A stretch of DNA of 39,273 nucleotides, taken from assembly GCA_012838435.1 (NCBI GenBank), contig DUPH01000307.1:1-39273 (forward strand), in the 5' to 3' direction. Source of the stretch: Lentisphaerota bacterium (GTDB taxonomy: Bacteria; Verrucomicrobiota; Kiritimatiellia; RFP12; UBA1067). This document shows positions 1 through 39,273 of the stretch, piece after piece. Each line of letters begins with the position of its first letter. Position 1 is the first letter of the stretch. The notes beneath the pieces were generated by a model, which worked only from the letters and a program-made list of their open reading frames with translations, was not told the DNA's origin and searched no databases. The position numbers were made by a program, and so were the translations under genes.

Positions 1-1533
1 CCCATGGCGGTTAGTCTGCCTGCGCGGCTCTTCTACCTTGATCCGAAGGCGGTCAAAAAAGAGCATGACGTGCGTCAGATCGCGCAGAAGGTGGCTCAGC
101 GACTCGACCTGTCCGAGGAGTCAGTACTGGCCCAGTTCAAGCGTACCGACTCGCGCTACATCAAGCTCGGGATCAGTCTGGATGATGAGGTGTTCGAGGC
201 GTTGTCCGATCCTAAGACGATCAGTGGTGTGGCCTCTGAGGATATTGTCATCCGCCGTTACCCGCAAGGCCGACGCATGTCGCATGTGCTGGGCTTTGTG
301 AACAACATGGGCGTCGGCGGAGCGGGCATTGAGCAGCAATTCAACAGCTATCTAACGGGCACGCCCGGCTTGATCGAGGGCGAGAAGGATGCCGGGCGCC
401 GTGAGATTTTCAGCCGCCGTAAAATCCATGTGCCGCCCATCGCGGGCTCGGACATCTATTTGACACTCGATCATCGCATCCAATATGAAGTGGAGCGCGC
501 AATCCAAGAGGTGGTTGAAAAATTTGACGCGCTCTCGGCATGGGCCATCGTGCAGCACATCAGCACTGGAAAGATATTGGCGATGGCCTCCTTTCCAGAT
601 TTCGAGCCGGAAAGATACACGGAAACCACCTTGGACGTCTGGCGCAACAACGCGTTGGCAATTGTCTATGAGCCGGGTTCGATCATGAAGGCGGTGACGG
701 TGGCGGCGCTGCTGAATGAGCGGCTGGCCACTCCCGAGACGGAGTATGAGGTGGGCGAAGGGGTGTGGTTCTATGCCGGCAAGCCGCTCCGCGATCATGT
801 TTACGGCCGCGTCAGCGTGAGTACGGCGCTCAAAAAATCCAGCAACATCGCTTGCGCGAAAATGGGCCTCCGGCTCGGCCCGCAAAAGCTGGAAGCTTAT
901 CTGCGCGCATTCAACTTCGGCAGTAAGCTGGGCATTGAACTGCCCGGCGAGGAGAACGGCATTCTGGCGCGGGCGAAGCAGTGGGACAAGCTTAAGCCCA
1001 CACGTATCCCGATCGGACAGGGTATCGCGGTGACCGGCCTCCAGATGATCAATGCGTATTCCACGCTGGCCAACGACGGACGTATGATGCGGCCGTATGT
1101 GGTTGACCGGATCGTATCACCCAGCGGCGAGGTCATCATGCGCGCCAAGCCCGAGGTTATTGGCTGTCCGGTGCGTCCCGAGGTGGCGCGCGCCGTGCGC
1201 GAGATGCTGACGGGGGTCACCGAAGAGGGGGGCACCGGCAAGCGCGCTTCAGTCAAGGGCTTCTCCATCGCGGGTAAAACCGGCACGGCGCAGAAGGCGG
1301 TGCCCGGAGGATATTCGAGCACCGATTACTACGCCTCTTTTGTGGGTTTCGTACCGGCCAGCAAACCGGTCTTCAGCGTGTTGGTTTCGGTTGAGCGGCC
1401 ACGTCCTCAGCACACGGGCGGTTTTGTGGCGGCCCCGGTCTTCGCTCGGATCGCCACGGCTACCGCGCGGTATCTTGCGCTTGACCCGGACCTGCCCCTT
1501 GACGATGACGACCTGAGATTGGCGCAACCGTAG
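1..1533 (+). CDS. ftsI: FtsI-type peptidoglycan D,D-transpeptidase, 5'-truncated
   Basis: A class B penicillin-binding protein that cross-links septal peptidoglycan in the periplasm. Counting from the Met at position 4, the transpeptidase triad is visible: SIMK (Ser226, Lys229), SSN (279-281) and KTGT (425-428). The reading frame is open to the first base. The first visible residues match the stretch just after the RGxIxDRxG motif of this family, so the transmembrane anchor and true start lie upstream of the window. Residues 1-150 are the dimerisation/pedestal region and 150-500 the catalytic domain. It opens a dcw cluster (murE begins 42 bp later), which favours FtsI over MrdA. The product ends in an acidic tail. 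No PASTA domains are present. Confidence 0.92.
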   Translation, partial: PMAVSLPARLFYLDPKAVKKEHDVRQIAQKVAQRLDLSEESVLAQFKRTDSRYIKLGISLDDEVFEALSDPKTISGVASEDIVIRRYPQGRRMSHVLGFVNNMGVGGAGIEQQFNSYLTGTPGLIEGEKDAGRREIFSRRKIHVPPIAGSDIYLTLDHRIQYEVERAIQEVVEKFDALSAWAIVQHISTGKILAMASFPDFEPERYTETTLDVWRNNALAIVYEPGSIMKAVTVAALLNERLATPETEYEVGEGVWFYAGKPLRDHVYGRVSVSTALKKSSNIACAKMGLRLGPQKLEAYLRAFNFGSKLGIELPGEENGILARAKQWDKLKPTRIPIGQGIAVTGLQMINAYSTLANDGRMMRPYVVDRIVSPSGEVIMRAKPEVIGCPVRPEVARAVREMLTGVTEEGGTGKRASVKGFSIAGKTGTAQKAVPGGYSSTDYYASFVGFVPASKPVFSVLVSVERPRPQHTGGFVAAPVFARIATATARYLALDPDLPLDDDDLRLAQP

Positions 1534-1575
1534 CCTGTGCGACAAACCCCTTTGCGGACAGAGAGAAAGACTTTG

Positions 1576-3057
1576 ATGAAATTTACAGACATTCCAGAGA
1601 TCATCCCGTTCTTGAAAGATAAGCCGCCTGCGCTTGACTTCAGTGGTGTACAAAGCGATTCGCGGCGGGTCAGGCCGGGCGATCTTTTTGTGGCGCTGGT
1701 CGGGAGGCGCGATGACGGCGCGCGCTATGCGGCCGCTGCGTTGGCCAAGGGCGCTGTCGCGGTACTGGCGGAGAAACCGGTGCCGGATGCGTCTAAGCAG
1801 ACGATTTTGGTCAATGATGCTCGCGGCGCACTGGCCTGTCTCGCGGCCGCACTGAACGGCTGGCCTGCAAAGGCACTGCGCGTGTATGGCGTTACCGGTA
1901 CGAACGGCAAGACCACCACCGCTTGGCTGTTGCGCGAATTGCTACGTGCCGGTGGCAACACACCGGGTTTGCTTTCCACCGTGCAGATCGAATATGGCGG
2001 TCGCGCGATTCCGGCCACACGCACCACGCCCGACGCCTGCGAGTTGCAGAGTCTGCTGGCTGCGATGCGGTGCGCCGGTTGTGATTCGGCGGTGATGGAG
2101 GTTTCCTCCCATGCATTGGAACAGCAGCGCACCGCATTCCTGCGTTTCGAAGCCGCCGTCTTTACCAACCTCTCGCAAGACCATCTCGATTATCACGGCT
2201 CGATGGAAGCGTATTTCCAGACCAAGCAACAGTTGTTCAAGCAACTTGCACAAGACCATCCCGGCGCGGCAGCAGTCTGCTGCCTCAATGGCGGTTCCGA
2301 CTACGGCGCGCGCATGGCTGAGTATATCGCAACGCTTCCGCTGCGTTGCGTCACCTGCGGCTTCACGCCGGATGCTGACCTGCGTGCTGAAAACGTGTCG
2401 GTAACGCCCGATGGCAGTCGCTTCACGCTGGTCACGCCGGATGGCGATCGCTGTGAGTTGGACGTGCATCTGGCCGGTCGTTACAACATCGCCAATATGC
2501 TGTGCGCGGCGGGACTCGCCCTTGACGCGGGTGTTTCGCTTGATACTGTGGCTGCAACGCTGGAGCAGGTGCGCCCGCAGTGGGGACGTCTCGAACGTGT
2601 GGCCACCGCGCTACCCGCCGCCGTGTTCGTCGATTACGCGCATACCGACGATGCGTTGTGCAATGTGCTCACCACGCTGCGTGAAATCACGCGCGGCCGC
2701 TTGATTGTTGTTTTTGGATGCGGCGGCGATCGTGATCGTTCCAAGCGTCCGTTGATGGGACGTGTCTGCGCTGAACTTGCCGACTTAGCGGTGGTGACCT
2801 CGGACAATCCGCGCAGCGAAGAGCCGATGGCGATCATCAATGAGATTTTGGCGGGCGTGCCGACCGGCGCGACGGTAGCGGTCGAGCCCGACCGCCGCAT
2901 GGCTATTCGATTGGCGTTGACCGAGGCCGAACCCGACGACGTGGTGCTGGTGGCGGGCAAAGGCCACGAGCCGTTTCAGGAGCTTGCGGATCGCACCGTG
3001 CCGTTCGATGACCGGCGGGTTGTGGCGGAGGAGGCGCGCACGTTAGTTCTCACATGA
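1576..3057 (+). CDS. murE: UDP-MurNAc-L-Ala-D-Glu:meso-diaminopimelate ligase
   Basis: Cytoplasmic Mur ligase that adds the third stem-peptide residue in an ATP-dependent reaction. The ATP loop GTNGKTTT is at residues 108-115. The carbamylated-lysine region is YFQTKQQLF (Lys217), and the C-terminal domain carries GCGGDRDRSKRP (381-392). The motif DNPRSEEP (410-417) is the signature of meso-DAP-specific enzymes, so the peptidoglycan is A1-gamma type. The ATG at 1576 is chosen because it follows a purine-rich GAGAGAAAG stretch and gives 493 aa, the usual length. A GTG at 1537 in the same frame would add 13 residues with no family support. It lies 42 bp after the transpeptidase gene. Confidence 0.95.
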   Translation: MKFTDIPEIIPFLKDKPPALDFSGVQSDSRRVRPGDLFVALVGRRDDGARYAAAALAKGAVAVLAEKPVPDASKQTILVNDARGALACLAAALNGWPAKALRVYGVTGTNGKTTTAWLLRELLRAGGNTPGLLSTVQIEYGGRAIPATRTTPDACELQSLLAAMRCAGCDSAVMEVSSHALEQQRTAFLRFEAAVFTNLSQDHLDYHGSMEAYFQTKQQLFKQLAQDHPGAAAVCCLNGGSDYGARMAEYIATLPLRCVTCGFTPDADLRAENVSVTPDGSRFTLVTPDGDRCELDVHLAGRYNIANMLCAAGLALDAGVSLDTVAATLEQVRPQWGRLERVATALPAAVFVDYAHTDDALCNVLTTLREITRGRLIVVFGCGGDRDRSKRPLMGRVCAELADLAVVTSDNPRSEEPMAIINEILAGVPTGATVAVEPDRRMAIRLALTEAEPDDVVLVAGKGHEPFQELADRTVPFDDRRVVAEEARTLVLT

Positions 3058-3162
3058 AGGTAAGACACGAAGGGCACTAAGGGTTTCTGAGAACACTGCT
3101 CGGTTTTTTTTATCCACAGATGGACACAGATTACGCAGATTTTTTTGGGGGCAGGGCTGGCC

Positions 3163-3190
3163 GCAAGTCGCAAGTCGCGGGTCGCGAGTC
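3163..3190. repeat. Four exact-register heptads (GCAAGTC type)
   Basis: Four consecutive 7-mers begin with GC and end in GTC (GCAAGTC twice, then GCGGGTC and GCGAGTC). The same series, in the same order, occurs at 32399-32426. Confidence 0.8.
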
Positions 3191-3239
3191 AACTTCCCTT
3201 ATTGCGGCCACGCAGTGGCTCGCAATCGTGAGAGTAAAA

Positions 3240-3322
3240 GCACTGCTCTGCTGTTTCACGCGAAGGCGCGAAGGTTGGAGGGCGAGTGTCCCCACGAGCC
3301 GCCTTCCGCTGTGCGGAAGGAT
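3240..3322 (+). repeat. Dispersed hairpin repeat, family C
   Basis: An 83-bp block that runs from GCACTGCTC through a TTCACGCGAAGG segment to the hairpin CCTTCCGC-TGT-GCGGAAGG (3302-3320). Related copies are at 10083-10169 (reverse), 10408-10455 (3' half only) and 25740-25798 (diverged). The segment GGCGAGTG...CACGAGCC can pair with two tandem G/A mismatches, and this is kept in more than one copy. Confidence 0.75.
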
Positions 3323-3373
3323 GGGAGGGACGAGCGTCGCTCGTCCGCGGGCAAGCAGACGCTTGCCCCTCCC
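3323..3373. repeat. Double-hairpin repeat, family B
   Basis: The outer inverted ends GGGAGG (3323-3328) and CCTCCC (3368-3373) enclose two perfect hairpins. One is GGACGAGC/GCTCGTCC with loop GTC (3328-3346). The other is GGGCAAGC/GCTTGCCC with loop AGAC (3349-3368). A related element is at 10480-10522. Confidence 0.8.
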
Positions 3374-3531
3374 TGCGCTTCGCAAGCCCGATGGCAAGAG
3401 TGGAGGGTGGCATCTGGGTGGTGCGCAAAAATGGGAAACGTTGTGGCCTTTGTGCCTTTGTGTGAGGTTGAATTGGGTTGCGGGCTTTGCCCGCATTAGT
3501 TGCTACGTCGGCAGAGTCGGATAATCTGAAC

Positions 3532-4926
3532 ATGTCAAACGGTCAACCACAGGTGTTTGACGCGGCCGAGTTTGCCGCGTGGGCGCACGGCGACGCGCAG
3601 GCGTTGCCGGCGACCTTTTGCGGCGTGACGCAAGATTCGCGGCAGGTGACGCCGGGTTGTCTCTACATCGCTTTGCGCGGCGAACGTTTCGACGGTCACG
3701 ATTTTGTTGCGCAGGCGCTCCAGAAGGGGGCGGCCGCAGCGTTGGTGGAGCGGGCGTGGCGTGCGCCCGAAGAGGCTGCCGGATGGCCGTTGATCCGCGT
3801 GGATGACGCGCGACGTGCGCTGGCCGATGTCGCGCGCGCTTGGCGATTACGGCAGACGGCGCGCATCGTGGGCATCACCGGCAGTTCTGGGAAAACCACA
3901 GTCAAAGAGATGACCGCCGCGCTCTGCAGCGGCGGCGGCTCGGTTTGTGCCACGCGCGGCAATTTGAACAATGAAATCGGGTTGCCGTTAAGCCTGTTGA
4001 CGCTGGGTGCGGAGACGGCGTACGGCATCTTGGAGGTTGGCACGAACCATCCGGGCGAAATCGCGGTGTTGGCCGATGTGCTGCGTCCCGAGATCGCGCT
4101 TATCTCCAGCATCGGAAGCGCTCACATCGAACACTTCGGTTCGCAGGAGGCGATTGCGTTTGAGAAGGGCGAACTGTTGCGCGCGTTGCCGTCCGACGGT
4201 GCGGCGGTGCTCTGTCATGAGACCGCCTGCTTTGAGCGCTTGGCGGCTTGTGCGGCGGCACCGCTCGTGACGACCTCGCTGGTGACGCGCGATGCGGATT
4301 TTTACGGCGAGCCGCTGGATTTGCTGGCGGGCCGGATTCGGGTGTCAGAGCGCGCGACGGGTGCGGAGATCGAGTTGTGTTGCGGCTTGCCCGGCGAACA
4401 CAACGCCTCGAACTTGCTGCTCGCTTTTGCTGCGGCGCGCACGGCGGGTGTATCGGCGGCGGACGCAGCGGAGGGGCTCGCGTGCTTAACCCTTCCAGAG
4501 ATGCGTTGGGCCGTGAGCAAGCGGGAAGGTATCACCGTGGTGAACGACGCTTACAACGCCAATCCACAGAGCATGATCGCGGTGTTGCGCACCTTCATGC
4601 AGATGCCTTGTGACGGTCGGCGGATCGCGGTGTTGGGTGATATGGGAGAATTAGGTGCGCATGCCGAAGCGTTGCATCGCGAAGTGGGGCGCGTGGTGGC
4701 GGCGCTGGCACCGGATGAGATGATCGGCGTGGGGCCGAACACGTCGCGCTACGTGGCGGATGAAGCGGTGAAGTGCGGTTTTCCGGCGGCGCGGATGATG
4801 TGCTGCGCGGACACGGCGGATGCGGCAGCGATTCTGCGCATGCGGGTTCGTGCCGGAGATAACGTGTTACTAAAGGCGTCACGCAAGATGGAGTTGGAGC
4901 GAGTGTTAGATGCATGGACCGTATGA
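3532..4926 (+). CDS. murF: UDP-MurNAc-tripeptide:D-alanyl-D-alanine ligase
   Basis: Cytoplasmic ATP-dependent ligase that completes the UDP-MurNAc-pentapeptide. The N-terminal UDP-binding region contains GVTQDSR (31-37), the ATP loop is GSSGKTT (117-123), and the conserved NDAYNANP motif lies in the C-terminal half. The 464-aa length is normal. The ATG at 3532 is used; the same frame is open upstream to 3478, but that part encodes repeat-derived sequence. The murD start lies inside the murF end (17-bp overlap), so translation is probably coupled. Because of this overlap there is no room for mraY, which commonly sits here in dcw clusters. Confidence 0.95.
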   Translation: MSNGQPQVFDAAEFAAWAHGDAQALPATFCGVTQDSRQVTPGCLYIALRGERFDGHDFVAQALQKGAAAALVERAWRAPEEAAGWPLIRVDDARRALADVARAWRLRQTARIVGITGSSGKTTVKEMTAALCSGGGSVCATRGNLNNEIGLPLSLLTLGAETAYGILEVGTNHPGEIAVLADVLRPEIALISSIGSAHIEHFGSQEAIAFEKGELLRALPSDGAAVLCHETACFERLAACAAAPLVTTSLVTRDADFYGEPLDLLAGRIRVSERATGAEIELCCGLPGEHNASNLLLAFAAARTAGVSAADAAEGLACLTLPEMRWAVSKREGITVVNDAYNANPQSMIAVLRTFMQMPCDGRRIAVLGDMGELGAHAEALHREVGRVVAALAPDEMIGVGPNTSRYVADEAVKCGFPAARMMCCADTADAAAILRMRVRAGDNVLLKASRKMELERVLDAWTV

Positions 4927-6301
4927 CCAGGTGAATGCGCTGGTGCTGGGTGCCGGGGCCAGCGGCGAGGCGGCAGCGCTGCTGTTGGTGTCGCGCGGTG
5001 CGCGTGTGCAGGTGCTGGATGAAGGCGACGGCGCGGCCAGCGCCGTTGTGGCGGAGCGATTGCGCGGTGCCGGGGCCAGCGTACGATTTGGCGTCGGCGA
5101 GTTACCGGACGAGCCGTTTGACGTGTGCGTCACAAGTCCGGGATTTACCATGCAGCATCCGTGGATCGTGGCGTGCCGTACGCGCGGTTTACCGGTCATT
5201 TCAGAGCTGGAATTGGGCGCGCGTTACTGGCCGGGGCGCGTGTTGGCCGTGACCGGCAGCAAGGGCAAGAGTTCGTTGGTCAAGCTCTGCGCGGATACGT
5301 TGAATAGGGCGGGCGTGACCGCGTCGCCAGCCGGCAATTATGGAATTCCACTCAGCAGGCTGGCGTTGGAGCAGCCGGAGTTATGCTGGGCGGTGACGGA
5401 AGTCAGTTCGTTTCAGATGGAGCACACGCGGACATTCAGTCCAGATATTGCGATCCTGCTGAATCTTCAAGTCGACCATCTTGACCGTCATGCGGACATG
5501 GCCGAGTACAAGGCGCTCAAGTTGTCACTGTTTGCCGCCATGCGTTCCGGAAGTGTTGCGCTGTTGCCTGCGGGGTTGACGCATGAAGGACGCATCCCGG
5601 AAGGTGTCGAACTGTTACGCTTCGGGACGGATGCGGGCTGCGACTGGGCCTGTGAAAAACACGCGGTGACGGGTGTGCTGCGCGGCGATGCCCGCAGGGT
5701 CAGCCTGCAGGGGAGTTGGTTTGACAATGCCGTTCTGAGTGCGGCAGCGGCGGCCGGCGTGGCTGCGTTGATTCATGCGGGATTGAGTGATGTGCAGATT
5801 GAGGCCGGTTTGACTTGCTTCGAACCGTTGGCGCACCGCATGCAGACGGTTGCTGTCAGTCGGCAGGGGGTGCGGTACATCAACGACTCCAAGGCCACCA
5901 CGCTGGCGGCGACTGCCGCCGCGTTGCGGATGGCACGGGGACGGGTGCGCTTAATCGCCGGCGGGCTCCTCAAAGAAAAAGAGCTAGATGGCGTAAAAGA
6001 GTTGCTGACACAAACCGTAGAAAAAGTGTATCTTATTGGGCGATGTGCTGAGCAGATGTTTCAGGCGTGGTCGGCGTCCGTCCCTTGTGAGGAGTGCGGC
6101 ACGCTCGAGCGGGCCGTTGACGCCGCCCAGCGCGAGGCACTGCCGGGTGAGATTGTACTGTTGTCGCCGGGCACAGCTAGCTTTGATCAATTTACCAGCT
6201 ATCGGGAAAGGGGAGAACGTTTTACTGAGAGGGTCCGTGCGGTTGCGGATCTTGATGAGCGTTTCTTTTCTGAAGGCAAGAAGGATAAGGAGACACAATG
6301 A
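4910..6301 (+). CDS. murD: UDP-MurNAc-L-alanine:D-glutamate ligase
   Basis: Adds D-glutamate, the second stem residue, in the cytoplasm. It has a Rossmann-like N-terminal UDP-binding domain (LVLGAGASGEAA, 11-23), an ATP loop GSKGKSS at 116-122, EVSSFQ, and NDSKATT in the C-terminal part. The P-loop differs slightly from the common GSNGKST form by an N-to-K and a T-to-S change, while the catalytic Lys-Ser pair is kept. At 463 aa it is a little longer than typical, with a charged tail ending KKDKETQ. The ATG at 4910 has GGAGCGAG upstream; a GTG at 4931 is an alternative. Its stop overlaps the next start as ATGA. Confidence 0.93.
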   Translation: MHGPYDQVNALVLGAGASGEAAALLLVSRGARVQVLDEGDGAASAVVAERLRGAGASVRFGVGELPDEPFDVCVTSPGFTMQHPWIVACRTRGLPVISELELGARYWPGRVLAVTGSKGKSSLVKLCADTLNRAGVTASPAGNYGIPLSRLALEQPELCWAVTEVSSFQMEHTRTFSPDIAILLNLQVDHLDRHADMAEYKALKLSLFAAMRSGSVALLPAGLTHEGRIPEGVELLRFGTDAGCDWACEKHAVTGVLRGDARRVSLQGSWFDNAVLSAAAAAGVAALIHAGLSDVQIEAGLTCFEPLAHRMQTVAVSRQGVRYINDSKATTLAATAAALRMARGRVRLIAGGLLKEKELDGVKELLTQTVEKVYLIGRCAEQMFQAWSASVPCEECGTLERAVDAAQREALPGEIVLLSPGTASFDQFTSYRERGERFTERVRAVADLDERFFSEGKKDKETQ

Positions 6302-7344
6302 ATCGTCAAATCATGCGTATTGCTGCGGGTGCGAATCTGGTGGCGGGATGCCTCCTGCTGCAAGGTTGCGGAATGTTTGGAAAACCGAAGGATCACACCG
6401 TGAGCGAGTTACCGGGTGGTGATCTGCCTCCGGTCGAGGTACAGGTTATAGAACCGGCCGCGTCGGCATCACCGGTTGAGGTGGTGCCAGCGACCGTGGA
6501 GACGGCGCCTGTCGCGCTGCCGCCGGTGGCGAGTACAACGCCCTACACGATTCAGAAGGGCGACACGATTTCTGCGGTGGCCTACAAGTACAACCTGCGC
6601 TGGCAGGATGTGGTAGCGGTCAACCCCGGGATCTCGCCGAACCGTCTGCGTATCGGTCAAGTGATTCAGCTTCCGGGTCAGATTGATCTGGGGCAGGTGC
6701 GTACGGTGCCGGCGACGACACCGAAAGCGCCTCGCGCGAGCGCGCCCAAGGTCTCCGCTCCGAAGGCGACGGCTGCGCCTGCTTCGGGCTCCACCACCAT
6801 CTATGTGGTCAAGCCGGGTGATTCGCTCTCCGTGATTGCCCACCGGCACGGTGTCAAGACTGCGGACCTGCGCGCGGCGAACGGGATTAAGGGCGACAAA
6901 ATCCTCGTCGGTCAGAAGCTGAAGATTGTGGGCGCGACCAAGACGCCTGCCGGAACGACATCAGCCAAGGCTGCGGCACCCAAGGCCGCCGCGCCGAAGA
7001 TGGCTGCGCCGAAGGCAACGGCCTCGACACCCAAGACCGAAACGAAGCCCCAAGCGACTGTTGCGACACCGCCGCCTGCTCCGGCTGCTACCGCCGAGAC
7101 TGTTGCGCCCGCTCCGGTTGAGAGCGCGCCTGTGAAGGTGGAGACCACCGCTGCCCCCGCGACGGTATCTCCGGTTGCCGCTGATCCGAATGTCCAGACC
7201 TACACGGTCAAAGAAGGCGAGGATCTGTATGCGGTCGCGATCCGCTGGGGTGTCAGCCCGAGCGATCTGAAGTCGTTGAACAACCTGACCGGTTCGGAAC
7301 TGAAGGCTGGTTCCGTCCTGAAGATCCCTGGCGGCGTAAGATAA
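6298..7344 (+). CDS. Triple-LysM lipoprotein within the dcw cluster
   Basis: A predicted peptidoglycan-binding lipoprotein of 348 aa. The signal peptide ends in the lipobox LQGC (Cys24); VAGC (Cys18) is a less likely alternative because its hydrophobic core would be short. Three LysM domains lie at about 81-126, 167-212 and 301-346. They are joined by long linkers rich in Pro, Ala, Thr and Lys that resemble periplasm-spanning spacers. No catalytic domain (amidase, peptidase M23, NlpC) is present. The gene is translationally coupled to murD by a 4-bp ATGA overlap and precedes ftsW by 17 bp. It is therefore probably made with the septal wall machinery. A role as a cell-wall tether or division-site factor is inferred. 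Confidence 0.88.
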   Translation: MNRQIMRIAAGANLVAGCLLLQGCGMFGKPKDHTVSELPGGDLPPVEVQVIEPAASASPVEVVPATVETAPVALPPVASTTPYTIQKGDTISAVAYKYNLRWQDVVAVNPGISPNRLRIGQVIQLPGQIDLGQVRTVPATTPKAPRASAPKVSAPKATAAPASGSTTIYVVKPGDSLSVIAHRHGVKTADLRAANGIKGDKILVGQKLKIVGATKTPAGTTSAKAAAPKAAAPKMAAPKATASTPKTETKPQATVATPPPAPAATAETVAPAPVESAPVKVETTAAPATVSPVAADPNVQTYTVKEGEDLYAVAIRWGVSPSDLKSLNNLTGSELKAGSVLKIPGGVR

Positions 7345-7361
7345 CAGCGAGAGGCTGAGAC

Positions 7362-8510
7362 ATGCGTACGACGCTGATGGCGTTGGCTCTCGTCGTCCTG
7401 TCGCTGCTGGGTTTCGGGATTGTTTTGCTGGCAACGGCCAGTTCAGTGCGGGCGCAGGGTCTTTACGGCGACCCGCACTTCTTTGTTAACCGTCAGTTGA
7501 TATGGATGGTCTTGGCTCTCGGCGTGGCTTGGGCTGCCTCCCGGTTTGATTACCACTGGTGGAAAGAGACTCCGGCGCTGAGCATCGGGCTTTATCTGTT
7601 TGTGGTGCTGGCGCTGATGCTGGTTTTCGTGCCGGGGATCGGTGTCAAGGTCAAAGGCAGTTACCGCTGGCTAGGCTTTGGGCCGTTCCGTGTGCAGCCG
7701 AGCGAATTCGCGAAGTTCATGACGGTGGTGGTGATGAGCGTCTGGATGGATCGCATCGGGCGCTGCGTACGTCAATTCTGGAAGGGTGCGGTCATTCCAG
7801 TGCTCGGCTTCGGAGTGATCGCAGCGTTGCTTGTACTCGAACCCGATTTCGGCGCGACGATGGTGGTCTGCGTGGTCGGCGGACTGCTGATGTTTGTGGC
7901 CGGTACCCGAATCATCTATCTGCTGGGTTTTGGTGCGGCGGGGATTGCTGTGGTCGGTACCTTCGTGCTCGCCAATGCCAACCGCATGGAACGCATCAGG
8001 GCCTGGCTGCATGGTGAGGAGAGCGGTTCGGCCGCTGCCTACCAGTTGAAGCAGGCGCTCATCGCCTTCGAGAACGGCGGGCCTTGGGGTGTCGGGTTCA
8101 ACCAGAGCATCCAGAAGTACAACTATCTGCCCGAGGCACACACTGACTTCATCTTTGCGATCGGTGGCGAAGAGTTCGGGTTCCTGTTTTCAATCGGCGT
8201 CTTGTTGGCCTTCGTGCTCATTCTCGTGTGCGGCATCCGCATCAGTCAGCGCGCCCCCGACCGGCTCGGACGCATGCTGGCTTTCGGCATGACGGTGCTG
8301 CTCGTCTTTCAGGCGGGCTTCAACATCGGCGTCGTAACCGGTTGCCTGCCCACCAAAGGACTAGCATTGCCGTTCATGAGTTACGGGGGCACAAACCTGA
8401 TCACCGCGATGTTGGCTGTGGGAACTCTGGTGAACATCGGGCGGCACGTCGATGTGTCTGACGAACGCATGCACACGCAGGTCGTCAAGAACGCGACGAT
8501 TAAGCTGTAG
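7362..8510 (+). CDS. ftsW: SEDS-family peptidoglycan glycosyltransferase FtsW
   Basis: An integral membrane SEDS polymerase that uses lipid II at the septum together with a class B penicillin-binding protein. The 382-aa product has about ten hydrophobic segments. Family motifs seen are KGSYRWL...RVQPSEFAK (98-118), EPDFG (160-164), PEAHTDFIFA with the presumed catalytic Asp262 in the large periplasmic loop, and LPFMSYGGTNL near the C-terminus. AGAGG upstream supports the ATG at 7362. Sequence alone does not separate FtsW from RodA cleanly, but the position after murD and the partner transpeptidase at the cluster start favour FtsW. It is the last gene of the cluster, and a hairpin follows. Confidence 0.9.
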   Translation: MRTTLMALALVVLSLLGFGIVLLATASSVRAQGLYGDPHFFVNRQLIWMVLALGVAWAASRFDYHWWKETPALSIGLYLFVVLALMLVFVPGIGVKVKGSYRWLGFGPFRVQPSEFAKFMTVVVMSVWMDRIGRCVRQFWKGAVIPVLGFGVIAALLVLEPDFGATMVVCVVGGLLMFVAGTRIIYLLGFGAAGIAVVGTFVLANANRMERIRAWLHGEESGSAAAYQLKQALIAFENGGPWGVGFNQSIQKYNYLPEAHTDFIFAIGGEEFGFLFSIGVLLAFVLILVCGIRISQRAPDRLGRMLAFGMTVLLVFQAGFNIGVVTGCLPTKGLALPFMSYGGTNLITAMLAVGTLVNIGRHVDVSDERMHTQVVKNATIKL

Positions 8511-8518
8511 CACCCTTG

Positions 8519-8536
8519 TCTCACTGGTCGGTGAGA
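8519..8536 (+). terminator. Hairpin after ftsW
   Basis: TCTCAC-TGGTCG-GTGAGA forms a 6-bp stem with a 6-nt loop, 8 bp after the ftsW stop. A moderately T-rich stretch follows, but not a clean T-run, so it would be a weak intrinsic terminator. Confidence 0.35.
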
Positions 8537-8538
8537 TA

Positions 8539-8611
8539 AGGTTTGGTTTCAGGTTACTGGTTTCAAGGTTTCATGCTTCGGCGTTGAGCGCAAATCTCAA
8601 ATCCCAAATCC
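8539..8611. repeat. Two short heptad arrays
   Basis: 8539-8566 reads as AGGTTTG, GTTTCAG, GTTACTG, GTTTCAA. 8591-8611 reads as three CAAATCT/CAAATCC units. The reverse complement of the second type recurs at 32320-32340. The gap between ftsW and the next gene (8511-8696) otherwise holds only a possible displaced coding tail on the minus strand (8612-8700). Confidence 0.6.
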
Positions 8612-8696
8612 TTAAGATCCAAGTTTCTTCAGCCCCTTGAAATACGGTGCCACCCGCCCCTTGTTGTAGGGCTTGAGCCCGATACACGTGAATCGT

Positions 8697-10040
8697 CTAA
8701 ATACCTGTCCCTTGGTTGCCGATCATGACGCGCGCGTCGCGCGGGCACTCGGCCGCGAACGCGGCGGTGCCTTCGTCAAGGACGAGGTTCACATGCTCGT
8801 CCCCCTCGACGAGCCCGTCGCGCAACGACAAGATTTCGACGGTCACGGAGGCCTCGCCGGCGGGGATTGTGGCGGAGAGCGGACGCTGCACAAAATCCAC
8901 TCCGTTTTCTGCGTCGCCTGAGAACGTGTAGGTCACCGTCAGCGGTTGCGAGAGGTCGCCGCCGCGCTTGATGCGGAACACGCCTGGGAACGATGAGCCC
9001 TCGGTCGTCCGGTCCACGTCGGGAACCACCCATACGGGCGGTTTAGCGTCGAGCGGTTCGCTGTAGGTCCACATCGTGCCCACTCTCGTGCCGACGTAAA
9101 GTTTGCGCCCCAGAACGCCGATGCTATGTGCATCCGACGGAGCGTTCGTGCTCAACGTCGTCCAATTCTGCAAGTTGGTTGTGCGCATCACCGTTCTATC
9201 GTACCCCAGCGTATACAGTGCCCCATCGGAAATCACGTAATCACATACGTAGTTTTGCGACACCGCCGTGGGAGCACCAGTGCCATTGAAGGAATGGAGG
9301 TAGTTATTGATCTTCAAAACCATGACCCCCGCAAAACTGGAAGTTTTGCTGCCGTACTGCCCGATGCCGTAGCTGTTCGTTGTCCATGTCGTGCCGTCAT
9401 ACGAACTGCATGCGCCGGACGAGCTGCTCTGTAAATACATTTTCCCGCCAACCGTGCCGACAAAATAGAAGCGGCTGTAGTCGTCGTCGAGGTACACTTC
9501 CTGATATCCGAGCGTCCACGTGTTGCCGTCGTCAACAGAGCGTTTTGCATGCGAGAGATGGTCGCCGCCAGAGCCCACGATCCACAAATCCTTGCCGTTA
9601 AATGTTGTAATGCCATAACAGTGTTCCATATATACGCTCTTGAACTGCCAGCCTTTGGAGTAATCAAGAACGGCCACGCCGGAATGCGTGCTGGGATCGA
9701 TCGGAGGCACATAGAGGCGTCCAAAAATCGGCGTGAAATAGTACACGGCCTCCGTCGTGAAGACGAATGGTTCGTCAAATGTTTTCGTCACGGGATCGTA
9801 TCCCGCTAGCGTTATCGGCCCGGTGTTGGCATTGTAGTCGCCAAAACCCGAATACAGGCGGCCGTTCCATCCCTGCACGGCACGGATGATTTTGCCGACG
9901 CTAGTCCTCTGCGCCTGCGCCCATTTGTTCACGACCTCCAGGCTCCAGACGTCGGGCGCGGCATCCGCCTGCAACGCGAACACCGTCCCTGCGATGGCCA
10001 TGAAAAAAATCCGGATGAAATACGTCGCATTGGCTTTCAT
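8697..10040 (-). CDS. Secreted propeller-like protein with C-terminal Calx-beta domain
   Basis: A 447-aa exported protein of unknown function. It has a signal peptide (1-28, ending ADA) followed by a region of short beta-rich repeats with W/G/Y patterns (about 30-330; motifs such as DLWIVGSGGD and DGNTW), as in sialidase/BNR-type propellers. A Calx-beta domain follows at about 335-442, recognised by RTTEGSS, FSGDAENGVDF and DGLVEGDEHVNLVL. The start at 10040 is chosen because AAGGAG stands 8 nt upstream and the signal peptide begins there. The longer frame up to 10211 is translated repeat DNA. The protein ends directly after the Calx-beta domain, and a coding-like tail in another frame follows. 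It has no operon partner. Confidence 0.8.
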   Translation of the reverse strand: MKANATYFIRIFFMAIAGTVFALQADAAPDVWSLEVVNKWAQAQRTSVGKIIRAVQGWNGRLYSGFGDYNANTGPITLAGYDPVTKTFDEPFVFTTEAVYYFTPIFGRLYVPPIDPSTHSGVAVLDYSKGWQFKSVYMEHCYGITTFNGKDLWIVGSGGDHLSHAKRSVDDGNTWTLGYQEVYLDDDYSRFYFVGTVGGKMYLQSSSSGACSSYDGTTWTTNSYGIGQYGSKTSSFAGVMVLKINNYLHSFNGTGAPTAVSQNYVCDYVISDGALYTLGYDRTVMRTTNLQNWTTLSTNAPSDAHSIGVLGRKLYVGTRVGTMWTYSEPLDAKPPVWVVPDVDRTTEGSSFPGVFRIKRGGDLSQPLTVTYTFSGDAENGVDFVQRPLSATIPAGEASVTVEILSLRDGLVEGDEHVNLVLDEGTAAFAAECPRDARVMIGNQGTGI

Positions 10041-10082
10041 TTCACGTGCTCCTTCGAGTTGTGTCGGTTCCGTTCTCTTTTG

Positions 10083-10169
10083 CTCTATAGCGGAAGGCGG
10101 CTCGCGGGACTCTCGCCCTCCAGCCTTCGCGTCTTTGCGCCTTCGCGTGAAACACCCGAGCAGTGCTCC
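10083..10169 (-). repeat. Family C hairpin repeat, reverse orientation
   Basis: A reverse-complement copy of the block at 3240-3322. It lies just upstream of the propeller gene and has the GCACTGCTC end at 10169 and the TTCCGC arm near 10090. The gap 10041-10668 contains only repeats: this copy, a 63-bp repeat, a half copy of family A, a partial family C, a family B element, a 105-bp heptad array and a terminal hairpin. Confidence 0.7.
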
Positions 10170-10195
10170 AAAAAACTTCGTGTAGTATAGGCAAA

Positions 10196-10216
10196 AACGC
10201 TCAACGTTCAATGTTC
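10196..10216. repeat. Three heptads (AACGTTC type)
   Basis: AACGCTC, AACGTTC and AATGTTC are consecutive, immediately before the 63-bp dispersed repeat. The same neighbour relation is seen at 29601-29760 in the opposite orientation. Confidence 0.6.
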
Positions 10217-10234
10217 AATCCAGCCGTAATCGGT

Positions 10235-10297
10235 AGTGATAGGGATGTGCGAAGGATCATGCGTTTCTGGTGAAAAGGGGAGCAAAGAGTCGGGAGC
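10235..10297 (+). repeat. 63-bp dispersed repeat, copy 1
   Basis: Runs from AGTGATAGGGATGTGCG to GAGTCGGGAGC. A nearly identical reverse copy lies at 29601-29662, with only a few substitutions and a 1-bp indel. Confidence 0.85.
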
Positions 10298-10338
10298 GCG
10301 GGCGTCCTCGCCCGCAACAATGTGCCTTGCAAAAGGGT

Positions 10339-10368
10339 GTGGCACGGGCATCTTGCCCGTGTTCCATG
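10339..10368 (+). repeat. Half copy of family A repeat
   Basis: Contains the left end GTGGCA and the first hairpin CACGGGCA-TCT-TGCCCGTG (10343-10361). The second hairpin and the TGCCAC end are absent. It is followed by three 9-mers of GACCTGATT type (10380-10406). Confidence 0.75.
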
Positions 10369-10407
10369 GTTTCATTTTTGACCTGATTGACCCGACTGAC
10401 CTGATTG

Positions 10408-10455
10408 GGAGGGCGAGTGTCCCCACGAGTCGCCTTCCGCTGTACGGAAGGATGG
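10408..10455 (+). repeat. Partial family C hairpin repeat
   Basis: Matches the 3' half of the element at 3240-3322, including CCTTCCGC-TGT-ACGGAAGG (10433-10451), in which the outermost loop-side pair is lost. Confidence 0.7.
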
Positions 10456-10479
10456 TTTCAGGTTTCATTGCGGAGCGCC

Positions 10480-10522
10480 GGGAGGGGCAAGCGTCTGCTT
10501 GCCCGGCGGCGCATGCGCCGCC
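10480..10522. repeat. Family B double-hairpin repeat
   Basis: A left end GGGAGG is followed by GGGCAAGC-GTCT-GCTTGCCC (10485-10504) and an 18-bp palindrome GGCGGCGC-AT-GCGCCGCC (10505-10522). The first hairpin is the family B second hairpin with the loop reversed. Confidence 0.7.
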
Positions 10523-10529
10523 CATTTGA

Positions 10530-10634
10530 GCGTTGAAAGTTGGGCGTTGGGCGTTAAAAGTTTTTTAACTCTGAACGCTGAACGTCGAACTCTGAACTCT
10601 GAAGTCGAAAACTCCTAAATCCTAACTCCTAAAT
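10530..10634. repeat. Array of 15 in-register heptads
   Basis: Fifteen consecutive 7-mers with no register slip. They begin GCGTTGA, AAGTTGG, GCGTTGG, pass a T-run near 10561-10566, continue as TGAACGC, TGAACGT, CGAACTC, and end as CCTAAAT, CCTAACT, CCTAAAT. The first and middle parts are imperfect reverse complements around the T-run, so a long imperfect hairpin is possible. A sister array is at 29677-29760. Confidence 0.85.
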
Positions 10635-10641
10635 CCTCCTT

Positions 10642-10669
10642 GGCTAAGGATGCTGGCGCATCCTTAGCC
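10642..10669 (-). terminator. Perfect 12-bp hairpin at the end of the nine-gene cluster
   Basis: GGCTAAGGATGC, loop TGGC, GCATCCTTAGCC. It touches the stop codon of the minus-strand permease gene. No T-run follows in the minus direction, so it may be an mRNA 3'-end stabiliser or a repeat rather than a classical intrinsic terminator. Confidence 0.55.
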
Positions 10670-11943
10670 TACTCGTGCCGCAGCGCGGTGAGAGGATCGA
10701 GCTGCGCGGCCTTCCATGCCGGGTGCGTCCCGAAGGTGATTCCCGTGATGACGGAGACCGCCAGCGCGACAATCAGCGATTCGGAGGTCACCACGGCCTT
10801 GAGACCGGTTTCGCCGCCCATGCGTGAAATCCATTCGGCGGCAGCGGCGGTCGCAATACCCAGTCCGGCACCGAGCCCGCCGCCGATGGAGGTCAGCAGC
10901 ACCGACTCGGCGAGGAACTGCCAGAGGATGTCGCGCTTGCGTGCGCCCAGCGCACGCCGCACACCGATCTCGCGCGTCCGCTCGAAGATGTTGGCGAGCA
11001 TGATATTCATGATGCCGATACCGCCTACCAGCAGGGAGATCGCGGCGATTGATGTCATCACCACGGTGAAGATGCGTTGCGTGCGCTGCGCGCTTTGCAG
11101 TAGCTCGTAAGGGACTTGCACCTCGTAGTCGACTTGCGCATGTGTCTCGCGCAGGTAGGTGCGCAGTCGGCCGGCTGTGCTGGGAATCGCATTGACGTTT
11201 TTTGCCGCGAGATAGAGGTAATCGTAATCCACCCGCTCCGCCATGCCGCGCCCCATCCGGACAGTGATGCCGCCCCAGAGAGACGTGGCCGTCTCCAACG
11301 GCATGCAGACGATGTTGTTGAGTTCGAGTTGCCCGCCGATGCGACCGCCCCCCGGACTCTCCATCAATCCCACCACGCGGAAGGAGGCGTTGCCGATGGC
11401 AATGGTTTGGCCGATGGGATCGCGGTGGCCGAAGAGTCGACGCGCGGCCTTGACGCCGACCACGCAGATCGGGTCAAGGATTTTGCCGTCGGTCGGCGCC
11501 AAAAAGCGGCTGCGTCTGTCCACCAGCCGACAGCGCGTCACCTCCAGAAAGTCTGGCGTGGTCGCGATGGCTTTGATGTCGGTGGATGCCTGTCCCAGAA
11601 AGATTTCCCGCCGCACTTCCATGACTGGCACGAGCAGGCGCACATTTTCGAAAACGGCGGCGATGTGCTCGACATCGCGCTGCGTGATGCCGTAGCGCTG
11701 GGTGTACGAACGGGTCGTCTGCGTCACGTTGCCTTCAGCCGGCTTCACCGAACGCAGGATGATGTTGTCGACACCCTGCGATTCGATCTGATGCAGGGCT
11801 TCGCGTCGTCCGCCCTCACCGATGGCCAACATAGCCACGACTGCGGCGATACCCAGCACAATGCCGAGTGTGGCCAACAGCGATCGTACCAGATGCCGCG
11901 TCAGACTCGCATAGACAGTCCGGGCCATTTCCAGCAGGTTCAT
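10669..11943 (-). CDS. MacB/FtsX-type ABC transporter permease
   Basis: A 424-aa inner-membrane subunit of a type VII (MacB-like) mechanotransmission ABC exporter. It has one N-terminal membrane segment (about 20-42), then a large periplasmic MacB core domain (about 45-270), then three C-terminal segments including SLLVGGIGIMNIML. The signature REIGVRRALGARKRDILWQFL follows, as in MacB and LolC/E. It overlaps its ATPase partner by 4 bp (ATGA-type junction) and is the last gene of the cluster. No MacA-like adaptor gene is adjacent. The substrate cannot be told from sequence; export of a lipoprotein, peptide or lipid-linked envelope component would fit the family. Confidence 0.88.
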   Translation of the reverse strand: MNLLEMARTVYASLTRHLVRSLLATLGIVLGIAAVVAMLAIGEGGRREALHQIESQGVDNIILRSVKPAEGNVTQTTRSYTQRYGITQRDVEHIAAVFENVRLLVPVMEVRREIFLGQASTDIKAIATTPDFLEVTRCRLVDRRSRFLAPTDGKILDPICVVGVKAARRLFGHRDPIGQTIAIGNASFRVVGLMESPGGGRIGGQLELNNIVCMPLETATSLWGGITVRMGRGMAERVDYDYLYLAAKNVNAIPSTAGRLRTYLRETHAQVDYEVQVPYELLQSAQRTQRIFTVVMTSIAAISLLVGGIGIMNIMLANIFERTREIGVRRALGARKRDILWQFLAESVLLTSIGGGLGAGLGIATAAAAEWISRMGGETGLKAVVTSESLIVALAVSVITGITFGTHPAWKAAQLDPLTALRHE

Positions 11944-12647
11944 GCTTCGCTGGCCCTCCCGTCATGGATCGTGACAGCTTGCGTAGCATAGGTACGGTAG
12001 GCCGGGTTGTGCGTCACCATGATGATGGTCTTGCCGCTGCGGTGCAACTCCTGAAAAATGCTCAGTACCTCCAGGCCGGTCTTTTCGTCAAGATTGCCGG
12101 TGGGTTCGTCGGCAAGGATGACCGGCGGGTCGTTGGCGAGCGCGCGCGCGATGGCGACGCGCTGGCATTGGCCGCCCGAGAGCTGGGTGGGGCGCGAGCC
12201 GTAACGGCCTTCCAGTCCGAAACGGTCCAGCAGCGCCTTGGCCCGCTGGCGCATGGTCGCGCGCGGAACACCCGCATACTGCATCGGTACACAGACGTTC
12301 TCAAGGATCGTCAGGTGCGACAACAGGTTGAACGACTGAAACACCATGCCGATCATTTTGCAGCGAACCGCCGATGTGGCGTCGTCATTCAGTCCCGACA
12401 CCGCGCGGCCCTCAAGCAGGTAGGTGCCGGAGGTGGGACGCATCAGCAGACCGAAGAGATTGAGCAGGGTCGACTTTCCCGAGCCAGACGGTCCCATCAC
12501 GGTCAAAAACGCACCGTGCTTCACGATGAGATCAGTGGGGCGCAACGCGAAAATCTGCGTGCCACCGGCTTCGTACGTTTTGCTCAGCCCGCGCAGTTCG
12601 ATCAACGGGGCTTGGGGCGCTGGCGTGTGCAGACGCGCGCCGCTCAT
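11940..12647 (-). CDS. MacB/LolD-type ABC transporter ATPase
   Basis: A 235-aa ATP-binding subunit that pairs with the downstream permease. Walker A is GPSGSGKST (52-60), the Q-loop is MVFQSFNLL, the signature is LSGGQ (156-160, followed by [10 protein letters not shown] where [10 protein letters not shown] is usual), Walker B and the catalytic Glu lie in ADEPTGNLD (179-187), and the H-loop is in MVTHNP. The GNLD D-loop and overall pattern are those of the MacB/LolD/FtsE family. The ATG start overlaps the end of the DUF4340 gene by 4 bp, so the two genes are probably translated together. Confidence 0.9.
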
Positions 12648-14488
12648 GGCGTGAGTGGCTCCACGATACGGGCGGTCAAAATATCCAGCGATGGCCGATC
12701 AAGTACGAACAATACGTCTAGTCCGCGTACGGCCGCATAGCGTTTGCCGAAACCGGCCTCGCGCCCGATCCGGAGCGTTTTGCGCACAGCATCCCGCGCG
12801 TCAACGTCGATGCTGATCTCCAGCCAAGGCTCGCGAAGACCGCAAGCGGCGAGACGTTCAGGCTCTAGGCCCACGCCTTCAATGCGATCGGCTCGCAGGT
12901 TTTCGACGCAGACAAGCAGCGCGTGCAACCGCTCGTCGACGATGCGTCCGGCTGTTCCTTCGCCCAGATGCCACAGCGTCTCGCTGTTTTCGCGCTCCAC
13001 GACTGTGGCGGGCGTCCCTTCATGTATGACCGTAATCCGCCGTACGCTGGCGCGTGGCAGGTTCAACACATTCTTGTCGCGCAGGCTGAACAAACCGGCC
13101 ATATTGACAAGAGCCGGCGGCAGATTACTGGATGCGATCCGGTAGACCGTCGGCGCGTTTGTGAAGACCAGATCAAAAGCGGTGCCTTCCAGATTGCCGG
13201 GGGCAACCATAAAACGCCACGCGCCTTGCTCTGCAGTCAGTTCGACGTGACTGATCGGCAGGGAGCGTTCATGCGTCGCGGTTCGGGTGTCGTCCCCATT
13301 CTCGAAGATGGCGTCGGCCCTCAACCGCAATAACCGTTCGACCGTATCACGTACAGCAGGCTGATCCGCCTTGTCTGAGACCGGTGCCTCAAACCGCCAA
13401 AGACCATTGGTTTGGGTCAATACAAATAGCGCATCGCCCAGTTGAACCTGCAAGCGCCGCACGCCTGCGGCAGACCCGAAGAAGGGGCGCGGATCGCGCA
13501 AGTTTGCGACGGACAACTTGAAGGCATCGGCCACGGTGTTTGAGACTGCGCCGATTGCCCCGCCACCCGGCAAGAGCACATAGCAGAGCGATGCGGCACC
13601 GTCGAGCGTGTGCCCCAGGGTGATTTTTTCGGGCGTCGTATCACCGTTCTCCTGCACATTGATTTGGATTCCGGAATCAGGCCCCAATCCGTAAAGCCCC
13701 ATCCGTGTTTTAAGCGCGGAATCGGTTACGGTGACATCCAGGATGTTTGAGACTGTGGGCCAGACAAAATGTGTGAGCCTTGCTCCGTAAAGCGTGTCGA
13801 GAAGCGTGTCGATCCGTTCATCATCCGCCGCTGCCTCCGTCGGTTGAACCAGTCGCCAGGTGCCCGTCTCTTTTGACAGCGTGATGAAGGGGCGGCCGGG
13901 CGCACGCACTTCGAGCGCGCGGACTGCGCTGCGGACGCCGCTCAGCAATTTGCGCGAACGGAGATCGTCGGCGGTATGCGGGATCGCATCGAGCAGTGCG
14001 GCCGGCACGACCAAAACTTGGTCGGAGCCCTCAACGCGCAGGTAGAGTTCGTTGCCGAGTGGGGTGAGGGCGCCTAACAGGAATGATTCACTGCGCTGCA
14101 TACCTTCCAGCGTCACATGGACGCGGGGCGGCACCAGACCGAAATCACGCATAGAAAGTTCGCGCTTGCGGAGTTCCTGAAACGCAATGGCATCCTTGAC
14201 CCGCGCCGATTCAAACGCATCGAGCAGTTGCGCCACGGTGCCTTGCTCAATCTGCGCAGGAAAGGGTGCGGTCATGTGCCAGCGTCCGTCCACCAACTCG
14301 ACGCTCATCCGTGCTTCGCCGCGGTCGATGGTCAGACGCGTCACACGACCCAAAGCCTCATCGACCACACGCGAACGGACACTTTCCTCTGTGCCGAAGG
14401 TTTGCCGCCTTACATGCAGCCCCCATAGCAGCAACGCGCAAGCCGCGATGGCTGCCAATAAAAAAAGAATGGTTCGTCGGTTACCCAT
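12644..14488 (-). CDS. DUF4340 domain membrane-anchored protein
   Basis: A 614-aa protein with an N-terminal membrane anchor (about 6-24) and a long beta-rich extracytoplasmic part. The start RVTRLTIDRGEARMSVEL and the repeated pattern of an extended strand, W, then P with ADDLRSRKLL are typical of DUF4340 proteins, which commonly sit beside GldG-like ABC accessory genes. Several DUF4340-like units appear in tandem (about 40-200, 210-330 and 340-600 by eye). It lies 9 bp after the GldG-like gene. The molecular role of the family is not established; a periplasmic partner of the ABC complex is the natural inference. Confidence 0.82.
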   Translation of the reverse strand: MGNRRTILFLLAAIAACALLLWGLHVRRQTFGTEESVRSRVVDEALGRVTRLTIDRGEARMSVELVDGRWHMTAPFPAQIEQGTVAQLLDAFESARVKDAIAFQELRKRELSMRDFGLVPPRVHVTLEGMQRSESFLLGALTPLGNELYLRVEGSDQVLVVPAALLDAIPHTADDLRSRKLLSGVRSAVRALEVRAPGRPFITLSKETGTWRLVQPTEAAADDERIDTLLDTLYGARLTHFVWPTVSNILDVTVTDSALKTRMGLYGLGPDSGIQINVQENGDTTPEKITLGHTLDGAASLCYVLLPGGGAIGAVSNTVADAFKLSVANLRDPRPFFGSAAGVRRLQVQLGDALFVLTQTNGLWRFEAPVSDKADQPAVRDTVERLLRLRADAIFENGDDTRTATHERSLPISHVELTAEQGAWRFMVAPGNLEGTAFDLVFTNAPTVYRIASSNLPPALVNMAGLFSLRDKNVLNLPRASVRRITVIHEGTPATVVERENSETLWHLGEGTAGRIVDERLHALLVCVENLRADRIEGVGLEPERLAACGLREPWLEISIDVDARDAVRKTLRIGREAGFGKRYAAVRGLDVLFVLDRPSLDILTARIVEPLTP

Positions 14489-14497
14489 ATCCGCTTT

Positions 14498-16000
14498 CTA
14501 CCGCCTCGACCGCCTAGACGTCAGACAGAACACAAGGAAGACACAGAGTGGTATGACGCCTGCGGCACCCACCATAAAGAGAACCCACTCGCGTCGCGTA
14601 AAGCCGGTCACCAGTGTGGCATCGCCGCCTAGCGAGGGGGCCGACCCCATGTCGATGCCGGCCAGCCAAGCCATGGCGTTCACAAAAAAATCACGGTTAG
14701 CGCTGGCGCGCGAGGCCAGCATGCCGTTCATGACAAAATCGGTCTCGCCGATCACGCACAGGCGTGTCGGACGGAACGCCACATCCTTGGCGACACTGCC
14801 GCCGCGTTCGGAGACGGCTGCCACTGCTACCGGTCCCGGCAGCTCGGTTTGCGGATCGAATTGACGCGGGAAGACATGGGGGTGGCTTTCACCCCACCCG
14901 TCGGCATCGGTCGAGGCGAGCAGGGTGACCTTGGGCCGATCCGCGCCGGTCGGTGCAGAGGTTTCGTTCAGCGTTTGGATGCAACGGGCGTTATTGAAGA
15001 CCAGGGAGGCGTTCTTGAGTTCGCGCGTAATGACGTGGTCGGCGAAGTTCGAAAGCACGACCTCCTGACCGGAGAGCGTCTGCGGACCGACAGCAAAAAG
15101 CGGCAGCAACTTGACGCCCCATTTGGCCAGCACGTCTTCTATGCCAGTTGTGACATGAGGGGCAGCCAGATAGAGCAGCCGTCCACCATTCTGCAGGAAA
15201 CCGTCAAGCAGCGCGATCTCCTCCGCGTTCAGCGCATAGCGCGCACCGGCGATGACTAAGACGTGGCAATCATCGGGAATGCGGTTGAGTCCAGGCAACG
15301 TGAGAGGCTTAAGGTCAAAGCCGCCGCGATTCAGTTCACGGGCAATGTCCGAAAAACCATGCAGCTCATCGTAATCATCAAAGCGCACCTCGCCATGCCC
15401 TTGTATCCAGTAGACAATTGCCCTTTCGAAAGGCAGAGCTAAGCGTGCGATCGCTGCCGCGCATACACTTTCACCACGGAACACACCCAGTTCACGGTGG
15501 TTACGCGCGTTGAGTTCTTCGCGCGTGCGCAACAGGGAACGCTGTGCGATCATCTCGTCAAGTGTCACGACCAACCGGCGACGCTGGCGTTCCAGCAGTA
15601 AGGCATTTTCCGGTACCTTCTGCGCCGCGAGCTGTCCCGCCCGTGCCAGATCCCAGCGGGGATCAACGTACTGGATCACGATGTCGGCACCGGCCACGCT
15701 GCGCGAGGCTTGCCGCAAACCGCGCAACAGGCGCGAGACCGGTCTGAACATCGGGTGTCGGCGATCCATGAAACAGGTGATGCGGATCGACCCTTGCGTG
15801 TCGGCCAAAATGTCGCGCGTACGCGCCGAAACTTGCGTGACCTTGCCGACATTGACCTCCCACGTCAACGCTGTGTAGTAGCCCAGTGCTACGACCAAAA
15901 CGCAGAGTACGCCGCCCAGCACAATGGCCAGCAACGTGGAATTCTGCAAGGCGCGTCGTCCTGATTTCGGTGTCTTATCGGGAGTGGGTTCTTTTTTCAC
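14498..16000 (-). CDS. GldG-like ABC transporter auxiliary protein
   Basis: A 500-aa protein of the ABC_transp_aux (GldG) type. It has an N-terminal membrane segment (about 22-44), a large extracytoplasmic region starting VNVGKVTQVSARTRDIL, a central motif VYWIQGHGE, and a C-terminal membrane segment before SRRSRR. The start is set to GTG at 16000, 4 bp after the permease stop, with GGGGA 8 nt upstream. The frame is open further, to 16126, but that would overlap the permease by 122 bp and encodes an unlikely Cys-rich leader. In Bacteroidota, GldG works with GldA and GldF in gliding/secretion, but homologues are common in non-gliding bacteria. Confidence 0.85.
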   Translation of the reverse strand: MKKEPTPDKTPKSGRRALQNSTLLAIVLGGVLCVLVVALGYYTALTWEVNVGKVTQVSARTRDILADTQGSIRITCFMDRRHPMFRPVSRLLRGLRQASRSVAGADIVIQYVDPRWDLARAGQLAAQKVPENALLLERQRRRLVVTLDEMIAQRSLLRTREELNARNHRELGVFRGESVCAAAIARLALPFERAIVYWIQGHGEVRFDDYDELHGFSDIARELNRGGFDLKPLTLPGLNRIPDDCHVLVIAGARYALNAEEIALLDGFLQNGGRLLYLAAPHVTTGIEDVLAKWGVKLLPLFAVGPQTLSGQEVVLSNFADHVITRELKNASLVFNNARCIQTLNETSAPTGADRPKVTLLASTDADGWGESHPHVFPRQFDPQTELPGPVAVAAVSERGGSVAKDVAFRPTRLCVIGETDFVMNGMLASRASANRDFFVNAMAWLAGIDMGSAPSLGGDATLVTGFTRREWVLFMVGAAGVIPLCVFLVFCLTSRRSRR

Positions 16001-16004
16001 GGCA

Positions 16005-16748
16005 TCATCCCCGCAGACGCAACAGCGCCAGCAGTTTGGAACAGGCGAACAGGAAGAAGAGGGCCGTTGCGACATACAGCATAATAACGGATGTCGTAAA
16101 AAGCCCGGTCGAAAAATCATGCACATGCATCAGCAGCGGCATCCACGCCACGGAGGTGCGCACGCCGGGCAACCAGGCGAGAATCGCCGCATACACGGCA
16201 ATCGGCAGGGCGCTGCACACGACCAGCGAACTGACGGCGGCTGCCGCCTGATTACGGAAAAGCACTGAGATCATCGTGCCCGCTGCGCACCAGGTCGAGG
16301 CTTGTAACAACAGGATCAGGCTGGTCGCGGCGATCGCTGCGGCGCTGGGCCGCGCAAGCTGAGGCCCGGCTAACGCCGGCAAGAGCAGCGCTGGAACTAG
16401 CAGCGACAAGCCCAACGTCACGACGACGGCCGTCATGGCGGAGAAGAACTTGCCGAGGACGAGGTCACGCTCTCGGATTGGCGCGGACATCAACAGGTCG
16501 ATCATGCCGGTCGCACGCTCTTCGGCGAAAAGGCGCATGGTGAGCACGGCACACAGGATTGGCAGCCAAGGCGCGACCGACAGTCCCCAGACACTCTGGA
16601 TCTGCAACACGCTGCCTTCGTTGTTGCGCAGCATCATGACAAACGTCCAGCCATAGACCACCAGAAACGCTACCATCGGCACACCGCAGGAAAAAGCTCC
16701 CCGGAAGGCGCGGACCTCACGTAGCCAGATCACTCGGATTGCCTTCAT
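16005..16748 (-). CDS. ABC-2 type permease, GldF-like
   Basis: A 247-aa membrane protein with six hydrophobic segments. The N-terminus IRVIWLREVRAFRGAF and the loop FAEERATGMIDLLMSAPIRERDLVLGKFF are typical of ABC-2/GldF/NosY permeases. It overlaps the upstream ATPase gene by 4 bp and is followed by the GldG-like gene after 4 bp, the canonical order ATPase, permease, auxiliary protein. Substrate unknown. Confidence 0.88.
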   Translation of the reverse strand: MKAIRVIWLREVRAFRGAFSCGVPMVAFLVVYGWTFVMMLRNNEGSVLQIQSVWGLSVAPWLPILCAVLTMRLFAEERATGMIDLLMSAPIRERDLVLGKFFSAMTAVVVTLGLSLLVPALLLPALAGPQLARPSAAAIAATSLILLLQASTWCAAGTMISVLFRNQAAAAVSSLVVCSALPIAVYAAILAWLPGVRTSVAWMPLLMHVHDFSTGLFTTSVIMLYVATALFFLFACSKLLALLRLRG

Positions 16749-17473
16749 GCTGAGACCTCCTGTGCGTCGTCCGGGTCAGCCAGGAGCTTGTCAACCTGCT
16801 CAATCAATTCGGCTCGGTCAAAATCACTGGTGCGGAACATGGCTGCAATACGGCCGCGGTTCAGCACGATCACGCGTGTACACCAGTTCAGCATTTCATC
16901 GAGTTCATGGCCTGTCGCAATCACCGCCGCGCGCAACGAAGCGGCCGACAGCGCCGCGCCACATGCCGCACGCTGGGGGCGGTCAAGTCCGGCCAAGAGA
17001 TCATCCAGCAGTAACAGCTTGGGAAATGTGCTCAGGGCATCCGCCAGACCAACGCGCTTGCGATACCCGTGGGAAAGCAGGCCAATACGTGTATCGCGTA
17101 CGTCGGTAAGGCCACTCGCAGACAGAGCCTCGTTGATGCGCCGTCGCACGCGCATAGCGCGTTCGCCCTTCAAGCGCACGCGGTAGGTCAGATACTCCTC
17201 CACAGTCATGTCATTGTAGAGCGGGTTATGCGCAGACAGGTAACCGATGGTACGGCGATATTTGATGGGCCGCTGCAACGTATCGACCCCATGCAGGTGC
17301 ACAGTGCCAGCGTCCTGCATCAGGAGGCATGCCAAGACTTTCAGGAGCGTCGTCTTGCCCGCGCCATTGGGACCGGTCAGCGCGACGATTTCGCCGGGCG
17401 CCACGTCAAACGTGATGTCCTTCAGGATCGGGCGTGTGCCGTAAGCGAAAGAGATATGGGCAACATCCAGCAT
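16745..17473 (-). CDS. ABC transporter ATPase, GldA-like, with altered Walker B
   Basis: A 242-aa ATPase. Walker A is GPNGAGKTT (34-42). IGYLSAHNPLYNDMTVEEYL (76-95) strongly resembles the GldA/NatA type, where the common form has PEHNPLY. The signature is LSHGYRKRVGLA (133-144) and the H-loop is ATGHE. The Walker B run is LLLLDDLLAGLD (153-164). The position normally held by the catalytic Glu is Asp158, and the following Pro is Leu. This may slow ATP hydrolysis or mark a subfamily. It starts 6 bp after the phosphomannomutase gene and overlaps the permease. Confidence 0.88.
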   Translation of the reverse strand: MLDVAHISFAYGTRPILKDITFDVAPGEIVALTGPNGAGKTTLLKVLACLLMQDAGTVHLHGVDTLQRPIKYRRTIGYLSAHNPLYNDMTVEEYLTYRVRLKGERAMRVRRRINEALSASGLTDVRDTRIGLLSHGYRKRVGLADALSTFPKLLLLDDLLAGLDRPQRAACGAALSAASLRAAVIATGHELDEMLNWCTRVIVLNRGRIAAMFRTSDFDRAELIEQVDKLLADPDDAQEVSA

Positions 17474-17479
17474 CGTTCC

Positions 17480-18835
17480 TCACATATTTTTGTCCACAAA
17501 GGGTGCTAGGGCCGCCTCCAGCACATCCAGCCGCTCACGCAAAAGCTCGGCGTCCCGCGTCTCGACAATCAGGCGCAGGTAGGGTTCGGTATTTGATTTG
17601 CGCACGCTGAACCAGCCGTCGGCGTCATCAAGGCGCACACCGTCGATGTCGCACCGGGCAGCGCCGCCGCTCCAAGCGTCAGCGGCCGCGAGTACGGCTT
17701 CGATCGCCCGGTCTTTATCGGCGATACGGTAGTTCAACTCGCCGGAATTGGCGTAACGGCAGATCGGTGCCATGAGGGCGCTGAAGCTTACGCCCCGGCG
17801 TTTGGCGTCGGCCAGAGCCGCCAGCACCAGCAGGGCGGCCAACTCGCCGGAATCGCAACAGAAAAAGTCACGGAAGTAGTAGTGGCCGGCCAACTCGCCA
17901 CCGCACACCGCGCCGGTTTCGCGCAACAGCACCTTGGCGAAGGCGTGTCCGACCTTGCCCATCACAGTGCGCGCGCCGTCGGCCTTCAGCGCTTCGATCG
18001 CGCCGCGCGAGGTTCGCACATCATGGATGACGGTCGCGCCGGGTTCTCGCTTAAGGAATGTACGCGCGATGATCGGGATCAGATAGTCCGGCTGCACAAA
18101 GGCACCGGTCTCGTCCACGAACATCACGCGGTCGGCGTCGCCATCAAAGATCACACCGACATCAAGCTGTTGCGCGCGCACCACTTGGGCGAGCTGTTCA
18201 CGACTCGCCGCCTCCAGCGGATTCGGCGAGTGGTGGGGGAAGGTGCCGTCGGGCACGTCGTTGAGATAGATCGGGCCGTCACCCAACAGATTGTGGATGA
18301 ACAACCCCACGACACCGTCAGAGCAGTCGACCGCATAGCGCAGACCGCTCAGGTCGGCGCGGAAGTCCGTCATCCATTCGATAAAAGCATCGCGGTAGTC
18401 AACTTCGTGCCGGGCACCCGGTTGCGCCGCAGTCGGCGGGAGTGCGCCGGACGCGACCTTCGCCTCCACCTCGGCGAGACCGCTCGTGTAGCCCACGGGC
18501 CGGGCACCGGCGCGCGAAACCTTCATACCGTTGTGCGAGGCCGGATTGTGCGAGGCCGTGATCTGCACCGAGGCGTCGTAACCCTCACGTGCGGTGAAAA
18601 AGTAGACCATCGGCGTGGTAGCTAGTCCCATGTCATCCACTGTGCAGCCGGCTTCGGTCAAACCGCGGCACAGCGCGTCGCGCACGGCGGGCGACGAGAG
18701 GCGCGCATCGCGTCCGATCAGCCAGCGCCGTGCGTCCAGCACATGCGGCAACCAGCGTCCGATACGATAGACAGTGTCGAGATCAAAGTCCCGTTCGAAC
18801 TCGCCGCGCATGTCATAGGCTTTGAAAAAAGACAT
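17480..18835 (-). CDS. Phosphomannomutase/phosphoglucomutase
   Basis: An alpha-D-phosphohexomutase that interconverts hexose 6- and 1-phosphates, feeding nucleotide sugars for envelope glycans or glycogen. The phosphoserine loop is TASHNPASHNGMK (Ser95), the metal site is DGDADR, and the C-terminal phosphate-binding loop is RKSNTEPYLRL. The 451-aa length is usual for the ManB/AlgC group. The ATG at 18835 is preferred over 18847 because GGGAGGGG lies just upstream of it, inside the first codons of the longer reading. It follows the coiled-coil gene by 15 bp and precedes the GldA-like gene by 6 bp. Substrate preference between mannose and glucose cannot be fixed by eye. Confidence 0.9.
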   Translation of the reverse strand: MSFFKAYDMRGEFERDFDLDTVYRIGRWLPHVLDARRWLIGRDARLSSPAVRDALCRGLTEAGCTVDDMGLATTPMVYFFTAREGYDASVQITASHNPASHNGMKVSRAGARPVGYTSGLAEVEAKVASGALPPTAAQPGARHEVDYRDAFIEWMTDFRADLSGLRYAVDCSDGVVGLFIHNLLGDGPIYLNDVPDGTFPHHSPNPLEAASREQLAQVVRAQQLDVGVIFDGDADRVMFVDETGAFVQPDYLIPIIARTFLKREPGATVIHDVRTSRGAIEALKADGARTVMGKVGHAFAKVLLRETGAVCGGELAGHYYFRDFFCCDSGELAALLVLAALADAKRRGVSFSALMAPICRYANSGELNYRIADKDRAIEAVLAAADAWSGGAARCDIDGVRLDDADGWFSVRKSNTEPYLRLIVETRDAELLRERLDVLEAALAPFVDKNM

Positions 18836-18850
18836 TGCCCCTCCCATTTC

Positions 18851-19315
18851 TCATTGGATCACGACCAGCGAAATGCCGGAGTGCGCCCCCTTGGGCTTCA
18901 TGGCCTTCAGCCAAGGCGGCATTTCCGAGGCGGTGGTTTCAGTGGTGTTGGTGGTCACATCGATGGTGGTGGGTGAGGTGGCGGCCAAAGTCTGCATCAC
19001 CTCTTGCAGGCGCGCGGTGTTGCGCCGGTCCAGATGCGTCGAGGTGGAGAACGCGCCCAAGATGCCACCGACCAGCGTGCAGATGATCGAAACCAGAACC
19101 AGCGTCGAAAGCTTCACGGCGAGTCGTCCATTCTGATCGGTGTGCAGGCCCTTCTGCGCCTGCACACGTTCGCGAACAGCTTCCAAACGCTCGCGCTCGA
19201 GCAGAATACGCTCGCGCTCGAGCTTGAGCTTCTCTTGCTCGATCTGCAATTCCGTGCGCGACAGGGTTTCATCTCCCGTCGCGGGATCGAGCGATAAGTT
19301 ATCGATCACGTCCAT
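18851..19315 (-). CDS. Small coiled-coil, single-span membrane protein
   Basis: A 154-aa protein not recognised as any named family. An acidic N-terminus is followed by a strongly charged helix rich in Glu, Arg and Leu (about 22-55, predicted coiled coil). Next come one membrane segment (about 67-90, LSTLVLVSIICTLVGGILGAF) and a Thr/Ser-rich external part that ends SGISLVVIQ. With no signal peptide before the helix, the coiled coil is probably cytoplasmic. It sits 17 bp after pfp and 15 bp before the phosphohexomutase gene, so it is co-transcribed. It may be a membrane anchor or scaffold, but this is inference. Confidence 0.75.
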   Translation of the reverse strand: MDVIDNLSLDPATGDETLSRTELQIEQEKLKLERERILLERERLEAVRERVQAQKGLHTDQNGRLAVKLSTLVLVSIICTLVGGILGAFSTSTHLDRRNTARLQEVMQTLAATSPTTIDVTTNTTETTASEMPPWLKAMKPKGAHSGISLVVIQ

Positions 19316-19332
19316 GCGGCTTTCCCTCCGGG

Positions 19333-20529
19333 TTACGCGCGAAGTTGCGCGAAGCGCGTGCAGACAGGCAACGGGCCGACCAGCGGCCGCGCGTAGTCCA
19401 CGAACGCCTGTGTGACATCGTTGCCTGCTTTATTGATGAAGGCCGTCGGCATGTGGCGTGTTTCGCGTGCCACGCTGCGCAACGGGACGACCACGAAGTC
19501 CACTTTGTATGCCTTCGTTTTGCGGCGTTTGATGGCGATCGAGCCGCTGGCGATCTGGTCTTCGACCGCAGCCTTGACGGCGGCGATCCCGACCTGGCGC
19601 GCTTCCTGCGAGTCTGTCTCCGAGGCGATGCCGGGGAAGGAACGCTGCAGGTAACCGAACGTGTCGGCGCGCACCCGCTTGATCCCCGCCTGTTCCTTGA
19701 GCACCTTGGCCAACAGATCGCCCAACGCGCCGGTGCCGCTGAGTTGCACGTTGCCGTGCGAATCGACCTCCTGCGTGTAGGCCGCGATGATCGGCGTGCC
19801 GGCCCGGTCGGTGATGCCTTCGGAGACGGCAACCACGCAACGCCCGTGACGCTTCATCATAGCCTTCACGTCTTTGACAAAACGATCCATGCTGAACGCG
19901 CGTTCCGGCAGATAGATCAAATGCGGGCCGTCATCCTTCTCCGTACGCGCCAAAGCTGACGCAGCCGTCAGGAATCCCGCGTGCCTGCCCATGATGACAT
20001 CGATCTTCACACCGCCCAGCGCACGGTTGTCCAGATCGTCGCCCTTCACCGCGCAGGCCACGAAGCGCGCGGCACTGCCATAGCCTGGCGTGTGGTCATT
20101 TTCGCGGAGATCGTTATCGATGGTCTTGGGAATGTGGAAGCAACTGATGCCGTACTCTGCTTTTACCGCCTCCTCGTTGATGATGTGTACGGTCTCGGCT
20201 GAATCATTACCGCCAATGTAGAAGAAGTAGCGGACATCGAGTTTACGCAAGACTTTGAAAATGGCCTGGCAATCCTCGGGCGTCGGTTTGCGTCGCACCG
20301 ATCCCAACGCTGACCCAGGGGTTTGGGCTACCGCCTCCAGCGTGGCACGGCTCTCTTTGCGCAGGTTGATAAAACGCTCGTCAAGGATACCTTGGATACC
20401 GTGTAGCGCTCCGAAAATCTTTCCGACGGAGCCGCCGTCCCGGGCTGCAAGTACCGCGCCGACCAAGCTTTGGTTGATGACCATCGAGGGACCACCACTC
20501 TGGGCGATCAGCATGTTACCTTTTTTCAT
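19333..20529 (-). CDS. pfp: Diphosphate-dependent 6-phosphofructokinase
   Basis: A 398-aa enzyme that phosphorylates fructose 6-phosphate reversibly, using pyrophosphate instead of ATP. Two markers show this: GGNDS (106-110) in place of the ATP-type GGDGS, and PKTIDND (134-140) with Lys where ATP enzymes have Gly. MGRHAGFL and the effector/substrate region follow. The start is set at 20529 because AAGGAG stands 8 nt upstream, although an upstream in-frame ATG exists at 20580. It is the first gene of a nine-gene minus-strand cluster and diverges from dciA across 42 bp. Glycolysis here would thus be reversible at this step. Confidence 0.93.
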   Translation of the reverse strand: MKKGNMLIAQSGGPSMVINQSLVGAVLAARDGGSVGKIFGALHGIQGILDERFINLRKESRATLEAVAQTPGSALGSVRRKPTPEDCQAIFKVLRKLDVRYFFYIGGNDSAETVHIINEEAVKAEYGISCFHIPKTIDNDLRENDHTPGYGSAARFVACAVKGDDLDNRALGGVKIDVIMGRHAGFLTAASALARTEKDDGPHLIYLPERAFSMDRFVKDVKAMMKRHGRCVVAVSEGITDRAGTPIIAAYTQEVDSHGNVQLSGTGALGDLLAKVLKEQAGIKRVRADTFGYLQRSFPGIASETDSQEARQVGIAAVKAAVEDQIASGSIAIKRRKTKAYKVDFVVVPLRSVARETRHMPTAFINKAGNDVTQAFVDYARPLVGPLPVCTRFAQLRA

Positions 20530-20555
20530 CTGCGAATCTCCTTTTTCAAAACGGT

Positions 20556-20585
20556 ATGATATACTTTCTGCATGCGACAAGGCAA
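20556..20585 (-). promoter_or_regulatory. Possible sigma70-type promoter for pfp
   Basis: On the minus strand TTGCCT (20580-20585) is followed after 18 bp by TATCAT (20556-20561). The latter matches the -10 consensus at five of six positions. It overlaps the first codons of dciA, and the +1 would fall near 20549, about 20 nt before the pfp start. Confidence 0.4.
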
Positions 20586-21108
20586 ACCTCCGTTTAAAGA
20601 GCCCGACGAAAGTGGGGATGAACCTGGGATGTTCGACAGTGCCCCGGACGAGGCCGACTTCATGGTGCGGCCGAAGGGGGCGCGTCGTACGCTTACGTCG
20701 CGCGACAAAGAACGTAACCGCCGGGTGGGCGAACTATTCCGGCGCGCGATACCCGGGCTGCCGATCGATGCCGACCCACCCGAGACGCGCATAGAACCCA
20801 CACCGTTTGCAGCGATGATCGAGCAGGTACTCAAGCAACTAAAGATCAATGAGACGCCCTGGCTGGATGATTTAAATCGTGCGTGGCCCACGCTGGTGCC
20901 ACCCGAAGTGGCGCGCGTGGCGCGTCCCGGCAAGTGGGAGAACGGCATCCTCTTCGTTTACGTGACCTCCTCGATCAAACTGTTCGAACTCCGTCGCACA
21001 CATCTGCCGCAGATCGAAAAGGCGGTCAAAGCGTTCGTCGGCGCGAATCGTGTGCGGCAAGTGCGCCTGATGGTCAACACAGTCCCGCTCCCTCCCGGAA
21101 GTGAATAG
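20572..21108 (+). CDS. dciA: DciA-like (DUF721) helicase loader
   Basis: A 178-aa protein whose second half (about 82-168) matches the DUF721/DciA fold: WLDDLNRAWPTLVPPEVARVARPGKW, then LFVYVTSSIKLFELRR, then VRQVRLMV. DciA proteins help load the replicative helicase DnaB in bacteria lacking DnaC/DnaI. The N-terminal 75 residues are charged and probably disordered. The ATG at 20572 has no Shine-Dalgarno sequence; TATACT at 20560-20565 would place the transcript start near the ATG itself, so leaderless translation is possible. A second Met at 20629 is an alternative start. The gene is divergent from pfp and has no plus-strand partner. Confidence 0.82.
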   Translation: MRQGKPPFKEPDESGDEPGMFDSAPDEADFMVRPKGARRTLTSRDKERNRRVGELFRRAIPGLPIDADPPETRIEPTPFAAMIEQVLKQLKINETPWLDDLNRAWPTLVPPEVARVARPGKWENGILFVYVTSSIKLFELRRTHLPQIEKAVKAFVGANRVRQVRLMVNTVPLPPGSE

Positions 21109-21478
21109 CGGACAACTGGGCAGGGCGGTGGGAAGTAATGAGGCGCTAAGGTTTTTTGGGGGGCAGGGGCGAGGTTTGTTTACTACGAAACATACGGAAT
21201 ACACGAAAAGGCACAGCACTGATTTTGTGTAGTTCATGGTTTAGGTTTTAACGTAATGTGGCACGGGCATCTTGCCCGTGTTTCATGGGCGAGACGCCCA
21301 TGCCACTAGGGGTTTTGCAAGAGCCTCCCCTGTTAAGAATTTCCGGCTCATGCGGTGAATGTCTTGCCAAGCACCGCATTATCGATTGGTAGGCTTGCAA
21401 CCGGCGGCGGATCAGGTAAAATGAATGGCTCAAAAACAGCTTGCGGAAGGCGCGGGCAGAATACAAGGACGCAGAGAC
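21109..21478. other. Gene-free gap with one family A repeat
   Basis: Between dciA and ilvE. It contains G-rich low-complexity sequence (about 21150-21175), an AT-richer stretch and the family A element at 21258-21330. No promoter could be assigned with confidence. An in-frame extension of ilvE to 21425 lacks family support. Confidence 0.6.
21258..21330 (+). repeat. Family A two-hairpin repeat, right arm retained
   Basis: The core 21258-21306 runs from GTGGCA to TGCCAC with hairpins CACGGGCA/TGCCCGTG and CATGGGCG/CGCCCATG (loop AGA here). The right outer arm AGGGGTTTTGCAAGAGCC follows directly. The left outer arm is missing. Confidence 0.85.
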
Positions 21479-22492
21479 ATGCAGAACATCGATTGGGCGA
21501 GTTTGGGTTTTAGCTACATGGATACGCATTGCCACATCCGTTATGTGTGGCGCGACGGCGTGTGGAGCGAGGGCGAACTGGTGAAGGAGCCGTATCTGAA
21601 AATGCACATCGCGGCCTCCTGCCTGCACTACGGCCAAGAGGCGTTCGAGGGCCTCAAAGCGTTTCGCTGCAAAGACGGCAAGGTGCGTATCTTCCGTCCG
21701 CACGCCAATGGCGAGCGGCTGATCGGATCGGCGCGCCGTACTTGCATGGCACCGGTGCCTGTGGATATGTTTGTTGACGCGGTCAAGCGCGCGGTCAAGG
21801 CCAACGAGGATTTCATGCCGCCGTATGGCACGGGCGGCTCGATGTACATCCGTCCGCTGCTGCTCGGTACCGGACCGCAGATCGGCGTGGCGCCGGCCAA
21901 CGAATACACGTTTCTGGTGATGGTCATGCCGGTGGGACCCTACTACAAAGGTGGGCTCAAGCCGGTGCGTGCGCTGGTGGTGGACGAGTACGATCGCGCG
22001 GCACCGCACGGCACGGGCGATATCAAGATCGGTGGCAACTACGCGGCCAGCCTGTACGCGCATGAGGAGGCCAAGCGCGCGGGGTATCCTGTGGAACTCT
22101 ATCTGGACGCCAAGACCCGCACGTTCATCGAAGAATTCGCGACCTCCAATTTTATCGGCATCACCAAGGACGGCACATACGTTACGCCCGATTCGCATTC
22201 GGTGTTGCCCAGTGTCACCAACGACACGCTCAAGCAGATTGCGGCTGATCTGGGCATGAAGGTCGAGGTGCGCCCGGTGCCGTTCGACGAGGTCAAGGAG
22301 TTTGCCGAGGTCGCGGCGTGCGGCACGGCGGTGGTCGTCACACCGATCTGCGAGATCACGCGCGGTGACACGGTGATCACGACCGGCGATCCGGACGGTT
22401 GCGGGCCGGTGCTGCAAAAGCTGTACGATACGGTGCAGGGCATCCAGTACGGCCGGCTGCCGGACACCCACGGCTGGTGCGTCGAGGTCTAA
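21479..22492 (+). CDS. ilvE: Branched-chain amino acid aminotransferase
   Basis: A PLP-dependent class IV aminotransferase for the last step of valine, leucine and isoleucine synthesis. The pattern is that of the larger type related to eukaryotic BCATs: LHYGQEAFEGLKAFR (49-63), RPLLLGTGP, then GTGDIKIGGNYAASL with the PLP lysine Lys183, EEFATSNFIGI (218-228) and a C-terminal YGRLPDTHGW. The 337-aa length is typical. The ATG at 21479 is preferred, with AAGGA about 10 nt upstream. A tandem 16-bp repeat overlaps the stop codon. Confidence 0.93.
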   Translation: MQNIDWASLGFSYMDTHCHIRYVWRDGVWSEGELVKEPYLKMHIAASCLHYGQEAFEGLKAFRCKDGKVRIFRPHANGERLIGSARRTCMAPVPVDMFVDAVKRAVKANEDFMPPYGTGGSMYIRPLLLGTGPQIGVAPANEYTFLVMVMPVGPYYKGGLKPVRALVVDEYDRAAPHGTGDIKIGGNYAASLYAHEEAKRAGYPVELYLDAKTRTFIEEFATSNFIGITKDGTYVTPDSHSVLPSVTNDTLKQIAADLGMKVEVRPVPFDEVKEFAEVAACGTAVVVTPICEITRGDTVITTGDPDGCGPVLQKLYDTVQGIQYGRLPDTHGWCVEV

Positions 22493-22519
22493 CCGGCTAC
22501 GCCTCTAACCGGCTGCGCC
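22488..22519. repeat. Two tandem 16-bp units at the end of ilvE
   Basis: TCTAACCGGCTACGCC and TCTAACCGGCTGCGCC stand head to tail with one difference. The second unit can pair with the following GCCGGAGTTAG as a bulged hairpin and may serve as a terminator. Confidence 0.6.
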
Positions 22520-22531
22520 GGAGTTAGTAAG

Positions 22532-22559
22532 TAGGATTTAGGAGTTAGGATTTAGGAGG
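22532..22559 (+). repeat. Four heptads that include a ribosome binding site
   Basis: TAGGATT, TAGGAGT, TAGGATT and TAGGAGG are consecutive. The last unit contains GGAGG at the right distance from the GTG at 22566. The reverse complement of the first three units is present at 10612-10634. Confidence 0.8.
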
Positions 22560-22565
22560 GGCTTT

Positions 22566-23570
22566 GTGTCTGTTGCGCGTAGACGGTTTTTGCAAATGGC
22601 GGCGGTCGCCGGAACGGCGGCCGTTGTCCGCAGTGAAGGCGCGTCCGCAGCCTCTTCTCAGCCGCCCGCGCGCTGTCTGCGGGGCGGGTTCGCACTTGAT
22701 GCGGAACGTCTGCGGATCTTCAGCCCGGCGGTGCGTGCGCCGCTGAAGATCATGGTGATCGGCGATACGCATCTCTTTCTGGATGATGCGCGCGGTGAAC
22801 CGTATCAGTCCTACAGCGGACGGATGGCGAAAGCCTACAATACGACGAAGCATGTGGCGACCGGTGCGTCGACGACACCGCAGGCGTGTTTCGAGGAGGC
22901 ACTGTCGCGTGCCCGCGAAGAGCGCGTGGCATTGCTGGTGCTGGTGGGCGACATCCTGAGCTTTCCCTCTGAAGCCGCTGTCGAGTGGGCGCATGCGCGC
23001 TTGCAGGCATCCGGCGTGCCTTACCTCTACATCGCGGGAAACCACGACTGGCATTACGAAGGCATGGAGGGCACGAGCCATGACCTGCGCGCGACGTGGA
23101 CGGCGCAACGCCTCGCGCCCTTGTATCAGGGACGTCATCCGCTGATGGCGGCGGTAGATGTGGGCGGCGTGCGCGCCGTGGTGATTGACGACTCGACCTA
23201 TGAGATTCTGCCGGAGCAGGCTGCTTTCTTCCGCGAGCAGGTGGCCAGCGGTATGCCGTTGGCGCTTTTCATGCACATTCCGCTTTATGCGCCTGGTCGC
23301 GGTATTGGGTTCGGATGCGGCCATCCCGACTGGAATGCGTCACGCGACAAGAATTGGCAGATCGAGCGACGCATGAAGTGGCCCGAAGCCGGACATACGC
23401 CGACCACGCTGTCTTTCAGGCGCGATGTGTTCGCGGCGCCGAATCTGCTCGGCGTGTTCGCAGGCCATATCCACAGGCCCTCGCTCGACTGCGTGAACGG
23501 CATCCCGCAGATCGTCACGGCCGCCAATGCCGCCGGCGGATTCGTCACCGCAGAGTTTCTGCCCGTGTGA
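22566..23570 (+). CDS. Tat-exported calcineurin-like metallophosphoesterase
   Basis: A 334-aa predicted exported phosphoesterase. The N-terminus RRRFLQMAA (5-13) is a twin-arginine signal. The five metal-site motifs are present: GDTH (Asp67, His69), GD (Asp129), GNHD (159-161), MH (His237) and GHIH (His301, His303). Folding and metal loading before export fit the Tat route. The start is a GTG with GGAGG 6 nt upstream, supplied by a heptad repeat. Substrate unknown; phosphodiesters or phosphomonoesters in the periplasm would fit. No operon partner. Confidence 0.88.
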   Translation: MSVARRRFLQMAAVAGTAAVVRSEGASAASSQPPARCLRGGFALDAERLRIFSPAVRAPLKIMVIGDTHLFLDDARGEPYQSYSGRMAKAYNTTKHVATGASTTPQACFEEALSRAREERVALLVLVGDILSFPSEAAVEWAHARLQASGVPYLYIAGNHDWHYEGMEGTSHDLRATWTAQRLAPLYQGRHPLMAAVDVGGVRAVVIDDSTYEILPEQAAFFREQVASGMPLALFMHIPLYAPGRGIGFGCGHPDWNASRDKNWQIERRMKWPEAGHTPTTLSFRRDVFAAPNLLGVFAGHIHRPSLDCVNGIPQIVTAANAAGGFVTAEFLPV

Positions 23571-23590
23571 CTTCCGCGCAACGCGCGAGA

Positions 23591-23719
23591 ACGCTTAGTC
23601 CCCCACACTCAGTCCCACACACTTAGTCGGTTACGCTTAGTCGCTACACCTAGTCGATTGCGCTAGCGACAAAGTGTTTGGACTAGGTGTAAACGACGAC
23701 GTGTTGCGACTAAGTGCGG
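23591..23719. repeat. 14-bp tandem units with an inverted end
   Basis: Units ending in TAGTC or CAGTC are spaced 14, 14, 14 and 13 bp (ends at 23600, 23614, 23628, 23642 and 23655). An 11-bp perfect inverted repeat follows: TACACCTAGTC (23645-23655) with GACTAGGTGTA (23681-23691). A second inverted copy is GCGACTAAGTG (23706-23716). Fourteen is twice seven, linking this to the heptad class. Confidence 0.8.
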
Positions 23720-23813
23720 CTCGTGGGGGCGCTCGTCCGTCGGCGCTTCGCAAGGGTAAGGCCGCCTCTTCGGGGCTGTGACTCCGCGCACTGACCGCGC
23801 CGGATTCCCGATG

Positions 23814-23848
23814 AACGCTCAACGTTCAACGCTCAACTTTCAAGTTCA
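23814..23848. repeat. Five heptads (AACGCTC type)
   Basis: AACGCTC, AACGTTC, AACGCTC, AACTTTC and AAGTTCA are consecutive, the same unit type as at 10196-10216 and the complement of that at 25809-25836. Confidence 0.75.
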
Positions 23849-23946
23849 TTTGCCCGTCCTTGCTCTCACTCTTTCAACACGGTGTGAGCCTGATGGATGG
23901 ACTTGGACGGCAATAGGGCGGTCTGCGGCGTCTCGCCGTACCTTTT

Positions 23947-24162
23947 CTATTTTTTTCGCGAGCGCAGTGCCAAACAAAACAGAACAAACACAAGCGGCAT
24001 CCCTACTAAAGTCGCGAAGGGTATCACCATGAGAGGGAGACCGAAGCCTACGGCCGGTGTTCCGTCAGAAGAGCCAGTTACATACTCAACAATGGCCAGA
24101 AACGCATAAAGAAGAATCACAAGCGACAAGATCGAAAAAACAATGACCCCAAGCCTGCGCAT
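23947..24162 (-). CDS. Small two-span membrane protein
   Basis: A 71-aa product with hydrophobic segments at about 5-27 and 41-64 and a basic C-terminus RSRKK. It is not recognised as a known family. The ATG follows the pdxA stop after 2 bp, so it is probably the last gene of that operon. No strong Shine-Dalgarno sequence is seen (GGGAG is about 13 nt away). The arrangement of two clean membrane helices and the tight spacing argue for a real gene. Confidence 0.6.
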   Translation of the reverse strand: MRRLGVIVFSILSLVILLYAFLAIVEYVTGSSDGTPAVGFGLPLMVIPFATLVGMPLVFVLFCLALRSRKK

Positions 24163-24164
24163 AT

Positions 24165-25193
24165 CTATTGTTTGTCTCCCGAGTTGACCATGCGCGCGGC
24201 CAACCGGATCGCGCAGGCGAAACTCGTGGGGGCGGCTTTGCCTTGCCAGGCAATGTCGAATGCCGTACCGTGGTCAGGCGAGGTTCGGATCAGGGGCAGT
24301 CCCAGCGTGACGTTGACGCCGGTATCGAAGGCCGCCATTTTGAAGGGGATCAAACCTTGGTCGTGGTACATGGCCACGTAACCGTCGTAGGGGGACGGCT
24401 GACCGGCGGCCAGCCAAGTGAAAGCGGTGTCCGGCACGAGCGGACCCGACACCGCGAGTCCCTCGGCGCGCGCTGCGGCGATTGCCGGCGCGATGACCTC
24501 GTGTTCTTCATTGCCGAACAGGCAGCCCTCTCCCGCGTGTGGATTCAGCGCCAAGACGGCGATGCGGGGCTGTCCACCCTTGAAGCGCGCGCAGGCGTCG
24601 CAGGTGAGGCGGATCGTATGGAGCAGACCCGGTATTGTGAGCAGGCCGGGCACATCGCGAAGTGCTTCATGGATGGTCGCCAGCGAGACGAACACGCGGT
24701 CGGAATGGAAGGCCATGCACGGCGTCGCGCCGTTGGTCAGGCTGGCGAGCAGTTCAGTGTGGCCCGGCACCTGAATGCCCGCCGCGTGCAGTGCGGCTTT
24801 GTTGATGGGGGCGGTGACCAAGACGTCCGCACGGCCGGTCTGGATGTCGCGGACCGCTTCACAGATCCACGCGTGCGCGTGGCGTCCGCACGCCGCATGC
24901 ACGCGGCCCGGCGTGATGGTCGCGGCCTCGTCAAAGGGGAAGTCGTATAAAATGTGCTTCCCCGTGTTGTGCGCGTCCGCCGCCCGTGTGGGGCCAGAAC
25001 ATATCTGCAACGAACGCGATAGGGTCAGTCCGGCCGATGCGGCGACCCGTTGCAAGATTTCATGGTTGCCGTAAATAAAAAGCTGGCACTGCTCCGCAAT
25101 ATCGGAGTCAGATGCCAGCCGTAAGACCAGTTCCGGGCCGACCCCCGCAGCATCACCGATTGTTACTGCTAAGCGCGGTCGTTTTCCCGGCAT
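24165..25193 (-). CDS. pdxA: 4-hydroxythreonine-4-phosphate dehydrogenase
   Basis: An NAD-dependent, metal-requiring enzyme of the DXP-dependent pyridoxal 5'-phosphate pathway. Motifs: TIGDAAGVGPE (11-21), GHTE with metal ligand His145, LNPHAGE (His219), YDGYVAMYHDQGLIPFK (His277), and NVTLGLPLIRTSPDHGTAFDIA. The 342-aa length is normal. AAGGA lies 7 nt before the ATG. The related PdxA2 group acts on D-threonate/erythronate phosphates, and no pathway neighbours are present to settle this, but the motif set fits PdxA. It is preceded by the CBM48 gene (40-bp gap). Confidence 0.92.
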   Translation of the reverse strand: MPGKRPRLAVTIGDAAGVGPELVLRLASDSDIAEQCQLFIYGNHEILQRVAASAGLTLSRSLQICSGPTRAADAHNTGKHILYDFPFDEAATITPGRVHAACGRHAHAWICEAVRDIQTGRADVLVTAPINKAALHAAGIQVPGHTELLASLTNGATPCMAFHSDRVFVSLATIHEALRDVPGLLTIPGLLHTIRLTCDACARFKGGQPRIAVLALNPHAGEGCLFGNEEHEVIAPAIAAARAEGLAVSGPLVPDTAFTWLAAGQPSPYDGYVAMYHDQGLIPFKMAAFDTGVNVTLGLPLIRTSPDHGTAFDIAWQGKAAPTSFACAIRLAARMVNSGDKQ

Positions 25194-25233
25194 GACTGAT
25201 CCTTTTACACCGATCAGGTGTCGTGCGCGGCAA

Positions 25234-25644
25234 TTAGTCGACGCGCTTCACACTGTTCAGCGTACCATGGTCGTTTTGAACCCAGTCCGGACACTCAGGA
25301 TCTGCACACCATGTCCCGTCGATCACAAACTTGTATTGATACTCGCCGGGGGGGAGTTGGAGCGCGACCACAAAGGTGCCGTCGGCTTTCTTGTCGACCA
25401 TTTTCTTTGCGGTTGGATTCCAGTTGTTGAAACTTCCGGCCAGGAAAACCTTGCTGCCCGGTTCTGCGCGCACGCAGAACACAACACGCTGGTTTTTCGG
25501 GGCCGCCTTCTTTGCCGCGCACTTGGCGGGCGCCTTGGCCGCACATTTGGCGGGCGTCTTTTTCGGTGCCGATTTTGCCAACGGCTTTGCCTGTGGCTTG
25601 GCCGACACCTCAGTTTTCACTGTTTTTTTGGACTTGCTTTTCAT
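25234..25644 (-). CDS. CBM48-type glycogen-binding protein with basic tail
   Basis: A 136-aa protein. Residues 1-52 are Lys/Ala/Pro-rich (with PAKCAAK twice), like histone H1 tails. Residues 54-136 form a CBM48/isoamylase-N-like domain, recognised by VFLAGSFNNWNP, MVDKKADGTFVVALQLPPGEY, QYKFVIDGTW and NDHGTLNSV. No catalytic domain or signal peptide is seen, so it is cytoplasmic and probably binds alpha-glucan. GGAGG is well placed before the ATG. It may recruit other proteins or nucleic acid to glycogen, but this is inferred. Confidence 0.82.
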   Translation of the reverse strand: MKSKSKKTVKTEVSAKPQAKPLAKSAPKKTPAKCAAKAPAKCAAKKAAPKNQRVVFCVRAEPGSKVFLAGSFNNWNPTAKKMVDKKADGTFVVALQLPPGEYQYKFVIDGTWCADPECPDWVQNDHGTLNSVKRVD

Positions 25645-25739
25645 GTTAGCCTCCGTTTCTCTTTCGGATACGGCGATATTATCTATGACCGTACGAAGGA
25701 TGTCAAGGCCGGTGACGGCATTCTAAAAAGCCGTGTAAA

Positions 25740-25798
25740 GCAGCGCTCTGCTTTTTCGTGCGAAGACACGAAGCTCGGGCGAGCGTCTCCGCGAGCCG
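25740..25798 (+). repeat. Diverged family C repeat
   Basis: Follows the same path as 3240-3300 (a GCTCTGCT start, a CGTGCGAAGACACGAAG middle, a GGGCGAG...GCGAGCCG end) but lacks the final CCTTCCGC hairpin. Confidence 0.6.
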
Positions 25799-25808
25799 TA
25801 TAACTTGG

Positions 25809-25836
25809 GCGTTGAACGTTGAACGTTGAGCGTTTC
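25809..25836. repeat. Four heptads (ACGTTGA type)
   Basis: GCGTTGA, ACGTTGA, ACGTTGA and GCGTTTC are consecutive. The preceding TATAACTTGGGCG phrase is also found, with one change, before the array at 29677. Confidence 0.75.
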
Positions 25837-25866
25837 CGATTTTGGTTTTTTAATCGCAACACAGCA

Positions 25867-26208
25867 CTAGTCAGGTCGTTCGTAGTAATATCCGAGGGCC
25901 TTGCCATCTGCGTCAAAGTAGATTTTACAACTTTCAAACGTGTGAAACCAACGTCTGCGGGGGGCAAATGTGATTCTTAAGGCGACCGGAACATGGCTAC
26001 GGAACATTACCGCGTCCCTGCTGATGTGCGCAACACCCCCGGTCTTTATCGACATAACTTCATAGTCAGAAAAGAGGGCATACACTTCATTCGTTGAAAA
26101 GTCGGGGGTCAATTTTGAAGCGGTTTTTAAAACGTCTCCTCGACAACCTGCAAGGAGAAGCAAGCAACCCCAAAGCGGGAGCCAGTGAAGAATGCGCAAA
26201 CGTTTCAT
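25867..26208 (-). CDS. Small lipoprotein of unknown function
   Basis: A 113-aa product with a lipoprotein signal (basic MKRLR, hydrophobic core, lipobox LAGC with Cys22) followed by a roughly 90-residue domain that is not recognised. It ends in FDADGKALGYYYERPD. No good ribosome binding site is seen. The clear lipobox and conserved-looking length support a real gene. The neighbouring lipoprotein at 28906-29445 is unrelated by eye. Confidence 0.65.
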   Translation of the reverse strand: MKRLRILHWLPLWGCLLLLAGCRGDVLKTASKLTPDFSTNEVYALFSDYEVMSIKTGGVAHISRDAVMFRSHVPVALRITFAPRRRWFHTFESCKIYFDADGKALGYYYERPD

Positions 26209-26240
26209 TTTTTCATCGGCAGCCTTTCAAATGTTTCGTC

Positions 26241-26341
26241 AGGGGTTCTGCAAAACCCCTCGTGGCATGGGCGTCCCGCCCATGAAACACGGGCAAGATG
26301 CCCGTGCCACGCCTGCAAGCAAAGGGTTTCGCAAGAACCTC
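26241..26341 (-). repeat. Family A two-hairpin repeat with both outer arms, reverse
   Basis: The core 26262-26310 is the reverse complement of 30799-30847. It is flanked by the outer arms AGGGGTTCTGCAAAACCCCT (from 26241) and AAAGGGTTTCGCAAGAACCT (to 26340), which are imperfect reverse complements of each other. It fills most of the 279-bp gap 26209-26487. The rest of that gap (26342-26487) is AT-richer than its surroundings and shows no supported gene. Confidence 0.88.
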
Positions 26342-26487
26342 AAGCCTATTCTGAATAAACCTTTTACATCCCCACTTCTCCCAGACAAAGCTCTCGCAAT
26401 ACAAAAAATCACCGCCTTCGTCTGGTTCTCCAAGCTTCAACAATCAACAAAAAGAAAAAGATAGATGGCAAGAACGATAAAAAACAG

Positions 26488-28758
26488 TCATTCGATCTTT
26501 GCCGCAGCGAACGCACGGACGATTTCTGCTTCGGACAGATCCGATTCCAACGTCTTCATGTTTTCGGCCTCAAGTGTCGGCAAACCGTTGGGCAGGACGA
26601 GCCGGGCCTTGTCTGCGATATGCCAGTAGGCGACGACCCGCTTGCCGTGCCGTTCGTAGAGGAACGCGCGCACGGGCGTCCATTTGTCGCCCGCCACGTC
26701 AAGCTGTTTCCATTCCACAAGATCGTAGCCGCCTTTGCCATCGTCCACGAGGTGGAACTCACGCGCCGGATCTTTGAGAAGCTCCTTCTGCTCGGGCGTC
26801 AGCCATTTGCGTGCGCGCACATCCTCCCACCGGCGTATCGTCTCGAGAATATCATCCGTTCGCCGATGTTTCTGCAAGGTGCTGAGCGAAAACTGCATCG
26901 TGGCCGGACAATCGAAAGCTGCGGCTTTGCTCGTTCCATATTCCCAGATATCCGGTTGCGTGCCCACAGTGCGTCTTCCGGATCGGAAAAGGCCCTCCTG
27001 CGCAGGAGGCGGCCCGTCGAGCTGTGCAGGCCAGAACCCCCACCATCCGAAGTCGACGCGTGTAAAGTCCTTTGCCAGTCGCTGCGCCGCGGCATACGGG
27101 TACTCGATGATCTTCTGCTTGAAGATCTCCGGCCCGAACACGTCGAAGGCATTCGCGCCGCTCTGGAAATGCCAGCCGAAGTGGCTCTTGGCACACCCTT
27201 GGGTGAAGAGCGGCGCCTTGCCCGACTGCGCCGTACACGCATTCACGCAGCGATACTGCGAAAGCGAGATGTTGACCGTACAGGGCGTGTTCGCGTTCTC
27301 CGAACCGTCGAAGTAGAGGAAGTCGAGCCCGCACCTGTAGATGGCAGCGATCTTTTCGGCGATTTCATCCTGCAATGAGGAGTCCTGGTTGACGTAACTC
27401 GAAACGGCCCCAGCCTCGCTGATGCCCAGCACGCCGCCGATCTCGCCGAGCGGATGGGCCTTCGCGTGGGTGCCGAAGTGCCGGCGCTTCACGCCGGTAA
27501 ACTTGTAGGGCCGCGTCGTGGTGTAGCCCTCGTACGAGAGCACCTCGGTGCCGAACTTGAGGACGCGGCACTTCGGATGCATCGGCGCGGCGACGGGGTT
27601 CTCCTCGACGAAGACTTCGCATGGCTCTTCCGAGAGCGGCAGCGGCCTCGCGAGCGTGAAGTGTTTGACGAGTGCCAGCCGGTGGTCGGCCTCGGGCGTC
27701 ACGTAGGAACTCGTGATACCGATGAACGTCTGCAACGTGTGCAGGCCGACCGAAATACCCTCGTCGTGGAAGCGCTTCAGGGCGGCCGTGAGCTTCGCCT
27801 CGTCCCAGCCGTTGTCCCACCTGTAGTCCGGCAACTCATGCCAGCCCTTGGCTTTGACGATGCCGGAATAGTAGACGAGCAACATGCGGAAGCCGCCTTT
27901 CTTCAGATAGGAGAGGAGCGCGTCGACGTTCTCGGGCTTGAAATCGCCATGCGTCCAGTAGAGCGACGCATTGAGGCGGCTGTCGCGGCGGCTTTGCACA
28001 CCGCGCGGCAGGCCGAGATCGCGCTCCACGGCGTCGATCTGGTCCAGGAAGCGCTCCCTCTGCGATTCGACGGCGAGGACGGCGACGCCGTTCGTGATGC
28101 CGAAGTCTTTGAGCGACTCGACGGTCAGCTTGCGGAAGCCCCAGCGCTTCTCGTTGTCCACATCCATGTACGGCGTGCCGCCGATGACACCGACGAAGGC
28201 GTGGTCGTCCCACATCACGTTCAGCCAATCGCCGAAGTTCGCGCGGTCCTTCACCGGCAACTGCAAGAGCCGGAACGAATCGATCGGCGGCACGTCCAGG
28301 TTCCAGTGATAGTACTGGTGCTCATCCGTCGTGTTTGATATGAGCCGCTCGGGCCTGAACGTCGCATACCCGGCCTCCGTCTCGGTCACGCGCACGGCGA
28401 CCTGATAGGGTGCCGTCTCGAAGCCGATGAAAATGAGATCACCTTCGCGCCTGACCCGGTTCGCCGGGTATGTCGTGCGCTTCGCCTGCTGCACGAGGCG
28501 GATCTCGTTGTTGAAGGGCCGGATCTGCGTCGACGCGAAGACCGGAAGCCCCTCGCGCGGCTCAAGCATCTCCTCACCCGTCGCCTTCACGATCAGCGAC
28601 TTGGCGGTGGCATCCGGATTGATGACGAGCCTGAACGTCTTCGTCTCGACCGTGACGGGCGTCGTCCCGTCGAAAGGCGTCTTCGGCATGTCCTCAGCGC
28701 ACACGGAAAATGCCACAATCGCCCCGAGCACCAAATACAATCTGTGATTCATCGTCAT
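26488..28758 (-). CDS. Secreted TIM-barrel glycosidase-like protein
   Basis: A 756-aa exported protein. The ATG at 28758 has GGAG 8 nt upstream and opens a signal peptide (about 1-21, ending SVCA). An N-terminal beta-rich region (about 30-250) is followed by a region with barrel-like features: LNASLYWTHGDFKPENVDALLSYLK, DEGISVGLHTLQTFIG, and CGLDFLYFDGSE (477-487). The last resembles the beta-strand carrying the nucleophile Asp in GH27/31/36-type enzymes. The longer frame to 28872 has no support. It is not assignable to a GH family by eye; an alpha-glycosidase-like role in polysaccharide breakdown is inferred. Confidence 0.72.
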   Translation of the reverse strand: MTMNHRLYLVLGAIVAFSVCAEDMPKTPFDGTTPVTVETKTFRLVINPDATAKSLIVKATGEEMLEPREGLPVFASTQIRPFNNEIRLVQQAKRTTYPANRVRREGDLIFIGFETAPYQVAVRVTETEAGYATFRPERLISNTTDEHQYYHWNLDVPPIDSFRLLQLPVKDRANFGDWLNVMWDDHAFVGVIGGTPYMDVDNEKRWGFRKLTVESLKDFGITNGVAVLAVESQRERFLDQIDAVERDLGLPRGVQSRRDSRLNASLYWTHGDFKPENVDALLSYLKKGGFRMLLVYYSGIVKAKGWHELPDYRWDNGWDEAKLTAALKRFHDEGISVGLHTLQTFIGITSSYVTPEADHRLALVKHFTLARPLPLSEEPCEVFVEENPVAAPMHPKCRVLKFGTEVLSYEGYTTTRPYKFTGVKRRHFGTHAKAHPLGEIGGVLGISEAGAVSSYVNQDSSLQDEIAEKIAAIYRCGLDFLYFDGSENANTPCTVNISLSQYRCVNACTAQSGKAPLFTQGCAKSHFGWHFQSGANAFDVFGPEIFKQKIIEYPYAAAQRLAKDFTRVDFGWWGFWPAQLDGPPPAQEGLFRSGRRTVGTQPDIWEYGTSKAAAFDCPATMQFSLSTLQKHRRTDDILETIRRWEDVRARKWLTPEQKELLKDPAREFHLVDDGKGGYDLVEWKQLDVAGDKWTPVRAFLYERHGKRVVAYWHIADKARLVLPNGLPTLEAENMKTLESDLSEAEIVRAFAAAKIE

Positions 28759-28905
28759 TCTTTTCACTCCGGTTTTACATAGTTGCCCCCGACTGCGCAT
28801 ACACCCAACACGCGCTCGACTCGCATGCCTCCTGTCACCAACCGATTGCAACCGCTCTCTGCCCAGTGTCAAACTGCGCCCCTATAGAACTCGACGCCCC
28901 ACTTC

Positions 28906-29445
28906 TCACGGATATCTTTCATATATTTCGTGCCAAGCCGCATCATTATTGCCTAGTTCCTCAGACTCCGCACGGGAACGTATTTTGGTATCTAGTCTAA
29001 CGGCGATGCCTGTCGCAGTCATGATTTCATTTGTCAACGTTGTGTAGAACTTCTCGGGATTGCTGTTCTCGAGAAGGAACGTATTCTTGGCATTGGTTCC
29101 TTCCATTACCCCAATATCTGCCGACTCCGGAAAGTATGCCAAGACCCACCATTGGCCGCCGCGCAACCTGATGTCCACACGATTGACACGGCTGAGATGC
29201 GGCTTAGGAGAAACTACATATTCACCGCCATCTGGAAATGCGGCCCGCAGACGAGCCAGCCGTTCCCGATCAGCGCTGTGCCAACTTCGCGGTCTCAGCT
29301 TGTCATGTTCGCGCTCCAAGTAAACAACCCGGATGAACTCCCATTGACGCTCTTTTATCTTGGGGTAGAGGCATCCGGTGAGCATGGGCATCACCAGAAT
29401 GCACGCTGCGCACACGCAACACAAATGTTTGACCATGTTTTGCAT
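28906..29445 (-). CDS. Lipoprotein of unknown function
   Basis: A 179-aa product with a signal ending in the lipobox LTGC (Cys25). A domain of about 150 residues follows, with the pattern RQWEFIRVVYLEREHDKLRP, RVDIRLRGGQWWVLAYFPE, and a C-terminal WHEIYERYP. It is not recognised. AGGAGG stands 5 nt before the ATG, a strong start. It lies 147 bp upstream of the glycosidase-like gene on the same strand and could share a transcript. Confidence 0.75.
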   Translation of the reverse strand: MQNMVKHLCCVCAACILVMPMLTGCLYPKIKERQWEFIRVVYLEREHDKLRPRSWHSADRERLARLRAAFPDGGEYVVSPKPHLSRVNRVDIRLRGGQWWVLAYFPESADIGVMEGTNAKNTFLLENSNPEKFYTTLTNEIMTATGIAVRLDTKIRSRAESEELGNNDAAWHEIYERYP

Positions 29446-29600
29446 CTGTCCTCCTGACTGCTGACAACCGCACTCTCGATTTCTCGGATGTCGCGGGCTT
29501 GAGCAACATCAAACCGCCAGCTTTTCATACGAATCGTCGTTTCAAGTCAAGCGGAGTAATCGGGTGGCGACAGGGGGCATGCGAGTTTAGTGCGTGGTTT

Positions 29601-29662
29601 GCTCCCGACTCTCTGCTTTCCTTTTCACCAGAAACGCATGATCTTCGCACATCCCTGTCACT
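29601..29662 (-). repeat. 63-bp dispersed repeat, copy 2 (reverse)
   Basis: Reverse complement of 10235-10297 with a few changes. As at the first locus it is directly bordered by heptad DNA on the AGTGA side. The gap 29446-29953 contains this copy, the heptad array and an AT-rich stretch (29760-29850), but no gene. Confidence 0.85.
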
Positions 29663-29676
29663 TGCCTATAACTTGA

Positions 29677-29760
29677 GCGTTAAAAGTTGAGCGTTGAGCG
29701 TTAAACGTTTTTAACTCAGAACGCTGAACGTCGAACGCTGAACTCTGAAGTCGAATACTC
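29677..29760. repeat. Array of 12 in-register heptads
   Basis: Twelve consecutive 7-mers, from GCGTTAA, AAGTTGA, GCGTTGA through a T-run (29708-29712) to GAACGCT, GAACGTC, GAACGCT, then AATACTC. It matches 10551-10613 unit by unit apart from a few units, so the two are copies of one element. Confidence 0.85.
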
Positions 29761-29859
29761 CTTGTCTATAACTTACACGATCAAATTTATCCTCATTTAC
29801 ATTCCCGTGCGAAGCGCGGGCGGCGGGCTAACCGATTACATTTTCTCACCAATCGCGGG

Positions 29860-29889
29860 TTGCCGTTTGGGGGTCAGGTCTGATACGAT
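29860..29889 (+). promoter_or_regulatory. Weak promoter candidate for the outer-membrane protein gene
   Basis: TTGCCG (29860-29865), 18 bp, then TACGAT (29884-29889). Each box matches the consensus at four of six positions. The leader would be about 60 nt. Confidence 0.22.
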
Positions 29890-29953
29890 CATGCGGTCGG
29901 TGGAACCTTGCGGACGGAAGGCGATTGAGATCCGGCAGGTGGGGGGACAAGAG

Positions 29954-30751
29954 ATGTTGATGAAGACATGGATGATGATAGCGGCGCTGGCGGTGGCAAC
30001 GGGCCTGATGGCACAGGAGGCACCGGTTGTCGCGCAAGGGGAGCGTGCGGAGGCCGGATGGGGGATGGACGCTGCGGCGGATCTGTTCTCGGCCTATGTC
30101 TGGCGCGGAGGCGTGTACAATGATCGCCCGGTCTTTCAGCCTGCGGCCAAGCTGACCTACGCCGCAGCGGAGTACGGCACGTTCGGTGCCGGGTTCTGGA
30201 GCAATTTCGACCTGACCGACCGCAATGGCCAGGTGGCCGGCGGCGGATTGAATGAGATTGACTACCAGCTCTTTTACAAGATCGACGCGGGGGATGTCGC
30301 GTTGGAGATCGGGCATGTCTGGTACACCTTTCCGCGTGCGAACGGTCCGGACTATCGACCCAGTACGCGTGAGGTTTACCTGTATGCGGCTTACAACAGT
30401 GATTGGGTCACGCCGTTCGCCAACTTGGCATACGACTACGGGAACTATGACGGCTTTTACCTGAGCGTTGGCCTCAACAAGGAGGTCGCGCTTACCGATC
30501 AACTCACGCTGGGCGCGGAGATGTCGCTGGGCGCAGGCGATGATGACTACATGACGTATGTCGGAACCGACGACGCGGGGCTGATGGATTTCAATGCGGC
30601 GGTCTATGCGGATTTCGCGCTGACCGATTCGGTGTCGGTCGGTGGTCGTGTCGCGTGGATGTCGCTGGTCGATAGTGACGCGCGTGACGCGACGCCGTAT
30701 TGGGATGAGGATATTCTGTGGGGCGGCCTCTCGGTGTCGGCCGTTTTTTAA
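29954..30751 (+). CDS. Outer-membrane beta-barrel protein
   Basis: A 265-aa product. A signal peptide ([19 protein letters not shown] region) leads into alternating beta strands with aromatic girdles and a final Phe (VSAVF), the usual mark of an outer-membrane barrel. The motif [21 protein letters not shown] resembles the first strands of the TIGR02001/Gcw_chp family. The ATG at 29954 is used, with GGGGGGA about 6 nt upstream; the Met at 29960 is nearly equivalent. The longer frame from 29762 crosses non-coding sequence. Substrate unknown; it stands alone before the superoxide dismutase gene. Confidence 0.78.
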
Positions 30752-30767
30752 CACGCAGACAGATAAC

Positions 30768-30870
30768 AGGGGCTCTTGCAAACCCCTTGCTCGCAGGTGT
30801 GGCACGGGCATCTTGCCCGTGTTTCATGGGCGGGACGCCCATGCCACGAGCGGGGGGGGCAAGGCCCTTA
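30768..30870 (+). repeat. Family A two-hairpin repeat with both outer arms
   Basis: The left arm begins AGGGGCTCTTGCAAACCCC at 30768. The core 30799-30847 has hairpins CACGGGCA-TCT-TGCCCGTG and CATGGGCG-GGA-CGCCCATG between GTGGCA and TGCCAC. The right arm (30848-30870) is diverged, with a G-run. It lies between the outer-membrane protein gene and the superoxide dismutase gene. Confidence 0.88.
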
Positions 30871-30896
30871 ACAAGCTGGAAAGAAAGGATGAGATC

Positions 30897-31643
30897 ATGA
30901 ATCAAGCGAATCTCTCACGTTTATGCACGGTGTCGCGCCGGACCTTCATGGTGGCGGCTGCGGGCGCGGCGGCGGGTTGCGCGACTGCACCCAAGGGTGC
31001 TTGCCGTGCGGCGGCTGGTGCGCCGATTGCACTGCCGCCGTTGCCGTATGGTCAGGACGCGCTGGCACCGCAGATATCGGCGCAGACGTTGAGCTTCCAC
31101 TATGGTAAGCACCATCAGGGGTATGTGAACACCCTCAACAAGCTGTTGCCGGATTCGCCCTTCGCGGGGCAGTCGTTGGAGGCGGTGGTCTGTGCGACGG
31201 CCGGAAGTGCGGAGCACACGGCGATCTTCAACAATGCGGCGCAGGTCTGGAACCACACCTTTTACTGGAAGTCGCTGGCGCCGGCCGGCAGCGGCGGCGC
31301 ACCGTCGGCAGAACTGGCTGCGGCGATCAATGCGGCCTTCGGCTCATTGGATGCCTGTAAAAAGGCGCTGTCCGATGCGGCGCTGACCCAGTTCGGCAGC
31401 GGTTGGGCTTGGCTTGTGGCGAAGCAAGGCGCGGTCAGCGTGGTCAAGACGCCGAACGCCGAGACGCCATTTACGCAGAAAGGTACCACGCCACTGCTGA
31501 CCATCGACGTATGGGAGCACGCCTACTATCTGGACTGGCAGAACCGCCGCGCGGATTATGTGAAGGCCGTGCTGGACAAATTGATGAACTGGTCCTTTGC
31601 CTCCGCAAACTATGCAGCCGCTCAAAATGAAAAATCCTGCTAA
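30897..31643 (+). CDS. Fe-type superoxide dismutase exported as a Tat lipoprotein
   Basis: A 248-aa Fe/Mn-family superoxide dismutase. The N-terminus has SRRTFM (13-18), a twin-arginine motif, then a lipobox AAGC (Cys28). Metal ligands are His68 (in FHYGKHH), His120 (in WNHTFYW), Asp204 and His208 (in IDVWEHAYY). The [14 protein letters not shown] stretch with Gln116 is the iron-enzyme pattern. The ATG at 30897 has AAGGA 8 nt upstream; the frame open upstream to 30642 overlaps the repeat and the previous gene. The enzyme would be folded with its metal, exported and membrane-anchored, protecting the periplasm against superoxide. Confidence 0.88.
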
Positions 31644-32319
31644 ACAATCGGTCTCGGGACGTGTCGGGATTCACATCCGCAACCGGCTGGTGTCGGGTTT
31701 GCTGGTGTTGATCCCGCTCGTGATCACTGTATTCATCCTGCGTCTGCTGTTCAACTGGCTGACTGCCTTTGCCCGGCCGCTGCTGCGCCCTTGGCTGGGC
31801 GAGGTAAGCGAGACGGTCTTGGCCTTGATCGCGTTGGTGGTGACGGTGGCGGGCCTGTATGTAGTCGGGGTGGTGACCACGCACTTTATCGGGCGTCGCC
31901 TGATCCAGTTCGGCGAGGGCGTGCTGTTGCGCCTGCCGATTGTGAAAACCATTTACTCCGCCTCCAAGCAGGTGGTGGACGCCTTCTCCGTGGGCAGCAA
32001 GACGACGTTCGAAGCGGTGGTGGTGGTGGAGTACCCGCGACGCGGCACCTATACCATCGGTTTCGTGACGGGGACCATCATCGATCCCAACGAGCGGAAG
32101 CTCTATGCGGTTTTTGTGGCCACGACGCCGAATCCGACCTCCGGTTTTCTGATCCTGTTTCCCGAGGAGGACGTCTGCTTTACTGACATCCCGGTGGAAG
32201 ACGGCGTCAAGATGATCGTCTCGGGGGGCATGCTGGCACCGAAGCGTTTCGGCCACCGGGTACGCGAACCGGAGCCGGAGCCAGAGAATACAAGTTGTTC
32301 CTCACACGAGGGGCACTAA
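31627..32319 (+). CDS. DUF502 family membrane protein
   Basis: A 230-aa protein with two N-terminal membrane helices ([18 protein letters not shown] and the [18 protein letters not shown] region) followed by a soluble domain. Family marks: [52 protein letters not shown]. Function of the family is unknown. The start is uncertain: the ATG at 31627 overlaps the superoxide dismutase gene by 17 bp, with ATG 31612 and TTG 31597 as alternatives, none with a clear ribosome binding site. The overlap suggests coupling to the dismutase. Confidence 0.82.
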
Positions 32320-32398
32320 GGATTTGTGATTTGAGATTTGCGCTGCTCTGGTTTCCTCTCACAGAGACGCAGGGGGCTTTTTTAGGGCAGGGCTGGCT

Positions 32399-32426
32399 GC
32401 AAGTCGCAAGTCGCGGGTCGCGGGAC
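32399..32426. repeat. Four heptads (GCAAGTC type), second locus
   Basis: The same ordered series as 3163-3190, within a block (32304-32456) that parallels 3065-3230. Confidence 0.8.
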
Positions 32427-32456
32427 TTATTGCGACCACTGAGTGGTCGCAATAAG
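32426..32456. terminator. Perfect 14-bp hairpin between convergent genes
   Basis: CTTATTGCGACCAC, loop TGA, GTGGTCGCAATAAG. It sits between the DUF502 gene (plus) and pgpA (minus, stop at 32460), where a bidirectional terminator would be expected. Short A/T ends on both stem arms fit weak termination in both directions. A decayed version is at about 3200-3227. Confidence 0.6.
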
Positions 32457-32459
32457 CGA

Positions 32460-32957
32460 TTACAAGGCGAGGATGCCGCGGAATAGCGCGTGGTTGATGG
32501 CGAGCGCGTAGAGTGATGCGAACAGGTCGTCGATCACGATGCCGAGGCCGCCGGGGATCGCCTGAAGCTGGCGGGCTGGCGGCGGCTTGATGATGTCGCA
32601 GACGCGCGCCACCACGAAGCAGAGCGGTACCAGCCAGAGGTGCTGCAAGAGCGGCAGGCCGATCGTGCAGATCGGGAAGAGCATCCATTCGTCCGCGCAG
32701 ATGCGGCCGTCATCTTTCTTGCCCAGTACGCGCTCGGCGACATCGCACACCGGCACCGCCAGCAGCGTCATGCCGACGCACACGAGGATTTGCAGGGCGA
32801 GCTGCTGCTGCGACACCCACAGGGCGAGCAGCACGCCGGGCAGCGACCCGACTGTGCCGGGGGCGACCGGTGTGATCAGGCCGAGGCCGAAGCCGGTGGC
32901 GACGAAAACCGCCCATTTCTGATAGAACGTGTTGCCAGGAATTGCGGGTATAGTCAT
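32460..32957 (-). CDS. pgpA: Phosphatidylglycerophosphatase A
   Basis: A membrane enzyme that removes the phosphate from phosphatidylglycerol phosphate in phospholipid synthesis. The 165-aa product carries all PgpA signatures: TGFGLGLITPVAPGTVGSL (21-39), KKDDGRICADEW (80-91, acidic metal site), and DIIKPPPARQLQAIPGG with GIVIDD near the end. Several membrane helices are present. It follows the PhoH gene after 11 bp, so it is co-transcribed. No strong ribosome binding site is seen. Confidence 0.93.
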   Translation of the reverse strand: MTIPAIPGNTFYQKWAVFVATGFGLGLITPVAPGTVGSLPGVLLALWVSQQQLALQILVCVGMTLLAVPVCDVAERVLGKKDDGRICADEWMLFPICTIGLPLLQHLWLVPLCFVVARVCDIIKPPPARQLQAIPGGLGIVIDDLFASLYALAINHALFRGILAL

Positions 32958-32968
32958 GGGTGTGCGGG

Positions 32969-34345
32969 TTAGAGATATTTGGCGGCGGCCGCTGCCAGTT
33001 GGCTGCGTTCGCTCTGACGCAACGTTACATGGCCGTGGAGCGGCAACTCCTTCAGACGTTCGGCCGCGTAGGTCAGGCCGTTGCTGGATGCGTCGAGGTA
33101 GGGGTTGTCGATCTGATAGGGGTCGCCGGTCAGGATGACCTTCGTGCCCTCGCCCGCGCGGCTGACCACGGTCTTGACCTCGTGCGGCGTGAGGTTCTGC
33201 GCCTCGTCGACAATCATGTACTGCCTGGAGATGGAGCGTCCGCGGATATAGGTGAGCGCTTCCAGTTCCAACGTGTCGCTGTCGAGCAGTTGGGTGATGC
33301 GCTCCTGGGGCGTCAGCAGGCGTGGCCGCTTCTTGGCGCCGGCCGGCGGCTGGTCGGGCTGCGTCTTGCGCAGCAGGTATTCGAGGTTGTCGAAGATCGG
33401 CTCCATCCAGTGCGAGAGCTTCTCCTCCTTGTCGCCGGGCAGGTAGCCGATGTCTTTGCCGAGCGGCACGATCGGGCGCGAGACGAGGATGCGGTCGTAG
33501 AGGCGTTCACGCTGCACGAGGTGCAGACCGGCCGCCAGCGCCAGCAGCGTTTTGCCGGTGCCGGCCTGTCCGACGAGCGTGACGATGCTGACGGCGGGAT
33601 CCATCAGCAGTTCGAGCGCCATGCGTTGCTCGATGTTGCGCGACTGGATACCATACACGGTGTCGATCGCGATGTTGATCTCGGACAGTGTGCCGTCCGG
33701 GAAGACACGCGCGATGACTTTGAGGTCGCTCTTGCCGGTAGCGGTCAGGTGCAGGAACATGTTGGGGTGGTACTTGTCTGGGGCAGAGGCGAGCACCTGT
33801 CCGTCGTAGAGCCGCTTGATGACCGAGAGCGGCGCGGTGGTCTCCAGATAACCGCTGTAAAGCTCGTCGAAGTTGACCTTTTCGTGCTCGAAGTCCTCGG
33901 CGTCGAGTCCGACGGCGTTGGCCTTGACGCGGACATTGATATCCATTGAGACGATGATGACGCGTTCGCCCTGCCGTCCCAACCAGTAGGCGAGCCGGAT
34001 CAGGGCGTTGTCCGGGGTGTGCTCCTCCAGGCCGGCTTTTTCGATCTCGGGGGTCGCCAGCACGCGTAGCGTGCCGCCGCCGGGGAGTTTGACGCCCTCG
34101 GCGAGCTTGCCGTTCTGGCACAATGCGTCCAGCTTGCGGATCGACTCGCGCGCGTTGCGTCCGAGTTCGGAGCTCTGGGTCTTGAACTTGTCCAATTCTT
34201 CGAGCACGGCCATCGGTAAGACCACATGGTTGTCGTCAAACACGGCGAGGGCTACCGGTGAGTGGAGCAGCACGTTGGTGTCGAGCACGAAGGTTTTGAC
34301 GGGCTGCGTTTTTTTGCGGCGAGAGACAGGTTTTTTAGAGGGCAT
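32969..34345 (-). CDS. PIN-PhoH family RNase/ATPase
   Basis: A 458-aa two-domain protein of the PhoH2/YlaK type. The N-terminal PIN nuclease domain (about 17-150) has FVLDTNVLLHSP and later acidic residues. The C-terminal PhoH P-loop ATPase has Walker A GQAGTGKT (259-266), Walker B VDEAQ (379-383) and TGDPYQID. Such proteins are RNA-unwinding, RNA-cutting enzymes. The ATG at 34345 is used; GTG 34357 is an alternative 3 bp after the transporter stop. It is placed between the FucP-like gene and pgpA. Confidence 0.9.
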   Translation of the reverse strand: MPSKKPVSRRKKTQPVKTFVLDTNVLLHSPVALAVFDDNHVVLPMAVLEELDKFKTQSSELGRNARESIRKLDALCQNGKLAEGVKLPGGGTLRVLATPEIEKAGLEEHTPDNALIRLAYWLGRQGERVIIVSMDINVRVKANAVGLDAEDFEHEKVNFDELYSGYLETTAPLSVIKRLYDGQVLASAPDKYHPNMFLHLTATGKSDLKVIARVFPDGTLSEINIAIDTVYGIQSRNIEQRMALELLMDPAVSIVTLVGQAGTGKTLLALAAGLHLVQRERLYDRILVSRPIVPLGKDIGYLPGDKEEKLSHWMEPIFDNLEYLLRKTQPDQPPAGAKKRPRLLTPQERITQLLDSDTLELEALTYIRGRSISRQYMIVDEAQNLTPHEVKTVVSRAGEGTKVILTGDPYQIDNPYLDASSNGLTYAAERLKELPLHGHVTLRQSERSQLAAAAAKYL

Positions 34346-34360
34346 GGCTGTGGGCACGGA

Positions 34361-35749
34361 TTAAGCGGGTTTGCGCCTGAGGGAACGGAAGGTGCGCCAG
34401 CCGAAAATGGCGATCACGACGAAGCTGCTCAGCGGCAGCACGAACACGGCGCTTTCGCCGGTCAGCGTGATGAAGCCGAGATCGAAGGAGCCTTGGTCGA
34501 TGAACCAGCCCGCGCCCATGGGCATCAGCGCTCCGCCGACAATCGCGAAGATGAGGCCAGCGGATCCGAGTTTGGCATCCTCGCCGAGTCCGTCCAGCGC
34601 GATACCGTAGATGGTGGGGAACATCAGCGACATGCAGGCCGAGATACCGACCAGACAGGCCAGACCGGCCACATTCTGTAGCAGGATGGTCAGTGTGGTC
34701 AGCACTATACCCCCAATGGCCAAGAGAGTGAGCAGCAGGCTGGCGTTCATGTACTTCATGAGGAAGGTACAGATGAAGCGGCTGCTGAGAAAGATGATCA
34801 TGGCGACGATGTTCCAGTCCTGAGCGCGTTCAAAGCTGAAGCCGCAGTTTCTGTCGGCGTACTGGATGATATAGGTCCAGCAAGTGATCTGGGCCGCGAC
34901 ATAGAAGGTCTGGGCGATCACGCCACCGACCCAATTGCGGTTGCGGAACAGACGCTTGGCCGTTTCGATGGGATGAATCTGCTCGGCGGCGCGCTGGTCC
35001 GGGAGCTTGCAGAACAGGAAGATAAAGAAGAAGACGGCCACCACGAGTCCCAGAATCACGTAGGGGTCGCGGATGACGGTGATGTCATGGGTTTTCATCG
35101 CGGCGTAGGCGGCCTGATTGGCGGGTTCAGCGAGGTACGTTTTGATGGCTTCGGCCATACCGTTTTCGGGGACGCCTTGAGCACTCAGCTTCGCGGTGAT
35201 ATCAGCGAAAAAATCTTTGGCTTGCAGGTTGCGCAGCACCAGTTTGCTGGCGACCAGCATGCCGAGAAGCGAGCCCATCGGATTGAAGGCCTGCGCCAGA
35301 TTCAGGCGTCGCGTAGCCGTCGAGGGGTCGCCCATCGAGAGGATGTACGGGTTGGCGGTGGTTTCCAAGAAGGCCAGTCCGAACGTCAGGATGTAGAGCG
35401 AGAACGGGAACCAAAAGAAGTTCTCGGTATAGGCGGCGGGCAAAAAGAGCAACGCGCCGAGCGAGTAGAGCGCCAGACCGAGAAGGATGCCTGACTTATA
35501 GGAGTACTTGCGGATGAAGAGCGCGGCGGGGATCGCCATCGTGGCGTAGCCGCCGTAGAAGGCAAGCTGCACCAGCGAGCTTTGCGTGTTGCTGATCTCG
35601 ACGAAGACGGCTTTGAAGGCGGCGACCATCGGATTGGTGATGTCGTTCACAAAACCCCAGAGGGCGAAAAGCGAGGTGGTTAACACGAACGGAAACAAAA
35701 ACTCCCGCGACACCACGGGGGCACCGGACTTTGCCGAACGATCTGCCAT
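34361..35749 (-). CDS. FucP-like sugar:proton symporter (MFS)
   Basis: A 462-aa, 12-helix transporter of the FucP (fucose/glucose/galactose) group. Key stretches are FALWGFVNDITNPMV, LVQLAFYGGYATMAIPAALFIRKYSYKSGI, LETTANPYILSMG and RRLNLAQAFNPMGSLLG. An insertion between helices 6 and 7 (about 175-225) is longer than in E. coli FucP. The ATG at 35749 is preferred, with GGGAG 6 nt upstream. It lies 107 bp downstream of the GH99-like gene and would import sugars released by it. The exact sugar is not deducible. Confidence 0.88.
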   Translation of the reverse strand: MADRSAKSGAPVVSREFLFPFVLTTSLFALWGFVNDITNPMVAAFKAVFVEISNTQSSLVQLAFYGGYATMAIPAALFIRKYSYKSGILLGLALYSLGALLFLPAAYTENFFWFPFSLYILTFGLAFLETTANPYILSMGDPSTATRRLNLAQAFNPMGSLLGMLVASKLVLRNLQAKDFFADITAKLSAQGVPENGMAEAIKTYLAEPANQAAYAAMKTHDITVIRDPYVILGLVVAVFFFIFLFCKLPDQRAAEQIHPIETAKRLFRNRNWVGGVIAQTFYVAAQITCWTYIIQYADRNCGFSFERAQDWNIVAMIIFLSSRFICTFLMKYMNASLLLTLLAIGGIVLTTLTILLQNVAGLACLVGISACMSLMFPTIYGIALDGLGEDAKLGSAGLIFAIVGGALMPMGAGWFIDQGSFDLGFITLTGESAVFVLPLSSFVVIAIFGWRTFRSLRRKPA

Positions 35750-35856
35750 AGTCATCTCCCTGCCGATAGGTTTTCATGGGAAACGACACCATGCGCTTCC
35801 CGTCTTTTACACGCAGAACTATACACCATTTCCGCGTTTAGGTGGCACTCTCTTTT

Positions 35857-38800
35857 TTACTCTTTCGCCAACTTCGCGATTTCGTCGGCCGTCAGCACGC
35901 GCCGGTAGAGGCGCACGTCATCAAGACAACCGCGGAAGCGCGCGCGATCCAGATCGACACTGTGCGCACCGACCGTGATGCTGTTGCCGGGGTTGATGAA
36001 GCCGCGCCGCTCCAGCGTGCCAACCTCCTTGCCATTCACGTAGAGGCGCATGGTGGTGTTGTCGAAGGTGCCCGCTACGTGCGACCACGCATCGACGGGC
36101 AGCGCCTCCGGACTGGTCAACGAGTGGCTCCACGGCTCGCGCGGCACCTGCCAAGTCGCGCGGCCACCGCCAAGCCCGAGACGGTAGCCGTCCGTGCTGC
36201 CGCTTACGGTGTTCAGCATCCAGCGGTCGCTTTGTCCTTTCTCGGAGGGCTTGCACCAGAGGGCGACGGTCACGCCGCCGGGACTGAAAAAGGGCGCGGG
36301 GATTGCTGCGGTCGCGCCGCCCTTGCCGCAGCGCAGCACCTGGCTGTCACGCCCTTCTTCCAGCGTGACGCCATCGCAGGCGAGGTGGCAGCCATTCGGC
36401 GAGACGTCCGCCAGAAGCCCATCGCGGGTTGTGGTCTCAAAGGTCCAGTTGGCCAGCAGGTCGCCGGTGATACGGAGCGATTGCCACGGCATGCGGTCGC
36501 CGAAGCCGGCGCGGACCGCCTCATAGCGCTTCTGCGGCGGCGGCAGTTCCACGTCTTCGGGGATGATGTCGGTCACGGCTTCCGGTGCCCATGCGCTGCA
36601 GAAGACGCGTTTGATGGCATTGACGAAAGTGAAGCCTGTGCCGGTGGTCGGCTCGACGTAGTGACCCTCGCCGAATTCAGTCCAGTTGTCGAAGACCACG
36701 ATCTTGCTGTCCCAACGTCCGGCCGGTTTGGCGTCGACGAGTGCTTTGGCATCGCGGCAGGCCGCCTCGAAATTCTCGGCCTTGGGGTCTTTGATGTAGC
36801 TGCCGCTGCCGCGCCTGACGCGCCCCCACGGCCGCTCGTCCCAGCCCATGACCACGTTCGGAATGTCCGGCACGTCGCCGGTGCTGGCGTCACGGTCGAT
36901 CCACGTTTGCCGGTAGCGGCTGAGCACATCGGCGTGGTCGCGGTAGGCGAGTCCCGCCGGGTCTTCGCCGACCGTCTTGACGCCGGCGGGCGACAGGCCG
37001 TAACCCGTGACCGCGTCCCAACCGCTGGCGGCGATATCCGCGCCGAGCTTGGCGTTGGCCGCACTCATGCAGGCGATCACGCGCAGGCCGCTGAAGCCGG
37101 CCTGGCGGCACTGCTCGCGCATTTTGTCGAGCGCCACTTTCGTTTTTTCAGGACCGCCCAAGTTGGCGAGCAGGACGCGCGGTTGCCATACGAAAAGGAC
37201 CGGCTGGTTCTCGATCTTGAGGTACGAAGGATGGGTGAAGTAGGTCTTGATCCAGAACGGCAACACGTTGTCAAGCAGGTCGGCTTCGTCCTTCACGCCC
37301 TTGGCGCAGCCGTTTTCCCACATGATGGTGAAGGTGAAGGCGTCGCGGTACTTGGCGTTGAAAAGACCCTCGTGAATCGCGTGACCGAGACGCTGGCTGA
37401 TGGTCGGCTCGTAGTCGGCGCGGTACCAACAGTAGATGAAGCCGGTGATGCCGTGTTCCACGGCCATCTTGATGTGCCAGTCGGCTACTTCAGGCGTGCC
37501 CTCGTCATACCAGCCAATAGCCGGACGCTTTTCCGGCCAAGGTTCGATCCGTTTCCAGCCCCAGTGCGTGCCCTCCTTCCAGAGCGCGCAGTAGTGCATG
37601 AGGTTGATGTAGTCGGTCTTGGCCGGTTGCGGCACTGGCACGTAGCCGGTGCGGGGCAGGTCGGGGCACGGCTCGACCGTCAGCGCGAGATCCTGCACAC
37701 TGGTCTCCGCGCCCTTGGCGGAGACGGTCAAGCGCACGGTGTAGGTGCCGGGACGCGCGGCCCGGATGCGCCAAGTCGCCATGTCGAAATCATCCATGCC
37801 CAGCCACTCGATGCACCGCTTGGTGCCGTCGATGGCGGTGATCCCTTTGGGTACTTCTAGACGCGCGATGATCGCTTCAGCTTCACCACCGACGTTTTGA
37901 ATACCGGCCACTACGCTCTCTTCGCGGTCGGGGCGCAGCTTGGCGCGGCCTGCGGCGAGCGAGCGGATGTAAAAGACAGGTTTGCCGACGGGCCGGCTCG
38001 CCAGGGTCACATTGCGGACTCGCACTGGTCCGGTCGCGCCGCAGAAACTCACGGCCAGACGGCGCAGCGTCCCTGTCCAGGCATCGGACATCGTACCGGA
38101 GAGGATCGTGGGCCGACCGCTCGACTGCGGTTGGAAGCTGATCGATCCGGTACCGGAATCGGTGATGAAATCGAGGGTACCTGTCGCGCCGCGACCGTCG
38201 GTGTCGATATCGAAACAGAGGAAAGGATAGGGGGCGACATCGATCGACAGTGCCGGGCTTGCCAACATAGCCGTCGTGTTGGGGAAGTCGGCGATGAGTG
38301 CGTCCTTTTCCTGCCGACATGCAGCGCCGTTGAGCGGTTGCCAGCCGGTCCATGCTGCAGGTCCGCCCAACACAACCGGGATATCAGGGTGCTCAGCACT
38401 GGGGGAGGGGGCGGAGGTGAACGCATCCTTTATCGAGCGGAAGAAGCCAGAGCGGGACTTGGTCGGAGCCGCCGTCTCTGTGGACAGGGCCGTCAAAAGC
38501 GCGGTCCGTTCCAAGGCCGGGTTGAATACCTCGAGATGCGCGAGCGTACCGGTGACCGGTCCGACCAACAGCGGTTTCGATCCGGGCCTGATGCGGCCCA
38601 TACGCGACTGACTAAAGTTCTCGCCGTTGACGGTCAGGCTCATCGAGTGTCCTGTCCATACCGCGTGTACATCGTACCAGGTGTTCGTTTCGACCACCGG
38701 TCCGCGCAGCCGATGTTCCCATTTGCCTTCGATCTGGACGAAGAAAGAGAGGTGTCCGCTCTCGTTCTTTGATTCGTCCACGCGCAGCAGGAACTCGCCA

Positions 38801-39069
38801 TCTTTCGAGGCTAAGTTCTGGGTGCCGTTCCTGAGCTTGTCGAGCCGGAAGCGGCATGTGATCTCCAGTCCTGGGTGTAGGCGCAGTTCTGGACGGTCGG
38901 CGACTTCGATGGGCTGTCCGGCCGTCAGACGCGGGTCTTGCTGGTCGAGCGCGAAGACTGGCTTGTTGCCCGTTGTAACAGCTTCCGCAGTCCGCGCACA
39001 CGGTACGGCACAGGCCCAGAGCGACAGGAAAAGTGCGAAAACGTTTCGGTGGCTTATTCGTGCGTGCAT
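35857..39069 (-). CDS. Secreted LamG / GH99-like / LamG protein
   Basis: A 1070-aa secreted carbohydrate-active protein. Signal peptide about 1-30. LamG/concanavalin-like domain about 60-190; a beta-rich module about 235-360; an Ig-like (CARDB/NEW3-type) module about 370-467. A GH99/WbsX-like barrel follows at about 485-830 with HYCALWKEG, DWHIKMAVEHGITGFIYCWYR (530-550), IMWENG, and NWTEFGEG (795-802). A second LamG domain (870-1065) ends VRLYRRVLTADEIAKLAK. GH99 enzymes are endo-alpha-mannanases; this group is distant, so the substrate is open. AAGGA stands 7 nt before the ATG. It begins 24 bp after the preceding partial gene. Confidence 0.85.
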   Translation of the reverse strand: MHARISHRNVFALFLSLWACAVPCARTAEAVTTGNKPVFALDQQDPRLTAGQPIEVADRPELRLHPGLEITCRFRLDKLRNGTQNLASKDGEFLLRVDESKNESGHLSFFVQIEGKWEHRLRGPVVETNTWYDVHAVWTGHSMSLTVNGENFSQSRMGRIRPGSKPLLVGPVTGTLAHLEVFNPALERTALLTALSTETAAPTKSRSGFFRSIKDAFTSAPSPSAEHPDIPVVLGGPAAWTGWQPLNGAACRQEKDALIADFPNTTAMLASPALSIDVAPYPFLCFDIDTDGRGATGTLDFITDSGTGSISFQPQSSGRPTILSGTMSDAWTGTLRRLAVSFCGATGPVRVRNVTLASRPVGKPVFYIRSLAAGRAKLRPDREESVVAGIQNVGGEAEAIIARLEVPKGITAIDGTKRCIEWLGMDDFDMATWRIRAARPGTYTVRLTVSAKGAETSVQDLALTVEPCPDLPRTGYVPVPQPAKTDYINLMHYCALWKEGTHWGWKRIEPWPEKRPAIGWYDEGTPEVADWHIKMAVEHGITGFIYCWYRADYEPTISQRLGHAIHEGLFNAKYRDAFTFTIMWENGCAKGVKDEADLLDNVLPFWIKTYFTHPSYLKIENQPVLFVWQPRVLLANLGGPEKTKVALDKMREQCRQAGFSGLRVIACMSAANAKLGADIAASGWDAVTGYGLSPAGVKTVGEDPAGLAYRDHADVLSRYRQTWIDRDASTGDVPDIPNVVMGWDERPWGRVRRGSGSYIKDPKAENFEAACRDAKALVDAKPAGRWDSKIVVFDNWTEFGEGHYVEPTTGTGFTFVNAIKRVFCSAWAPEAVTDIIPEDVELPPPQKRYEAVRAGFGDRMPWQSLRITGDLLANWTFETTTRDGLLADVSPNGCHLACDGVTLEEGRDSQVLRCGKGGATAAIPAPFFSPGGVTVALWCKPSEKGQSDRWMLNTVSGSTDGYRLGLGGGRATWQVPREPWSHSLTSPEALPVDAWSHVAGTFDNTTMRLYVNGKEVGTLERRGFINPGNSITVGAHSVDLDRARFRGCLDDVRLYRRVLTADEIAKLAKE

Positions 39070-39093
39070 GCGGTTTCCTTTTTTGGGAGACGG

Positions 39094-39273
39094 TCAGGCC
39101 CCAGACTGGAAGATGCCTTGGAAGTCGACGGTTTCGGCGGCCATGGCAAAGACGGTCAGCGGCAGACCGGAGGTGCCTTCGAGGAACGCGCGGGTATACG
39201 TCGCGTAGGCTTCGTCAGATTCAGTCTCGTCGGGTTTACGTACGCCGAGGAAAACGAGGGATGAGTCGCGCGA
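39094..39273 (-). CDS. C-terminal end of an unidentified protein
   Basis: The last 59 codons of a minus-strand gene that enters from beyond the window edge. The segment includes SSLVFLGVRKPDETESDEAY and ends FQGIFQSGA. The frame is open to the last base, has coding-like composition, and stops 24 bp before the GH99-like gene, so it is the upstream member of the same operon. Too short to identify. Confidence 0.7.
   Translation of the reverse strand, partial: SRDSSLVFLGVRKPDETESDEAYATYTRAFLEGTSGLPLTVFAMAAETVDFQGIFQSGA

Follow-up and report, generated by a model that had tools for sequence, protein, structure and literature searches.

Putative RAYT-type REPINs nested within the terminal inverted repeats of a predicted DDE-type MITE in a Lentisphaerota genome

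REPINs and REPs of the GTAG class are known as components of RAYT systems (Bertels & Rainey 2011, PMC3116915; Di Nocera et al. 2013, PMC3733652), and in the verrucomicrobium Opitutus terrae most GTAG-20 REPs carry GTGG instead (PMC3733652). The repeat described here resembles these systems in its inverted short palindromes with a tetranucleotide foot, in its high copy number and in the presence of a RAYT gene flanked by the same REP (PMC3116915, PMC3733652). It differs from them in that many of the REPINs lie inside the terminal inverted repeats (TIRs) of what appears to be a DDE-type MITE and would travel with it, in that the spacer is 3 nt long, and in that the local RAYT has an in-frame stop. 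On the MITE side the closest relative is MITEPye1 of Paracoccus yeei, a short non-coding element of 159 bp with 18-bp TIRs resembling those of IS1182-family insertion sequences (IS), 4-bp direct repeats and a long hairpin fold; the accessible text of that report (PMC11578231) gives one to three copies per chromosome and mentions no REP cargo, whereas here there are more than 40 copies with a REPIN interior. A physical association of an IS with REPs, as seen here, is also described for ISPpu9 in the REPs of Pseudomonas putida, but ISPpu9 reportedly inserts into REPs (PMC8450116), whereas the REPIN described here lies within the IS end or the MITE. Finally, the RAYT genes of P. putida and P. fluorescens have REP-derived long TIRs, which like the present element combine a degenerate REP with an unrelated stem-loop and occur hundreds of times (PMC3733652); those flank tyrosine transposases, whereas the shell described here is apparently that of a DDE transposase with target duplications. 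In the open-licence literature we found no account of a REPIN carried within a DDE MITE. In other words, the components are known, and the composite looks new.

The window, i.e. the whole stretch of DNA analysed, is 39,273 nucleotides long and corresponds to contig 192 of a genome of 4.0 Mb in 449 contigs (G000). Whole-genome figures for G000 are pattern counts, the contigs themselves having been read for a part of it. Two full copies of the element, one truncated copy and one lone hairpin lie in the window:

30769..30869, plus strand: complete 101-bp element, a predicted REPIN-carrying MITE (alignment to the 101-bp family consensus)
30765..30768, unstranded: left target-site duplication AACA (sequence; exact 4-bp duplications in the family)
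30870..30873, unstranded: right target-site duplication AACA (sequence; exact 4-bp duplications in the family)
30769..30786, plus strand: left terminal inverted repeat, with a 1-nt deletion relative to the consensus GAGGCTCTTGCAAAACCCC
30787..30798, plus strand: linker, consensus TTGCYTRCAGGT
30799..30821, plus strand: REP 1, with GTGG foot, 8-bp stem and TCT loop
30825..30847, minus strand: REP 2, inverted, with GTGG foot, 8-bp stem and TCC loop in the minus-strand reading
30848..30869, plus strand: right terminal inverted repeat, degenerate (GAGCGGGGGGGGCAAGGCCCTT)
26241..26341, minus strand: second full copy of the 101-bp element, in the opposite orientation and without an intact target duplication
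21258..21327, plus strand: truncated copy, predicted REPIN core and right arm only
10339..10361, plus strand: solo REP 1 (lone first hairpin), without arms, among a string of other hairpin repeats

All four places had been pointed out in an earlier, sequence-only reading of this DNA, and they are present as described there, far above chance in comparison to reversed controls. The boundaries 26241-26341 are unchanged, while 30768-30870 has been corrected to 30769-30869. The copy at 21258 does keep its right arm only (21258-21327), and what had been taken for a half core at 10339-10368 is a lone first hairpin that ends at 10361. Owing to the degenerate arms of the 30769-30869 copy, its AACA duplication was identified by hand.

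The consensus of the 101-bp unit, obtained by aligning genomic copies, reads GAGGCTCTTGCAAAACCCC - linker TTGCYTRCAGGT - GTGGCACGGGCATCTTGCCCGTG - TTT - CATGGGCGGGACGCCCATGCCAC - GA - GGGGTTTTGCAAGAGCCTC. The 19-bp TIRs (GAGGCTCTTGCAAAACCCC) enclose a 49-nt core of two hairpins, laid out as 23 + 3 + 23 nt, i.e. two inverted REPs, each with an 8-bp stem, separated by a 3-nt spacer. RNA folding of the element gives z-scores of -7.1 to -10.0. The cruciform-like fold suggested earlier is possible, but the favoured, lowest-energy single-strand fold pairs REP 1 with REP 2 into one long hairpin rather than two. No Rfam family was matched in the window. The peptide named in the sequence-only reading is frame 3 of the core, and a literature search found no paper with its motif GRDARAT. 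With gene calls covering a part of the genome, the window copies are apparently intergenic, and the REPs beside the RAYT gene of locus L053 (see below) are read in frame. The 30769-30869 copy lies between a Gcw_chp gene and a Fe/Mn superoxide dismutase gene, both having the same reading direction. Different intergenic regions also have in common dispersed arrays of ~7-nt units of the AACGTTG/AGCGTTG and CTCCTAAATCCTAA types (window 10520-10641, 22520-22558, 23809-23850, 25799-25834 and 29667-29762), and a further dispersed repeat, GATCATGCGTTTCTGGTGAAAAGGGG..., is found at window 10255-10297 and 29601-29643 as well as beside elements in L026 and L057.

The copy number was estimated by pattern matching in G000. 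The first hairpin has 224 matches at up to 3 mismatches (0 for the reversed control), the arm 138 at up to 2 mismatches (1 when reversed) and the general REP pattern 367 at up to 1 mismatch (0 in the control). Beyond the window copy, about 39 strong matches to the 101-bp consensus were listed in this genome, and 42 elements have two good arms.

As the working definition of a MITE we used a non-coding element of 70-300 bp with TIRs of 15-30 bp. The present unit is 101 bp long, has 19-bp TIRs and contains no transposase gene. It is conspicuous that 19 of the 42 two-armed elements of G000 are flanked by target duplications of exactly 4 bp and a further 6 of the 42 by duplications of exactly 5 bp (25/42 in total), whereas the chance expectation for 4-bp duplications is 0.73 matches, with a maximum of 5 across 2,000 shuffles. 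The same tendency is seen in the relatives (4 bp in 20/45; 4 or 5 bp in 22/45). In other words, the target duplication has a fixed length of 4 bp, sometimes 5 bp. The comparison of empty and filled sites, proposed in the sequence-only reading, gave clear examples. In the related genome G028, the unit at L154:9478-9668 has AGTC on either side and the near-identical L149 has a single AGTC; in G034, the 101-bp element at L159:9503-9603 duplicates GGCG in comparison to two empty copies on the same contig. Less exact empty sites are found in G000 (L063, with ACAA, versus L046; L018 versus L107/L043), where the counterparts are in dispersed repeats. The earlier description of the repeat as a dispersed, structured, mobile element was right, and none of the three outcomes named there as refuting it came about: compensatory changes (see below) and empty sites exist, and the copies do not stem from one segmental duplication. 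Target duplications of 4 bp together with empty sites are the signature of DDE transposases and are not expected from HUH/Y1 single-strand transposition. The outer arms are best described as the TIRs of a DDE insertion sequence of IS1182/IS5-like type, which makes the unit a putative MITE. An autonomous partner with the same TIRs was found in relatives (L146 and L234), and the G000 bin has IS ends only.

The cognate IS of G028 (L146:3695-5315) is 1,621 bp long and has perfect TIRs, with the arms 1.6 kb apart. Its transposase of 396 aa matches DUF772 and DDE_Tnp_1 (Pfam, with scores of 37.6 and 35.7 bits that exceed the cut-offs). The best NCBIfam match, IS1182, scores 96 bits and is below the family cut-off of 270 (IS5_4 scores 64 versus 140), hence we use the term "IS1182/IS5-like" only. 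The second complete IS, in G034 (L234), has a transposase that is 83% identical; no target duplication is visible at either of these two complete copies. Fragments occur in G001, G030 and G037. All five genomes with a close relative of the transposase are among the 7 out of 41 that hold at least 10 TIRs (p = 3e-5), and IS relatives further removed within the family (46-50% identity) show similar ends, e.g. GAGGTAATTGCAAAACC.

A protein search found no gene for this transposase in the window's genome bin. Eight contigs of G000 begin with an IS end of ~100-127 bp (end A in four of them, end B in the other four), and these ends align to both ends of the relatives' IS. Two A/B contig pairs have a common 4-bp duplication (AACT, AACC), as expected if a multi-copy IS had broken the assembly at these points. 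At its 3' end, the IS of the relatives consists of a TIR, a GC-rich palindrome and an inner TIR-like copy. In the G000 IS end the REPIN is found in the position of the palindrome, so that end B practically amounts to the 101-bp unit. This points to a MITE derived from one end of the IS, where the direction could have been from IS end to MITE or the reverse.

The inner layer has a different character. From its foot, each hairpin consists of GTGG, an 8-bp stem, a TCY loop and the returning stem. The foot palindrome is of the GTAG type and occurs in high copy number (GTGG, 367 copies), and two inverted REPs form the hairpin of the core. The search for compensatory changes, likewise proposed earlier, gave a clear answer. 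In 29 hairpins from beside the RAYT homologues (see below) every stem cell was paired (100%), with 84 double changes, which beats 500 out of 500 shuffles and every slid control; the hairpins were chosen as perfect stems, so that the evidence is in the double changes and not in the percentage paired. The stems are apparently kept by compensatory change, and we regard the question of covariation as settled.

The sequence-only reading had also suspected a RAYT/Y1-type transposase, and the search for one was successful. G000 contains five Y1_Tnp-like genes, and the RAYT gene at L053 (contig 172) has the same GTGG hairpins directly upstream and downstream. Its product matches the NCBIfam model REP_Tyr_transpos (NF047646; 82.5 bits versus a cut-off of 80, with TGA read as Trp) and PDB entry 4er8 (TnpA-REP), and the motifs NHVH (HUH) and EYYD (catalytic Tyr) are visible. 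The reading frame is not intact, as it has an in-frame TGA at codon 162, and the REP-flanked RAYT may be inactive. Along L053 1-830 the arrangement is REP-RAYT-REP; the TGA stands at an expected Trp, and the downstream REPs continue in frame into a DNA-methylase-like ORF (VDFIIGNPPF). Homologues of this RAYT are present in 38 out of 162 genomes of the order. Matching hairpins were found on both sides of the gene at 19 of 22 homologue loci, counted where both flanks were present, as opposed to 0.2% of control windows, and 56 of 67 perfect stems near the homologues have TCC or TCT loops. The core is accordingly classified as a predicted RAYT-type REPIN. No Y1_Tnp match was found in G034 despite its 237 REPs. 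This genome is 93% complete and also has tandem REP arrays, five copies at 34-bp spacing (L293 ~10769-10961, L294 ~3304-3502).

The two layers are separable. REPs of this type are scarce or absent in the TIR-rich genomes G030, G037 and G001. The counts are 40 REPs versus 4 TIR matches in G007, and 237 REPs versus 160 TIRs in G034. REPs of G000 also occur without arms, either solo or in strings with other hairpins. In one recurrent string of this genome REP 1 is followed by GGCGGCGTGAAACGCCGCC and GGACGAGCGACGCTCGTCC hairpins (L044:8116, L047:620, L067:6913, L089:3306, L100:4657, L103:17464). The TIRs, on the other hand, bound several other interiors. In G028, a 175-bp shell without REPs (L149, L152, L154, L331, L342) has an interior of CAGAAGTCAGAATACAG-like repeats and mostly 4-bp target duplications, and short 42-bp shells also have no REP; no REP-free shell was found in G000. 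A 121-bp shell of G028 carries a different, unrelated REPIN (GTGGTGCAGGCGTCTCGCCTGCA, inverted, with a ~27-nt spacer) in at least five copies, and a 134-bp shell of G000 with the same TIRs carries three REPs (H2-H1-H2):

121-bp shells with the GTGGTGCAGGCGTCTCGCCTGCA REPIN, G028: L150:13144-13264, L326:379-500, L327:213-334, L330:129-250, L336:222-342
134-bp three-REP relatives: L033:1-127, L040:6878-7011, L045, L047, L104 and L286 (G000); also L169, L170 and L173

Since other REPINs and other cargo are found in these shells, REPINs probably entered the shell more than once.

We consider it very probable that the element is a composite of two independent, nested systems, a MITE shell moved by a DDE enzyme and a RAYT-type REPIN carried in it. 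The sequence-only reading had treated the repeat as a single element; its mobility stands, and its arms and core now fall into two systems. The DUF772/DDE transposase of an IS1182/IS5-like IS would recognise the 19-bp TIRs in trans and its insertion of the unit would duplicate 4 bp, sometimes 5 bp, of the target. The interior is a REPIN of the kind that goes with a RAYT (HUH/Y1) enzyme, and REPINs and the IS also exist apart from each other. The REPIN lies where the IS ends of the relatives hold their own palindrome, and end B of the resident IS carries exactly the 101-bp unit; the MITE most likely derives from a single end of an IS, after the sub-terminal palindrome had turned into a REPIN. 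The pattern of TIRs, target duplications and empty sites, the cognate IS, the covariation of the REPs, the REPs beside the RAYT and the better conservation of the core than of the arms are observations, and from them we infer which enzyme moved which layer, and when. Against this explanation it counts that the transposase gene is not in the window's bin, that the two complete IS copies of the relatives show no target duplication, and that the link to an intact RAYT is weak today (the in-frame TGA; REPs of G034 without a Y1_Tnp match).

The layers also differ in their conservation. In the 42 G000 elements the number of substitutions per site is 0.087 in the arms and 0.12 in the linker, versus 0.005 in REP 1 and 0.0135 in REP 2, i.e. 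the divergence of the REPs (~0.009) is about tenfold lower than that of the arms (Fisher p ~1e-30). The arms were the search key, which should bias the sample towards conservation of the arms and not of the core. Some loci were fetched by REP 1 similarity, which inflates the conservation of REP 1; REP 2 and the one-arm set are less affected and safer. In the one-arm set the REP divergence is 0.011 and 0.021, and 45 out of 71 have perfect REPs. Two control shells of G028 show the opposite pattern, with the interior more diverged than the arms (0.086-0.12 vs 0.02). In the 121-bp family of G028 the REP stems are, by eye, seemingly better kept than the spacer; in its 101-bp family, where two subfamilies are mixed and linker and spacer are counted, the interior is not lower (arms 0.074, interior 0.129). 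A constraint on the core is thus demonstrated for the window's own genome only. The core may be kept intact by selection on the hairpin or by homogenisation driven by recombination or by the RAYT.

The first of these possibilities has a stronger form, in which the core is a host-selected RNA or DNA structure (a terminator, an mRNA-stabilising hairpin or a protein-binding site) that was spread by an old MITE and is conserved because it is functional for the host. It would account for the tenfold lower divergence of the REP core, for the very stable folds and for the location of the window copy between two genes of the same direction, but homogenisation could equally give the conservation, no Rfam family is matched, and the distribution in relatives is patchy. 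We regard host selection as rather unlikely, and note that it is compatible with the composite explanation and not exclusive of it.

The same difference in divergence could mean that the core is younger than the arms, i.e. that a site-specific RAYT inserted the REPIN separately into each older shell, as the existence of REP-free 42-bp shells in G028 might also suggest. This is improbable: the linker and the insertion point are common to all 101-bp copies, G000 yielded no REP-free shell, and the linker, directly beside the core, matches the arms in divergence (0.12), which argues that core and linker entered together.

An account without any DDE enzyme, in which all 101 bp form one large REPIN with a RAYT as its sole mover and with the arms as an outer part of the RAYT substrate, fits the presence of a REP-flanked RAYT in G000 and of REPs without arms. 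Nevertheless, we find it very improbable, and a RAYT is not likely to have moved the whole unit. Clean 4-bp target duplications and empty sites are unexpected for HUH/Y1 enzymes, and the same TIRs bound both a DDE IS and REP-free units (the G028 175-bp family). Moreover, G034 is rich in the unit yet has no Y1_Tnp match, and the two repeats are unequally distributed, TIRs without many REPs in G030 and G037 and REPs without many TIRs in G007. The simple RAYT-only account was rejected on these grounds. The spread of copies by segmental duplication in one lineage, which has repeat similarity only in its favour, is refuted by unrelated flanks with individual target duplications, by empty sites and by copies in several families of the order, and we give it practically no chance.

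If the composite explanation is correct, such two-transposase composites may be recurrent. A REPIN would occupy the palindrome slot of an IS end, the DDE enzyme would carry the unit to new sites and genomes, and a process specific to REPs (selection or RAYT-driven homogenisation) would keep the REPIN intact as the shell decays. The same shell holds at least two unrelated REPINs (with 3-nt and ~27-nt spacers) and a three-REP version. For us this generalisation is close to an even call, leaning slightly against. REPINs are usually held to rely on one RAYT that is inherited vertically, and to stay within one lineage. The same REPINs in a DDE-transposon shell would have a second route within and between genomes, which could explain REP-rich genomes without a detectable RAYT. 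The arms, moreover, are a built-in control for the decay of unconstrained sequence, and together with the tenfold lower divergence of the REPs this makes the question "are REPs selected or selfish?" measurable in natural sequence.

The element is not confined to the window's genome. Exact matches to the core-arm junction were found in the metagenome-assembled genomes UR.bin27 and UBA6015 (both labelled Verrucomicrobia) and AS15tlH2ME_36 (Lentisphaerae) and in one Neomarinimicrobiota bin; UR.bin27 is 96-100% identical to the window's genome across long aligned parts, which most likely places the host in the PVC superphylum. In G002, a 97% relative, the copies at the two loci checked are orthologous and shared, not polymorphic. 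The copies of L160 differ from the G000 consensus at 6-7 of 101 sites. Genomes from different families of the order carry elements that are ~94% identical, which suggests that the shell has moved horizontally. Plasmid and phage records gave no match to the element, and the TIR was not found in viral contigs. There are, however, 20 IMG/VR viral stretches (L306-L325) that have the GTGG REP pattern without this TIR, and in some of them (L322, L324) the REPs are arranged as REPINs.
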